Shown: positions 1-53,141 of the stretch, piece after piece
How the letters are laid out: the number at the start of each line of letters is the position of its first letter
How positions within the stretch are numbered: the first letter of the stretch is position 1
Source of the DNA: a virus
Virus record (IMG/VR): IMGVR_UViG_3300047564_007050
Span: 1 to 53,141 of that record
Reading direction: 5' to 3' (one strand)
Length of the DNA stretch: 53,141 nucleotides
Translations under genes and position numbers: made by a program
Notes under the pieces: model-generated
What the model was told of the DNA's origin: nothing
The model's input: the letters and a program-made list of their open reading frames with translations, nothing else
Databases searched by the model: none

Positions 1-189
1 ATTCTCATCTATCAATATATCTTTAGATATTGGCGGGTTTTTTCTTCTGTTGGTTATCGGAATATCGTAGTGCTTAAAGAGATTTCTTACATATTCTCTA
101 CACACTGAAAATTTCTCAGCAATTTCTCTCTGACTCATGTTCTTAGAAACACATTCAAGTAGTTCTGCCTTTTGAATTTTTATAATCAT
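1..189 (-). CDS. Partial gene: helix-turn-helix protein, possible homing endonuclease N-terminus
   Basis: The first 63 codons of a minus-strand gene are open from ATG at 189 to the window edge, so only the N-terminus is visible. Residues about 18-40 (SQREIAEKFSVCREYVRNLF) read as a helix-turn-helix of the kind found at the start of many free-standing phage homing endonucleases and some phage regulators. The Shine-Dalgarno is weak (GGAA about 11 bases upstream). It lies beyond the terminator that follows the major capsid gene, a usual place for endonucleases that invade around conserved phage genes. The catalytic domain, if any, is outside the window, so the endonuclease idea is an inference; a small DNA-binding regulator is equally possible. 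Confidence 0.6.
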   Translation of the reverse strand, partial: MIIKIQKAELLECVSKNMSQREIAEKFSVCREYVRNLFKHYDIPITNRRKNPPISKDILIDEN

Positions 190-234
190 AATTAAGTATT
201 CCAATAAGTACCAAATCACATTTAGTATCATGAT

Positions 235-266
235 ACAAAGAAAGGGGCAATTGCCCCTTTCTTTGT
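235..266. terminator. Perfect 32-base palindrome, terminator after gp23
   Basis: The arms acaaagaaaggggcaa and ttgcccctttctttgt are exact reverse complements with no spacer. The hairpin has a GC-rich core (GGGGCAA/TTGCCCC) and a T-rich 3 prime arm on both strands. It starts 23 bases after the stop codon of the capsid gene, so it most likely ends the capsid transcript. Its symmetry means it could also act on transcripts from the other side. The stretch 190-288 holds nothing else that I can see. Confidence 0.85.
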
Positions 267-288
267 TGGTTACAAATCAACTCTAAAA

Positions 289-1632
289 TTAGAGGAGGTT
301 TGTTACTTTCACTTTGCGATAATATACGTTGTTACCAGCATTAATTGAAGTAGCAACGTTAAATGGTGTAGTTGCCGAAACCGCACCGAATGGATTAGAA
401 ACAAGCCCGTAACGAGTCTTGAAACCAATCTTAGGCTGAAACGAACCAGGGTCAATTGCCCTAACCATTTGGAGGGGTACATAAGGACAATAGAACAGAC
501 CAGCATCATACTGATTTGCGCCCTTAAACCCAACTACAAAGAAGTTTGGCTGATTAGCCGAACCAACAGGAGCATAAGGATCAATATAAACCTTAAAGCG
601 ACCATTGAGAACGCCAACAAAGGTGTTTCCAGTATCGTCAACTGTTAGAGAATCCTTAAGAGCCGAACCGCAATCAAGAAGACCAGCTACGCTAAGAGCA
701 CTAGCAGTATCGCTATCGCAGATAATCATGTTACCACGACCACGACGAGTTTCCTTAGCAATTGCATTAGCCTCACGCTCAATCTGAACCATGAGACCCT
801 TGTACTTCTCAACCGACCAACGACCATTAGAATCAACATCTAGGTCAAATGTGCCAGCAGTAGCAACGCCATAAGTAGCACCAGGCTTTGCGCTTCTATA
901 TACAGTGCGAACTACCTCACGGTTGATTTCAGCAAGAATCTCAGCCGAGAGAATATTAGCAAGCTCACTTTCAGCATCAAGACCGTGAACAGCCTTAAGA
1001 TCCTGAGCAAGCTCTAGTGAGTACTCAGCCTTAAGCGCACGAGTCTTGGCCTCTACGCTAACCTTCTCAATCGAGAAAGCCATCTGAGCAATGTCTGGGC
1101 TTCCGCCGCCTGTACCAAGAGCTTCACCATCACGAGTGAGGAAGCCAGTACCGCCAGTAAGATTACCAGCAGCAGTTCCGCCAGAGAATGGGTCAGTTGT
1201 GCCAGGTACCCATGAAGCATGAGGGCCGCCAGTTCCAGAGAAATCTGTGTCAGCCTCGTTAAATAGAGCCTCTGCGCCATCCTGTGCTGTGTAGCGAGAA
1301 CGCATAGCAAAGATAAGGCCAGTTGGTGCCTTCATTGGCTGTACGCCGCAGATATCAAATGCGATAAGATTAGGAAGCGCACGACGAAGCAGACCAATCA
1401 GAACTGGGTCATAGCCCTGCATCTGAGTATTTGCCGAGCCGCTATAGCTAGGATTAGTTAGTCCAGAGTTAGCTGGAGCTGCTTCTGAAAGCATTTCCTT
1501 ACGAGACTCGTTGATCTGGTTCTCAAGAAGAACGGTCATAACCGCCCTCTTGTGAGCATCACGAACCTCTGGCAACTCAGGATGATCGATTACTTTCGAC
1601 CACTTCTTTTCAAGTTCTTCGGTGAGATACAT
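289..1632 (-). CDS. 23: Major capsid protein gp23
   Basis: This 447-residue protein matches the T4 gp23 family (T4 about 521 residues) and ends the head gene series 20-21-22-23. The N-terminal 50 residues are charged and helical, as expected of the delta peptide removed by the prohead protease. A good cleavage site of the (L/I)-x-E type is LSE50|A51; INE42 is an alternative. The rest is the HK97-fold shell, with sequence such as YDPVLIGLLRRALPNLIAFD typical of the family. The start ATG at 1632 has a strong AGGAG Shine-Dalgarno, and a late promoter TATAAATA lies 44 bases upstream. The gene is followed by a strong terminator, consistent with very high late expression. Family assignment is certain; the cleavage position is inferred. 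Confidence 0.97.
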   Translation of the reverse strand: MYLTEELEKKWSKVIDHPELPEVRDAHKRAVMTVLLENQINESRKEMLSEAAPANSGLTNPSYSGSANTQMQGYDPVLIGLLRRALPNLIAFDICGVQPMKAPTGLIFAMRSRYTAQDGAEALFNEADTDFSGTGGPHASWVPGTTDPFSGGTAAGNLTGGTGFLTRDGEALGTGGGSPDIAQMAFSIEKVSVEAKTRALKAEYSLELAQDLKAVHGLDAESELANILSAEILAEINREVVRTVYRSAKPGATYGVATAGTFDLDVDSNGRWSVEKYKGLMVQIEREANAIAKETRRGRGNMIICDSDTASALSVAGLLDCGSALKDSLTVDDTGNTFVGVLNGRFKVYIDPYAPVGSANQPNFFVVGFKGANQYDAGLFYCPYVPLQMVRAIDPGSFQPKIGFKTRYGLVSNPFGAVSATTPFNVATSINAGNNVYYRKVKVTNLL

Positions 1633-1675
1633 TTTTATTCTCCTTTAATTAATAAAATATGAAACTTTATTATAT

Positions 1676-1683
1676 TATTTATA
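1676..1683 (-). promoter_or_regulatory. T4-type late promoter for gp23
   Basis: The exact octamer TATAAATA on the minus strand, 44 bases upstream of the gp23 ATG, in the short gap after gp22. T4 late promoters consist of this single -10-like element recognised by the gp55 late sigma factor. Confidence 0.7.
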
Positions 1684-1694
1684 AAAATTATTAT

Positions 1695-2870
1695 TTACTT
1701 TCTTCCGCTTTTTGCACTTACCATTTTGGAAATTGCGGCGGCGAAAGCGTCGACTTCAGTTTTTGTTTCGGCACTCTCTTGTGGAAAGATACCACCCTCA
1801 ACTAAAAGATTATCACTAATATCTTTTGACTCTATTTTATTATTTGGAAAATAACTTTCCTTTATAACTTGTAGCTTTTTCTCAAAAGATTTTTCGTCAG
1901 CAAAAGAGACTCCCTCGCACAACTCTGAGAACTTAATGGCTTCGTTTTTACTCATACCATCAGACATAGAATTGACTATGATGCTCTTTTTTAAGCCGTT
2001 GTGCTGATTTTTTAACTCAACATTACGCTTAATCTCTTCATTAAGTTCATTCTCTAGAGCCTTAATCTTATTTTCTTGCTCTGAGAGAACATCTACCTTA
2101 CTCTCAGGAATATCAATAAAACTAGATTCAAAAAGACCCTTTAATCCCATAATGAAATTTTCAGTTAGCTCAGAGCGAACCTCAGAAACGATTGCGACCT
2201 CGTTATCCTTCATCCACTCTTCAACAACATAATTTAAATAGTTGTCTAACTTGTTAACTAAAGTCTCGCAAATCTCTTGCTCAGACTCTTTTAGCTTCTC
2301 TTCGTAAATTGTTGCCAGCTTTTCCTTTTCTGCCAGGATCTTCTTCTTGCTAGTTCTCTTTACCGAAGCCTCGAATATTGCAGAAACTTTCTCTTTGAAT
2401 GACTCAGAAAGCTCTTCACCATCAGTAAGAGCCTTTGTTGCCTCTTCAACGTCTTTCTTCTCATCATCAGACATCTCAGCAGACTCTTCCATCTCTTCTG
2501 GCTCTTTTTCAGCCTCTTCTTTCTTTATTGAGCCCATGTTTAAATCTGTCCAGCCCTCTTCTACAGAATCAGACTTCTCATCCTCATCCTCATCTTCGTC
2601 ATCAGACTCTTCTTTCTCTTCGCTCATTTCCTCTTTATCGTCGGTCTCGTCTGAATTTTCCTTTAGGTGATCTGGAATTTGAGCCGCTGCATCCGATGCA
2701 TGAACTGGAAGATCTGAAGCTGAAGACTCTTCTACAGTCTCTTTCTCATCTTCCATCTTATTCTCCTTAACTTCTTTCTTATCAGAAGATTCAGCAGCAT
2801 GTTGCTCTTCATCTTTCTTATGCATATTCATTTCAAGAATATCGTCCAAAAATTTTTTCGTTATGCTCAT
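1695..2870 (-). CDS. 22: Prohead core scaffold protein gp22-like
   Basis: A 391-residue, very acidic and Lys/Glu-rich protein placed between protease and capsid, where T4 has gene 22 (269 residues). Residues about 20-150 are a low-complexity acidic stretch of E, D, S and K; residues about 155-310 are predicted coiled coil with long KEK/EEK runs. Such composition is typical of the internal scaffold that is cleaved to small peptides by gp21 and lost or packaged during head maturation. It is longer than the T4 protein mainly through the acidic N-terminal region. The start at 2870 has a GGAG Shine-Dalgarno and its own late promoter motif. The plus-strand open frames opposite it are shadows of the acidic repeats. 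The call rests on synteny and composition more than on conserved motifs. Confidence 0.85.
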   Translation of the reverse strand: MSITKKFLDDILEMNMHKKDEEQHAAESSDKKEVKENKMEDEKETVEESSASDLPVHASDAAAQIPDHLKENSDETDDKEEMSEEKEESDDEDEDEDEKSDSVEEGWTDLNMGSIKKEEAEKEPEEMEESAEMSDDEKKDVEEATKALTDGEELSESFKEKVSAIFEASVKRTSKKKILAEKEKLATIYEEKLKESEQEICETLVNKLDNYLNYVVEEWMKDNEVAIVSEVRSELTENFIMGLKGLFESSFIDIPESKVDVLSEQENKIKALENELNEEIKRNVELKNQHNGLKKSIIVNSMSDGMSKNEAIKFSELCEGVSFADEKSFEKKLQVIKESYFPNNKIESKDISDNLLVEGGIFPQESAETKTEVDAFAAAISKMVSAKSGRK

Positions 2871-2909
2871 TTTATGCTCCGAATTTTATTATATGCTTTA
2901 TAGCTTATT

Positions 2910-2917
2910 TATTTATA
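2910..2917 (-). promoter_or_regulatory. T4-type late promoter for gp22
   Basis: Exact TATAAATA on the minus strand, 40 bases upstream of the gp22 start, in the 52-base gap after the preceding small gene. Confidence 0.65.
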
Positions 2918-2922
2918 CATTT

Positions 2923-3276
2923 TTAATTTTCTCTAACTCTTACTAATATTTCTCTTTCCAACTTAGATGCGTTGTCAAAAGTCACTAATATCGTTACTTT
3001 ATAATCATAATTATGCTCTCCTCCGGTTAGTTGAATTCTAACTGCGGTTTTGCTAGGAGACAGTATAGTAGGAGTTGTAGAAACTAAAAATGAGTTTGCT
3101 GCTTCTTTAACATCTGGCACTTTTCTTTTCCATCTAACTGCGCTAGCTGAAGCAAGGGTTATTTCAGTTGCTCCCCTTGGTAAAACATGAAGTTTTCCAA
3201 ATGAAATGTCCATCGTTAGCACTTCATTAGGTTGCTTAACTTCAGCTAAAATTAGATTTTCAGTGTTGATATACAT
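2923..3276 (-). CDS. Hypothetical virion protein, Ig-like fold likely
   Basis: A 117-residue protein of unknown function inserted, with its upstream neighbour, between the gp21 protease and gp22 scaffold genes. This position is not occupied by extra genes in T4. The sequence is rich in alternating beta-strand patterns (for example NYDYKVTILVTFDNASKLER near the C-terminus), suggesting a small beta-sandwich. It follows the upstream gene by only 3 bases, so the two are probably co-translated. A head decoration or accessory structural role is a guess from position only; there is no motif that fixes a function. Confidence 0.75.
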   Translation of the reverse strand: MYINTENLILAEVKQPNEVLTMDISFGKLHVLPRGATEITLASASAVRWKRKVPDVKEAANSFLVSTTPTILSPSKTAVRIQLTGGEHNYDYKVTILVTFDNASKLEREILVRVREN

Positions 3277-3279
3277 TAA

Positions 3280-3726
3280 TTATAGCTTAAATATTAATTT
3301 CTTATTATTATTTTGGTCCGGAGCCCACTCTATAGTTGCAGTAGATTGTGTTACAGGAAGTCCGGTTGTTATGCCAGTGGCAGTATCAATAAATGCAACT
3401 AGATAGCTAGTGGCTTCTGTGTCACCAGCATTTTGTTTTATTATCGCAATATAACGTATTGTTAATCCAGATGTGGTTGATAAGCCACTAAATGATGCCG
3501 GATTAGCCGAAGCCACGCCATTGGTTACGTCTTTTCCAGCAAGAGCGGCAGAAATGCCAATTCGAGCTGCACTAGGAATATCGCTTAAAGCAACATGATT
3601 TACCGAAGGTGTGTATGCATTACTAATTAATACTGCCTTAAATGTATCACCCAAACCACCAGTTCCCCAATTTAGCTGCCCGCTAAGAAACTTTTCTTTT
3701 GCTTTATTATATACAAAATTTGACAT
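3280..3726 (-). CDS. Phage structural protein of unknown function, head-cluster insertion
   Basis: 148 residues. The pattern NKAKEKFLSGQLNW near the N-terminus, then KAVLISNAYTPSVNH and ALSDIPSAAR, then VAFIDTATGITTGLP, resembles a small family of phage virion-associated proteins that I know from siphophage and myophage genomes without assigned function. It sits directly after gp21 (11 bases downstream) and before a small beta-rich protein, inside the head morphogenesis cluster. It is likely a late structural or decoration protein acquired from another phage. No catalytic residues or membrane segments are visible. Confidence 0.75.
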   Translation of the reverse strand: MSNFVYNKAKEKFLSGQLNWGTGGLGDTFKAVLISNAYTPSVNHVALSDIPSAARIGISAALAGKDVTNGVASANPASFSGLSTTSGLTIRYIAIIKQNAGDTEATSYLVAFIDTATGITTGLPVTQSTATIEWAPDQNNNKKLIFKL

Positions 3727-3737
3727 TTTATAAGTTC

Positions 3738-4397
3738 CTACTTAGACTCAAGAAATTTTATGAATTTAGTAAATGCGGCCACACTAGCCTCTTCTAAATT
3801 GCGCTTGGCGCTTTTCTGAATGTCACGTTTAATATTGGCTAGGTGTTTTTCTTTTAATAGTCCATTATCCCACACCCACTCTTTACCTTCCATAATGCCA
3901 TTAACAAATGCATCTGGAGCCGAAGGATCAGCAACAATATCTGCGGCAGTGGCTAAATAAAAATCGTCTTGAACAATCTGAATATCTCTACCTTCAGTTC
4001 TAAGAGAGCCCATGCCCCTAGATGAAACGCCAAGTCTAGCGCCCTCGTCTATTAAAGACTTAACGATATTTCCCATTGGCGTTGACATTATCTTGGCTTT
4101 TCCGTAAAAGTTATTTCCGTCAACTTTCATTTCGGTGATCATGTGCGATACACGGTCTAGGTTTATAGTTGGGCCATCTGGATGGCCAAGTTCTCCGAAT
4201 GCTCTATTTTTATTAACATATTCACGAGTATACCTAAGTATTTCTTTTTCAAGAAGTTCTCTAGGATACATTCTACCATTTCTGTTTTTAAGTTCGGCCT
4301 GAAGAAATATTCCCTCTATAAAATAATTTTTTGGAGATTTTTCAGCTCCCTCTTTTATTATTTTAATTTCTTCGGTAACTTCGCAAATTAATTTCAT
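3738..4397 (-). CDS. 21: Prohead core protease gp21
   Basis: 219 residues, against about 212 in T4 gp21. It has the family signature: GELGHP with His72, a second conserved His85 in DRVSHMI, and the serine block LGVSSRG (Ser125/Ser126), which fit the His and Ser of the prohead serine protease family. The enzyme is activated inside the prohead and cleaves scaffold and capsid proteins after (L/I)-x-E. Its ATG overlaps the stop codon of the upstream gp67-like gene (ATGA), so the two are translationally coupled. Which of the two histidines is catalytic I cannot decide from the sequence alone. Confidence 0.95.
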   Translation of the reverse strand: MKLICEVTEEIKIIKEGAEKSPKNYFIEGIFLQAELKNRNGRMYPRELLEKEILRYTREYVNKNRAFGELGHPDGPTINLDRVSHMITEMKVDGNNFYGKAKIMSTPMGNIVKSLIDEGARLGVSSRGMGSLRTEGRDIQIVQDDFYLATAADIVADPSAPDAFVNGIMEGKEWVWDNGLLKEKHLANIKRDIQKSAKRNLEEASVAAFTKFIKFLESK

Positions 4398-4564
4398 ACC
4401 TTGAGCTTCCTAAATAGTTTTTTTGATAGTTCTTTCTTTTTATTTTTAATTGCCTTTCTAATTTTTATCAGCAAAGCATGAGTAACGTGCTTTTTTAATC
4501 CAGCAGCATCATCAGTTCTCAATGAAGAAATTGCATCATTTAGTATTTTTTTAGTATCACTCAT
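4394..4564 (-). CDS. 67: Small prohead core protein, gp67-like
   Basis: A 56-residue open frame that fills the gap between portal and protease, where T4 has genes 67 and 68. The protein starts MSDTKKILNDAISS and its second half is strongly basic (runs such as KNKKKELSKKLFRKLK), with an overall helical pattern. A GGTG Shine-Dalgarno lies just upstream of ATG 4564, and the stop overlaps the gp21 start as ATGA. Such peptides are internal core components that are cleaved by gp21 during head maturation. It is shorter than T4 gp67 (80 residues), and identity rests on position, size and charge rather than on clear sequence similarity. Confidence 0.75.
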   Translation of the reverse strand: MSDTKKILNDAISSLRTDDAAGLKKHVTHALLIKIRKAIKNKKKELSKKLFRKLKV

Positions 4565-4579
4565 AATATCACCGTGTTA

Positions 4580-4587
4580 TATTTATA
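4580..4587 (-). promoter_or_regulatory. Candidate late promoter before gp67/gp21
   Basis: TATAAATA on the minus strand, overlapping the stop codon of the portal gene and only 16 bases before the next ATG. A transcript from here would have a very short leader that could just hold the GGTG ribosome site, so this one is less sure than the others. Confidence 0.4.
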
Positions 4588-6139
4588 TTTTACTTTTAAT
4601 GCCTTCTGGCGGAGGCTCTCCTTCTACACCAGGCAAGCCTAAATCGGCAGTCATCTTTCTTTCAACACCTATTTCATTCTCAATTCTCAATCGCTCATCG
4701 TTTGTTTGATGAAGAACGTTTCTCTTAACCCATTCTTTAGAAAAATACGTTGATGTATATGGTTCAATTTGCTGCAATAATTCTAATCTGGCCTTTAATA
4801 CTTCACCCTCTTTTAATTCTGCGTAGTGATTATCAGTATTGAAATCGTATTTAATTTCTTCTTTTATTGACGGCCACTCGTCTAGTTTTATTATGTTTTT
4901 GCTAACAAGTTGCTTCTTTAACAAATCATCAAACAAATGAGAAAACCTAAGTCTAATTCTATGAATAAACTTAGCAAATTTAACCTCATCTCTTTGTATT
5001 TCTGCGGCTCTGCCTATCTGAAACCCCTCGCCACGCTCTAGTCTAGAAAGGGGCACATTTAAAGCTCTATAAACTTTGCGCTGAAAGTATTCTACGTCAG
5101 CAAGCTCACCAAGGTTTTCGCCTCCGGGTAAAGTATCAATAGAAGTTCCTTGAGAACCTTCTCTTCGAGGTAGCCAATAATCTTCTAACATTGACATGAA
5201 GCGGCGGTCTTCACGCATCTCTCCGGTCTCTACATTATACTGCAACTTATTGCGGTATCTTTGCATTACAGTTCTGAGATATTCATCTGCTTTAGATTTT
5301 GGCAAATTGCCGACATCGACATAAAATATTCTTCGCTCTGGTGCTCTAGCAATACGATATATAACTAAAGCGTCTTCCATCATTTTTAACTGATTGATGG
5401 GCTTTATGGCTTTATGAATGTTTGATAAAATTGCAGACGAATATTTGTCAACTATACCAGAATGAACATAGCAAATTGAGTCTGGACGTATCTTTACTCC
5501 AGCCATAGTTGCTATGGTTGTATATGAGTTCGGAGCATTGAAATTTATGCCCCTACTGGCATATGAGTAATACTCATCTTTGACTTTTAGCAATTCAATT
5601 CCGCTTACAGGATCAATTGTTTTCTCAACCTCACGAATTTTCCTAATTTGTCTTGGGTCTACATATCTTAATTGAAGTATACCTTTATTGCCATCATCTA
5701 AAATGACGTGATAATAAATTCTGCCGTCTATATACCAACGACGAGCAATTTCATATGCCTGGTTGTTCCAGTCTAATAGAGTTAAAACGTTATCAAACTC
5801 TTCTTCTATTATTCTTTTTAATGGCTTGTTTAATTTTACGCTGTCTAAGTTTATTTTTACCGCATCTGTGGTGCCGTCCATTATCAGCATTTCATTGATG
5901 ATGTCGTCTATGGCATAATCAACGTCTGGCAACAGTGCTAATTCTCTATATCTTGTGATAAGCTCAAATTCATTTTTTATAGTTCCATCAAAATCTATGT
6001 ATGCGCCATATGCACCAGCTACGCCAGCAACATTTACTGCACCATCATAATTTTCCGGAAGAACAAATGACTTTGCATCTTCTTTTTTAATTTCTTCTTT
6101 AGTTTTTTTAAAATTCCAACCAAATAGATTAAATGCCAT
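4583..6139 (-). CDS. 20: Portal vertex protein gp20
   Basis: 518 residues, nearly the T4 length (524). It is the dodecameric portal through which DNA is packaged and to which the neck binds. Typical portal sequence is seen throughout, including DVDYAIDDIINEMLIMD in the N-terminal part, RWYIDGRIYYHVILDD, YVDPRQIRKIRE, PERRIFYVDVGNLPKSKADE and the DTLPGGENLGEL block followed by QRKVYRALNVPLSRLE. The gene has an AGGA Shine-Dalgarno, stands just downstream of a tail tube gene, and is followed by the gp67-like and protease genes as in T4. A degenerate late promoter (ACTAAATA at 6171-6178) sits about 32 bases upstream. Confidence 0.97.
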   Translation of the reverse strand: MAFNLFGWNFKKTKEEIKKEDAKSFVLPENYDGAVNVAGVAGAYGAYIDFDGTIKNEFELITRYRELALLPDVDYAIDDIINEMLIMDGTTDAVKINLDSVKLNKPLKRIIEEEFDNVLTLLDWNNQAYEIARRWYIDGRIYYHVILDDGNKGILQLRYVDPRQIRKIREVEKTIDPVSGIELLKVKDEYYSYASRGINFNAPNSYTTIATMAGVKIRPDSICYVHSGIVDKYSSAILSNIHKAIKPINQLKMMEDALVIYRIARAPERRIFYVDVGNLPKSKADEYLRTVMQRYRNKLQYNVETGEMREDRRFMSMLEDYWLPRREGSQGTSIDTLPGGENLGELADVEYFQRKVYRALNVPLSRLERGEGFQIGRAAEIQRDEVKFAKFIHRIRLRFSHLFDDLLKKQLVSKNIIKLDEWPSIKEEIKYDFNTDNHYAELKEGEVLKARLELLQQIEPYTSTYFSKEWVKRNVLHQTNDERLRIENEIGVERKMTADLGLPGVEGEPPPEGIKSKI

Positions 6140-6184
6140 AATTATTAGTTCCTAATATGCTCAGTATTACTATTTAGTTCTATA

Positions 6185-6907
6185 TTATGAGTTTGGTCCT
6201 ATAACCCAATAGTCATATTTAAATGTTACTGAAAATTCTTCTATTTTTTCATCTTCCCAACTAAGTTCTATCGAACCTACGGATATAGGAAACATGTTTA
6301 CAAATTTATAAGTTCTTATTGGAATTGGCTCAACTTCAGTCAATTTAGAAGTTGCAGAGTTTCTAGAAAATCTTCTATCTATAAATCTATCTGGATTTGC
6401 AGGATCATAAACATCACTTTCAAGAACGGTGCTTTCGTATTTAACTGGCTGCTTTATTGAATTTCTTTCTACGTATGGTGGTCCAAGAGAAGTTTGTGAA
6501 AATTGCTTAATAACTCCATCAACTTGATATGAACTTGGAGAAGAATTTACTCCACTATTTTTAATATTGCTGCTATGTCCATTCATAGCACCAACCCAAA
6601 ACTCAAAAGTTTTTCTTATATAAAAATCTTCATCATTGATTACCGTTATCGTAAACGGGTCAAAAACTTTAGTTCCTGCCGTATATACCTCTCTTCCTTG
6701 ATATGGAACCGTGACTGCATCTATTGATGTTGATGGCAAAAATGCACTTTTACACAGAAATTTTAACTTTCTAGAAAATTGATTTAATTCAACATTTTCA
6801 TCTGATATGTTTAATCCTGGGGGATAACCCATTTGAACTTCAAATAAGTTAGTTCTGGCTCCACCATACAGCAAATTAGATTTGAAGTTCTTGATGTTAA
6901 ATGACAT
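6185..6907 (-). CDS. 19: Tail tube protein gp19, second paralog
   Basis: 240 residues, longer than T4 gp19 (163). It is a clear paralog of the gene just upstream (6996-7598): both start M-[ST]-F-N-[IV], share GGAR near residue 17, then TITVINDEDF / KITVINDEDF and GH.[ST]NIKNSG, and end with TFKYDYWVIGP / TFAYDYWVIEN. Extra length lies in a central insertion (residues about 150-190, between QFSQTSLGPP and RTYKFVNMFP). It is separated from its paralog by an intrinsic terminator, so the two tubes may be expressed at different levels. It could be the main tube, or a specialised tube-end or neck-side protein; the sequence does not tell which. Confidence 0.93.
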   Translation of the reverse strand: MSFNIKNFKSNLLYGGARTNLFEVQMGYPPGLNISDENVELNQFSRKLKFLCKSAFLPSTSIDAVTVPYQGREVYTAGTKVFDPFTITVINDEDFYIRKTFEFWVGAMNGHSSNIKNSGVNSSPSSYQVDGVIKQFSQTSLGPPYVERNSIKQPVKYESTVLESDVYDPANPDRFIDRRFSRNSATSKLTEVEPIPIRTYKFVNMFPISVGSIELSWEDEKIEEFSVTFKYDYWVIGPNS

Positions 6908-6925
6908 ACTCTCTCAAAATATAGT

Positions 6926-6947
6926 AAAACGCCTTCGTGAGAAGGCG
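6926..6947 (-). terminator. Intrinsic terminator between the two tail tube genes
   Basis: On the minus strand, CGCCTTC TCAC GAAGGCG is followed by TTTT and further T-rich sequence. The 7-bp GC-rich stem with a 4-base loop is a good rho-independent terminator for the transcript of the first tail tube gene. A second imperfect inverted repeat (AACAAC...GTTGTT) lies just upstream at about 6967-6994. Confidence 0.75.
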
Positions 6948-6995
6948 AATTACCCGTAACAAAACTCAACAACGCATTATATAAATGTGTTGTTA

Positions 6996-7598
6996 TTAGA
7001 GAACGCCAAGATCGTTGTTGTTTTCAATTACCCAATAATCATAGGCAAAAGTAACATCAAAAGTTTCAAGCTCATCGGTTCTATTCCAATCTAGTTCAAT
7101 AGCGCCAACTTCAGTAGGAAACAAGTTGATGAACTTGTATGCTCTAATTGCCAACTCTTCTGGACCCTTGCTGAACTGACGAACTATTGCAGTGGCCTGA
7201 TAATCTGCCGGTCTAGATGTAGCACCAGAGTTCTTAATGTTTGTCTCGTGGCCATTTATTGAAGCCAACCACTTCTCCATCGACTTTCTAATAATGAAAT
7301 CTTCATCATTAATTACTGTTATTTTCCAGGGCTCAAATGTTCTTGCTCCGGCAACCTTAACCTTACGACCAAAGTACCCAACATCAATCGCATCAACCTT
7401 ACTTGCTGGAAGACTTGTTGCGTTTGCTAAAAATGCAACCTTTCTCTCAACCACGGGGGCTGGAATTGCTGTTGCATCAGTAATACCATTGTTTACTGGA
7501 TCAGCCAAAGCTGGAAGGCTTAACTGAACCTGAAACAGAGAGGGGCGAGCCCCTCCGAAGGTCAGTTGGTTCTTAAATTGATTTACGTTAAATGTCAT
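6996..7598 (-). CDS. 19: Tail tube protein gp19, first paralog
   Basis: 200 residues of the T4 gp19 tail tube family, located directly after the sheath gene as in T4. Family sequence includes KITVINDEDFIIRKSMEKWL and the C-terminal ELDWNRTDELETFDVTFAYD. It forms the inner tube through which DNA leaves the virion. The start at 7598 has an excellent AAGGAG Shine-Dalgarno, and a late-promoter-like AATAAATA lies about 30 bases upstream. It ends at a strong terminator before the second paralog. Being the more compact copy and the one next to the sheath gene, it is the better candidate for the major tube subunit, but this is inference. Confidence 0.95.
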   Translation of the reverse strand: MTFNVNQFKNQLTFGGARPSLFQVQLSLPALADPVNNGITDATAIPAPVVERKVAFLANATSLPASKVDAIDVGYFGRKVKVAGARTFEPWKITVINDEDFIIRKSMEKWLASINGHETNIKNSGATSRPADYQATAIVRQFSKGPEELAIRAYKFINLFPTEVGAIELDWNRTDELETFDVTFAYDYWVIENNNDLGVL

Positions 7599-7628
7599 TG
7601 TTAAATCTCCTTAAAATATCGGTATATG

Positions 7629-7636
7629 TATTTATT
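7629..7636 (-). promoter_or_regulatory. Variant late promoter for tail tube
   Basis: AATAAATA(C) on the minus strand, about 30 bases upstream of the gp19 start and overlapping the end of the sheath gene. It differs from the T4 consensus at the first base only, so it is a weaker candidate. Confidence 0.4.
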
Positions 7637-9590
7637 AAGCCTTTCCAACTATTTCAGAGAAATCAACACCAGTTCTAACAGCGATGAAGTTGAGTTGGAT
7701 AAAATTGATCGCCCTAGCTGGTTTTATGTAAATGTCACCAACAAACTCGTTTCTATCTATAACTTCTGCGGTATTATTTGACCTATCGCAAACAACCTTG
7801 AAGTCATATATACCACGACGACCCTGAACATCTCTCAAGAACGGCTCAACGAGATTTCTGAACTGCTGACGAGTAAACTCATCATTGAACTCGAACAACA
7901 TATACTTAGCCGCCCTTGCAATTGCCTTTTCAAGAACAATGAACAATCTGCGAACATTGATTCTATCAAATGCGCTTGGCTTTGACTGGAGAGTCTTGTC
8001 GCCGAACAATAGTGTGCCCTGACCAGGAGTAGAAATTACAGGATTTATACTGTTCAAGTATAAATCATCCCTCTCAGCCTTGTATGGGCTATATGCCAAC
8101 TTCACTACATTCTTGATTAAACCACGATTGTAGCCAGCAGGAGACCACCAAGGATCTTGATTAACATCTGTACGAACGCAGATACCGGCAATATCACCGT
8201 TTAATGGAATCCATCTGAATGTATCATTGTACTTATCGTACTGATATTTCCAGTTGTTGTCCATTACTGCGTAAGAAGTTGAAAGGTTCAAGCTATTCTT
8301 GAAAGCTATTGTATCAACAACCTCATTTCCTGAGTTATTTACGACATCTGCTCTCTCTGGCGAAAAGAATGCAACGCAATCAAGACGCTCTTCGCAAATG
8401 TTACCAACTACGTAGTTAACTGTGGCCGCATTTGCCTCACCCAAAAGAACTAGAGCAACGTCAACTTCTTCGGCATTCTTAAACAAGTCGTATCCAAGAA
8501 GACGCTTAGACAAAAATTCAGTTGTGGTAGTAGTGTTACCATCAACTCCACCACTAAGGCTATTGGTGGTTGGAAGTTGTGTTGCACTTGCTGCCAATGG
8601 CAAAAAGTCAACCGCACCAACAGGGCTTCCCCAGGTAGTTGTTTCTTGGTGGTCTAGCCAACGAATATACTGAGAGCTTCTATTTACTGCATCTACGTAA
8701 TATATTGATGTTCCATCGGCAGACTTGGCGTTAGACGCCTTAGAGAGAAATGCATATCGCTCAAGAACTGTGCCCTTGATACCGCTTATGATGCCATCTT
8801 CGTCAACCACAACAACGTGAAGTTCATCACGAGTACCACCGGCTGCTGCAACTACATCAGACGTGCCTGGAGCAATACCAAATACATCAGCATATTCCCA
8901 TCTTGCAGTTAAAGTTCCTGTAGTTATTGCTGTATTAAGAGCAACATCTATGGTTATAGTGTCGGTTGAAGGATTAATTGCAACAACTGTTCTTTCTTGA
9001 TTAGAGGCTGCATGTTTGATTATAGAGCCAACTACAACCTCATTTTCGGGCGCAGCTCCGGTTCCGGTTAATGTAGTAGAGCCCAGTGTTCCGGAGTAAG
9101 TGCCGGTCAGGGTCTTGTTAAAGGCTTGTGCACTTGGACAAATTGAAACTTTTAGAGTATTTCCCAAAACTCCTGGGTATTTTGCCGCCCAATTTCCAGC
9201 TTTTCCTTCTCCTGAAGAGTAACTCGTTTCATAATGAGCATCGTTTTTTATTAGTAGTCCGAAAGTTCTATTTTCTGGCAAAGGGGCAGAATCTTCATTT
9301 ACTGCGGCTGTTGCATTCTTTGCAATAGTCTCCTCAGCAACACGAACCAAGCGAAGTTTATCGCCATATGCCAAAAAGTTTGCTGCGGTGAAAAATGAAG
9401 TTGCCGTATTGTTATCTGGCTTGCCGAATCTCTTAACAAGAAGGTTTTCGTCTCCTACTAAAACTATTTCATTTAGTGGTCCCCATGTAAAGGCTCCTAC
9501 GAAAGCACCATCTGTTGTAGATACAGAAGGAACAATAGTGGTAAGATCCTTCTCGGTTACTACTACTCCTGGCGATACTTGAAATCCCAT
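7635..9590 (-). CDS. 18: Tail sheath protein gp18
   Basis: 651 residues, matching T4 gp18 (659). The N-terminus MGFQVSPGVVVTEKDL and the conserved C-terminal domain (SINPVISTPGQGTLLFGDKT followed by NVRRLFIVLEKAIARA and the final FIQLNFIAVRTGVDF) are diagnostic of contractile sheath proteins. A small extra beta-domain sits at residues about 160-230 (GTYSGTLGSTTLTGTG ... VGSIIKH ... DTITIDV) that resembles domains in four other virion proteins of this phage. The start has an AGGAG Shine-Dalgarno and a late promoter 59 bases upstream, and the tube gene follows after a short gap. Function, the contractile outer tail, is certain from family membership. Confidence 0.97.
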   Translation of the reverse strand: MGFQVSPGVVVTEKDLTTIVPSVSTTDGAFVGAFTWGPLNEIVLVGDENLLVKRFGKPDNNTATSFFTAANFLAYGDKLRLVRVAEETIAKNATAAVNEDSAPLPENRTFGLLIKNDAHYETSYSSGEGKAGNWAAKYPGVLGNTLKVSICPSAQAFNKTLTGTYSGTLGSTTLTGTGAAPENEVVVGSIIKHAASNQERTVVAINPSTDTITIDVALNTAITTGTLTARWEYADVFGIAPGTSDVVAAAGGTRDELHVVVVDEDGIISGIKGTVLERYAFLSKASNAKSADGTSIYYVDAVNRSSQYIRWLDHQETTTWGSPVGAVDFLPLAASATQLPTTNSLSGGVDGNTTTTTEFLSKRLLGYDLFKNAEEVDVALVLLGEANAATVNYVVGNICEERLDCVAFFSPERADVVNNSGNEVVDTIAFKNSLNLSTSYAVMDNNWKYQYDKYNDTFRWIPLNGDIAGICVRTDVNQDPWWSPAGYNRGLIKNVVKLAYSPYKAERDDLYLNSINPVISTPGQGTLLFGDKTLQSKPSAFDRINVRRLFIVLEKAIARAAKYMLFEFNDEFTRQQFRNLVEPFLRDVQGRRGIYDFKVVCDRSNNTAEVIDRNEFVGDIYIKPARAINFIQLNFIAVRTGVDFSEIVGKA

Positions 9591-9648
9591 GTCTATCTCC
9601 TATTATAATTAAGAATACCGTTTATATTGGTAGTTTTCTTTTGCTTTA

Positions 9649-9656
9649 TATTTATA
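9649..9656 (-). promoter_or_regulatory. T4-type late promoter for tail sheath
   Basis: Exact TATAAATA on the minus strand, 59 bases upstream of the sheath ATG, in the 114-base non-coding gap after the terminase gene. Confidence 0.65.
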
Positions 9657-9679
9657 AAAAAATGTTTCTTATGAAATGT

Positions 9680-9698
9680 CAGAACTATACGTGTTCTG
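9680..9698 (-). terminator. Weak hairpin after terminase gene
   Basis: Inverted repeat CAGAAC / GTTCTG with a 7-base loop, 7 bases after the terminase stop codon. There is no immediate T-run on the minus strand, so termination is only possible, not shown. Confidence 0.25.
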
Positions 9699-9704
9699 TA
9701 TTTA

Positions 9705-12599
9705 TCACTTATATTTTTGCCAGAAATATTTATCTAAGTTATAGTAATCTGTAGTTTCGTCGGAAACTTCTTCCCAAACATTTCCTTCAGAATCTACGGT
9801 ACGTTCGGGCTCATATGAATCATTTATGTATCCGAAGGGCAAAACTTCTTCCTGCATGTTTTCAATTTTTTCTTCGGCTATCTTGGCCCTAACATTTATA
9901 TTGGTAATTTCTTTAAACGGTGCTTGTGTAGTTAACCACGAAAACATAACTAGGGTCATGACCAAATCGTCATGACATCCTGGCTCGGCAGAATATGTCG
10001 TATAATTTGAGACAAATGAGGTTAGCTCAGTTATAATATTATAATCTTGAACTAATAGCTTATTAGTTTCTATAAGCTCTTTTAAATTTGCACACCCAAT
10101 TGATTTTATTTGAGTGGTCATTTTTATGCCTAATTTTGCATTTTTTCTAAACCCAGCCGAAATTCTTTGTCCACCTCGACCCATATTGGTTGTTGCAAAT
10201 ACATTTTCATATTCTAAATCTTTATGTAAAAGATCTACTACTTGAGAGCCGATGCTATTACTCTCAATTAAACAATGCGCAGAATTATATCTCAATGCAG
10301 TATTAAATATAACTGATGGAAAAACCATCGGAGATATTTTATTATTGTAGTATTTCGCAACAATTTTATACGGCACTTCAGATACATCAACAACAGTAAA
10401 TGCTGAGTAGTCTAAATTTTGACCCTCTGACGTATCAACTGAGATAACATATATATGATTTGGCTTAGGGTCTTCATACACATCTAAGCTGTCTGCTATT
10501 TTTTTAATTGGGTCAATCCAAGTTAAAGTTTTTAACTTTGTTCCTGAAATTAAAGTGTTGGTCGATCCCAAGAATTCTGTGTTAAACTCTTGGTCAAACT
10601 TTTCTTTACCTAGCTGCTTTATTTGATCTTCAGCCCATCGCTGGTCTCTGCCAGGAACAACCGACCAATGTGCCTCTATGGGTTTATATAAGTTTCTGTT
10701 ATTGATAGCATCTGTCCAGAATCTATAAAATAAATTCATTCCATTTGGAGTAGACACCATTATAACTTTAGTCGTATTACCCGAAGAAATTGTTGGATAT
10801 ACTGAAGTGATGAATTCTTCGGCGATGTTTTGTGGCACGAAGGCAAATTCATCTAAAAATATGCACTGGTGAACTAAAAAGTTATTACAATAATAACTAT
10901 GAGTATCTTCAACTTCTAATAGATCATACACATCAATTTTTTTATGGCATTCTATGTTGGTGACTTCATAAAAATAACCATCAAAATTTAATATGCTTCT
11001 ACCCAAACAATCTTTAGCTTCAATATAACCAATGTCAGTAAATAGCATGTGCTCTGAGGTGCACACAATTTCGCCAGCATCACTAGTTAATTTTATCGTG
11101 TTTTGTTTTTTGGTTTTCTTTATTCCGCAAAAGTCTTTGTATCCTTTTTCTGTGAGAACTTCGATTTTTTTAAATTCTCTTTGTGGTCTTCTGTTAAAGG
11201 TTTGCCAAGTTTTGCCTGACGCATTTTTTCTAGAACTTCTTGAGAGTATATTCCTTTCTTCCCTTTGTTCCAAGGAACACGACCCTTTGCAGCGTCGCTC
11301 ATTCTTGTTCTCGACTCTTCTGAGCGTTTCATGCCACGATGCGTCTCTGCCATTTTTCGTATCTTTTCCGGATTCTTGTTGATTTTTGCAACATGTTCTG
11401 GAGATTTCTTTAGTCCAGTTAAGCCCCTCGATATATTCTCTCGATGCCTCTGTGTCTTGGGAATTCCTCTGAGTCTTCCCAAGTTGGCCTTGGATATTTT
11501 TTCCTTTGCTGTTTGAGATAGAGTTTTTCCTAATTGAATTTCTCTTAAACAATCTCGCAAACGAGCAGATTCTCGACTGCTTACCCTGTGGTATTGTCTC
11601 GTATGAGTCATCATGGCATAGGCCCACATCATACTTGTTTTGTACTCTTCGGTTACAAATTTTGTTAAAAGTCTGTGACAAATAATGTGATGTCTTGTTG
11701 GCAAAGCAACTAAATTTTCTAAAGAATCTGAGCCGCCCATGCTTCTTGGAATCATATGATGCTTCTCTAATCTCACATTCAGATGCGAGTAGTCTTTTGT
11801 CACTATTTTCATGTATAAGTTTTTGTATTTGTTCTCTATGAACATATTGAACCTCATTACCATAATCTCGTCTTTCATATTTAGACGAATTGGCAATTAC
11901 TTTATACAATTCTTTTAGAGAAATTTCAAACTCTTCACCATCGATTTTAATCTTGGTGATGGAGTCTCCTGATACACAATTAAATGTATTACCACGAGCA
12001 GAAGATGATGCGGTGGCTGCCGCAATAACTTTGGAACCATTTTCTAATTCAATGGAACCTTTGTTCCAAATTTGAACACCTTGCTGCATCCACATAGGTA
12101 TGTGCTCATATGCAAGCCTGAGCTTTGACAATATATCTCTGGCTGTTGATGCCTTATTTGCCAATATTGCTATGTTTTGCATCGGGCCGAACAATACTGT
12201 CCAGAGAATGTATGCTATGGTTACGGTTGAGTTGTGGCTTAAAATATTGTTGGTATAGAATCTATGGTCATTTGATTCTACCGTAAGATCAAACATATTT
12301 GATGACGAGTCTAGTTTTTTCACAGACTTAATGACTTCTGCGCCATCTTTAGTCTGTATTTTTGTTAGTCCGGCAATGCAATCTTTTAGATATATTTCAT
12401 CTAAGTTAGAATCAAATAATATGTGAGTATCGGCTGCAATTAAAGATTTGCCACTATCGGTTACAACTTCCCACTTATCATACTCTATTGTTTTATGAAT
12501 GTGGGTAAGAGGTTGCCATCCAGAATCAGTTAGAATCTCGAAATCACCAGTCAATTCTATCGTATCAATAAATTTTCTTTCTACTTGTTCAGAAAGCAT
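9705..12599 (-). CDS. 17: Large terminase C-part, preceded by IntC of a split intein and interrupted by a second intein
   Basis: A 964-codon frame from ATG 12599 (GTG 12605 is an alternative). From its start it holds: (1) IntC of intein 1, ending LSHN at 12231; (2) 84 terminase residues from Ser (STVTIAYILW) to GNTFN; (3) intein 2, 10866-11978, 371 residues; (4) 386 terminase residues starting CIFLDEFAF, the Walker B with Asp-Glu. The nuclease domain then shows VDTSEGQNLDYSAF, IESNSIGS and CHDDLVM, matching the three acidic sites of T4 gp17. With the N-part the spliced protein would be about 561 residues (T4: 610). It is the ATP-driven DNA packaging motor and headful nuclease. Within 11120-11845 the same DNA also encodes an HNH endonuclease in the +1 frame. 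The middle of the intein 2 frame is hydrophilic, K/R/S/N/E-rich and unlike any intein domain. Confidence 0.95.
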   Translation of the reverse strand: MLSEQVERKFIDTIELTGDFEILTDSGWQPLTHIHKTIEYDKWEVVTDSGKSLIAADTHILFDSNLDEIYLKDCIAGLTKIQTKDGAEVIKSVKKLDSSSNMFDLTVESNDHRFYTNNILSHNSTVTIAYILWTVLFGPMQNIAILANKASTARDILSKLRLAYEHIPMWMQQGVQIWNKGSIELENGSKVIAAATASSSARGNTFNCVSGDSITKIKIDGEEFEISLKELYKVIANSSKYERRDYGNEVQYVHREQIQKLIHENSDKRLLASECEIREASYDSKKHGRLRFFRKFSCFANKTSHYLSQTFNKICNRRVQNKYDVGLCHDDSYETIPQGKQSRICSFARLFKRNSIRKNSISNSKGKNIQGQLGKTQRNSQDTEASREYIEGLNWTKEISRTCCKNQQESGKDTKNGRDASWHETLRRVENKNERRCKGSCSLEQREERNILSRSSRKNASGKTWQTFNRRPQREFKKIEVLTEKGYKDFCGIKKTKKQNTIKLTSDAGEIVCTSEHMLFTDIGYIEAKDCLGRSILNFDGYFYEVTNIECHKKIDVYDLLEVEDTHSYYCNNFLVHQCIFLDEFAFVPQNIAEEFITSVYPTISSGNTTKVIMVSTPNGMNLFYRFWTDAINNRNLYKPIEAHWSVVPGRDQRWAEDQIKQLGKEKFDQEFNTEFLGSTNTLISGTKLKTLTWIDPIKKIADSLDVYEDPKPNHIYVISVDTSEGQNLDYSAFTVVDVSEVPYKIVAKYYNNKISPMVFPSVIFNTALRYNSAHCLIESNSIGSQVVDLLHKDLEYENVFATTNMGRGGQRISAGFRKNAKLGIKMTTQIKSIGCANLKELIETNKLLVQDYNIITELTSFVSNYTTYSAEPGCHDDLVMTLVMFSWLTTQAPFKEITNINVRAKIAEEKIENMQEEVLPFGYINDSYEPERTVDSEGNVWEEVSDETTDYYNLDKYFWQKYK
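10866..11978 (-). other. Intein 2 in large terminase, at Walker B, with nested out-of-frame endonuclease
   Basis: A 371-residue intein inserted between GNTFN and CIFLDEFAF. The N-terminal core is CVSGDSITKIKIDG followed by ISLKELYKVI (about 30 residues). The C-terminal core of about 103 residues starts near EVLTEKGYKDF, has block B TSEH (Thr307, His310 of the intein), block F VYDLLEVEDTHSYY (His360) and ends LVHQ, followed by Cys+1. The C-terminal residue is Gln instead of the usual Asn, a rare but known variant that can still splice. Between the cores are about 225 residues with no intein similarity; they are the shifted-frame reading of the HNH gene at 11120-11845. No ATG or GTG lies close before the C-terminal core, so it is probably translated only as part of the continuous frame. 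Confidence 0.9.
11120..11845 (-). CDS. HNH homing endonuclease nested out of frame inside intein 2
   Basis: 241 residues in the +1 frame relative to the terminase/intein frame. The N-terminal half is an HNH domain: LEKHHMIPRSMGG, then NLVALPTRHHIICHRLL. The C-terminal half is a run of NUMOD3-type DNA-binding repeats (GKTLSQTAKEKISKANLG, GLKKSPEHVAKI, GMKRSEESRTRMSDAAKG, WNKGKKGIYSQEVLEKM, GKPLTEDHKENLKKS). I choose ATG 11845 because GAGG sits 6 bases upstream and the sequence that follows (MFIENKYKNLYMKI) is how such proteins normally begin; the frame is open further up to TTG 11896, with ATGs at 11878, 11863 and 11857. Its last 18 or so codons overlap the conserved start of the intein C-terminal core. 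It would cut intein-less terminase genes and spread intein 2. Sequence identification is firm; overlapping expression is inferred. Confidence 0.93.
   Translation of the reverse strand: MFIENKYKNLYMKIVTKDYSHLNVRLEKHHMIPRSMGGSDSLENLVALPTRHHIICHRLLTKFVTEEYKTSMMWAYAMMTHTRQYHRVSSRESARLRDCLREIQLGKTLSQTAKEKISKANLGRLRGIPKTQRHRENISRGLTGLKKSPEHVAKINKNPEKIRKMAETHRGMKRSEESRTRMSDAAKGRVPWNKGKKGIYSQEVLEKMRQAKLGKPLTEDHKENLKKSKFSQKKDTKTFAE
12231..12599 (-). other. IntC half of split intein 1
   Basis: 123 residues from ATG 12599 to Asn. It contains the second intein strand region (FEILTDSGWQPLTHIHK), block B (SLIAADTHILF, His59), and block F with MFDLTVESNDHRFY (His112), ending ILSHN with penultimate His122 and last Asn123. 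The next residue is Ser+1 of the terminase P-loop. Splitting so early in the fold gives a short IntN and a long IntC, as in the naturally split AceL-TerL intein described from an Ace Lake metagenome. Only a weak GAG Shine-Dalgarno precedes the ATG, which overlaps the end of the endonuclease gene by 19 bases, so translational coupling is likely. Confidence 0.9.
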
Positions 12600-13618
12600 A
12601 AACACTCATCTATAACTTTTTTTGGATTTTGTTTGTATTCAGATTCCCAAATTATTAAATAATCATATCCATTATCCATCGCAAACTTTTGTTTGATTAA
12701 ATCAATATTCCATTTATCTTTAGCCGACATATTTAATCTGGCGTGAAAATAGTTGGCATCATATTTTGATGGATTGCAATGCCAGTAATCACCATGATAT
12801 TCAATTATCTTATTTTTACACATCATGTCATATATCCAACTAGAGCCAACTATCGATTGTTGAGTTTTTAAATCGAAATGTTTAGCTAGTATATCTGAAA
12901 GTTCTCTTTCAGCTTTAGAGATGCATATGTCAGGATTCATTTTTTTCTGATTGATTAAAGTTTTTTCTTCTGGACTTTTTGCATCTAACGTGGCTAACCA
13001 CTTTTCTTGTCTAGCTTTCCAGATTTCAGTTCCCTTTTCTTGACCAAATTTTTTGACACATTTTTCAAGAGAAAAGGTTGACTGGCGTTTAGACAGCTCT
13101 TTTTGTGCATCTTCGTGAGAAAATCCACGCTTAATATAAAATTCCGTCGTGGTGTTTGTGTTGTGCGACTCCTTACGCTTTTTTGATATTCTCTCATGAA
13201 TTTTTGCATCTTTACCGTGAATAAATTTTTCTGAAAATGGTGAATATTTTCCTCCATGCTGATACGCTGGATTCTTATCACCTTTAATTCTTTCAGATTG
13301 CTCTTTTAGGTAAGATTCACTTCTTATTGCAGAATTTGGAAATTTTTCTTTGTACTCATCAATAGTGCAGTGCATCCGCGTGATATGAGATGTCAAGTCA
13401 TTCGATTTCATTTCACAAAGCTCACACTTAACCGCATGGATTAAATTTTTATTTTTTTCGAGTTTGGCAACTCTCATTCTTTCAAGTTGTGCTTGATATA
13501 GTTGCTCTGTTCGTTTTTTCCTACATTCATCAGAGCAGCAAGCGCTTTTCGTGCTCTTCACAAACTGCTTTGCACAAACTAAGCAATTCTTCAAATTTTG
13601 AATCTTTGCAGATTTCAT
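12581..13618 (-). CDS. Vsr-like homing endonuclease gene in the fracture of the terminase gene
   Basis: 345 residues. Near the N-terminus is a zinc-binding pattern (CLVC ... CCSDEC), then a second finger (CELC ... HITRMH). The middle carries the ERISKKRKE and QSTFSLEKCVKKFGQEKG segments common in phage endonucleases. Residues about 228-345 form a Vsr-like PD-(D/E)xK domain with Glu237 (KAERE), Asp264 (IYDM) and EYHGDYWH (Glu273, His275, Asp277), fitting the EDxHD homing endonuclease family. It overlaps the terminase-N/IntN frame by 89 bases and the IntC frame by 19 bases, in a frame different from both. Free-standing endonucleases of this family between the halves of split-intein genes were described as fractured genes (Dassa and colleagues, 2009). 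It should cut unbroken terminase alleles. Confidence 0.9.
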   Translation of the reverse strand: MKSAKIQNLKNCLVCAKQFVKSTKSACCSDECRKKRTEQLYQAQLERMRVAKLEKNKNLIHAVKCELCEMKSNDLTSHITRMHCTIDEYKEKFPNSAIRSESYLKEQSERIKGDKNPAYQHGGKYSPFSEKFIHGKDAKIHERISKKRKESHNTNTTTEFYIKRGFSHEDAQKELSKRQSTFSLEKCVKKFGQEKGTEIWKARQEKWLATLDAKSPEEKTLINQKKMNPDICISKAERELSDILAKHFDLKTQQSIVGSSWIYDMMCKNKIIEYHGDYWHCNPSKYDANYFHARLNMSAKDKWNIDLIKQKFAMDNGYDYLIIWESEYKQNPKKVIDECLCFLNK

Positions 13619-13694
13619 AAAGTTTTCCTATTTCTAAAGTTATAATATAAGTTTTTTTGTATCTTATCACAACTTTAGTATTTATGTCAACACA
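13530..13694 (-). other. IntN half of split intein 1
   Basis: 54 residues starting with Cys at codon 13694-13692, directly after Walker A Gly-Lys. Conserved core residues align with intein 2: C-V-x-x-[ND]-[TS] at the start and L-x-x-x-x-LY-[EK]-[IV] near residue 25. The last 20 or so residues are probably a tail that exists because the frame runs on into the endonuclease gene. Confidence 0.88.
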
Positions 13695-13967
13695 TTTTCC
13701 AACCTGGCGCGGAAGTTTCGCTATGGTAAATCTATGATCAATATACGACTTCAATAACTCTTTTTGAAAATCATACAAATCAAATGGCACCAAACCTTTA
13801 TCGACATGAACAATTTTCATGTACTTTTGAATGAAGTAGAGTGGATCTTGAGTGCATCTAATTCTCTCTTCTATCTGCTCTCTGGTAAAAACGTACTCAA
13901 CACCAGGAGCCTTTAAAGTAGGATTGCCTTTGTATATTCTTATTTGATTTGTTGGTATTGCATTCAT
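13530..13967 (-). CDS. 17: Large terminase N-part fused to IntN of a split intein
   Basis: 145 residues. Residues 1-91 are the N-terminus of T4-type large terminase, ending LPRQVGK, the Walker A motif up to its catalytic lysine (Lys91). Residue 92 is Cys, the first residue of IntN. The chain then ends after 54 intein-frame residues, of which the first 30 or so (CVDINTKVVI ... TLEIGKLYEIC) are recognisable core. AGTAGG precedes the ATG at 13967. On its own it cannot hydrolyse ATP because the P-loop Ser/Thr is encoded in the other half (STVTIAY after IntC), so protein trans-splicing is required for packaging. The gene follows the small terminase gene by 8 bases. The frame is the same as that of the C-part 1.4 kb downstream. 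Confidence 0.93.
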   Translation of the reverse strand: MNAIPTNQIRIYKGNPTLKAPGVEYVFTREQIEERIRCTQDPLYFIQKYMKIVHVDKGLVPFDLYDFQKELLKSYIDHRFTIAKLPRQVGKCVDINTKVVIRYKKTYIITLEIGKLYEICKDSKFEELLSLCKAVCEEHEKRLLL

Positions 13968-13975
13968 ATTAAAAC

Positions 13976-14485
13976 CTACTCGCCCAACTTCTTCTTAGTC
14001 ATATTTGCAATGATCTCATCTAATTGTGCGGTGTTTCCAATGAAAAGATTGTTATTAACAATTTCGCTAGATTCAGATTTTCCCGAATCGCTTTCAATTT
14101 TGTTCTTATCTTTATGTATCGTCATTAAGTCTTTTTGAGCACTAGCGATAGTATTCACCATTAATGAAATTACTTCATATGCTCTCGGATGCTGACTTTG
14201 TTGCGCAATATCAACTAGGCTATTAAGAGCGTCGATTGACCTTTCAGTTATTGTATATAAGTTATTTCTTATATAATTATAATCAGTTTCTAAATGATTT
14301 GAGTTTGAATCTATTACAACTAAATCTGCTTTATGCTTATCTTCAGGTGTTTTTTTAGGCTCTACTTTTATATGCGAGTCTTCACCTTCAACCTCAAGAG
14401 TATTTTCAAGAATTTTTTTTAAATCATCTTCAGTAGCAATAAAATCATTGTCTAAAAATTCATATTTTTTCACCTTATCACTCAT
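13976..14485 (-). CDS. 16: Small terminase subunit gp16
   Basis: 169 residues (T4 gp16: 164), directly upstream of the large terminase. The central region (YIRNNLYTITERSIDALNSL ... HPRAYEVISLMVNTIASAQK) is the helical oligomerisation core of T4-like small terminases; the flanks are charged and probably disordered. The protein forms a ring that recognises replicated DNA and stimulates the ATPase and nuclease of gp17. It sits 15 bases after gp15 and 8 bases before the terminase N-part, in T4 order. Note that this intact subunit would have to work with a motor built by protein splicing. Confidence 0.93.
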   Translation of the reverse strand: MSDKVKKYEFLDNDFIATEDDLKKILENTLEVEGEDSHIKVEPKKTPEDKHKADLVVIDSNSNHLETDYNYIRNNLYTITERSIDALNSLVDIAQQSQHPRAYEVISLMVNTIASAQKDLMTIHKDKNKIESDSGKSESSEIVNNNLFIGNTAQLDEIIANMTKKKLGE

Positions 14486-14500
14486 TCATAACCTCATATT

Positions 14501-15391
14501 TTATTTTATGGTGGGTTTATATACTATTAGGTCACTCTCAATAACACCGGTTGCAATTTTATGTGTAATTTGAACATCTACTCCGGTTGCCGGATCTCTA
14601 ACCTTGTCGTCATTAAATGTTTCTACTGTTTCAATATATCCAAAGGTCTCGTCAAATTTTGCATCTGCCGGATCTATATCTGTAGTAACTCTAAACACTC
14701 TAGGTATAGTTTGCCTAACCATTGGATCATCTAGGTCAGCCGAAATTCTAGCTGCATATGTGTCTACTATAGTTTTAGTTATCAATTCTCTGCTCATTAC
14801 TGGACCATAGAATATGGCTTTAACTGTAAAGTTAAGGTTCCACATCACTTGTCTTCTACTAGACCAATCTTGAGAATATGAGTCGTCTAAAGATACATTA
14901 TTTAAAATTACCGGAACATCATCTTTATGATTTAATTCTGGTATTGTATTTACCGTTACAGTAAACCCCGGAGTAAACCAAGGTATAATTTGTTCAAAAA
15001 TTTGATTTGCCTCGTCTATATATTTTGATATTATTGTTAAAGTTATGCCAATATCATAGGGCACACCATTATATTGGTGATTAACTGTACCGCTAGAATC
15101 AGTTTTCGATATCTGCTTCTTTATAGTATTTAACTTTCTATCACTATCATAACTAATTGAAACTATTTCAAATGCCATTCTGGGCAATTTTATTGAATAT
15201 GTGCGGTCTAGATTAGGATCTGAATTTAATCTAGCTAAAAACTTTTCTGTTGGTCCATATGATAACGGCACTCTAAGACGCTCAACCTCATTTTCACCAA
15301 GCCGTCGAACAACAATAATATTGGAAAATATTAACCCAAAGCTGGCTATTATTTTTCTTAATGTTTGGTGATAAAATGGCTTTCCAAACAT
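14501..15391 (-). CDS. 15: Tail completion and sheath stabilizer protein gp15
   Basis: 296 residues (T4 gp15: 272). The N-terminus MFGKPFYHQTLRKIIASFGL and the following GLIFSNIIVVRR are typical of the T4-like tail terminator that caps tube and sheath and joins the tail to the neck. The C-terminal part includes RREL-like segments and the ATGVDVQITHKIATG strand region. It is placed between gp14 and gp16 as in T4, 5 bases after gp14, and is very likely part of the same late transcript. No deviations from the family stand out. Confidence 0.93.
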   Translation of the reverse strand: MFGKPFYHQTLRKIIASFGLIFSNIIVVRRLGENEVERLRVPLSYGPTEKFLARLNSDPNLDRTYSIKLPRMAFEIVSISYDSDRKLNTIKKQISKTDSSGTVNHQYNGVPYDIGITLTIISKYIDEANQIFEQIIPWFTPGFTVTVNTIPELNHKDDVPVILNNVSLDDSYSQDWSSRRQVMWNLNFTVKAIFYGPVMSRELITKTIVDTYAARISADLDDPMVRQTIPRVFRVTTDIDPADAKFDETFGYIETVETFNDDKVRDPATGVDVQITHKIATGVIESDLIVYKPTIK

Positions 15392-15396
15392 AAACT

Positions 15397-16251
15397 CTAC
15401 TCTTCAGAAAACGGATTAGACTCAGTAAAATCAATAAATTCAATATCATTAAAGGCTTTATTCTGACTAGAGTAATCATCTTTAATGTCAGATGTATCTA
15501 TATTTTCAGATAATGTTGCCTGAGCATTACTAATTGAGCCTTTTATATTGCCATTAATTGAAACAAAATCTCCGTAGACATCTTTTATTTTCATTTCTGT
15601 AGCAGATGCATACTCAATAAATCTTGCTCTGGATGTTGCACTTAAAATGCTATCGCCCTGAAATATTAATTCATTTTCAGTAAATGTTCCTGTAGAATTT
15701 TGTATCTTTAACACAAATACTTCAGAACCATCGGCAATATTTTCATCCAAATCTGCGATGCCAGTAGATATATTTTCATCTTGAAATGCATATTGTTCAC
15801 AGCGCAAGTCGAACGTGTAAAATTCTCCAAGATTATAGAATGTGCTTGCCTCATTAACAAACATAATTTCATATAAACCAACTGCTGTACTTAATGGCAA
15901 ATATATTAAATCTCCTTCTCTCGGTCGAGTCATCTCCGAGCCAAATACTTTAGAAAATGATCGCCTAGATATTGAAAAAGTTATCTGATTTCTTATCTCT
16001 AAACCAAATTTGCTTAATACGTTACCGTCACCTTGAAATCCATCAAAATCTCTTACGTATACTTCTATGTGGTGGTAATCATTAAAATTAGCTAAGGGGT
16101 CTTCTCTTAAAATAGGATCGACTTTTTCCAAATTTCTAGGAATATAGATAACATCTATCGCATGAATTTTTATTGATTCTTCAACCAAATCTTGCAATAG
16201 ATTTTGTTCGGTTTTTTGGCGGTATAAATTGAAGTATTTATTGCTAGGCAC
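15397..16251 (-). CDS. 14: Neck protein gp14
   Basis: About 284 residues (T4 gp14: 256). The segment NLLQDLVEESIKIHAIDVIYI is the conserved N-terminal region of T4-like gp14 head-tail connector proteins. I choose GTG 16251 because AGGGG lies 8 bases upstream and the next residues (PSNKYFNLYR) match where such proteins usually begin. The frame is open to TTG 16275, which would overlap the gp13 stop but has no ribosome site. The protein binds the gp13 ring at the portal and completes the head before tail joining. It lies between gp13 and gp15, as in T4. Confidence 0.93.
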   Translation of the reverse strand: MPSNKYFNLYRQKTEQNLLQDLVEESIKIHAIDVIYIPRNLEKVDPILREDPLANFNDYHHIEVYVRDFDGFQGDGNVLSKFGLEIRNQITFSISRRSFSKVFGSEMTRPREGDLIYLPLSTAVGLYEIMFVNEASTFYNLGEFYTFDLRCEQYAFQDENISTGIADLDENIADGSEVFVLKIQNSTGTFTENELIFQGDSILSATSRARFIEYASATEMKIKDVYGDFVSINGNIKGSISNAQATLSENIDTSDIKDDYSSQNKAFNDIEFIDFTESNPFSEE

Positions 16252-16267
16252 AGATAAATCCCCTAAA

Positions 16268-17497
16268 TTAACCAACTAAAAATTCTGGTGGAAATTCAAA
16301 CTCTTTCCTAACTCGGTCTCTAAGTATTCTTATTTCTTCAACGCCCTCATCATATATCTGTTGTCCGTTTAAAGTCACACCTCCGGGCAAAGATATTCCT
16401 GAATATTTTTTTAAATTCGCACCCCACTGCATTTTTAATAGCCCATATGCATATTCTCGAACAAATTCATCAGTATATATTTCAGTGTATACTGATGGAT
16501 TTAATGCTATCCAAGCCTCAAAGATAACCCACTTGTCTATCATTGATGGACGCAAATCTACATACACACGATCAGTTTTTCTGTTAAATCTTATGCCTTG
16601 AACTCCCCTAAACATAAATTCCCACATACTTATATATCTTTTATATATATCGTAAGTGACCAAATCGGTGGAGGCCAAATTAAACATATTATTGAGAGCA
16701 AATTGATACTGAAAATCAAACATACCACCAAGATTTCCACCAATAGTTGATGATTGTTGTGGAATTATATTGGTGATGCTAATTGCCTTTGTTCCTATAT
16801 GAATATATTTTGTATCTATGTTGCCTAAAGTTATTGCTAAATCTGTATTTTGTATTGTTACCGGATTAGCCACACTTTCTATAGTAACTTGTTCGCCCGG
16901 AATAAAACATTTATCATTGTTTGTATAAAACCTAATTATGCTACCATCCGTATTTTTGTCGTAAAAAGTTGCTATAGTGCCGCTTAGTGCCCCAACCATA
17001 GCTGCACCAACTTCAGGCGAATCTAATAAAGCAGTTTGCAACTTCATAGTTGAAGCTGTAATTTGATGATGTAAGTATGACCTTTGAATTCCGTCAAAAT
17101 GATAGTCTCTAAAATAAAGTAGCGCCTCATCAATGCGGTCTTCAATTTGTTGGTCATCTAAGTTTATATCTAATACCGGAGCACCTAATCTCCTTAAACA
17201 CCAATGAATTAAGTTTTTTCTTCCGGCAATTGAATTTGGTGTAGCTGCCTCGTCTGCTGGAGGAACATACACTTCGATCATGTAATTTGCCAATACAATA
17301 TCAGAAGAGTCAACATCAAAATTGAATGTTATGATGTTATCTTCTATTGTATAATCACTTAAGCTACTAGAATTTTGCAATAATCCATTTAAAAATATTG
17401 ACTGAGTTCCTTGTATCGGAAATTTAGATAATGTATATGTTCTTGCTCCTAACTTTTGTGGCGTTTCATTAGTAACAAAATATTGCTGAATAGACAT
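16268..17497 (-). CDS. 13: Neck protein gp13
   Basis: 409 residues, about 100 more than T4 gp13 (309). The conserved core is RKNLIHWCLRRLGAPVLDIN followed by QIEDRIDEALLYFRDYH, and near the C-terminus YAYGLLKMQWGANLKKY and RVRKEFEFPPEF, all typical of gp13. The extra length includes an N-terminal strand-rich domain (residues about 1-80, with YTLSKFPIQGTQSIFLNGLL and a DDSSDIVLANYMIEV-like strand pattern) that could bind accessory neck or fibre proteins. A late-promoter-like GATAAATA lies 30 bases upstream, so the neck and terminase genes may form one late unit starting here. Confidence 0.95.
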   Translation of the reverse strand: MSIQQYFVTNETPQKLGARTYTLSKFPIQGTQSIFLNGLLQNSSSLSDYTIEDNIITFNFDVDSSDIVLANYMIEVYVPPADEAATPNSIAGRKNLIHWCLRRLGAPVLDINLDDQQIEDRIDEALLYFRDYHFDGIQRSYLHHQITASTMKLQTALLDSPEVGAAMVGALSGTIATFYDKNTDGSIIRFYTNNDKCFIPGEQVTIESVANPVTIQNTDLAITLGNIDTKYIHIGTKAISITNIIPQQSSTIGGNLGGMFDFQYQFALNNMFNLASTDLVTYDIYKRYISMWEFMFRGVQGIRFNRKTDRVYVDLRPSMIDKWVIFEAWIALNPSVYTEIYTDEFVREYAYGLLKMQWGANLKKYSGISLPGGVTLNGQQIYDEGVEEIRILRDRVRKEFEFPPEFLVG

Positions 17498-17526
17498 ATA
17501 TTAATCCGATGTTAAAAATATAATAG

Positions 17527-17534
17527 TATTTATC
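17527..17534 (-). promoter_or_regulatory. Variant late promoter for the neck-terminase unit
   Basis: GATAAATA followed by C on the minus strand, 30 bases upstream of the gp13 start. One base differs from the T4 consensus; the spacing matches the exact copies elsewhere. Confidence 0.4.
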
Positions 17535-17538
17535 TGCA

Positions 17539-18492
17539 CTAAGCCGATACCGCAACCGCCAACTTAGCAGCATCAACAGCTTTTTGAGTTGTACTTTCTT
17601 TAGCTGGATCAGATGGTAAGTTATCAGTCTTGGTTTTAATGGCAGAAATACTTATATTATCTGGTGCGACATATCCTGAAATTGGCAATCTAGTAGTTAT
17701 GTTAGCATCAATTCTAGCAAGTTCAGTAGACAATTCAGTTCTAACTTGAGTTGCTATTTGAGTTGTTGTTGGAATATCACCTGTCGCAGCGGGACTTGAC
17801 GGTAAGTTATCGGTTTTTAATTTTATGGCTGCAATACTTGTATTATCTGGCGATATGTATGAAGAAATTGGCAATCTTGTACTAACCGCAACATCTAATT
17901 TTGTACTATTAGTATCAATTTCTTGTCTAATTTGAGAACTGGTAGGTGGGGTTACATATGTTGTTGTTGCAAGTCTTGTGCTAATCGGCACATCAATTCT
18001 ATCTAATTCTGTGGTTAATGAATTTCTAACAGCGGTGGCAATAGAGTTTGTTCCGCCACTAGAAAGTGTTCTAGTAGAATAGCTCCAAATATCTGCTGCC
18101 GAGGCACCGCCTCCACCACCACTGGTTGTAACTACTGTGGCGTTAGCAGACTGAATTAGGAGGGCTTGAACTCCGGCTGAGTATGCGATTGGGTCTCCGC
18201 TTGGACCTCCGATGAGGTTGCCTCCTGCGACACGGGCGATATAGTTCCCCGCCGCAAAACCAAGCTGCCACGTCCCCAATAATTCGACCGTAAGTCCGAC
18301 TTGGACTCCTGGGCCGAGTTGGTCAAGTCCTGTTCCTTTTGCGATTCTGTCATATATAATTCCTTCCTCCGACATTTGGGCTAATTTTACAGCATCATAT
18401 AATACGGAACAATCAACATCTGTGACTCCAGAGTCTATCTGTATCAAAGATGTGTCAAAATTAAATGTAAATGGTTCTATGTAATATGGCAT
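17539..18492 (-). CDS. Virion fibre-type protein with internal repeats, mosaic
   Basis: 317 residues. Residues about 30-115 form a module seen in many unrelated phages (DRIAKGTGLDQLGPGVQVGL ... NYIARVAGGNLIGG ... AYSAGVQALLIQ), coded by a clearly GC-richer stretch (about 18180-18300, near 58 percent GC by my count). A Gly-rich hinge (TSGGGGGASAADIWSYSTRTL) follows, then a helical repeat region. Two copies of a 32-residue unit (TRLPISSYISPDN...LKTDNLPSSPA and TRLPISGYVAPDN...TKTDNLPSDPA) are encoded at about 17789-17887 and 17599-17700. This layout suggests a trimeric rod with an N-terminal attachment domain. It precedes the neck genes, where T4 has fibritin (wac), but I see no sequence similarity to fibritin. 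Confidence 0.8.
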   Translation of the reverse strand: MPYYIEPFTFNFDTSLIQIDSGVTDVDCSVLYDAVKLAQMSEEGIIYDRIAKGTGLDQLGPGVQVGLTVELLGTWQLGFAAGNYIARVAGGNLIGGPSGDPIAYSAGVQALLIQSANATVVTTSGGGGGASAADIWSYSTRTLSSGGTNSIATAVRNSLTTELDRIDVPISTRLATTTYVTPPTSSQIRQEIDTNSTKLDVAVSTRLPISSYISPDNTSIAAIKLKTDNLPSSPAATGDIPTTTQIATQVRTELSTELARIDANITTRLPISGYVAPDNISISAIKTKTDNLPSDPAKESTTQKAVDAAKLAVAVSA

Positions 18493-18495
18493 AAA

Positions 18496-19938
18496 CTATA
18501 CGTCACTATTTCTTGATGCGTTTACTGAAGCTCCTGTTGAAGATACTGTTACCGTAGTTGCAAACGGTATAATAGGACTCACCCCAGAGCCATTTCTAAC
18601 ATCCACTCTAGCAGTAAATACTGTGTTAAAAGTAAAACTTGAAGCCAAATTAGTTGTGGTTGCTTGAGTGTCTATATATGGAACAAAAACATCGTCAGTC
18701 GTCACAATATTTTCTAATAAAGTTGGTGACAATCCATTAAAAGTTTTGGTTGCTGTTGTGTAGCTAGTGTATGTATATCGTTTATTTTTGATGCGAATAA
18801 CACCACTTGTTGGAGTATCAGAAGGAATACTTTCAACTATAGTTAATGCAGTTGCACCCGAACTTGCCGTAACCGGAGTAAATTGGTCTTTAATAATATT
18901 TCCAGAACCATCTGCTCTAGTAACCAAAACTCGATCTCCACTTACCAAGTTTCCAATATTTATTGTTGCTAATATTGGGGGTGATTGCGTTGTTCCATCA
19001 TGAGCTATTAACTGATACTTTGTAGATTCTGCTGGCAAAACTCCGGTTAAGAACCAACCTTGAGCTACGAAAAAAGTTCCTCCGGCAAAGGTCCCAAACG
19101 GTGCTGAAGCAATCTCAGGGTACGCCACATTTAATTTTCTATATCTCCAGCCAGGAATACTATTTATGGTATCGGTGCTATCTTCTCTGGTTATATATTG
19201 AAGATATTGATATGCTTCTTGTAGAGTGCAAGAGTTGGATAGAGTTATAGTTCCCTTATATAATTTAGGTCCGTTTCCGTTTCCTAAATCTTGAGTCGTG
19301 TCACCCGCAGTTATGGTAACTTTGCTACTTAATGCGGCAGCCTGAGCTTCAGTCAAAACTATAGCAGAATCTAAAGTTGTGCTTAAAGCTGCTGGAGACT
19401 CACCTCCAGCCGCAAGGTTGGTGTCGAAGTGAGAGTATGTTTGTCCCCACTTGCGAGAAAATGCAGTTACGTTTCCAGAATCAATAAAGGCATTTGCGGT
19501 TTTGACTTTAATCAAAATGCGAATGTGACCATCATCCCAAAACTTTGTAAGTTTAGCGTTATTCTGAACCACATACATCGGCGAGTTTTCAACAATACCA
19601 CCGATAGTTTGCAAACCCGAATATTGTACTGCTGTTCCGTTTTGCTTGATTGATCCGAAATTAATGTATTGAGCCGCAGTATCATCAATATTAAATGATA
19701 TTGCGCCAGATCCTAGTAAATTTAATCGAGACGCCACGTCCGGATCTCTAGGACCGTCTAATTTAGATGGATTTGGAGATAAAATATCAAGATTATCATT
19801 GTCTGAAAAAATCTCATTATCAGCCAAATCTTGAAGCCACTTATGCAATTCCAATACAGTATATACCTGCGTTCCCGAAATGTGCCTAATGTCACCAGTT
19901 GCGCTAATACTAAACTCTGTTGGGTTAATATCTGGCAT
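18496..19938 (-). CDS. Virion structural protein of unknown role, fibre cluster
   Basis: 480 residues, 3 bases before the next gene. The N-terminus (FSISATGDIRHISGTQVYTV, then LELHKWLQDLADN) and middle (TAAQYINFGSIKQNG, SPMYVVQNNAKLTKFWDDGH) resemble a protein family found in phage tail regions whose role is not assigned. The C-terminal third has beta-sandwich-like segments (TVFTARVDVRNGSGVSPIIP). No catalytic motifs, membrane segments or coiled coils are visible. Being in a tight string with a spike and fibre genes, it is most likely part of the adhesin or its attachment. Confidence 0.8.
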   Translation of the reverse strand: MPDINPTEFSISATGDIRHISGTQVYTVLELHKWLQDLADNEIFSDNDNLDILSPNPSKLDGPRDPDVASRLNLLGSGAISFNIDDTAAQYINFGSIKQNGTAVQYSGLQTIGGIVENSPMYVVQNNAKLTKFWDDGHIRILIKVKTANAFIDSGNVTAFSRKWGQTYSHFDTNLAAGGESPAALSTTLDSAIVLTEAQAAALSSKVTITAGDTTQDLGNGNGPKLYKGTITLSNSCTLQEAYQYLQYITREDSTDTINSIPGWRYRKLNVAYPEIASAPFGTFAGGTFFVAQGWFLTGVLPAESTKYQLIAHDGTTQSPPILATINIGNLVSGDRVLVTRADGSGNIIKDQFTPVTASSGATALTIVESIPSDTPTSGVIRIKNKRYTYTSYTTATKTFNGLSPTLLENIVTTDDVFVPYIDTQATTTNLASSFTFNTVFTARVDVRNGSGVSPIIPFATTVTVSSTGASVNASRNSDV

Positions 19939-19947
19939 AAAATCTCC

Positions 19948-22900
19948 TTATTCGTCCAAAATCTGATTGGCGGTCTGTGTATTATTAGAATTGCTTAAAA
20001 TTGTTGAGGTTTTCCACTCTTGATAATATGGGCTTGCTGTTCCTTTACGCACAACTATCTCAATCGGAATGTCTACGGTGTGCGTGTAGGTGTAAGCGAA
20101 GCTACCAGTAGTAACAGTCTGATTGGCAATCACGGCAAGCGTGTCGGTACGACGGATCAAGATGCGTGAATCGGTTACGATGTTACTGACCGTCAAGGTG
20201 TAGGAGGCTGCTGGAGAATAGTAGGTTCCGTCATCAGCTTGCATACGAGCGAACCCAGGCACTTCGTTGCCAGAGCCGTCTACTACTCGCACACCCTTTA
20301 GTGTCGCTCCTGCTGAGCCGTATAGAACTCCACGAGCGGTTTCGTAGCCAGTACCTACAGGAATTACCATCACTGGCAGAGCCGTATTATGGAACCCGCT
20401 AAGTAGGTTGTAGTCGTCTTGTGCAGTCTGCCACGAAAGATACTGAGCAATAGTTGCTGCACTAGAGCCGTCTGTGACTGTTACCGTGATTGACCATTGC
20501 TTGCTATTCCATGTGACCGGAGACGCTCCGTGATTGGTAATCGTAATAGCCTTAGCGCCTGGGTTGGTGTCAGGGATTGCATTGTCGAGCTGCGAAACTG
20601 GAATAGAAGCAACCCGTTCAGTGAGTGTAAATCCAAGGTCGATTGCGTCATACCCTGGTTTACGCACTCTCAACATTACGCTTGTGTTTGCATACCAATC
20701 GGGAATGAGCGTAACTGAAGCACTACCAGTTCTAGTTTCTAAACGCTTACCATCGGACACTCTAAAGATTGAATAAACGGAACTCGAAAGCCCATTTATT
20801 ACTGTGACCGGAGGATTGTTGTATGGATACGGATTAGCCGCACAAGCGACTGCGCTGGTTACACCGTATATGTGAATTCTTGTAAGTGTATTAGTTGCGT
20901 TTGAAGTGTTTACAAGCGCACGAACTCTTAGCCGTACACCAGTGGGTGATATGCCAGTTTCTGCGGAAAGGTTTGCTGCTGTAAGAGCTTTGAACGTACC
21001 ACTAAATCCAGAGCCTTTATCCAGGTCATATGTCAAAGTGAAGTTAGCAATGTTTGTGCCGCTTATAGCAGGAGTAGTGTTGGCAAACGAGGTCAACCCA
21101 AGGATAGCATAGCTCCACGTCCATGTGATTTGATTACCTGCTGTTGGCATTGCTAAAGCACCGTTACGAATCAGCGGACCACCGGAATCCTCTGTGTAAG
21201 CGTTTGCATCAAGCACCGAACCACTAAACTTTTCGCTTCCTGTGTTGATATAAAGACTTAAAGTTGTCGCTGACGTAAGTACATCAAGAAACATTGGTAC
21301 ACGGAGACCGCCACCAGCACCAGGCGTCCCCGCTGCTCCGATTACTCGCTGACCAATGCCCGAACAATACGTAGTGGCATAGGGAGCGGCTGCATACGAT
21401 AACGGATTGCCGCTTTCAGAAACGTAAAAGTCATTACCTGAGCCATTGGCCGAACCAACGGGAATGCTAGTGCTATAGCCAGCTCCAGGTACAACATAGA
21501 CTTTGGACATATGACAATCAGAAATACCACCAACCGAGATGAAAGCTCTAGCTGATGCTACTGTTGGGCCTTGTGCAGTAAACGGTGCGCTTGGTGTTCC
21601 AATATCTCTAAAGTGTACACGAGTACAGTTGTTGTTCATGGTGAAAAAATCAAAGAGCGGCCAATAAGGATAGCCTGGAACGTAATCCATGCCGATAAAC
21701 ACACCATCTGAACATGCTGTCAAATTTATCGCAGAGCCGTTACCGGCACTTAAACTAGGTAAAGTTGGGTGCAATCTCGATGAAATTTTTGTGTTTGTGT
21801 AAGTAAAATTAGAGCAAGCTGTAAGACTCAAAGAAAAGGCATTTGTAGCACTTCCTATCAACATCTCATTGTTAGCAGTGATATTTGAACAATAATTCAG
21901 TGCTACACTTGGAGCGTTTGCAGCATATACATAAAGATTATTTGATAATGTTATGTTTTTACAGTTGTTAATGCTTAATGCAGCACTTCTAGTGCCTCTG
22001 TAAAAAGTACAGTTTGAAATACTGACGCTACTTGATTCTCGAATAAAAACACCAGGGCTGGTAGTGCTAAAAACACCAATGCCGCAATTCGACAATATAA
22101 GTTGTTCTGTTATCGTAGCAGCATTTTCGGCATTACTAACGCCATCTAAAATTGCACTGTTAATGTAAGTTGCATAAAAAGCTTGTTTTTCTGGACGACC
22201 TGCGTGTCCCGCAAAAATAGCCTTGTTCATTGTAAACGGACCGCCACCTCTAAAGTGTGGTCTTTCTCGTGGTGCTACTGCTGTCGTTAATTGCGAGGCA
22301 TTACTATATGCACTTCGCATACAGATGTTAGGCACTTGTATTTTTGCGCCAGATGGAGGCAGTTTGCCCCATGTTGAGCCGCCGAAGGTAATTAGCCCCG
22401 TACTTCCGCAGGTAAATATCCTGTGCCCCGTGTCCATGTTTGTAGTGCTATCAACAGCACAATACCACTCATACACTCCGCTGCCTGACGCTGTTTCAAT
22501 TTGTACTGCTGGGCAGTAGTCACCTGCATAATGCTGTAGTGTCATTCCAGCAACACCAGTAGCCGTGCCTAATTCAAACCAATCTCCATTAAAGTTTACA
22601 ACCCCTTGGTATGTAGTTTGAATTCCGTTTTCAGCCTGGAAGTTTCCGTTTGACGCCATGTGGAACTCAAGCCAACCACGCTGGCCACCTGTAGCTGAAT
22701 TGACTGTCGCCGTTGCTCCACCTGCAAACGTCAGGACGTCGTTGTCGTTAATTGTGCCTGTTTTTCTGCGTAGCTTTACAAATCCGGTAGCTGGCATCGC
22801 AGTGCCAGGGGTGACTCTGACAGTGCCGAGCGCAGTATATACGCCGAGAAACTCTCCTACGTTCCCTCCGCTTACCGTTACGTCATCAGTGCCTTGAGTT

Positions 22901-23367
22901 CCTAATGCTGGAACATTTCCAGAAGACGCATCAAAGGGAATCCACCATACAGTAGTGCCATCAAAGTTAAGTGTTCCGTTGCTGACGCTGTAGTAATAGG
23001 GATACGCCGCTTGTTGCGAATAAAGATTGTCTGAATTAACGGTAAGAGTGGCACCATTAGTAATGGTGTAAATTTCTTGATTATTAAGCGCTAAATTGAG
23101 ATATGCAAAACCGTTAGTTGCACCAGACACCGTAGCAAGAGCATTAGCTGTGAGAGTTAGTTGTGTGGTGCTTTGTATAGAAAGGACGTTTCCAAGGTAT
23201 GTGGTGCCAGAGTAAATGGGACATCCAATAGGAGTATTTGTTGCATTAAACGCAGTTCCTACGCCGGTAATAATGGCACTTGAAGTAGATGAGGTGATAG
23301 AGCCAGCAAGCGCAGTAGCAAATGCGTCGTCAAAGTTTCTACTGGTTGTTGCTGTTACGTTAGCCAT
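19948..23367 (-). CDS. Large tail spike or fibre protein with beta-helix repeats
   Basis: 1139 residues. Residues about 15-70 are a small beta-domain (ITGVGTAFNATNTPIGCPIY ... QLTLTANA) also seen in other virion proteins here. The centre, residues about 370-600, has repeated N-x-I-x-x-N rungs (NCKNITLSNNLYV, YCSNITANNEMLIG, ACSNFTYTNTKISS), the look of a right-handed parallel beta-helix, as in receptor-binding or glycan-degrading spikes. The C-terminal third looks like stacked beta-sandwich domains (SGVSPTGVRLRVRALV-like, TDSRILIRRTDTLAVI). Base composition of about 20030-23000 is visibly richer in GC (for example near 47 percent at 20041-20100) than neighbouring genes near one third GC, pointing to acquisition from another phage. 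No enzymatic residues could be assigned. Confidence 0.85.
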   Translation of the reverse strand: MANVTATTSRNFDDAFATALAGSITSSTSSAIITGVGTAFNATNTPIGCPIYSGTTYLGNVLSIQSTTQLTLTANALATVSGATNGFAYLNLALNNQEIYTITNGATLTVNSDNLYSQQAAYPYYYSVSNGTLNFDGTTVWWIPFDASSGNVPALGTQGTDDVTVSGGNVGEFLGVYTALGTVRVTPGTAMPATGFVKLRRKTGTINDNDVLTFAGGATATVNSATGGQRGWLEFHMASNGNFQAENGIQTTYQGVVNFNGDWFELGTATGVAGMTLQHYAGDYCPAVQIETASGSGVYEWYCAVDSTTNMDTGHRIFTCGSTGLITFGGSTWGKLPPSGAKIQVPNICMRSAYSNASQLTTAVAPRERPHFRGGGPFTMNKAIFAGHAGRPEKQAFYATYINSAILDGVSNAENAATITEQLILSNCGIGVFSTTSPGVFIRESSSVSISNCTFYRGTRSAALSINNCKNITLSNNLYVYAANAPSVALNYCSNITANNEMLIGSATNAFSLSLTACSNFTYTNTKISSRLHPTLPSLSAGNGSAINLTACSDGVFIGMDYVPGYPYWPLFDFFTMNNNCTRVHFRDIGTPSAPFTAQGPTVASARAFISVGGISDCHMSKVYVVPGAGYSTSIPVGSANGSGNDFYVSESGNPLSYAAAPYATTYCSGIGQRVIGAAGTPGAGGGLRVPMFLDVLTSATTLSLYINTGSEKFSGSVLDANAYTEDSGGPLIRNGALAMPTAGNQITWTWSYAILGLTSFANTTPAISGTNIANFTLTYDLDKGSGFSGTFKALTAANLSAETGISPTGVRLRVRALVNTSNATNTLTRIHIYGVTSAVACAANPYPYNNPPVTVINGLSSSVYSIFRVSDGKRLETRTGSASVTLIPDWYANTSVMLRVRKPGYDAIDLGFTLTERVASIPVSQLDNAIPDTNPGAKAITITNHGASPVTWNSKQWSITVTVTDGSSAATIAQYLSWQTAQDDYNLLSGFHNTALPVMVIPVGTGYETARGVLYGSAGATLKGVRVVDGSGNEVPGFARMQADDGTYYSPAASYTLTVSNIVTDSRILIRRTDTLAVIANQTVTTGSFAYTYTHTVDIPIEIVVRKGTASPYYQEWKTSTILSNSNNTQTANQILDE

Positions 23368-23370
23368 AAA

Positions 23371-24435
23371 TTATACTTGTGTTTGTGTAATATTAGCCAA
23401 AGACCCATCTGGATTATAATTAAACACTTTAGTTATCGTTACTGTAGATTTATAATACTTTAATTCTGTTAAATTTCCTTCTGTATATGCAAATGTTTTG
23501 TAGTCACCGTTACTATAATCCAATCTAGTTAAAATTCCTGCCGTATATGTAAACACTGGACTTCTGCCAGGCAAATCTAAATTTATATCATCAACCACAG
23601 ATTTTTCTGCTTTGTTATCTTGCAAAGTTTTACCTTGATTTGCAGATAGAGCATCTGTGGCGCTTGTGCTAGTTAAATTATCAATTACTGATGGTATTAC
23701 AGGTTTATTTAGTATTTGGGCATCACCAATATTTGCGTTCCAATCAGCATTTACGTTTACTTCCGCACCAGCTTGAACGCCATCAAGTTTAACTTTATCA
23801 TCGAAACTCATGAATCCGGAAATGGTCTGAGTTGCTATAGGATGCGTATGATTTGCTTCAGCCGCACCAACATCTGATGCAGTCAAAATCACCACACCAG
23901 TTTTTGCGTTTACGCTGGTTACGGGAGCAGCCGGAGGAGAAACATTTTTCCATAGATTTGCGGCTGAGTCGTATGTTAATACTTGTCCGTTTAAATTGCC
24001 ACTGACTGCAACATCTGTGAGTTGGTCTAATGATAGCAAATCAATTCTTAAATTGGTTGTATTGTCGGCTGAAATTCGTTGATTCTGCTCAGTGTTTATA
24101 TTTTGTTGTAGAGTATTTTCTGCCTGAGTTGCACGAATAATTTCATCGCTTAAATCTTCGGCAACTTCTTGTATATCAGAGTCTAAATTTGCAATTAGAC
24201 TATCAACATACGATTTATTGGTAGCATCGTTACTGTTGGTTGGTGTCAATAAATTTATCAGTTTATTATTTCCGGCATCTATATCGCCAGTAAATGCGAT
24301 TGAGCCATTACGCTTAATAAGCTCTAGTCCTTCAGCCAACTTACTTAACTGAATGGCAGCATTTGCAGCCACCTCAGAGTCGGTAATTGTAAGCGGTTTA
24401 ATCTGTGTATTACCACGGATCTTGGTTATTGGCAT
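23371..24435 (-). CDS. Tail fibre protein with coiled coil and His-rich junction
   Basis: 354 residues. Residues about 1-60 start MPITKIRGNTQIKPLTI and contain the DSEVAANAAIQLSKLA pattern common at the N-terminus of phage fibres. Residues about 75-130 are predicted coiled coil (DSDIQEVAEDLSDEIIRATQ ... QNRISADN-like). Then come the collar-like unit VTSVNAKTGVVILTASDVGA with AANHTHPIA-like His pair, and a C-terminal strand-rich region of YTAGILTRLDYSNGDYKTF type. It starts 3 bases from the preceding spike gene and has its own late promoter 39 bases upstream. It is likely a trimeric fibre that presents or connects the larger spike. Confidence 0.85.
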   Translation of the reverse strand: MPITKIRGNTQIKPLTITDSEVAANAAIQLSKLAEGLELIKRNGSIAFTGDIDAGNNKLINLLTPTNSNDATNKSYVDSLIANLDSDIQEVAEDLSDEIIRATQAENTLQQNINTEQNQRISADNTTNLRIDLLSLDQLTDVAVSGNLNGQVLTYDSAANLWKNVSPPAAPVTSVNAKTGVVILTASDVGAAEANHTHPIATQTISGFMSFDDKVKLDGVQAGAEVNVNADWNANIGDAQILNKPVIPSVIDNLTSTSATDALSANQGKTLQDNKAEKSVVDDINLDLPGRSPVFTYTAGILTRLDYSNGDYKTFAYTEGNLTELKYYKSTVTITKVFNYNPDGSLANITQTQV

Positions 24436-24473
24436 GGCAATTTAAGCTCTGTTGATAAACTATTGTTCTTTAG

Positions 24474-24481
24474 TATTTATA
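24474..24481 (-). promoter_or_regulatory. T4-type late promoter for the fibre unit
   Basis: Exact TATAAATACT on the minus strand (positions 24472-24481), 39 bases upstream of the fibre gene starting at 24435. The match to the T4 consensus extends two bases beyond the octamer. Confidence 0.65.
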
Positions 24482-25021
24482 TTACAAAGGAACCATAAAT
24501 ATAGAATTTCCAGAAGATGCCAGTATAGACCCAGAATTATTTTTTACATAAAATCCAGATTGAAAAAATGATACTGGAATATTGTCAAACTCTAATTTTT
24601 TAGGCGATAGTGTGGTGGAAACTGACAAAGAATAATAATTTGTACCATTATCTATTTTTATAGTTGGTGTTAATGCAGTTGGCTGATATTCACCTAAAAT
24701 TATTATCACTTTACATACATCTGAGGTTCCAAAATTTAATCCAGAAATTGTCGAAGATTGCGAATTATCCGCTATAGAGTTTAATATAGTCTCACTTATC
24801 AAATATTGCTGAAATTCTGCAAAATTGTTTATGGTTTGAAGTGCATTAAATATTTTATTCGATGTAGAAGACCCAAAATTATTAACTGATAAAATAGTAC
24901 TTCTAGTATTGCTAGATAAGTAACTTAGTAGAGTTGTCTCTTCTAAGGTATAACTCAAATCTGTCGATGCTGAACCGTCAGGAGAAATAATTTCAACAGA
25001 AGTTCCTATAGGAAAAAGCAT
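24482..25021 (-). CDS. Hypothetical protein in fibre cluster
   Basis: 179 residues, Ser/Thr/Asn-rich. Two short repeats occur in the first half (TILSVNNFGSSTSNKIF and TISGLNFGTSDVCKVI), and the C-terminal part alternates beta strands (NYYSLSVSTTLSPKKLEF). There is no signal peptide, membrane helix or known motif. It lies between the holin gene and the late promoter of the fibre gene. A small structural protein, perhaps a fibre accessory or chaperone, would fit the location, but I do not recognise the family. Confidence 0.75.
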   Translation of the reverse strand: MLFPIGTSVEIISPDGSASTDLSYTLEETTLLSYLSSNTRSTILSVNNFGSSTSNKIFNALQTINNFAEFQQYLISETILNSIADNSQSSTISGLNFGTSDVCKVIIILGEYQPTALTPTIKIDNGTNYYSLSVSTTLSPKKLEFDNIPVSFFQSGFYVKNNSGSILASSGNSIFMVPL

Positions 25022-25045
25022 ATCTAACTATAAATCAAATATAAA

Positions 25046-25555
25046 TCAATCTTGTTTATCATGCCTAGTTGGTTTAACTGGCATCCTTTTCTCTCTTTCA
25101 TTTGACAGCAAAATTATTAAGTCTTTTATAACCCGATGAGAACTTATGCGATTTAAGTTTTCTAGAATTGATTTGGTTTCTGTTATTGCTATAAATCCAG
25201 AAACTATTGCTTCGATGGGCAAATCAAAATCTGCCAATAAATACTTATGAACTATAAATGAAACTATTATAGTAGTAGAATATATTAAAATCTTGCTGAT
25301 ACTTCTAGACATCTTAGAACTTGTTATGGTTTGCTTTTCCTTTAATGATGCCCAGACGCCAGTTATAAAATCTATCGATATTAAAAAATAAACAGCAAAA
25401 ATGGCAGATTTTATTGGTGCTAAAAGAGACACCGCAATAATTAGCCAGCTTTTTATAGCCGCAGCAAAATTACTTAAGTCAAAATAACTAAACACGCTTT
25501 TTAAATAAAATTTAATATGTTGAAGCATTATTATAGTTACTCCACTAAATGTCAT
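25046..25555 (-). CDS. Holin, phage holin 4-1 type
   Basis: 169 residues with the features of the small membrane holins of the holin_4_1 family: a hydrophobic helix in residues about 35-60 (IIAVSLLAPIKSAIFAVYFL), the diagnostic DFITGVWASLKEK with following SSKMSRSISKILIY, a second helix (YSTTIIVSFIVHKYL), and a third (AIVSGFIAITETKSILENLN). The C-terminal tail is charged (NEREKRMP, then PTRHDKQD). It would open the inner membrane at the end of infection. ATG 25555 has no ribosome site; ATG 25528 has GGAG 11 bases upstream and gives a 160-residue protein, so the true start is open. T4's own holin gene t lies elsewhere, so this is a lineage-specific placement. Confidence 0.85.
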   Translation of the reverse strand: MTFSGVTIIMLQHIKFYLKSVFSYFDLSNFAAAIKSWLIIAVSLLAPIKSAIFAVYFLISIDFITGVWASLKEKQTITSSKMSRSISKILIYSTTIIVSFIVHKYLLADFDLPIEAIVSGFIAITETKSILENLNRISSHRVIKDLIILLSNEREKRMPVKPTRHDKQD

Positions 25556-25634
25556 ATAAATGTATATTGAATAACCACACCGGTTGTGATAAAATGCATA
25601 ATTATTTATATTATAATTTTATAAAAGGTAAAGA

Positions 25635-25796
25635 ATGTCAGACCCTACAAACACAATAAAGATTGAATTGACTATGCAAGAAGCTGAGTTTATTCTGAAT
25701 TTAATAAGCCAGCTATCAATTAGTCCGGTATCAAAAGATGCTGCGCAAATTGTTCAATTGGTTCAAACTTTGGTGGCCAAATTTAAGCCACAATAA
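25635..25796 (+). CDS. Small plus-strand protein, conserved in T4-like environmental phages (probable)
   Basis: 53 residues from ATG 25635, with AAGG 6 bases upstream. The protein runs IKIELTMQEAEFILNLISQL ... IVQLVQTLVAKFKPQ, a compact two-helix pattern. It resembles the tiny LTVEEANxIL proteins that I know from marine T4-like phages, whose function is unknown. It is the only plus-strand gene found in this window and sits head to head with the holin gene and tail to tail with the next fibre gene. A TATAAT at 25612-25617 could be its promoter but leaves almost no leader. The gene is probable rather than proven. Confidence 0.65.
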   Translation: MSDPTNTIKIELTMQEAEFILNLISQLSISPVSKDAAQIVQLVQTLVAKFKPQ

Positions 25797-25808
25797 TAAG
25801 TTGTACGT

Positions 25809-26387
25809 TTAATGTAAGTCAACCCAAGCTGTGCCATTATAAACACGCAACTTGTTTGTTGTACTATTGTAATATACATCACCGGCTTCTTCTCCGGACG
25901 GATCTGCCGACAACGGAACAAATCGAACTTGTCCGGTAGGCTTAACTATAGCACGTTCAATAAAAGAATTTAGAGAACTTCCGCTAGGACCTGCTGGAGT
26001 GGTTTTTAGTATAACTGAGCCGCCATTGGCGTTTCCTGTACTTTGTCCACCGCCAATAGTCATATCATTTCCGGCAGAATTTGTTCCACTTCCTGAAAAT
26101 GCCAAAATGCTATTGCCGATAGATGCAGAAGACATTTCTCTTCCTAAATAGAGTATAAACAACGAGCTTCCGGTTGTCGGAGCAGAAGTAAAAACAATTT
26201 GTGTGCCTCCATTAGACAAAGAATATTGAATATTTGGCTGTTGTATTGCACCAGCAAGAACTACCAATATAGAGGCGGCTGTTGATACTTTATAGGTCAA
26301 ATTAAATGTAGTTAGCACACTATTAGGCGTTAAAACCTGAGTGTCAAACTGACCATACGGCACATCTCTGCCAATATAATTGCCCAT
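25809..26387 (-). CDS. Fibre-associated virion protein
   Basis: 192 residues. The first 85 residues (YGQFDTQVLTPNSVLTTFNL ... SILVVLAGAIQQPN ... STGSSLFILYLGRE-like) match a beta-sandwich domain common in phage fibre attachment proteins. It continues with a Gly/Ser/Asn-rich stretch and ends with a C-terminal knob-like module (DPSGEEAGDVYYNSTTNKLR then VYNGTAWVDLH) that is widespread at fibre tips. It starts 1 base from the stop of the next fibre gene, so the two are coupled. It is probably a short fibre or a subunit of the adhesin encoded next to it. Confidence 0.82.
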   Translation of the reverse strand: MGNYIGRDVPYGQFDTQVLTPNSVLTTFNLTYKVSTAASILVVLAGAIQQPNIQYSLSNGGTQIVFTSAPTTGSSLFILYLGREMSSASIGNSILAFSGSGTNSAGNDMTIGGGQSTGNANGGSVILKTTPAGPSGSSLNSFIERAIVKPTGQVRFVPLSADPSGEEAGDVYYNSTTNKLRVYNGTAWVDLH

Positions 26388-26388
26388 A

Positions 26389-28914
26389 TTATGAAGCCCT
26401 TATTATGTAATTTATGACTGTGTATGGCACGTTTATTGCGGTGCCTGAAGTTAGAACTGAAGAATTTTCTGTCATGTTTGTGCTAGGTGTGCCGCTAGTC
26501 ATTGCTGCATTACCATCTACGCCGCCAGTGACTAGACCAATAGCACCAGAGAATGCCCCCGATAAGTGAGTATGTGAGCCGCCAGTATCTTGTCTATTTG
26601 TTCCAGCATCTAATGCGTTTATGGTTAAAGTGTGGCTGTGAGCTGCTATTGTATGATTGTGGGTAGGATCACTTACAGTTATTCCAGGAGCTTCAGCATA
26701 AATTACGTGAGCATGATTTATATTGGCTGAAGCTGTTGTAAATGTGTGAGTGTGTATACCATCGTCATCAATATCACTTCTATCAGTTATGCCCGTTGAC
26801 GCAGAACTTTTTAAAGAAAGTACAGTTCCAGATCCCGCAGCACCCTCTACCCTAAGTGCATGATCGTGACTTCCTGCTTGATTCGTTGTTCCTGTGTGAG
26901 AGTGTGCAGGATCGGCAGCAGCAGTTGCTCCTCCGTGACTATGGGCTCCCTGAGACGCTGTTATTCCAGTTCCATTAGAGCTTGTTGATAGCTGACCCGA
27001 ATCGGTGAGAGTGTGTGTATGAGTATGGTTTCCTATATCAATAGTTGTCGTATGAGAGCCACTACTAGTAATGTTTAGTGTTGCGCCAGCTCCCATACCG
27101 TGAAAGTGTGCGGGTAAAGAGTGCGTGTGATTCGACATGCCATGAGCATGTGCCGGAACCGTATGTGTATGTGTTAAACTTCTAGAAGATTCTAGTATGC
27201 CATCTGTATTTCCAATTGGAGTTCCACTGCCGCTTCCTATAGGAACACGGCGTCTCATATCTGGAAGATTAAAATTGGCACCAGATCCTCCGTATGCATA
27301 CCCAATAGCTGCGTGTAAAGCTGGATACGCTGTCACAAAGTATGATGAACCGTCACACAAAACCCAGTTAGAATTTGGCACACCTCCTGCTGGCCATATC
27401 ATCATTGTGCCAATAGGAACTAAATTATTCACTAGAGTTTGCAAATTACTGACTGTTGTGTTCAAAGCAGATACATCAACTCCATCTACGGTGCCGCCAA
27501 CTGTAATATTGCCGGTAACATTTGCGGTTGCTGAATTTAATTGTCCAGATAAATGAACATCAGTAAACTTCTTTGTGCTTGACCCAAGAGCTATTGTTGA
27601 TGTTGTCTCTGGTGCTATCTGAGTAGAACTTATATTTACTGTAGTGGTTCCAGCTATTGCAAGCTGTGCTGTAGTTGGAGTATTTAAAACAAGCTGGTCT
27701 GAACTATTAAGAGTCAATGGCGAAAATATTGTTGTTCCATTAGATCTATAGCTTCTAAGAGATGTATTATTATTAAGTAATATTTTATCTGCGGTTACTG
27801 AATCTGCCGCAAGTTTAATGTTAGTTACTGCGCCAGATGCAATTTTGCTATCTATTACCGCCGATGTTGCCAATTCTGCTGTGCCAATACTACCTGCCGC
27901 AACAGGACCAGATTGCCCCGGAGATAACACAGCCCGTCTACTTACTGTGGAGAAGCCGAGGTGCAGAACTCTTATTTTAGCTCCGCTTGCAGGAGCAACC
28001 CTAAACTTTATTCTGTTTGGCACTAAATCTGTTCTTAATGCATAATCAGAATCGGCTGTCACTGAAGTTCCGTTCCACTCTTCACCTTCTTGAACTGAGC
28101 CATTTACCGAAACTAAAATTGCTTTGCTATTAACTGCATCTTGAGTTAACACAAATTCAGTGTTTGTTCCATTAACCACATTTGCTGGTGTGGTGGCCGG
28201 AGATTCAGAGCCCACTATTTGCTTTGTGAAATCTCTTAAGTTTTGACTCAATTGATTTGGACCAACCGAGTTATCAGATGGTACCAAATTATATGTTGCA
28301 TCGCCCTTGTGCACCACGTAAATTTTATCATCCAACTTTGGTATTTTGGAAAATGTAATTTGTTTATTTAAATTTGCGCCGGTGCCGCCAATAGTATAGT
28401 CGACATCTGGCTCTAACACTTCCCAGAAACCAGAATATCCTCTCGATACTGTAAGTGAATCGCCACTAACCGCATTTACGCCCTGTGATCCTGGTCGGGC
28501 TAACGTTATAGTAATAGTAGAGCCATCATACGTGCAACCAAGTATTTTGAATGTGCCATTATTAACAGTATTAGGAGAAGTAAACCCAGAAAGAGTTAGT
28601 GACTGATCTACATCGGCATATAATTTAATGCCCTCTTTTATATCAGATAGTGCGGCAGCAACAGATGCATTAGATGATTGAATTGTCCAGGTTGAACCCG
28701 ATGCTCCTCCTGGAGTAGTTATTGCGCCAGATATGCTATTAGTTATCAGTCTCTCGGTTATATATGACTGTTTAAAAACATACACATTGCCTTCATAACC
28801 ACCAGGAACTTCTTGACTTAGTGTAAATGTGGTTGTGCTATTGTCTGGAACAATGTCATCTCTAACATTAGAGCCCAAAACTAAAAGTGTTCTGCCGTTA
28901 CCAATATATGCCAT
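26389..28914 (-). CDS. Large tail fibre with tail-collar domain and extreme HxH-rich tip
   Basis: 841 residues. Residues about 1-250 are an attachment region with repeated beta modules (FTLSQEVPGGYEGNVYVFKQ, VLEPDVDYTIGG, KIYVVHKGDATYNL). Residues about 255-500 contain repeated SSASxxxAxxSxxA-type fibre shaft sequence. A phage tail collar domain follows at about 500-575 (IGTMMIWPAGGVPNSNWVLC then NLPDMRRRVPIGSG). Residues about 579-785 hold at least a dozen His-x-His pairs (THTHT, AHAHG, NHTHS, AHFHG, AHSHG, SHDHA, IHTHT, NHAHV, THNHT). In T4 gp37 such pairs bind iron ions that knit the trimeric receptor-binding needle. The gene is probably the main receptor-binding fibre; it shares no start-to-end similarity with gp12. 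Confidence 0.9.
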   Translation of the reverse strand: MAYIGNGRTLLVLGSNVRDDIVPDNSTTTFTLSQEVPGGYEGNVYVFKQSYITERLITNSISGAITTPGGASGSTWTIQSSNASVAAALSDIKEGIKLYADVDQSLTLSGFTSPNTVNNGTFKILGCTYDGSTITITLARPGSQGVNAVSGDSLTVSRGYSGFWEVLEPDVDYTIGGTGANLNKQITFSKIPKLDDKIYVVHKGDATYNLVPSDNSVGPNQLSQNLRDFTKQIVGSESPATTPANVVNGTNTEFVLTQDAVNSKAILVSVNGSVQEGEEWNGTSVTADSDYALRTDLVPNRIKFRVAPASGAKIRVLHLGFSTVSRRAVLSPGQSGPVAAGSIGTAELATSAVIDSKIASGAVTNIKLAADSVTADKILLNNNTSLRSYRSNGTTIFSPLTLNSSDQLVLNTPTTAQLAIAGTTTVNISSTQIAPETTSTIALGSSTKKFTDVHLSGQLNSATANVTGNITVGGTVDGVDVSALNTTVSNLQTLVNNLVPIGTMMIWPAGGVPNSNWVLCDGSSYFVTAYPALHAAIGYAYGGSGANFNLPDMRRRVPIGSGSGTPIGNTDGILESSRSLTHTHTVPAHAHGMSNHTHSLPAHFHGMGAGATLNITSSGSHTTTIDIGNHTHTHTLTDSGQLSTSSNGTGITASQGAHSHGGATAAADPAHSHTGTTNQAGSHDHALRVEGAAGSGTVLSLKSSASTGITDRSDIDDDGIHTHTFTTASANINHAHVIYAEAPGITVSDPTHNHTIAAHSHTLTINALDAGTNRQDTGGSHTHLSGAFSGAIGLVTGGVDGNAAMTSGTPSTNMTENSSVLTSGTAINVPYTVINYIIRAS

Positions 28915-28932
28915 AGCACAATTCTTTTAAAT

Positions 28933-29271
28933 TTATACGTCTTCTATCAATGAAACCACAACATCAACAGTTGAGCCTGCCGTATCGCAAATAAGCTCTA
29001 GTGCATCTAGCGACTCTAAAACTATTTTTTGACCATCTATTACTTGAATAGAGGAACCTACAGGAACTGGAGCATTTTTTACCAAGAATGCATAAGTTGA
29101 TGTGCTGTTGTCTTTGACTCGTATGGAAATCTGAACCCCGCTGTTTGCAATATTAGCAACATCACATTGTATCAGATATGATGTCTTTGTTGCCGGTGAA
29201 GCATACACTTGTGTCCAAGTGTTATTAACGCCAGTTTTAATTGCATTTTTGAAAATTCCGGTTGCTGCCAT
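28933..29271 (-). CDS. Hypothetical small virion protein, beta-rich
   Basis: 112 residues, starting MAATGIFKNAIKTGVNNTWT. The pattern of alternating hydrophobic residues (SYLIQCDVANIANSGVQISI, ALELICDTAGSTVDVVVSLI) suggests an all-beta fold such as a small jelly roll. It lies between the giant DUF4815 unit and the HxH fibre in a tight string (3 bases after the upstream gene), so an adaptor role is plausible. A TATAAATA at 29331-29338 inside the upstream gene could supply a late start, but isolated matches of this AT-rich motif also occur by chance. I do not recognise the family. Confidence 0.75.
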   Translation of the reverse strand: MAATGIFKNAIKTGVNNTWTQVYASPATKTSYLIQCDVANIANSGVQISIRVKDNSTSTYAFLVKNAPVPVGSSIQVIDGQKIVLESLDALELICDTAGSTVDVVVSLIEDV

Positions 29272-29274
29272 AAG

Positions 29275-29727
29275 TTAACTCATTGCTATTGCTCTAATTA
29301 AAATTCTTCTAGACTCATCATCGTAAATTGTATTTATAGCATTTACTAAACTGATTGATTTGAGATTTTCATATGCTAAGTTAGAAAAAGTTGCTGGTAT
29401 TTTAGTCTCAATTCTTAATGAAGTATCTGAATATATTGCAGCAACACGACTTTCTATAGCTGTAGTATTTATAGTTATTTTAATTATATCACCAACTTCA
29501 ACACCAGATTGAAAGAATGTGCCAGAGCCGGTTATTGTATATGAATTTATATTTCCGGAAACTGTTCCTACTCTTGCTGTAGCTGAAGTTAATTGTGATA
29601 AAAGGGTTGAGCTTAAATCATTTAAATCACCTTCTTCTCTAGCCGCAATATTTGTCTTTTGAACCCAAACATTGAAGTTATCTTCATATTGTGTATATTT
29701 TTCTATGTTGGTTTTAGGATCTGCCAT
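29275..29727 (-). CDS. Virion protein with helical N-terminus and small beta-domain
   Basis: 150 residues. Residues about 1-50 are a helical attachment segment (YTQYEDNFNVWVQKTNIAAR). Residues about 52-125 are a compact beta-domain with VGTVSGNINSYTITGSGTFF, VGDIIKI and SDTSLRI, the same pattern found in the sheath, spike and DUF4815 proteins of this phage. The end is NAINTIYDDESRRILIRAI. It overlaps the upstream coiled-coil gene by 14 bases, so they are translated together. It is likely a connector between baseplate and fibre; no enzyme motif is present. Confidence 0.8.
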   Translation of the reverse strand: MADPKTNIEKYTQYEDNFNVWVQKTNIAAREEGDLNDLSSTLLSQLTSATARVGTVSGNINSYTITGSGTFFQSGVEVGDIIKITINTTAIESRVAAIYSDTSLRIETKIPATFSNLAYENLKSISLVNAINTIYDDESRRILIRAIAMS

Positions 29728-29959
29728 TTGTTAATATATCCAATATTTTATTCATAGAAGTTTCTAGAGCTGTCATTTTTTGTTCAATGTTATTTATTCT
29801 ATTTTCTACATCAAGTTCGGCTTCTCTCTTTCTTTTAGCCAATTCTTTATTCTTTTTATGTAAAGAATATGCAGTATTGTCAATGTTTATTACGCCATTG
29901 CTATTGGCATCTCTAACGATTGAATTTGTATCTTCAAATTTTAAATATCTATTACTCAT
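29714..29959 (-). CDS. Small coiled-coil protein
   Basis: 81 residues. The N-terminal half starts [20 protein letters not shown]; the C-terminal half is predicted coiled coil ([20 protein letters not shown] then [20 protein letters not shown]). It overlaps both neighbours (8 bases with the DUF4815 gene, 14 bases with the next), which indicates one translational unit. Such a peptide might trimerise and clamp the neighbouring fibre connector. I know no named family for it. Confidence 0.75.
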
Positions 29960-32900
29960 CTAACGCAATCATTCTAAAATTCATAACTCTTGGTGCTCTA
30001 GCCGGATTACCACCACGCATAACCAGTTTTGCCTGAACCGCCACAAATGATGGAAGGTCACTCAATATCGAAGAATACTCTGAAAAATCACCAGAGAATA
30101 AATTCGGTGCTGGAGTAGCTGGCGAAATAGTTCCATTTATATCAATATTAAATTCGGCTTTTGTCCAGTTAATGGTGTCCATTGCCTGAATTGAATTTTC
30201 CGGCTTTAATTTATAATATAACTCAAATTCACAAGTTGGGTCTCTTGAACCATCAAACATAATTTTTAGTGCATTTGATGGTCTGCTTAGAGATAATGTT
30301 TTAGTTACATATTTAGAACTGCAACTTCCATTAGTTGGAGATATTTCATCAATATATCTGTCTAATTGAATTATTGTTACTGCGCTTACATTTTCACTTC
30401 TATAGTAGCCACCACCAGATACAGAAACCAATGGCGCAGCAGTTAGATTTAAAGATATGTCTGATGCTCTACTAGCTACAGTTCCTATCAACTGACCAGA
30501 AGAATTGTATAGCTGAAGCCCAACAAAAGCTGTGGTGAATGTGGTGCCAACTCCAGTTACGGTAAATGGACTAGTTGCAGTTGTTGTAATTGTACCAGCT
30601 TCTAAATTGGCCGCAGGATTATATAAAGTCTTAAAATCAATTTCAACTTCAATATATTTTGGAGACCCTAAATCAGAATCTACAACTGTATTATTTGGCG
30701 TATAACTAACTTTTAAAACTCTAGCTTTATCGGCTTCAGTTATATTTCTAGTTAATGCTCCATTAGATTTTGCACCAGAAATTTTTATATATTTTCCTAC
30801 ATCTAAATTGCTTAAATGCTTCGCAACAGATGCATTACCCGATTTTATTATTGTATTTCTAGGATTTATATATAATTTAGTTCCTGGAGTAGCACTAAGT
30901 GAAATATCAACTAAAAATTCAGTATCACTAATTACACTAGTAACTCGTCTGGTGTCATTCTGATCTGTTTTAACAATATCTCCGACACGAAGTTCAGATA
31001 AGAATTTAGTACCTGTTCCGGTTATTCTAGTGCTTTTAGCGGTGCCAGAAATATCTCCGGTTGCGGTTGGACTAGAATAAGAAAAGTGTATTGAGCCTGT
31101 AGTGGCCGCAGGAGCAATAGATGTCGGTACAACCTGATAGTCATCATATGCCGCATTTATTATAGATGCGTCAAGTAAAGGATCGCCAATTCCTTTAGGA
31201 TTATCTAGTCGATGAGATGCCAAATATGCGGTCATTCTAGACTCATCAATAACTGGCGATACATCTGAATTAGAACTCTTCAACACCGCTCTGATATTAA
31301 GAGATTTTCTATCTCCAATTTCAATCTCAGAAATTACGGTTGATGGACCACTAATAGCTTGATTTGTCGGATCAGTTGTACTTCCAGAAGGTGGAAGTTC
31401 ATTAATATAAGACCCAATGAGCATTGGATCATTAAATATTAATCTCTCATTCGGCAAAAATTCTACAGGATTTGTATATACATATTTTCCGTTAATCTCA
31501 ACTTTACTAGGAAATTTTATATATGTAGATGTTGTAGAATCATGAACGCCGCAACCGCTGGTTGTTTGCGCATACCAAGTTATAGAAGTATCTTGCACTT
31601 CTAGCGGAGTTGTGATCAACGTCATTTCCTCAAATCGCTTATTTTCGGTAGCTAAAATTCTGCTACCACCATATTTTCCTGAAACGATTGATGAGTTGTT
31701 GAAGCTGGCACTTCTTTGCTTTAAATCAATAATATAATAATCTAATTCAGTTCTCTTAATGTCATAGCCACGATAATCATAGAACAACTCAGCATCTATA
31801 ACGCCACCAAAATTTGCGCCAGTTGGAACGCCATACGTTGTACCTAAAAACCCAGAAAGCCCAGTAAAATCTGTATTAAATTTAGATGCAATAGTCAAAG
31901 AAGTTGAGCCTGGTGTGCCAACGACTCTTTTTTGTTCTCCGGTTATTGGATGTCTAATAAAACTATTTTCAACCAACCCAGCAAAAGTTCCTCCAGTTAT
32001 AGTCACAGAAGTTAGATTTGCGCTAACCAAGCCAGAAATTGTCAAATCATACACTGGAGAAAATACAACTTTACTCGATAGACCAATCGCAGGACTAACT
32101 CTAGCCGTCGTGTGTCCGTGATTTGGATGTAAAATTCTAACTTCTGATGATCCATTAACAAATTCAACTGGATCTGAAGTTAACAATTTAAAATCCAACT
32201 CATCATTTACATAATCTATTTCTGCACTGATAGAAGTGTCAAATTGAGCTTTCCAGATCTTGAACTTAATCGTGTCATTTTCCAATTCAATCCAGTTAAA
32301 TCCGTTTTGAGATTTAAAAAATGCTCCTTCTATAAACTTTTCAGTTATAGTTTTGTCAGTGGTGCCAATTTCAACGCTGGCCTCTCGATCTTCTTCTTTT
32401 TTAGTTAAGTCAGGACCAAATTTAGAATACCAAACATAATATTCATCGCTGTCTGATGTTAACACAAAGCAATAATACTTTTCTCCTCGCAAATATAGTG
32501 GCGATTCAAAAGTAAATCTTGTGGGCACCATTTGAGATGTGGCTTCTCCTAAATGTTCAAACTCTGACCCATTTGAGCGAGCTGATGTCGAGCTATAAAT
32601 ATTTACCGGTGAAGCTGCACTAAGTGTTGCCGGAGCATTAGATTTCAGTGTGATCTGAGTCGGACTATCAACAACATCAACAATTCCTATAAATCTGTCG
32701 TTCACATACAAAGAAGAACCAGGAGGAGTTGCTGTTACACTAAAGCTAGTTCCGGTGCCAGTAATGATCTTAGATGATATGCTTGAGCTTATTGTTCCGG
32801 ATAATAGAGTTTTACCCACAGCAACGCCATTTATCCAAGGTCCGGTTGTTGCTGGCACTGCTGGTATTGTTGAGTCTTGACCCAAATTTCCGGTTATTGT

Positions 32901-35900
32901 CATTTTAGCCGGACCAACGCTATTTACCACAACTTCTGGCATTTCTTTTAGAACCACGCTCATTGGCAAGATTCTAACTGATGGTAAACCTTGGTCTCCC
33001 ATCTCTCTAACCTCTAGAGAAACTGGAGGTTGAAAATCACCAGTTGGTTTTTTGCTAAAAAATACATCGACCGAGGTAATAAAACATCCGGCCTTCTCAT
33101 ACACATAAAAACTTTGTGCCAAAGGATCTCTAGGACAAGGATCGGTGTATGATAAAACATTTGATGTTACAATAGAAATATCTTTGGCGCTTTCTACTTT
33201 ATTCTGCGCAATCGTAAATAGTCTAGTTGAGTAGGTTGTTTCTTGCTTAGTGTCAATCCAGCCTCTAGCTGTGTATTTAACTTGACCAGCAGATTCTGGA
33301 GATGGATCTAAAATATTACCTGAGCTTGTGGTCAATCTAAAAAATCTATCTCCGGTTTTAAATCGTATTGTGCTATTATTTGGTATTGTAAATATACCTT
33401 CAATCCTACCACGACCGTCACAAATTAAAGGATCATTATTTTGGCCATAAACGCCAGTAGTTAAATTTTTTGGTCTACAATATGCAGAAACATCTACGCC
33501 ATCAAAAAACGGATAAACCCTAGTTCCTGGTTTAAATGTTTTTCCTTTGAATTCAATATCTCTAGAGCGAATGTACTCAATTAATGATGTATCTATGACC
33601 CTACTTCCCATTGATATTGGAGCAGAAAAGCCCAAATCTTGAAATGTGGATGTGAATGATGTCGTTATTTCTTGACCACTCATTGTTGTGGTTGTTCTTA
33701 GTTCATCTGCAATAAATGTTTTTGTGCCAACTCGAACTTCAGCGCCAGAATTAACATAACCAGCAGGAGCAGGCAATGTCGCTTCATTTTGCTTCATTTT
33801 TTTCCATTGCTGGTTGCTCTTTCCGTACATGTCTTTAAATTCAGACCTGCCGAGCTGCACTATTTTTTGTCTACCTGTAGGTTCAGTAGTTGTAGAACTA
33901 GAAATCCAGTTATTGAATGTTGTTTGGTAATCTACTTTTGTGCCACTAACGCCGTAGGTATTTCTAGTGGCGTTCCAGAGAGATGAATCTTGAACGTTTA
34001 ATGGTTCTGCATATTTTACCTCTCGCCACTCATCTGTCCAGGGGGTTATCGATACATTTCCAAGATAAACTGGAACATTTGATGGATTAACACTTATTGA
34101 ATTGCTCGCCTTTGTCTGCGATTTCATTTCAACATTAGAATATGGCAAAGTATATAATTGTCCAGTTTTTTGATAGTTGTTATTTGCCCTATAATTATCA
34201 ATTGCGTTATCTCCGGTCTGTAAAAGTGCCTTTTCAGATAAGTGAACGGCATCTTCATATATAATCGGACGCATAACGCCTAAAGTTCTGTCTAAGCTAC
34301 ACAGATAATCAGATGAACCAAGATCGCTAGATGTAAAAGATTTAAAGTTATCAACTAAAAATCCATTTTTAAATCTATCGAATCCGGCAGCATCTTGAAT
34401 TTTTAATGCACTAGTGTCTTTCTCTAATAGCGAAAGTGTTGTGTAATACTCAAGATTTTTTATTCTCGCCTCTAATTTTCCAATATCACGCATTGTGTAG
34501 CGCTTATTATCTCGCATTCTTGGAAAAATATTTTTAGGCGATCCTGTATATGGCTGCAACTCTAGCTCATATAAAGTCATTCCGTTATCTGGATCATCTG
34601 GAAAAAATGCCTCTTCATTAGGACTTCCAGATTTAATTGAAAATTCTCCTAGATAATTCAAAATTAGTTTATCTTTTCTAGGCAAATAGAAGTGATAATC
34701 ACAGGTGAAATTTGTTTTTGGTATGCCCAATGAAGTTGCAAATGTAGAATTGATTCCTCCTGCGCCAACAATCGGCCTAAAATCAAGACAGTCTGAGAGT
34801 GAATAAGATGTGCCATCTGATGCAACATACTCAGGAATTTCTGAGTAGTCCATAGATGGAGTAGCACCGGAAAAAGGATAAGAATTTACTGAAAAGTAGT
34901 CTCCGGTTGTTGTGTTATGTGTAAAATAGTCAAACTCAACTCGCACCTGCCCTCTTGGTCTTTCTACACCAGGTCGCAGAGTAACCTTTGCTATGTCGTA
35001 GTAATAGTCACGCTGGCCATTATCTAATATATAAAGTCCAGTTATATCTTTATGTCCCGACGGAAGAGTCTCAAGAGTACTTGGGGCAGTAGAGTAAGAT
35101 GGACTTTCAACTATTCGTGTAAGTCTAAGAACATCTGGCTTACCCAAGCTAATTTCATTCACGTCAGCGCCAGAACTTACCGCAAATCCATCGCCCTGAT
35201 ATGTTCCTCCACTAAATGAGCCCTTTATTAGAGTTTTAATTCTCTCTTTAGATGCTGCTCCACTCGGAGTTGACTCCAACCCACCACTCTTTCGTATGAT
35301 AGAATGAATTTGAAATGTTCCAGTAGTTCCTGACGGAAGAGTTATCTGCAAACTTGATGGTTGAGCATTAACAAAACAAGTTCCGGCGGCAGGACTACCC
35401 CCAGAAGCGGGCAATACCTGAAGCCACTGAGAAGTGCTTTCATTTATTACAGCATAATTAGAAATAGAAAAATTTTCAAACTCTGTTCCAGTTTCAGGGC
35501 TCAGTGATAATACATTGCTAGTCGGAGAAATGCCAAAGTCTGTTTTCCGTACAGTATACTTAGCATCTATCATTGTACCATCAGGTGAACCGTCTGATGT
35601 AGCTCCCCTTAATGTAGATACAAATTCATCTGGCAATTTATACAATAGACCCGCATTTGCAGAATTTGTTCTTAGTGTTGCATATAGATAATCTATATTT
35701 GAACCATCTGGCCAAGAAGATCCTCCAACCGATGATGACAATTTCAATATTGTATCGGCGCTAGGATTTTCGGCAACCTTATAAATCGCAGATGTTGCTT
35801 GTCCAGAATTTATTTCTACATAATCCCCGGCAGATAAAATTTCTTGAGGGTCATTTCTCCACACCGTTCCAGCGCCAACGATAATTGTATTATCTGATCC

Positions 35901-37994
35901 CTGCGCAAGACTAAATGTCAATGTTGTGGCACTTGAGGTTGTTGTTGCATTTGCACTAAGAGTTATTTGAGTTAAACTTCCAGAAGTAATAGAAAGAATT
36001 GTTGCAAATGGAGAAGTTTCCCCCTGTGCAGTAACCGACATTCCCACCCTAAGATTTGAGTAGGTGGTGGTGCCTGTGATTGTGGTAGACGCCGCAGAAG
36101 ATGACGTTGAGAGGTTGTATGTGCCGGTTCCTCCTGTTCCTGTGCCCAATGATGTTATAGTAGTTCCGGTAGTAACATTTGCGCCACTAATAGCTGTGCC
36201 CACTGCCAAAAACCCAGAAGTGACTGCACTTACGGTCAATACTGTTCCAGATATAGATCCTGTAACAACCGCAGTTGTTATTCCAGCCGATATATTTCCA
36301 GAAACTATATTTACGGTTGCACTTCCCGATGTGGTTGAACAGGTTCTAGTTGTAGAAGTTACTGACCGAGAAACAGACCCAGTGAGCCTATAGCGGTCAA
36401 GACGAACATCACATGTAAATGTCGGAGCATTTGAATATACTGATTTAACTTTTTCAAACTTGGTGTCACCAATCATTTCTATATTAAATAAAAATAATTG
36501 ATAAACTCGATTATCTACAGTTGTGCCGCTTTCTTTGAAACCACTATAAAAATCTACGGCAAGAACTCTTGCAGTTCCTATTTTTGTTCCAGATTGAGTT
36601 CCCGGAATTGATATTGGTTGGTCATACAAATCTACCGTGTCATAAGTTTCTGGCCTAAGTGCACCATACATATTTTGCACAAATATGTACGTGCCCAACG
36701 GAGTATCTGTTGTCTTATTGTTTCTATACTTTGTCGTTCTTGCTTTCTTAAAATCAACTATTGCGGTAGATGCCTTTTCAATTCTATAGCCTTTGACGTA
36801 TGCTCTGCCAGGATCAACTATTATGCTAAGACGCTCTCTACACAGTCTAAAAAATTCATCTGAGGTGTTTCCCGGAACCCACCCACCAGCATATGTTGCT
36901 GCCGCAGGAACCTCTAGCCCAAAAATTTCAGTTGATGCAAGCTCGGCTTCTGCTTGAGTTGAATATATAAATTCAGATATGTTGTGACCACCATTTGCGC
37001 CACCTTCACTGAGAAAATTTTTAATCTGAATTTGAAATGGTATTACAGTATAGTCTCCAGACTCATCATATGTTCTGGTAGCCAAAGTCTTATCTAATTC
37101 ACTGTATCGTGTTTCAGGAACACGAAGCCTAACGTTACCATCAATTATTTTGACAAGCTCTACAAAATTTTCTTCTTCAGCATTCAAGTCTAGCTGCATG
37201 GCCTGAGCATCAATGTGAAGTCGATCTGCTCCGGGTCCACCAATATTGGGTGTTCCGGTAGCATTGTCTAAAAGAGAATTATCATCTGTCCAAGAAATGA
37301 CACTTTCAATAAACTTTAAGCCAATTTTAGCTGTTGGTCTAACATTCCATGCCGATGGAGTGGCAATATCAGATTCAATTGGAGTTATAAAAACTGTTTG
37401 CTCATCAACTAAAACGAATCTTCCTCTGTAAAAATAAACTCCAGACTCAATTTTTACCGACTGTACGGCTCCTACAGAAAATTGTGCTGTTGATATATTG
37501 GCATTTAAAACTAATGCCGGATTTGTTTCAACCGTTGAAACAACCTGACCTTCAGAAAACCTCTGTTGAAGCCCTGTGGTATCTGCTATTGTGTATGTTA
37601 AGAATAATCTGACTAACCCGGCAGAATTTATTGGCTTATATCCAATAACAACAGCAGAAATTCCATTTACGCTTTTAATGGTTTTTCCGATCCAGTAAGT
37701 CTCAATTTCAGCATTTGAAGATGTTTTAGCTGCGCCAGAGCTTTCAACTAAAATAAAGCCAGCGGCATTATTAATCTTTACTGCTTCTCCTTTCTGGGAA
37801 AAATTTAATACCAAAGATCCATCTTGAAAAATATGTTTTCCAAAACGATTAATTTGATTTTGAAGTTGCGTCTGAATCTGATTTAGCTCTCTAGCCTGTA
37901 CCGCTCTTCCAGGACGAAAAAGTATTTGATAGAATTTTTTATTCTCAGAAAAATCATCGAAGTACGGAGATTGATTCAGATTTACAGTTGTCAT
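29952..37994 (-). CDS. Giant DUF4815-type baseplate or fibre protein
   Basis: 2680 residues. The first several hundred residues match the DUF4815 family of T4-like environmental phages: [20 protein letters not shown], then [20 protein letters not shown] and [20 protein letters not shown]. After about residue 520 comes low-complexity Thr/Ser/Gly sequence ([19 protein letters not shown]). Several copies of a small beta-domain (TGTGTxF ... VGDIV ... [10 protein letters not shown]) lie towards the C-terminus. The gene directly follows gp8 and precedes the fibre genes, where T4 has genes 9-12, so it probably forms the baseplate periphery and fibre attachment, perhaps replacing gp10 in role. There is no stop or frameshift inside. 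The exact role is not established for the family. Confidence 0.88.
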
Positions 37995-38011
37995 ATTTGT
38001 ATAACTTTATG

Positions 38012-39670
38012 TTAAAATTCTACGATGGCTTTAATGTCTTCAATTTGATTTTGCGACCTAATAATTGCTCGCCTATTCTCTATATATATTATATTTCCTG
38101 CGCCCTTTTTAATTTCTTCATTAACAACACCATTAGTTGAAGCTATTTGAGCACTAAATGTAGATTGAGTTATTGTCGAGCCATTTGTAAATGTGCCATA
38201 TCCTGTCGTAGGATTTTGTATAAAAGTCAATGTGCCCGTTTCGGGCGAGACTCCTTCAGCACTAGTTTTTGTATATTGCAATGCAACGCCCTGTATAGAT
38301 GGTGATATCTGAAAAATCTGGTCATATACCAATGCATTTGCATTAGTAACACCAGTTAAATTTAATTTTTTGGTTGAAATTCTAGTGGTATCGGTGGCTA
38401 AAGTGCCATCATAATTTCTTACATCTCTAATAATTCCCAATTGGCGGTAATCATTGTCTGTTGGAAAATCTCCCTCACCTTCAGCATATTGAAGTTTTGC
38501 GTTCATCATTATAAAAATTGAGTTTAAGTCTTTCTCAACATCTTTACCCAAGCCATCTAAGTCTGATAAAATTGGCCTAACTATGGCTCCGGTGCCTCCT
38601 AAAGAATTTTCAACCGATACACTTATAAAAGTTGAATTTGAACCTCTAGTAATTGGTAATATTTTGGTTATGGCGCCAGATAAATTCACCACCGGACGCA
38701 ACTTAACGTCTGTGCCATTAGTAACAACATTTAACTTAGGAAGAATCTGGCAGGTGTTTCCTGTGGTTACATTTCCACTCCAGGCGGCAGTTAGAATTAT
38801 TTGCTTAGTGCCACCAATATAATCTTCTATTGTGTATATTTCATTTATACCAGAACCAGAGGTTATGTGTATTTGACCATTGTTATAAAAATCATCTGCT
38901 TCCGATGGTGATCCGGTGCTAAGAATTGCGGTGCCCTTTCCTTGACCATTAGTGCCTATTGTTGTAACTGTGCCCGTATATGTTCTTGTATACCCAGACC
39001 CGCCATTTTCAACAACCACAGACATAACTTCGCCCGGAACTGCTGCGGCCTGAACTGTCCATTGAGAGCTGCCATCATTAGCGCTTAAGGTTTTAACAGG
39101 AACCCAGCTATCTGTTAAAAATTTTGATGCATTAGCAGATGATACCGAGGCCACATATTTCCAAACATATCCGTCTTGAGCATAATATATTAAATTAGTG
39201 GCAGGATTTTGCTTTTCGGGCTTTACTGTACTTGCCGCATTATTGCCATTCTCTAAACATACAAATATATCAAGAGTATCTGTTATGACATAAAAATTTC
39301 CAGCAGGTGTAGGAGATAATGCAGTAACCCTCGCTTGCGTGGGTTGGTTATGCAAATCAGCATCTCGGTCATCGTATATTGCATATACAGTGCCCTCTGT
39401 CCAATCTGAACGTCTAATAACCAATGATGTTGTTGCCGAATCTATCTTTTTTAGACCAAGCATCTCATCCCAAATTCTGGCTTCAGACTCATAAGTATCT
39501 AACGGCGCAGGAGGAGACAACTCAGCGCTTATAGAGCCGGTTCCCCAAACTGTGGGTTTTCCGATAAATAGATAATGATTTCTACTGGTTGTGTGTGCCG
39601 AAGAGTTAAAATTATCTAAAAAATCTCTGGCGTTTTGAAGTCTGAATTTATTTTTTATAATAGCGGTCAT
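38012..39670 (-). CDS. 8: Baseplate wedge protein gp8-like
   Basis: 552 residues, longer than T4 gp8 (334). The N-terminus (IIKNKFRLQNARDFLDNFNS) and the following SRNHYLFIGKPTVWG and IRRSDWTEGTVYAIYDDRD are typical of the gp8 family; so is the YYAQDGYVWKYVASVS segment. The extra length lies in the C-terminal half. Gp8 dimers brace each of the six baseplate wedges. A late promoter with the extended TATAAATACT match lies 32 bases upstream, and the gene follows the gp7-position gene and precedes the giant DUF4815 gene, as in other T4-like phages outside the coliphage group. Confidence 0.9.
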   Translation of the reverse strand: MTAIIKNKFRLQNARDFLDNFNSSAHTTSRNHYLFIGKPTVWGTGSISAELSPPAPLDTYESEARIWDEMLGLKKIDSATTSLVIRRSDWTEGTVYAIYDDRDADLHNQPTQARVTALSPTPAGNFYVITDTLDIFVCLENGNNAASTVKPEKQNPATNLIYYAQDGYVWKYVASVSSANASKFLTDSWVPVKTLSANDGSSQWTVQAAAVPGEVMSVVVENGGSGYTRTYTGTVTTIGTNGQGKGTAILSTGSPSEADDFYNNGQIHITSGSGINEIYTIEDYIGGTKQIILTAAWSGNVTTGNTCQILPKLNVVTNGTDVKLRPVVNLSGAITKILPITRGSNSTFISVSVENSLGGTGAIVRPILSDLDGLGKDVEKDLNSIFIMMNAKLQYAEGEGDFPTDNDYRQLGIIRDVRNYDGTLATDTTRISTKKLNLTGVTNANALVYDQIFQISPSIQGVALQYTKTSAEGVSPETGTLTFIQNPTTGYGTFTNGSTITQSTFSAQIASTNGVVNEEIKKGAGNIIYIENRRAIIRSQNQIEDIKAIVEF

Positions 39671-39701
39671 TGACTATATACCTTAGAATTTCATTTATAA
39701 G

Positions 39702-39709
39702 TATTTATA
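39702..39709 (-). promoter_or_regulatory. T4-type late promoter for gp8 and fibre operon
   Basis: TATAAATACT on the minus strand, 32 bases upstream of gp8, in the 87-base gap after the gp7-position gene. Confidence 0.65.
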
Positions 39710-39757
39710 TCAAAACATTTAATCATTTTTAATATTTAAGAGTTATTAAACAATTAT

Positions 39758-41287
39758 TTACGTACTAGTACTAGTAATAATAACCGCATCTGGCATAATA
39801 TTAGTTTTTGCCGTTGGCGAAGTCACTAGGTCAAAAAGTCTTATTCCTAATTCGTCAATAGAACTTATGGTAGTTAATGGCTTTTGTTGAGCCAAATTAC
39901 CATATTCACCAAAATAATTAGGAATAGCCAAGATTTCCTGATTTGCATCATATTTAGCTACTGGCTTGTAGTTAAATTTATTGTTATTTAATGAATTGCT
40001 ATTTGCACCAAGCGGATTAGAAACTTCTGTAGTTTTTAGAGTAACTGTAGATGCAATTGACTTTACTGCTGCACTTACCGCAACGCCATCATCAACTAAT
40101 GTGACGCTTGTATTTGAGCTTTCAGTTGCAATATGAATTTTAGCATCAAGCAACTTCTGAGTTCTAAAGCCTCCGTATAATTTTAAACCGGCAGGATGCA
40201 AAAGTTTTTTTACAGCAGATTCGTACGTAGAATACGACTCATCTACATATATTACATACGAAAACGCTTGATAATATTCACCATCTTGCAAATATTTTAA
40301 GGTTGATATTTGACCGTCTTCATTTAAATAAAATCCAGGATAAGATATTAGTGCATCATATTCAATATCTATTACAGCACCCTTATCTGATAAAAGATAG
40401 TTTTGTAGTGGAAAATAACTTTTATAGCCAATGCCATAATTTACTATTTTTAATGAAGTTATGCCCCCCGAACTTGATACTGACTGCACTTCTAGTTTTG
40501 CGCCATTTCCGACAACATTTATATTAAATGTTTCTCCGACCGAATAATTACCCCCCGCAGATTTTATGGTTATAGCAGACGGAACCGCCGACACTACAAC
40601 TTGAATTGAACCATCATCTGAAATCAATGTCTCTTGAGGCAAAAAATTTCCGGTAATGCTTGAGCGATTTAACGATAACTCAACCCCAAAATAGCCACCT
40701 TCATTTACCGAGAAAACCTTTTCAACATATGCGGTAGAATTGCTATCAACTCCTCTAATTCGCTTTGTGCGCAATGCTAATGCATCGCCGACAGATGAAA
40801 ATACTCGCAAACTTTGTTGCTGAATCCATTTTCCATCAGAAACTTTAAGTATATCAACTCTAGGATAATAAAATTCAGGATTTAGCCCATAAGCCGCACG
40901 AAAAAATAACTCAAATGATTTTTCAGTACCCTTAGCCCTATAAAAATCTCTAACATTTTTTAGAAGAGTGCCAACATCAGTCTCTAGCGTTCTAGGAAAA
41001 TGTATCAGAAATTCTTTATAAAATTGCTCAGTATATGGCTCTTTAGTAAAATCTATGTCTTGATAGCTTTTTAGTCTTTTTGAATCGTTTAAAACATTAT
41101 TTTCGCTTTCCATCCACTCATAGTATGCTTTCATGAAAGTTATAAATCTTTCATGATCTTCTCTAACAAATTGTGGAAATTGATTCTGAAGATAAGGACT
41201 AACACCAGCCAACGGAGAAGACAAAAACACCAAGGGTAGGTAATCTTGAAGTGGTGAGTCTATTGGTGATGCTAAAACGATTAACAT
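39758..41287 (-). CDS. Baseplate wedge protein at the gp7 position
   Basis: 509 residues between gp6 and gp8, the place of gp7 in T4, but half its length (1032). The N-terminal half is helical (YLQNQFPQFVREDHERFITF, then RAKGTEKSFELFFRAAYGLN and DILKVSDGKWIQQQSLRV); the middle is strand-rich with VGETFNINVVGNGAKLEV. The arrangement is common in environmental T4-like phages. Its role is most likely to hold the wedge together as gp7 does, but I see no sequence match to coliphage gp7, so the symbol is left empty. No clear Shine-Dalgarno precedes ATG 41287, 7 bases after gp6, which suggests coupling to gp6 translation. Confidence 0.82.
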   Translation of the reverse strand: MLIVLASPIDSPLQDYLPLVFLSSPLAGVSPYLQNQFPQFVREDHERFITFMKAYYEWMESENNVLNDSKRLKSYQDIDFTKEPYTEQFYKEFLIHFPRTLETDVGTLLKNVRDFYRAKGTEKSFELFFRAAYGLNPEFYYPRVDILKVSDGKWIQQQSLRVFSSVGDALALRTKRIRGVDSNSTAYVEKVFSVNEGGYFGVELSLNRSSITGNFLPQETLISDDGSIQVVVSAVPSAITIKSAGGNYSVGETFNINVVGNGAKLEVQSVSSSGGITSLKIVNYGIGYKSYFPLQNYLLSDKGAVIDIEYDALISYPGFYLNEDGQISTLKYLQDGEYYQAFSYVIYVDESYSTYESAVKKLLHPAGLKLYGGFRTQKLLDAKIHIATESSNTSVTLVDDGVAVSAAVKSIASTVTLKTTEVSNPLGANSNSLNNNKFNYKPVAKYDANQEILAIPNYFGEYGNLAQQKPLTTISSIDELGIRLFDLVTSPTAKTNIMPDAVIITSTST

Positions 41288-41294
41288 AAATTTA

Positions 41295-43097
41295 TTATGA
41301 TATCTTTAGTCTTGAAACATCTATAAGAGTTAGATTTACATCTTCATCTTCAAGCAAAAGCATTTGCTCTTTTAATGCAACAACATCTAAAACCTTGGGC
41401 TTAACTATAAAATCAATGTAGTTATTACCATCTTCAATTGAACTTACTAATAGATTTGAAATTGTTATTGTGCCAGTTTCATAATCTACGGTTCCAATTT
41501 TGCCATCAAGTATAATTTTAGTGTTATCTGTCGTGAAATAATAGACAAACATGTTTCCTTGACCATCATCAGATATGTAGACTTTGACATTATTAATGTA
41601 GAATGGACTGGTTGTTATAGACGATATATCATTATTATAGTCGCCGGTGTCTATTGAATTGTTTAATTGTATGGTAAAACTGTTTCTTAAATTTAAACTA
41701 GGAATAACTCTATATTTTATTTTAACTGAGGTGTTATTACTAACTATAGATGGGTCTGCCGAATCTATGTAAGAGCAAAACTTTGAAAATCTAAAATCTG
41801 AATCAAATCCGATAAGTTGTTCAGACTTATAAGTTTCAATTGCCGCTAATACTTTTGTGGTTAATATCTCAGAAGTTTCTGCTGTTTTTGCGGAATTAAA
41901 ATTTATGGTAGAGTCAACCATCAATCGTATATAATCAGGATCTACTATTACAACATCTACTGTAACTAAACTTCTCGGAAGAATAAATGAATTTACTAAG
42001 CGAACTTTATCTTCGTAATTTAATGTTGTGCCTGTTTTTGGCTTTATAGAACAAAAAACTTTTCCGTATTCGGGCGGCACGTTATCTTCGCCACCCCAAA
42101 CTCTAACATGTTCAACCAATGAAATGTCTTTTTTAATTAAAGTTTCATAATCATATTTTGTAACGGCCCTATTTTGGGAATCATAAGTTCTTGGTGCAAG
42201 AAGTTTTATTGAATCTATAGATTCTTGCTCAGAGTATCCGGTTGCGATGCTTTTTGTAGTTAAAGTAAAAGACTGATTTTCACCAATATTAGCGGAAGCC
42301 AACCTTTCAGCTCTAAACACACTTGCATTAGTTGCTCCATCTCCGGTCGACACAACATAATCAAGTTTTATTATGTTTCCGTTGCTTGGACGTTTACCTA
42401 ATATATTATCGCCAAATATAATTTCAAAAAGATTGCTTTCATATGCTTGCAAAAAATATTTGGCATCGGTTTCTTTAGTTTCAGTTATGTCGGTATTTAA
42501 AGAATAGTATTCTATATTTGTGCTAGCAGAATTTTCTTGAACTACAACATTAAGAGTACTGGTGTCGACATTTTCATTTGGTATTATATATCTCTGCTTT
42601 ATTGGTGAATTATTGTCTACTGTATATGAATGAGTGAACCTTTTACCTTCAAGCAACTCTAAGTTTGTTATTTTGTATCGCCCAGTGTCAATTTTGGTGA
42701 AAAACGTATTTTTGCTAGGATAGAATGTATACCTAATTCCATCTACTGTAGTAAAAAATTGGTGCGTATTTTTTAACAGTAAACTTGCGGGTTCAAAATA
42801 TATTTCATAATCAACCACAGCACGTAAGGTGCGGACTGAGCGAGGAGTATATCCCAAATGCTTTGCCCTAGACACAACACTCTCTCGTAGAGATGCACTG
42901 TCTAAAAACATTTCACTCGCAAGCATGTTTAAATAAAATGCATTATACCCAGTATTGTAGGCCAGAATATCTAGCAAAATTGATAGCGATGAACCATCAA
43001 AATTATAATCTTTAAATCTATCTTGAGATTTTAAAAATGTTTTTAAGTTCTCTTTTATTAGAGCAAAATCAAGCTCGGTATATTTAATCTCAGACAT
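41295..43097 (-). CDS. 6: Baseplate wedge protein gp6
   Basis: 600 residues (T4 gp6: 660). The opening FALIKENLKTFLKSQDRFKD, then SSLSILLDILAYNTGYNAFY and MLASEMFLDSASLRESVVSR with AKHLGYTPRS, is strongly typical of gp6. The baseplate-J-like central domain includes TKYDYETLIKKDISLVEHVR followed by WGGEDN. Gp6 dimers form the inner ring of the baseplate that transmits the trigger for contraction. The gene lies 1 base after gp25, as expected for proteins that bind each other in the wedge. Confidence 0.96.
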   Translation of the reverse strand: MSEIKYTELDFALIKENLKTFLKSQDRFKDYNFDGSSLSILLDILAYNTGYNAFYLNMLASEMFLDSASLRESVVSRAKHLGYTPRSVRTLRAVVDYEIYFEPASLLLKNTHQFFTTVDGIRYTFYPSKNTFFTKIDTGRYKITNLELLEGKRFTHSYTVDNNSPIKQRYIIPNENVDTSTLNVVVQENSASTNIEYYSLNTDITETKETDAKYFLQAYESNLFEIIFGDNILGKRPSNGNIIKLDYVVSTGDGATNASVFRAERLASANIGENQSFTLTTKSIATGYSEQESIDSIKLLAPRTYDSQNRAVTKYDYETLIKKDISLVEHVRVWGGEDNVPPEYGKVFCSIKPKTGTTLNYEDKVRLVNSFILPRSLVTVDVVIVDPDYIRLMVDSTINFNSAKTAETSEILTTKVLAAIETYKSEQLIGFDSDFRFSKFCSYIDSADPSIVSNNTSVKIKYRVIPSLNLRNSFTIQLNNSIDTGDYNNDISSITTSPFYINNVKVYISDDGQGNMFVYYFTTDNTKIILDGKIGTVDYETGTITISNLLVSSIEDGNNYIDFIVKPKVLDVVALKEQMLLLEDEDVNLTLIDVSRLKIS

Positions 43098-43098
43098 T

Positions 43099-43506
43099 TT
43101 ACCTAATCCTCTCTAAAAATATTTTAACTGTATCTACCTGAGATATGTTATCAATTGCAAACAGCAAATATACATTATAGCCAAGGAGGTCTTGGTCTAG
43201 ACTAACTTGCAAATCAACAATAGAAACTCTTGGCTCATAAGCTCGTAAAGCATCATGAATTAGAGTCTTTATACTAACCGCAGTCATTGGGGTAGCAGGC
43301 TCAAATAATAACTGCTTTAAATTTCCTCCGAAATCTGGATTAAATGGACGCTCATATAAACCCGTAAACAGTATATTTCTAACTGAGCGTTTAACGGATG
43401 CAGAATCTTTTAATAGAGTTATGTCTCCTGAAACTGGGTGTGGAACAAAGTCCAGATCGATATCTGAAAATGTGGTAGCAACTTTATTAATTAGAGTTTG
43501 AGCCAT
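43099..43506 (-). CDS. 25: Baseplate wedge protein gp25
   Basis: 135 residues (T4 gp25: 132). It shows the gp25/lysozyme-like wedge family pattern without enzymatic residues: DIDLDFVPHPVSGDITLLKD, then SVKRSVRNILFTGLYERPFN (the conserved NxxxT/GxYERPFNP core) and RAYEPRVSIVDLQVS. Gp25 starts sheath polymerisation at the baseplate. A late promoter lies 23 bases upstream of the ATG; gp6 follows after 1 base. Assignment is secure. Confidence 0.96.
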   Translation of the reverse strand: MAQTLINKVATTFSDIDLDFVPHPVSGDITLLKDSASVKRSVRNILFTGLYERPFNPDFGGNLKQLLFEPATPMTAVSIKTLIHDALRAYEPRVSIVDLQVSLDQDLLGYNVYLLFAIDNISQVDTVKIFLERIR

Positions 43507-43528
43507 ATAGATAATAGATAATCTTATA

Positions 43529-43536
43529 TATTTATA
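43529..43536 (-). promoter_or_regulatory. T4-type late promoter for gp25-gp6 unit
   Basis: Exact TATAAATA on the minus strand, 23 bases upstream of the gp25 start, in the 54-base gap after gp5. Confidence 0.6.
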
Positions 43537-43560
43537 TCGAGAATATATTTTTTTTTAAAT

Positions 43561-45564
43561 CTATTCAGCATTGTTCTCATCGGTAGCATCCCTAACGGTG
43601 GTTAAATCAAAATTAATCACATTGTCATATGGCACCTCACATTGATGTCTATAGCCACTATTCAATATCAATATAGGATTTCCATTATTCATCCAGAAAA
43701 GCTGCTTTGGATATTGCTCTCCCGGCTTTGAAAATCTAGCAAAGAATCTTGTTCCGTCTTCAAATAAGTCTGTTGTTGTCGGAGAATCAATTAGCTTTCC
43801 AGGAACATGTATTGGTCTAACAACTTCCCATTCAGTTATCTTTCCACTTATTGATTTGTGTTTTATAATGACAGACTCTAACTGGGCTGTAGGTAAGGCT
43901 TCTCTCAATTCATGAGCCACGCCAGCAGAACTCAACACTACAAGATTTCCATCGCTATCAGATATCGGCTTCCAGACATCTCCAGTAATTCCGTTGGGAA
44001 TTAAATACCCATATTTAGGAGATCCATCGGCGGTAGCCATTAAATCTTTTAATGTTTCATCTAAAGTTTCAGCTTGATTTTCTGTGGGCACAGATGGTGG
44101 AGAACTTATATATGAATCTGTTATCGGCAATGGCAATAATACACTTTCTGCAATCTTAGCTCGCAATCTTGCTTCTCCGGTAACTTCTAAACTTCCGGTA
44201 ATTTTAACGTCTCCTATTATTTCAATATTTGGCGCATGAATCTCTACTTTTGTACCGGAAGTTATAATTACGGCATTTGTTCCGTATAATTGAATGGTTT
44301 CTAATCCTTTAGAATATGAATTTGTTGCAAGTTCACTTTTAGTTTCGCCAATTAATTCATTTGAGTTTTGGCCAACAGCAACATTTTTAGTTGCTCCGAT
44401 TTTACTATTTGAATTTGATGTGACTGTAGCATTAAGACTGCCGCCAACTTGTCTATTATGGTCTGAACCACTTTTTATATTGAATGTTAATCCGGACATC
44501 ATTCTGACGCTTTGTTTAGCATCTAGATTGTAGTTATATCCAACGCTGCAATAATGGTCTAAGTATACAAAATTATACTGATGATTAACCGACTTATTGA
44601 CTTCAAGCCCGCTTGGGTGTATTTCCTTAAATGACCCTGACCTATGATACCAGTGTAGTCTCTCTGCGCCCGGAGTATCATCTACCTCAATCACATGACC
44701 AGATTCGCTTTCATAAACATGGTTATATGGATATTTTGCCGCATATGGAGTTTTGGGCTCTGCAAATGGAAAAGCTGGTTGCTCTTGAGCACCCAATGAA
44801 TTTCCCTCAAACCCAGCTCCTTCTCCACCACTAATCATAGATGTTTTTGAGGCAACTATTGTTTGAGTTATATTCTCGTTTCTTGCCAATCTTGATGTCG
44901 ATGGCTCATTTAATGAATCTTCAAGTGGATATCTTGATATAGAAACTTGAGCCACATCAGTTGTGCTTTTTACTTCTCCGGTAAACAAAACTTCTTCATT
45001 CACCATTTGGTCAACATCTACGGCATCAAATTTACCATCTTTATTCAGGTCAAACTTGTAGTTATCTGCACTGTATTCAGATGTTAATTGGCCAAATGCC
45101 ACATTATCTTCGGGTAAAAAATTGGGACTAAATCCATCTACGCCAGCCTCAAGAAATTCTTGTTCATAGTTGGCCACCGGAGACATTCTAGGAGGTCTAG
45201 GAACAATATCTGAGTTAAGTTGGTCATTTGGCGTTGGGTCATAAAACCCAATATCTGGATTAGATGCGCTTTCATCTATACCAGGAATATAACCAACAAC
45301 TACTGGTTTTTGAGCATCAGTATCATCTAAGAAAAATCCCCAACACCAATCGCCCTCTTTAAGTCCAACAGAATTTTTACCATTGTCTATTGGCAAACTT
45401 GGCATTGCCCAGGGTAGATCTTCAGTGGGTAGCAATGACTTATCTTCAGTGTGCCAGCCAAATATTCTAACTCGAACTCTTCCGAGGAAAATAGGATCTT
45501 TTCTATCTTCAACAACACCTTTCCACCAAATAAATCCATTTCGTCCAAAAAAAGATGTGCTCAT
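43561..45564 (-). CDS. 5: Baseplate hub and tail needle protein gp5-like, without lysozyme, with an EF-hand
   Basis: 667 residues. Residues about 10-95 are the gp5 N-terminal OB-fold (FIWWKGVVEDRKDPIFLGRV, then GWHTEDKSLLPTEDLPWAMP and WCWGFFLDD, PVVVGYIPG). In T4 the next domain is a lysozyme; here the region up to about residue 270 lacks one. Instead it carries a perfect 12-residue EF-hand/dockerin loop, DLNKDGKFDAVD (Asp172-Asp183). Residues about 285-460 are the needle region (ESESGHVIEVDDTPGAERLH, EIHPSGLEVNKSVNHQYNF, then TNAVIITSGTKVEIHAPNIE). The C-terminal 150 residues are an extra domain. The protein forms the trimeric membrane-puncturing spike; peptidoglycan degradation must come from elsewhere. 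Late promoter 31 bases upstream. Confidence 0.93.
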   Translation of the reverse strand: MSTSFFGRNGFIWWKGVVEDRKDPIFLGRVRVRIFGWHTEDKSLLPTEDLPWAMPSLPIDNGKNSVGLKEGDWCWGFFLDDTDAQKPVVVGYIPGIDESASNPDIGFYDPTPNDQLNSDIVPRPPRMSPVANYEQEFLEAGVDGFSPNFLPEDNVAFGQLTSEYSADNYKFDLNKDGKFDAVDVDQMVNEEVLFTGEVKSTTDVAQVSISRYPLEDSLNEPSTSRLARNENITQTIVASKTSMISGGEGAGFEGNSLGAQEQPAFPFAEPKTPYAAKYPYNHVYESESGHVIEVDDTPGAERLHWYHRSGSFKEIHPSGLEVNKSVNHQYNFVYLDHYCSVGYNYNLDAKQSVRMMSGLTFNIKSGSDHNRQVGGSLNATVTSNSNSKIGATKNVAVGQNSNELIGETKSELATNSYSKGLETIQLYGTNAVIITSGTKVEIHAPNIEIIGDVKITGSLEVTGEARLRAKIAESVLLPLPITDSYISSPPSVPTENQAETLDETLKDLMATADGSPKYGYLIPNGITGDVWKPISDSDGNLVVLSSAGVAHELREALPTAQLESVIIKHKSISGKITEWEVVRPIHVPGKLIDSPTTTDLFEDGTRFFARFSKPGEQYPKQLFWMNNGNPILILNSGYRHQCEVPYDNVINFDLTTVRDATDENNAE

Positions 45565-45594
45565 ACTAGATATTGAAAAATAAAATGCTGTGTA

Positions 45595-45602
45595 TATTTA
45601 TA
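45595..45602 (-). promoter_or_regulatory. T4-type late promoter for gp5
   Basis: Exact TATAAATA on the minus strand, 31 bases upstream of the gp5 start, in the 51-base gap after the nucleotidyltransferase-like gene. Confidence 0.6.
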
Positions 45603-45615
45603 GCGTATGTGGTCG

Positions 45616-46482
45616 CTATAGAGAATTAAATATTGACACCAATTGAGTGGCATCTTCAGCAGAAAGTTCTTTATCATCACCCAAAATAGAATCAACCTTG
45701 TGTAAGAAGTCTAGGTAGTGATATTTTTCTAATAACTTGTATATAACATTTTCAGGAAGACGATTTTTATCTCCGTATGTTTTAATTTCTTTTTTACTCA
45801 TGGGACGGTCAAATGCAGCATTGCGAGCTTTTTTTATTTTATAATATATGTTTGAAAGCTCTTTAGCATCATCTTCAAGGCGCTCTAAGATAGAAAGTCT
45901 GAGATACTTAAGTTCTGCTGTGGTTGCATTATTCAATGAGTCATAGTCAAATAAATCTCTGACTAGATTGTGTGTGGCTGAATCTATAGTAGAAATTACG
46001 GCATTAAATTGCTTTAAGTATTTCTTAATATTAAATTTTTTGAATATTGGCCGTCTTCTAAATCGATTCTTTTCAACATCAAAAACACCATCGGCCAACG
46101 ACAATTTTCTAGTATAATCTTCTGAATTATTAACTATAAAATAATTTATGGGATGTTCAGTAAACTGAACCAAATTTCCGTTTATTATCGGCAAGATAGA
46201 TTTAATTTTTTTAAATGTAGCATCACTTGCATCAACTAAGACGGTGATGTCGAGGTCTGATTGCTTCGTGTATCTTCTGGTTATTATGCTTCCGATTAAA
46301 ACATAATCAACTATTTTGGCATATGCAGAAATTGCCTTTAACCCCCCATGAATTTCGGAAATAACCGTCAGTTTAAGCGTAGGAGAATCGCTTCTAAAAT
46401 TATCAAATATATCAGAAGATAGGTACGGCTGAACCGGATCAACTATAGATTCAGAAACTATATGTTTTTTAAATGGTATCAT
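45616..46482 (-). CDS. Nucleotidyltransferase-fold protein
   Basis: 288 residues. Residues about 57-85 show the signature of the minimal nucleotidyltransferase fold: YVLIGSIITRRYTKQSDLDI, with Gly64-Ser65 and the metal-binding pair Asp76 and Asp78, then TVLVDASD. The third acidic residue cannot be placed with confidence. The C-terminal half is helical and charged (TAELKYLRLSILERLEDDAK, IYYKIKKARNAAFDRPMSKK). Members transfer nucleotides to proteins, RNA or small molecules, or act as antitoxins; the substrate here is unknown. It lies immediately upstream of gp5 with a late-promoter-like GATAAATA 29 bases ahead, so it is probably made late, unexpected for a modifying enzyme. Confidence 0.85.
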   Translation of the reverse strand: MIPFKKHIVSESIVDPVQPYLSSDIFDNFRSDSPTLKLTVISEIHGGLKAISAYAKIVDYVLIGSIITRRYTKQSDLDITVLVDASDATFKKIKSILPIINGNLVQFTEHPINYFIVNNSEDYTRKLSLADGVFDVEKNRFRRRPIFKKFNIKKYLKQFNAVISTIDSATHNLVRDLFDYDSLNNATTAELKYLRLSILERLEDDAKELSNIYYKIKKARNAAFDRPMSKKEIKTYGDKNRLPENVIYKLLEKYHYLDFLHKVDSILGDDKELSAEDATQLVSIFNSL

Positions 46483-46510
46483 ACTATGGCATTAGAATGT
46501 ATTGCCTTAG

Positions 46511-46518
46511 TATTTATC
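46511..46518 (-). promoter_or_regulatory. Variant late promoter for the nucleotidyltransferase-like gene
   Basis: GATAAATA followed by C on the minus strand, 29 bases upstream of ATG 46482. One base differs from the consensus. Confidence 0.35.
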
Positions 46519-46521
46519 AAA

Positions 46522-47037
46522 TTAACTATCAAACCAACATACAAATCTGACTTTGCACGTTGGACAAAGTTTTAAAAGACTTTCCATTATAACTATAGAA
46601 CAATAAAGTCCGGTGTTTTCATATTCGCCAAATGTATAGGTAAATATAGAATTCATTGCCGACTTAGATTCAGATAATGCAAGTATGTTTCGGTCTGTTG
46701 AGCCACTAAATTCCAAGTTGGTTTTTATATATGCGGCTCTAATTAATTTAAGTTCGTCTAAAGTCAACCAAGTGGCGCTGTGAGCACCTACCCCATAATC
46801 GTCAAACTTTTCTTTACAGCACCAACTTGAAGGAAACACTGAAGAGTCTCCGTTTTTAATACACTCATCAGGAAACCCTCTTGGCGAAACTATCGGAGAA
46901 GTAGCGCCCCTAACACCGGCAATTAAAGAGAATAGCTCATAGTCTCTTCCGATGTGTAGCTCTGAGTCAGTAAATGAATTGGTGATCGTCTCACCATCAT
47001 AAGCATATTCTATAAATGCGTGTATATCACACCCCAT
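46522..47037 (-). CDS. Conserved phage protein beginning MGCDIH
   Basis: 171 residues. The start MGCDIHAFIEYAYDGETI and the motif YELFSLIAGVRG followed by PIVSPRGFPDEC are typical of a widely spread phage protein family whose function is not known. Two C-terminal cysteines (CPTCK) could bind metal with Cys3, but this is a guess. It is 12 bases downstream of the next gene and marks the border between the virion cluster and the block of small genes. No membrane segment or signal is present. Confidence 0.82.
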   Translation of the reverse strand: MGCDIHAFIEYAYDGETITNSFTDSELHIGRDYELFSLIAGVRGATSPIVSPRGFPDECIKNGDSSVFPSSWCCKEKFDDYGVGAHSATWLTLDELKLIRAAYIKTNLEFSGSTDRNILALSESKSAMNSIFTYTFGEYENTGLYCSIVIMESLLKLCPTCKVRFVCWFDS

Positions 47038-47049
47038 AATAATGCACCT

Positions 47050-47334
47050 TTAACTTCTAGTTAACGATAATATCTTTTTCATTTGTTCTTCGATAGCAGG
47101 CTTTCTGTTTGGCCAATAGATATACTCTTTATCAGAAGTCTTAAGCAACTTCATGAAAAAAGGAATAATCAGCTTTTCAACTTCAGACAACTTCTTCTTA
47201 TATACATCAACAGTTTGTTCTGACTCAAGTATAACTGAATTATACTCTTCTTCGCTGACAGCAGAGAACCCAAAATCGTTATCTAATGTAGAATATTCAC
47301 TTAATATCTTCGATATGTCTAATGTGTCTGTCAT
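47050..47334 (-). CDS. Hypothetical small acidic protein
   Basis: 94 residues, starting MTDTLDISKILSEYSTLDND. It is acidic in the first half and more basic at the end (YWPNRKPAIEEQMKKILSL), with helical content. There is no recognisable motif. It is followed closely by the MGCDIH gene and preceded by a small membrane-type gene, in a run of small genes with short gaps. I do not recognise it. Confidence 0.65.
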   Translation of the reverse strand: MTDTLDISKILSEYSTLDNDFGFSAVSEEEYNSVILESEQTVDVYKKKLSEVEKLIIPFFMKLLKTSDKEYIYWPNRKPAIEEQMKKILSLTRS

Positions 47335-47341
47335 GCTTAAC

Positions 47342-47524
47342 CTACAGTTCTATGCTTAATATATTAAAAGTTGCGGTTTTTAAATTGAAAATTTGTGATT
47401 TGGGTTTAGTTTCCTGAAGTCTAATTATAAAGTATGCCGAAATGTCATCTCTAAAATTATAATTTGGTTTTAAATCTAAGCACAAAAAAATAAAATTTAA
47501 TATAATCAAAAATGCAGATTTCAT
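47342..47524 (-). CDS. Small membrane or exported protein
   Basis: 60 residues. The N-terminus MKSAFLIILNFIFLCLDL is one hydrophobic segment with a basic residue before it, a signal peptide or membrane anchor; the rest is polar (RLQETKPKSQIFNLKTATFN). Its ATG overlaps the stop of the upstream gene (ATGA), supporting that it is translated. Function unknown. Confidence 0.6.
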   Translation of the reverse strand: MKSAFLIILNFIFLCLDLKPNYNFRDDISAYFIIRLQETKPKSQIFNLKTATFNILSIEL

Positions 47525-47850
47525 ATTGAATATACCTTTTCACCCAACTTGTCAAGTTTACCGTGAAGAGATGTGCAATACTGAGCTTCTTTTTGCCAAA
47601 AATAATCCAAGTCAATTAAAGTTTCTTGCAAAAAATAAAGAAAATGTCTAATTGTACTAATTTCCAAATCGTTCAATTCAGCACAAGTTCTTTTATCACA
47701 ATTTCGTTCGACGTTTTTTAACAACAACTTTGTTTGTTTTATATGGGTGTGATATCGTTTTCTCTTTTCTTTTAGCTCATGTATTCTAGACTTGCAACTA
47801 AAAATTCTAGCTCTAATCTCAGATGGCGATAAATTCTCGGCTATGTCCAT
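47521..47850 (-). CDS. Hypothetical coiled-coil protein
   Basis: 109 residues, mostly helical: SPSEIRARIFSCKSRIHELK, then KRKRYHTHIKQTKLLLKNVE, and LYFLQETLIDLDYFWQKEAQ. Basic in the first half. It contains four cysteines but no paired CxxC motif. Overlaps the upstream gene by 10 bases and the downstream gene by 4. No family recognised. Confidence 0.65.
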   Translation of the reverse strand: MDIAENLSPSEIRARIFSCKSRIHELKEKRKRYHTHIKQTKLLLKNVERNCDKRTCAELNDLEISTIRHFLYFLQETLIDLDYFWQKEAQYCTSLHGKLDKLGEKVYSI

Positions 47851-48440
47851 AAAAATGCTCTAATATCAATAACGATTTTCATCATCTCGGATTCTTCATT
47901 TGCATATTCTTCTTCAATCTTTATAATTTTGTCAAATATTCTCTTCTGCTTTTTTTGAACGTACAGTTTAGAATACTTACTTTTATTCTTCATGAACGCC
48001 GTAAACCCAGAAGCATCTTCTGGACTTTTTCTATTCGGATAAGTATTTTTCCACCAAAGGTATACAGTTTTAATTTTTTGATACGCATTATTCCACGCAG
48101 CATCATTCAATTCAATATCAGCATTTTTTGCATCTTCACCACTATTGGAAATAATATTGACATACTCATCAATATACTTTAATCCAAGATCTGCATTTCT
48201 AACTTGGGGTCTAATTGCCCAAGGCACATAACTCAAAAGTTTATTTTTATTGGTGCAAGCCTCATAATGAGCAGACAATTCAATCTCCACATAATCAACA
48301 ATCAATTGCATTATTGAATGCAACAATATAGTATCTTTATCATAGTAATTGGGCGGCAAAGATTGTATTTTTACGATATTATATCTCTTAGTAGTTCTAT
48401 ATGCTATAAAACTTATAATCTGTTTAATATAGTAAAACAT
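47841..48440 (-). CDS. Conserved phage hypothetical protein
   Basis: 199 residues. The segment LLHSIMQLIVDYVEIELSAH and later WWKNTYPNRK resemble a protein of T4-like and other phages that is conserved but not characterised. The C-terminal part is helical (KQKRIFDKIIKIEEEYANEE then MMKIVIDIRAFLW). It is cytosolic by composition. It overlaps its downstream neighbour by 10 bases and starts 1 base after the upstream gene, indicating an operon of small proteins. Confidence 0.78.
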   Translation of the reverse strand: MFYYIKQIISFIAYRTTKRYNIVKIQSLPPNYYDKDTILLHSIMQLIVDYVEIELSAHYEACTNKNKLLSYVPWAIRPQVRNADLGLKYIDEYVNIISNSGEDAKNADIELNDAAWNNAYQKIKTVYLWWKNTYPNRKSPEDASGFTAFMKNKSKYSKLYVQKKQKRIFDKIIKIEEEYANEESEMMKIVIDIRAFLWT

Positions 48441-48441
48441 A

Positions 48442-48699
48442 TTAATCTAATAAATCATAGTCAAAATTGAACTTGTCATACGTTGAAGTTTCTATAAAGA
48501 ATGCGATTTTAATAAACAACCAACTAAATTTATACTTTAGCAAATCTGGTTCATACAGCCAATCATCAGCATAGCTAGGAATTTTTATAAACAAAGGAAG
48601 TAATGTCCAGGTTCTCGGATTAATTGAAATTGAAACAATTACATTAGAATTTTTAACTCTATATATAAAATTTTTAACACCAGTAGAAATTGAAATCAT
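48442..48699 (-). CDS. Hypothetical small protein
   Basis: 85 residues, rich in aromatic residues, with the patterns VIVSISINPRTWTLLPLFIK and YKFSWLFIKIAFFIETSTYD. The second hydrophobic stretch might touch the membrane but is short. The ATG overlaps the stop of the upstream gene (ATGA), so it is probably real and coupled. I recognise no family. Confidence 0.62.
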   Translation of the reverse strand: MISISTGVKNFIYRVKNSNVIVSISINPRTWTLLPLFIKIPSYADDWLYEPDLLKYKFSWLFIKIAFFIETSTYDKFNFDYDLLD

Positions 48700-49133
48700 A
48701 GTTTTTTCGCCTCTAACTCATATCTATCAACTATAGTTAACCACTGCTTAGTGTCCATGTCCATGCCAATAGAGCCAAACTTATCTTTATGCTCTAATAT
48801 CTCTTTGACATATAATTGCTTGTCGGCATCTGAAAGGTTATTCCAAGCCATATGAATTGACTGAACTACATAATCAACAACATAGGTTGCCCTACCCAAA
48901 GCATATCTAAATGCACAAAATAAAATCATATCATAATTTGCTGGACCAGATTTATCTTCACTAGGTTTATTTACCATCTGAAGCACAACATTTATAAACT
49001 CTCTAGCAGCCTCAGTTAATGTAACATCATGGGCAATTACTACATCAAAAGTATCGTCTTTAGGTATTATTCTAAGATACTCTTTTGCTGGTCGAGACCC
49101 AATAACTTTAAATTTAGAATACTCTTCGCTCAT
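48696..49133 (-). CDS. Conserved phage hypothetical protein
   Basis: 145 residues. The core FCAFRYALGRATYVVDYVVQ followed by WNNLSDADKQLYVKEILEH and GSIGMDMDTKQWLTIVDRY is a pattern found in small proteins of many phages, without a known function. It is helical and soluble. It is the first gene after the tRNA-Glu in the direction of transcription and starts a tightly overlapped run of five small genes. Confidence 0.78.
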   Translation of the reverse strand: MSEEYSKFKVIGSRPAKEYLRIIPKDDTFDVVIAHDVTLTEAAREFINVVLQMVNKPSEDKSGPANYDMILFCAFRYALGRATYVVDYVVQSIHMAWNNLSDADKQLYVKEILEHKDKFGSIGMDMDTKQWLTIVDRYELEAKKL

Positions 49134-49158
49134 ATTGAATAGCCAACTTAGTTAGGTT

Positions 49159-49231
49159 TGTCTCCAAGGGAAATCGAATCCCTGTTCCCTCCGTGAAAGG
49201 GAGGTGTCCTAGGCCGCTAGACGATGGAGAC
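49159..49231 (-). tRNA. tRNA-Glu (anticodon TTC)
   Basis: 73 bases. Acceptor arms GTCTCCA and TGGAGAC pair fully; the anticodon stem CCTCC/GGAGG holds loop CTTTCAC with anticodon TTC; the T arm is AGGGATTCGATTTCCCT. The 3 prime CCA is not encoded (AAAC follows). It decodes GAA/GAG, frequent in this AT-rich genome. Confidence 0.95.
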
Positions 49232-49282
49232 AAATAAATTAAAATAATCCTCTTAATAAAATATTTAACACTTATAATTAAT

Positions 49283-49645
49283 TTACTTCGTATATGTAAT
49301 CGTGTCTAGACCATCTGTAGTAAATTCAATTTTAGTTGGCGGTACCATTTGTTGAACATCTAAGTTTATTGCAGAAGAGTTCTCATTAGAATTGTTTGCA
49401 ATAAAAGCTACGCCCGCACCAACAATCAATAAAAGCACCACAAAAAGTTGCATTACATTAGAATATAGCTTAACCTGTTTACTATGGCGTTTAGTCACTT
49501 CTCTATGACAAGCCATAAAGCCCAGTCTAGCCATAGCCATATATGTAGCTAGTTCAGACGGCTTAGACTTTTCATGCTCAGGCAGCTCGCTTTCATCAAA
49601 AGTCTCTCGCAACCACTCTTCGCACAACTCTTCAATCGTTTTCAT
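49283..49645 (-). CDS. Small membrane protein sharing an N-terminal domain with the 50521 gene
   Basis: 120 residues from ATG 49645; the frame is open to GTG 49657, but GGGG lies 6 bases before the ATG and the stop of the upstream gene overlaps it (ATGA). Residues 1-47 (MKTIEELCEEWLRETFDESE ... ARLGFMACH) are almost the same as in the gene starting at 50521. The C-terminal half differs: a basic stretch (VTKRHSKQVKLYSNVMQ), a single membrane helix (FVVLLLIVGAGVAFIANN) and a 40-residue polar tail. So a soluble regulatory-like head was joined to a membrane anchor. Function is unknown. Confidence 0.75.
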   Translation of the reverse strand: MKTIEELCEEWLRETFDESELPEHEKSKPSELATYMAMARLGFMACHREVTKRHSKQVKLYSNVMQLFVVLLLIVGAGVAFIANNSNENSSAINLDVQQMVPPTKIEFTTDGLDTITYTK

Positions 49646-49980
49646 TTTATTCCCCACATATTGTCACCGATAAACCGTTCACAATTTACTCCACCAGTGC
49701 AATTTCTTTTTCCATCAGAAGAGCCGCCACACTCGGCTATTCCATGCCCAGTATCAGTTCCGTTTATGTCACCAAACCCGCTGCCAGAGCCATAACCGTG
49801 ACCGTTGATGCCACACCCACCATCACCATAATTTCCTTGTTGGCCAAACCCGTAGCCATAATCATCATCGCTATTTGAACAATCTGGTTGACATCTCGTA
49901 TCTGGATCAACGGCTTCTGCCTCACGAGCCATACTCTCGGACATTCTTTGTTCAAGACTTCGTGTAATTGCTTTTTTCAT
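49642..49980 (-). CDS. Glycine-rich small protein
   Basis: 112 residues. Residues 1-30 are charged and helical (MKKAITRSLEQRMSESMARE); residues about 40-85 are dominated by Gly, Tyr, Asp and Asn (DYGYGFGQQGNYGDGGCGIN, GHGYGSGSGFGDING); the end has several cysteines (ECGG, NCTGG, NCERF). It is out of keeping with its neighbours. The frame used here has a normal ATG and overlaps the next start; the alternative frame at 49764-49955 does not. It could be a flexible, self-associating protein, but no function can be assigned. Confidence 0.65.
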   Translation of the reverse strand: MKKAITRSLEQRMSESMAREAEAVDPDTRCQPDCSNSDDDYGYGFGQQGNYGDGGCGINGHGYGSGSGFGDINGTDTGHGIAECGGSSDGKRNCTGGVNCERFIGDNMWGIK

Positions 49981-50002
49981 ACTCTATGAAATCATTCTAA
50001 AG

Positions 50003-50521
50003 TTAGGCTTTCCACTCAGGCACACCCAAAATACAGTTTACCGCTTTTGGTGTGCATGGTATAATCTCAATGGCTTCGGTCAAAATCATTTTTGGCACCG
50101 TTACGCTAAATTTACACAAATTTGGCTTAGTAACTCCATCAACTGCCAGTTGAGAAAGAGTTGCAGCACCTTCCCAATACCAAATACGCCTTGCATCTTT
50201 TAACCAAACCTCTTTGCCTTCTCGCTTGGTTAATATACCAAAATGAACTCCAGCCGAGTATGCTCTAATTAAAACATACTCAGATCCCGTAATCTTTTCT
50301 TCGCTGCATACATCATACGGAAAATTTTGCAAAGTTTCGACTCTTTTCTCAACGTCTTTCAGTTTAGCTTCGTACAATGTATGACAAGCCATAAAGCCAA
50401 GTCTAGCCATAACTTTATATGTAGCCAAATCAGATGGCCTAGTTTTTTCGTGTTCGGGCAACTCGCTCTGATCAAAAGTATCTTGCAACCACTCTTCACA
50501 TAGTTCTTCAGCCGTTTTCAT
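50003..50521 (-). CDS. DUF6948-type phage protein with shared N-terminal domain
   Basis: 172 residues from ATG 50521, chosen because GGAG stands 6 bases upstream and the paralog starts at the same place; the open frame extends further upstream inside the neighbour. Residues 1-47 (MKTAEELCEEWLQDTFDQSE ... ARLGFMACH) are shared with the 49645 gene. Residues about 80-172 match the DUF6948 pattern (VLIRAYSAGVHFGILTKREG, ARRIWYWEGAATLSQLAVDG, LTEAIEIIPCTPKAVN). DUF6948 proteins are common in phages and lack a known role. The upstream gene's stop codon TAA lies just ahead of the ATG. Confidence 0.82.
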   Translation of the reverse strand: MKTAEELCEEWLQDTFDQSELPEHEKTRPSDLATYKVMARLGFMACHTLYEAKLKDVEKRVETLQNFPYDVCSEEKITGSEYVLIRAYSAGVHFGILTKREGKEVWLKDARRIWYWEGAATLSQLAVDGVTKPNLCKFSVTVPKMILTEAIEIIPCTPKAVNCILGVPEWKA

Positions 50522-50522
50522 T

Positions 50523-50813
50523 TTATTCTCCATCACAAATTTTATTAGCCTGAGCTTCGCTAGAGCCCGCTTCACCACTCAGTCTATCATACTCTTTAGA
50601 TTTAGTCAAGGTCTTTTCCCACACCTCATCAAAGCTAACATTAACACTAAAGCCAGCCTTGAGCTTTTGCTCACGCCGCCAAGACTCACTTCGGTGAATG
50701 TTCTCGGCTTGTTCTCTAACCAATTTTTTAAGTCTAAACAACTCTAAAGCATATGCACTAAGAGCTTCTTTAACTTCATCTAGTTCTACTTCGTTCCAGT
50801 CAATGTCAATCAT
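50523..50813 (-). CDS. Hypothetical small helical protein
   Basis: 96 residues, acidic at the start (MIDIDWNEVELDEVKEALSA), then helical and charged (LFRLKKLVREQAENIHRSES), ending EAQANKICDGE. The end of the gene carries the GGAG ribosome site of the next gene. No motif recognised; position in a tight run of short genes supports that it is real. Confidence 0.65.
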   Translation of the reverse strand: MIDIDWNEVELDEVKEALSAYALELFRLKKLVREQAENIHRSESWRREQKLKAGFSVNVSFDEVWEKTLTKSKEYDRLSGEAGSSEAQANKICDGE

Positions 50814-50814
50814 A

Positions 50815-50943
50815 TTAACACGAAGCCAACTTTATAACTTTTACAATGAAAAATATGCCGATTAGCTTAACCATTAGCCAAACAAGCAAGATAAACAATA
50901 TACTACCAATAATAACAATCAAATCTTTTGTATCTTTATTCAT
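50815..50943 (-). CDS. Small single-pass membrane protein
   Basis: 42 residues: MNKDTKD, then a strongly hydrophobic segment (LIVIIGSILFILLVWLMVKL) and a short IGIFFIVKVIKLASC tail. Its ATG overlaps the stop of the upstream gene (ATGA), and the next gene starts right after its stop, so it is probably co-translated. Proteins of this type in phages can influence membranes or host proteins, but nothing here points to a function. Confidence 0.6.
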   Translation of the reverse strand: MNKDTKDLIVIIGSILFILLVWLMVKLIGIFFIVKVIKLASC

Positions 50944-51158
50944 ATTCTAATCTCAATTCTATTATTCACTATTGTTACTTGAGAAGAAGGTATTTTGTAT
51001 CGTGACACTATATAGTTTTTAACTCTATTTTTCTTTTCTTCTGTCGCATCAAAATCAAGCTCTATGAGAGAATACCCAATTCGACGCCGATATTGCCTAA
51101 TTAAGCCACCGTAATATGCCTCAATTAGTTCATGTTGCAACTCAATAGGAAGCGACAT
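50940..51158 (-). CDS. Hypothetical small basic protein
   Basis: 72 residues from ATG 51158 (TTG 51164 opens the frame but is unlikely). The sequence is SLPIELQHELIEAYYGGLIR, then RRRIGYSLIELDFDATEEKK with a KNYIVSRYKIPSSQVTIV end. It is basic and may be a small alpha-beta fold. Overlaps the downstream membrane peptide gene by 4 bases. No family recognised. Confidence 0.65.
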   Translation of the reverse strand: MSLPIELQHELIEAYYGGLIRQYRRRIGYSLIELDFDATEEKKNRVKNYIVSRYKIPSSQVTIVNNRIEIRI

Positions 51159-51160
51159 AT

Positions 51161-51358
51161 TCAACTCTCAGACGTTTCTTCTTCATAAACCAAACTCAAT
51201 TCTTCATATGAACCAAGTTCGCCTTCTCGTCTTAGATAGTCTTTGCCGCCGTCTACAAAAACCGACTCGCATGAGCAATATTTAAAATCATGTCTATCAA
51301 CACTCTCTATAATATCTTTACAATATAGACATTTAATTTTATTAGATATAATCTTCAT
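51161..51358 (-). CDS. Small zinc-ribbon protein, DUF7695-like
   Basis: 65 residues: MKIISNKIKCLYCKDIIESV, then KYCSCESVFVDGGKDYLRRE. Four cysteines in two pairs (CLYC, CSC) suggest a zinc ribbon of the DUF7695 kind, with the VDGG and LRR-x-G signature. A paralog with the same pattern is encoded at the window end (52926-53141). Function unknown; such ribbons are often host-interacting or regulatory. Its ATG overlaps the stop of the upstream gene. Confidence 0.78.
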   Translation of the reverse strand: MKIISNKIKCLYCKDIIESVDRHDFKYCSCESVFVDGGKDYLRREGELGSYEELSLVYEEETSES

Positions 51359-51537
51359 AGGCCCAAGTGAAGTTTTAAAAGTTTTGCAAAATCTTTAGGA
51401 TCTCGAACTTTAACAAATATCAACAATATGAATAGACATAAAACAAAATTATGTATACTTATATCATTTGGTATTTTTACATCTAAGCCGGTATCAGATT
51501 TTTGCAGATTTAAAATAACATCTTTACGAGTAATCAT
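51355..51537 (-). CDS. Small membrane-associated protein
   Basis: 60 residues. A polar start (MITRKDVILNLQKSDTGLDV) is followed by one hydrophobic stretch (FVLCLFILLIFVKV) and a basic end (DPKDFAKLLKLHLGL). Its stop overlaps the start of the zinc-ribbon gene (ATGA). Probably a membrane peptide; no family recognised. Confidence 0.58.
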   Translation of the reverse strand: MITRKDVILNLQKSDTGLDVKIPNDISIHNFVLCLFILLIFVKVRDPKDFAKLLKLHLGL

Positions 51538-51621
51538 TAACTAAACATACTATAAAAGATGAAGCATGTCAATTAATTTTTTGAGACGTGGTGAAATAAA
51601 TATCCGGGCAAAAGAAATCGG

Positions 51622-52212
51622 TTAGTTATTTTCTGCTCCACAAACTTTCCAGAGGTATTCTTTCTTGTCTGCAATTATTATGAAGTATCTACTTAGAGCA
51701 AACAATAGATCACTAAGTCTGTTCACGTAGATTAGAGTGTTGCTTGACAAATCTGTTTCAACAGATTTTAGAGCCCATAGGTTACGCTCAACTCTTCTAC
51801 ATACGGCTCTTGCAATATGTAGAAATGCGTTTAGCTCGCTGCCGCCAGGCAATACAAATGATTTTAATTCTGGCACGACATCGACCATCTCATCAATTGC
51901 ATTCTCTAAAAAGCTGATGTGGGTCTCATTTATAAAGTCAAGTTTGGTTCTATACTCGTCACCACTTTCAGTTGCAATATATGCGCCAATATCAAACAAG
52001 TCATTTTGAATTTTAGCCATTATAGAAACAATGTTGGGTCGATATTCACTAAGCTCAATTTTAGTTCTAACTAGACCAAGATGAGCATTAAGTTCATCAA
52101 GTTCACCAACGCAACACATCTTCAATGATTGCTTTTCAATCATTGAGCCGCCGACCATATGTGTTTTTCCGGCATCGCCATTCTTAGTATAAATTTTATT
52201 GATTTTTACCAT
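51622..52212 (-). CDS. pduO: PduO-type ATP:cob(I)alamin adenosyltransferase
   Basis: 196 residues from ATG 52212 (the frame opens at TTG 52221). It carries the full PduO/MMAB signature: YTKNGDAGKTHMVGG (ATP-binding N-terminal loop, Thr9-Thr17), VGELDELNAHLGL, IQNDLFDIGA, FVLPGGS (residues 119-125), ARAVCRRVERN (Arg135, Arg139, Arg140, Glu142, Arg143) and NRLSDLLFALSRY. The enzyme transfers adenosyl from ATP to cob(I)alamin to make coenzyme B12. Length and motifs match cellular enzymes, so it looks active. It is not a virion gene: it sits among tRNAs and small genes and has TATAAATA 29 bases upstream. It could feed a B12-dependent ribonucleotide reductase or host B12 enzymes; that is inference. 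Confidence 0.93.
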   Translation of the reverse strand: MVKINKIYTKNGDAGKTHMVGGSMIEKQSLKMCCVGELDELNAHLGLVRTKIELSEYRPNIVSIMAKIQNDLFDIGAYIATESGDEYRTKLDFINETHISFLENAIDEMVDVVPELKSFVLPGGSELNAFLHIARAVCRRVERNLWALKSVETDLSSNTLIYVNRLSDLLFALSRYFIIIADKKEYLWKVCGAENN

Positions 52213-52240
52213 AACAAACAATTATAAACTATTATAGCGA

Positions 52241-52248
52241 TATTTATA
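52241..52248 (-). promoter_or_regulatory. Late-type promoter before cobalamin adenosyltransferase
   Basis: Exact TATAAATA on the minus strand, 29 bases upstream of ATG 52212, just after the tRNA-Arg. A nearby TATAAT (GCTATAATAG) could serve as a normal -10 instead, so the class of promoter is uncertain. Confidence 0.5.
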
Positions 52249-52255
52249 CAGATAA

Positions 52256-52333
52256 TGGCGCACCTAGCAAGACTCGAACTTGCGACTTCTTCCTTAGAAG
52301 GGAAGTGCTCTAATCCAACTGAGCTATAGGTGC
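52256..52333 (-). tRNA. tRNA-Arg (anticodon TCT)
   Basis: Acceptor arms GCACCTA / TAGGTGC pair fully; anticodon stem CTTCC/GGAAG holds loop CTTCTAA with anticodon TCT; T arm GCAAGTTCGAGTCTTGC. The 3 prime CCA is encoded. It reads AGA/AGG, codons favoured in AT-rich phages and often rare in hosts. Confidence 0.95.
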
Positions 52334-52341
52334 GTGTGTAT

Positions 52342-52414
52342 TGGGTCCAGTGAGACTTGAACTCACAACCTGCGCCTTAAAAGGGCGTTATTCTACCAGT
52401 TGAATTATGAACCC
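52342..52414 (-). tRNA. tRNA-Lys (anticodon TTT)
   Basis: 73 bases. Acceptor GGGTTCA pairs with TGGACCC (one G-T pair); anticodon loop CTTTTAA gives TTT; T arm GTGAGTTCAAGTCTCAC. CCA is not encoded. It lies 8 bases after the tRNA-Tyr side and 8 before tRNA-Arg, in one cluster. Confidence 0.93.
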
Positions 52415-52423
52415 ACAGATTAA

Positions 52424-52510
52424 TGGTGGGGAATGAGGGAATCGAACCCCCTTGCGCAAAAGCGCATCAGGTTTACAGCCTGACGTCAATTCCAGTATGA
52501 CCTATTCCCC
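52424..52510 (-). tRNA. tRNA-Tyr (anticodon GTA)
   Basis: 87 bases with the long variable arm (TGCGCTTTTGCGCA) of bacterial class II tRNA-Tyr. Acceptor GGGGAAT/ATTCCCC, anticodon stem TCAGG/CCTGA with loop CTGTAAA, anticodon GTA. The 3 prime CCA is encoded. Confidence 0.94.
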
Positions 52511-52516
52511 ATAAAT

Positions 52517-52539
52517 TGAGATGTCAACTTGACACCTCA
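52517..52539 (-). terminator. Hairpin between the membrane protein gene and the tRNAs
   Basis: Near-perfect inverted repeat, on the minus strand TGAGGTGTCAA-G-TTGACATCTCA (one G-T pair). It follows the stop at 52548 by 8 bases and precedes tRNA-Tyr by 6. No T-run follows, so it may be an RNA processing or stability element instead of a terminator. Confidence 0.4.
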
Positions 52540-52547
52540 AACAAAAA

Positions 52548-52784
52548 TTACTTGGCACGAAGGCTTTTAAGGTAGTAAAACATGCATACTGCATCAACAA
52601 GAAGTCCGATTGAGTAGGCAAGAATAGTACCAAAAAATATATCGAGAGCAAAATACTGCCAACTAAACTCACCAGAGTAAGTAAGAAAGCTAGAACAATT
52701 GCCAAAAAACACAACTGCAATTAAAGATATGACAATACCCAAAGTATATCCGATCCAGCGATTCAAGAACAAAAATGTAGTCAT
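52548..52784 (-). CDS. Small two-helix membrane protein
   Basis: 78 residues from ATG 52784, chosen because AGG lies 5 bases upstream in AGGTGAGT; the GTG at 52790 is less likely. Two membrane helices are visible: IGYTLGIVISLIAVVFF and YFALDIFFGTILAYSIGLLV, with a short loop between and a basic end (YYLKSLRAK). It overlaps no tRNA and ends just before the tRNA cluster hairpin. It could be a small membrane protein acting on the host envelope, but there is no recognised motif. Confidence 0.7.
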   Translation of the reverse strand: MTTFLFLNRWIGYTLGIVISLIAVVFFGNCSSFLTYSGEFSWQYFALDIFFGTILAYSIGLLVDAVCMFYYLKSLRAK

Positions 52785-52786
52785 AC

Positions 52787-52933
52787 TCACCTATATAATT
52801 TAAATTTATTTCTCATTCGTTGCAATCTTCGTTTTCGTTTAGCACTCAACCTTCTATCAATACTTAGAAGTTTAAGCCCACACGCAACAGCAAAACCGCC
52901 CAACAATATATACAGTATATCAAAACTAATCAT
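52787..52933 (-). CDS. Very small membrane-anchored basic protein
   Basis: 48 residues: ISFDILYILLGGFAVACGLK is a short membrane helix, and the remaining 25 residues are strongly basic (DRRLSAKRKRRLQRMRNKFK). The ATG overlaps the end of the upstream gene, and the stop lies just beyond the start of the downstream membrane protein, in keeping with one translated string. A membrane-tethered nucleic-acid-binding tail is possible; the function is unknown. Confidence 0.6.
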   Translation of the reverse strand: MISFDILYILLGGFAVACGLKLLSIDRRLSAKRKRRLQRMRNKFKLYR

Positions 52934-53141
52934 TTGTCAACACTGAAATTGCAGGCAGCCGAGTTTCACTAAGTTCTTCAATATTATTCATATCACCATA
53001 CCTACGAAGTTCTTTAAGACCACCATCAACAGAAGTTTTACCGCAACCACAGATATTCAAATGAAAGTCGCTTTGACTTTCAATTATCCAGTTGCAGATG
53101 CGGCACTTAACTTTATTAGAAATGATATTTGAGGCTGGCAT
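52926..53141 (-). CDS. Small zinc-ribbon protein, DUF7695-like, second copy (possibly partial)
   Basis: 71 residues visible, beginning with an ATG codon that is exactly the last three bases of the window, so the true start could lie further upstream. The pattern ISNKVKCRICNWIIES, CGCGKTSVDGG, then LKELRRYGDMNNIEEL matches the protein at 51161-51358 (ISNKIKCLYCKDIIES, VFVDGG, YLRREG), including two cysteine pairs. These are paralogs separated by about 1.6 kb that includes the tRNAs and the adenosyltransferase. Role unknown. Confidence 0.75.
   Translation of the reverse strand: MPASNIISNKVKCRICNWIIESQSDFHLNICGCGKTSVDGGLKELRRYGDMNNIEELSETRLPAISVLTND

Follow-up and report, generated by a model that had tools for sequence, protein, structure and literature searches.

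A homing endonuclease gene hidden in the +1 frame of a predicted contiguous intein in a phage large terminase gene

The Terminase Locus

The stretch of DNA analyzed here, referred to below as the window, is a 53-kb virus record from IMG/VR (53,141 nucleotides) and, judged by the relatives of its large terminase, derives from a T4-like myovirus. The large terminase gene (TerL, gp17) lies on the minus strand and carries two intein interruptions (Table 1). Intein 1, located in the Walker A motif, is a split intein: the host frame ends at 13530 and the C-half restarts near 12605. Intein 2 is inserted directly N-terminal of the Walker B motif, with the junctions N/C...HQ/CIFLDEF (slashes mark the insertion points). 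Four relatives (L046-L049) are 77-92% identical over most of TerL and lack both insertions, so that both insertion sites are precise. The terminase frame crosses all 371 codons of intein 2 without a stop, and the same DNA holds a second open reading frame of 241 codons plus a stop on the same strand, in the +1 frame relative to TerL; the coordinates of the initial annotation for the intein (10866-11978) and for the nested frame (11120-11845) proved exact.

Table 1. Features of the interrupted terminase gene in the window.
Feature	Position	Strand	Basis
TerL N-extein to Walker A motif (RQVGK/S)	13695..13967	-	tblastn against intein-less relatives
N-half of split intein 1, at whose end the host frame stops; internal control	13533..13694	-	
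Control: +1-frame ORF for the endonuclease of split intein 1 (weak MTES/VSR-like match), with 42 stops in the host frame	12581..13618	-	
Intein 1, C-half, and start of C-terminal TerL ORF	12231..12605	-	
TerL extein separating intein 1 from intein 2	11979..12230	-	Intein-less relatives
Intein 2, 371 codons, host frame open end to end	10866..11978	-	
Intein 2 splicing domain, N-terminal part: residues 1-31, block A, Cys1	11886..11978	-	AlphaFold2 pLDDT ~80-91
Intein 2 spacer in the host frame: residues 32-268, disordered by prediction, the constraint being mainly against stops	11175..11885	-	
Intein 2 splicing domain, C-terminal part: residues 269-371, blocks B, F and G; HQ, then +1 Cys	10866..11174	-	
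HNH/NUMOD3 homing endonuclease gene, stop codon included; +1 frame relative to TerL	11120..11845	-	
GAGGT, putative ribosome binding site of the HNH gene	11851..11855	-	
HNH tail, under constraint from the intein where it overlies the conserved strand EVLTEKGYKDF	11120..11174	-	Substitution-pattern flip in the tail, and alignment
TerL C-extein: +1 Cys (CIFLDEF, Walker B) to stop	9705..10865	-	Intein-less relatives

Intein 2 as a Splicing Element

The identification of the second insertion as an intein is borne out by its motifs, its predicted Hint fold (AlphaFold2 and Foldseek) and the precise empty sites of close relatives. The host-frame product contains Cys1, a block B of the TxxH form (TSEH), a penultimate His and a C-terminal Gln followed by the +1 Cys; Gln at the last position, where Asn is usual, counts against the model. 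Searched against the PDB, a profile built from 14 homologues matches the Spl DnaX mini-intein (7e-15) and CatC, a consensus atypical TerL intein (3e-14). In the AlphaFold2 model residues 1-31 and 269-371 are folded, with pLDDT mostly 80-95, and residues 32-268 are disordered; Foldseek matches this model to gp41-1 (3e-8), NrdJ-1, VidaL (7e-7) and the Cat inteins. Both ends of intein 2 are thus confidently predicted to form a Hint splicing fold around a disordered stretch, and protein splicing of the element is suggested by motifs and model alike.

The host-frame middle of the intein, predicted to be disordered, yields no Pfam endonuclease match. A canonical intein with an in-frame endonuclease domain was rejected, the HNH domain being in the +1 frame, and the disorder prediction, together with the nearly free third positions of the HNH codons, speaks against any other functional domain in the host-frame middle. 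A group I or group II intron was likewise considered and rejected, Rfam giving no intron match even up to E = 1. Out-of-frame HNH genes have been described in phage DNA methylases, as the ShiLan domain and the Pacc40 insertion (Arsenault, Gosselin, and Gogarten, 2025; PMC11855218), and the ShiLan case, in which an open host frame and an out-of-frame HNH coexist without splicing, raises the possibility that the insert in TerL is likewise never excised and persists as a tolerated loop of the terminase. This is very unlikely given the full set of splicing motifs, the Hint fold and the kinship with active TerL inteins, and 371 amino acids retained in the Walker B region of an ATPase would probably be harmful.

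The Nested Endonuclease Gene

The initial annotation treated the nested frame as a genuine endonuclease gene, a view upheld by domain matches above the Pfam cut-offs and by motifs conserved in homologues. Its 241-aa product scores 22.6 bits for HNH (cut-off 21.4) and 32.6 bits for NUMOD3 (cut-off 20.4), its structural model reaches pLDDT 90-96 across roughly the first 80 residues, and the histidines and asparagine of the HNH motif as well as the NUMOD3 region are conserved among 16 aligned members. When the HNH protein was queried against bacterial genome contigs no relative was found. Among the matches listed for cultured phages with the HNH proteins of the window and of one homologue (L142) as queries, none lay in TerL; these were mainly annotated free-standing or mobD-like endonucleases.

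As previously noted, GAGG is located 6 nt 5' of the HNH start codon, and the GAGGT at this position is comparable with that of other genes in the window. These features suggest that the HNH protein is translated by internal initiation. An alternative, in which +1 ribosomal frameshifting yields an endonuclease fused to TerL and the N-terminal part of the intein, would fit the several open codons that precede the ATG in the HNH frame of the window and of some homologues. It is nevertheless improbable, considering the GAGGT ahead of a conserved start in the window and the HNH-frame stop found immediately 5' of the start codon or codons in three homologues (L136 and L144/L145), which in those loci favors internal initiation over a frameshift fusion. 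In several homologues a recognizable Shine-Dalgarno sequence before the HNH gene is absent, which counts against the model and implies that the mode of initiation may differ by host.

Selection on the Open Host Frame

Scans with the intein, the HNH protein and the extein as queries recovered 27 more phage contigs, all distinct, in which this TerL site has the nested architecture, and this recurrence excludes assembly error as the origin of the nested arrangement. Loci with a recognizable following extein comprise 28 nested and open (the window included), 28 split, and 9 mini-inteins. Within a tree of intein sequences (101 columns) the 28 nested loci, 6 mini-inteins and 4 split inteins form one supported group (98/90), in which an exclusive clade of nested loci is rejected (AU p = 0.0002). 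Homologues with a freely broken terminase frame, named by the initial annotation as grounds for refutation, were looked for, and the frame is broken in none of the 28 nested loci, with no stop anywhere across the HNH gene, despite HNH identity that drops as low as 35%. Interruption of the host frame is confined to related split inteins, and the endonucleases of these do not avoid stops.

The likelihood of such openness was evaluated under a null model in which the HNH protein is held fixed, its codons are resampled from phage codon usage and the host-frame stops are counted. The expectation over the HNH gene is 22.5 stops against 0 observed (P = 1.3e-13), and P is 5e-9 when codons are drawn from the usage of the HNH gene itself, so that the chance estimate of the initial annotation, about 6e-6, was too generous to chance. 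In 16 loci tested singly with TerL codon usage, P ranges from ~1e-11 to 4e-25.

In the +1 relation a host stop arises only where a T-ending HNH codon precedes a codon starting with AA, AG or GA. In the window T is found at 0 of 58 such stop-creating sites as compared with 53 of 110 harmless sites, and when the 28 loci are pooled T-ending codons account for 0 of 1524 stop-creating sites and 1427 of 3053 harmless ones. The endonuclease of intein 1 shares both the gene and the frame relation and serves as a control: it contains 42 host-frame stops and has T at 42/85 and 72/148 of the two classes of site, respectively. The endonucleases of 16 split relatives resemble this control in lacking stop avoidance, and in 41 related HNH loci elsewhere no more than 47 open codons overlap the ORF in the corresponding frame. 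The open host frame over the HNH gene is selected, far beyond chance, and a fortuitous open frame was rejected on the basis of the codon-resampling nulls, the homologues and the controls.

The same data bear on the possibility that intein 2 is in fact split and its endonuclease free-standing, after the manner of intein 1 or AceL-TerL, with a C-half translated from its own start, splicing in trans and an accidentally open frame. Intein 1 of the same gene is split, as are 28 related loci at the site of intein 2, and known TerL split inteins break in a similar loop. Accidental openness is hard to reconcile with per-locus P values of 1e-11 to 4e-25, with complete stop avoidance over the 28 nested loci and with its lack in split relatives, and a split intein is highly improbable here. 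By eye, no convincing host-frame start codon was found close 5' of the C-half, a point rendered moot by the stop avoidance.

Constraint on the Two Frames

Over the body of the HNH gene, differences per codon at positions 1, 2 and 3 are.25,.18 and.45, a pattern of ordinary purifying selection on the HNH protein. Four-fold synonymous HNH sites of the harmless class differ at.50, as compared with.61 in TerL and the C-terminal part of the intein (IntC), indicating that the host amino acid sequence over the HNH body is at most weakly constrained. In the HNH tail past the PWNKG motif, which overlies conserved intein strands, the corresponding values are.30,.37 and.35, and the wobble position of the host frame changes fastest. 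Thus the host frame over the HNH body is kept almost only as a stop-free spacer, and the earlier description of some 240 dual-coding codons requires qualification: about 240 are indeed read in both frames, of which only approximately the last 20 appear to be constrained by the intein as protein.

For all 28 HNH proteins, synonymous codon choice alone can clear every stop from the +1-related host frame, whereas the other sense frame would retain 2-9 unavoidable stops. That every host stop can be avoided by synonymous change in the +1 relation may account for the single frame relation common to the arrangements in this clade.

Mobility and Loss of the Endonuclease

Several pairs of relatives carry nearly identical inteins in diverged terminases. 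Intein DNA is 97.2% identical in L142/L223, with TerL flanks at 74% and 78%; 97.9% in L222/L223 as against flanks of 74/80%; and 94.1% in L133/L134 as against 78% on the N side. In these relatives of the window's element such discordance is the signature of recent homing, as read from the sequences. Some mini-inteins preserve traces of the gene: in L295 most of the HNH has been removed by an in-frame deletion that left a 3' remnant, in L148 a 5' remnant persists, and L314/L315 look like in-frame HNH remnants as well. In-frame deletion in mini-inteins implies that the phage needs the host frame and that the HNH is dispensable. The presence of such mini-inteins in the clade, showing that loss is tolerated, might suggest that only the host frame matters and that the HNH gene is decaying as a pseudogene; with conserved HNH motif residues and NUMOD3 region in the aligned members, a codon-position pattern of purifying selection and recent spread between diverged phages, this is extremely unlikely.

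A Model for the Nested Intein

Intein 2 is very probably a mobile intein, contiguous and spliced in cis, that sits at the Walker B motif of TerL and whose endonuclease is a separate, overlapping gene. Ribosomes in the terminase frame would traverse the HNH region and produce a long disordered spacer, looped out between blocks A and B, and the two ends would then fold as a Hint domain, so that the whole 371-aa insert is excised and the terminase joined. Other ribosomes would initiate at the internal ATG at 11845 and produce the HNH endonuclease, which in turn may cut intein-less TerL genes and allow the element to be copied in. Selection on the host frame over the HNH body would act mainly against stops, all of which, in the +1 relation, are removable by synonymous changes in the HNH gene. 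An HNH gene newly inserted should bring approximately 20 host-frame stops with it, and the route from there to an open frame counts against the model.

Comparison with Known Systems

The endonuclease of an intein is pictured either as an in-frame domain or, where the intein is split, as a gene located between the halves. Canonical full-length inteins share with intein 2 a single open frame, the combination of splicing and endonuclease coding in one element, and homing; in intein 2, however, the endonuclease is a gene of its own in the +1 frame and is placed between blocks A and B rather than after block B. The atypical split TerL inteins (AceL-TerL, GOS-TerL and Cat) resemble it in having a related phage-TerL Hint domain, a short IntN (25-37 aa in AceL-TerL and GOS-TerL) and a break between blocks A and B, with CatC related to intein 2 by profile (3e-14) and VidaL by fold. 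Their endonuclease gene lies between the halves, as in intein 1 of the window, whereas the halves of intein 2 are held in one open frame selected against stops. The fractured genes that Dassa reportedly described in 2009 are grouped with these atypical split TerL inteins. Free-standing HNH/NUMOD3 endonucleases of T4-like phages (MobD-like) belong to the same family as the HNH of intein 2, at ~30-36% identity, and, unlike intein 2, the related loci examined lack a long stop-free stretch in the corresponding frame.

The ShiLan insertion, which is not an intein, comes closest as a precedent. Like intein 2, ShiLan and Pacc40 combine a complete out-of-frame HNH, a stop-free host frame and evidence of horizontal movement; unlike it, they have no splicing domain or predicted splicing, no ribosome binding site, and an insert that is thought to be retained (PMC11855218). 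No out-of-frame endonuclease inside a contiguous intein was found in the open-access literature. The initial annotation, which knew of no described intein of this kind, is in line with that literature, with the reservation that an out-of-frame HNH under an open host frame is known outside them (ShiLan; PMC11855218). An endonuclease placed out of frame beneath a continuous intein frame seems to have no earlier description among inteins. Such an overlapping gene represents a third state and is a candidate for the intermediate that links contiguous with split inteins; in it one gene occupies the coding space of another, and expression of the endonuclease would be separate from that of the splicing domain. 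The loop that naturally holds this disordered insert of ~230 aa is, in addition, a position at which an intein accommodates large cargo.

Hidden Endonucleases Beyond This Site

Inteins with hidden endonucleases are likely to constitute a widespread and overlooked class: contiguous inteins of phage terminases and of phage and bacterial helicases, carrying unrelated +1-frame endonucleases (HNH-NUMOD3, zinc-ribbon HNH and VSR/DUF559-like) over an intein frame that is mainly a stop-free spacer, giving rise to mini-inteins by endonuclease loss and perhaps interconverting with split inteins, with the +1 relation recurring since stops there can be avoided synonymously. Hidden endonucleases are missed because annotation usually retains only the long frame. 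Four loci in cultured phages, each a single gene in GenBank, illustrate this: the terminases of Gordonia phage Clown (P = 4e-4, GC-rich; T at 0/53 stop-creating sites) and Synechococcus phage S-EIVl (P = 8e-15; 0/56), and the helicases of Vibrio phage CP-T1 (P = 6e-11; 0/47) and Vibrio phage 1.194.O (P = 3e-11; 0/54). The host frame of the first three scores above the cut-off for Pfam Intein_splicing in Clown, S-EIVl and CP-T1, and that of 1.194.O for PT-HINT and Hint_2. Cultured phages, among them the three (Clown, S-EIVl and CP-T1) in which hidden endonucleases lie under a single gene label, render splicing, expression and homing testable.

In other intein families the hidden endonuclease lies past block B, the usual endonuclease position, as in three terminases (L326, L331 and L332) and a Clostridia helicase (L343). 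Two GC-rich helicases (L344 and L346) have the same architecture, the stop test alone being not significant in these. The nested design also occurs at the first TerL site, with an HNH in L175 (P = 3e-19) and L260 (6e-14) and, in L151, with an endonuclease resembling the intein 1 ORF of the window (P = 5e-17). In L151 the order seen in the window is reversed, site 1 being nested and site 2 split.

Hidden endonucleases in phages and bacteria

In four cultured phages (Gordonia phage Clown, L352; Synechococcus phage S-EIVl, L353; Vibrio phages CP-T1, L354, and 1.194.O, L355) the terminase or helicase gene contains an intein that is contiguous and conceals an HNH or DUF559/VSR-like endonuclease in the +1 frame, and in each the intein-bearing gene is annotated as a single gene. 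Three bacterial MAG loci (L343, L344, L346) carry inteins in helicase genes, inserted at the DEAH box, and a VSR/DUF559-like ORF is concealed in the +1 frame of these inteins; among the three loci, strong stop-avoidance was found only in L343, which is AT-rich. HNH_3 ORFs are also hidden in the other relative frame, +2, inside long outer ORFs of L333 and L336 (MAGs of a Clostridium and an Acidobacteria).

Intein variants and other loci

The mini-inteins L295, L148 and L314/L315 retain remnants of the HNH 5′ or 3′ end and look like derivatives by in-frame HNH loss. At site 1, the homologues L151/L152 encode an endonuclease related to that of intein 1 and have an open host frame. TerL of Campylobacter phage CP21 (L050) has three intein sites. 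The intein at site 1 is contiguous, a GIY-YIG-like ORF divides the one at site 2, and a mini-intein follows three residues beyond. GenBank under-annotates the C-terminal portion of this TerL coding sequence. The 2680-aa ORF of the window is unusually large for its region.

Coordinates of intein 1 and additional ORFs
Feature	Locus	Position	Strand
Intein 1, natural split intein, TerL Walker A motif	window	12231-13694	-
Intein 1 endonuclease ORF, +1 frame	window	12581-13618	-
Single 2680-aa ORF	window	29952-37994	-
Hidden HNH_3 ORF	L333	2008-2685	
Hidden HNH_3 ORF	L333	3385-4059	
Hidden HNH_3 ORF	L336	3496-4017
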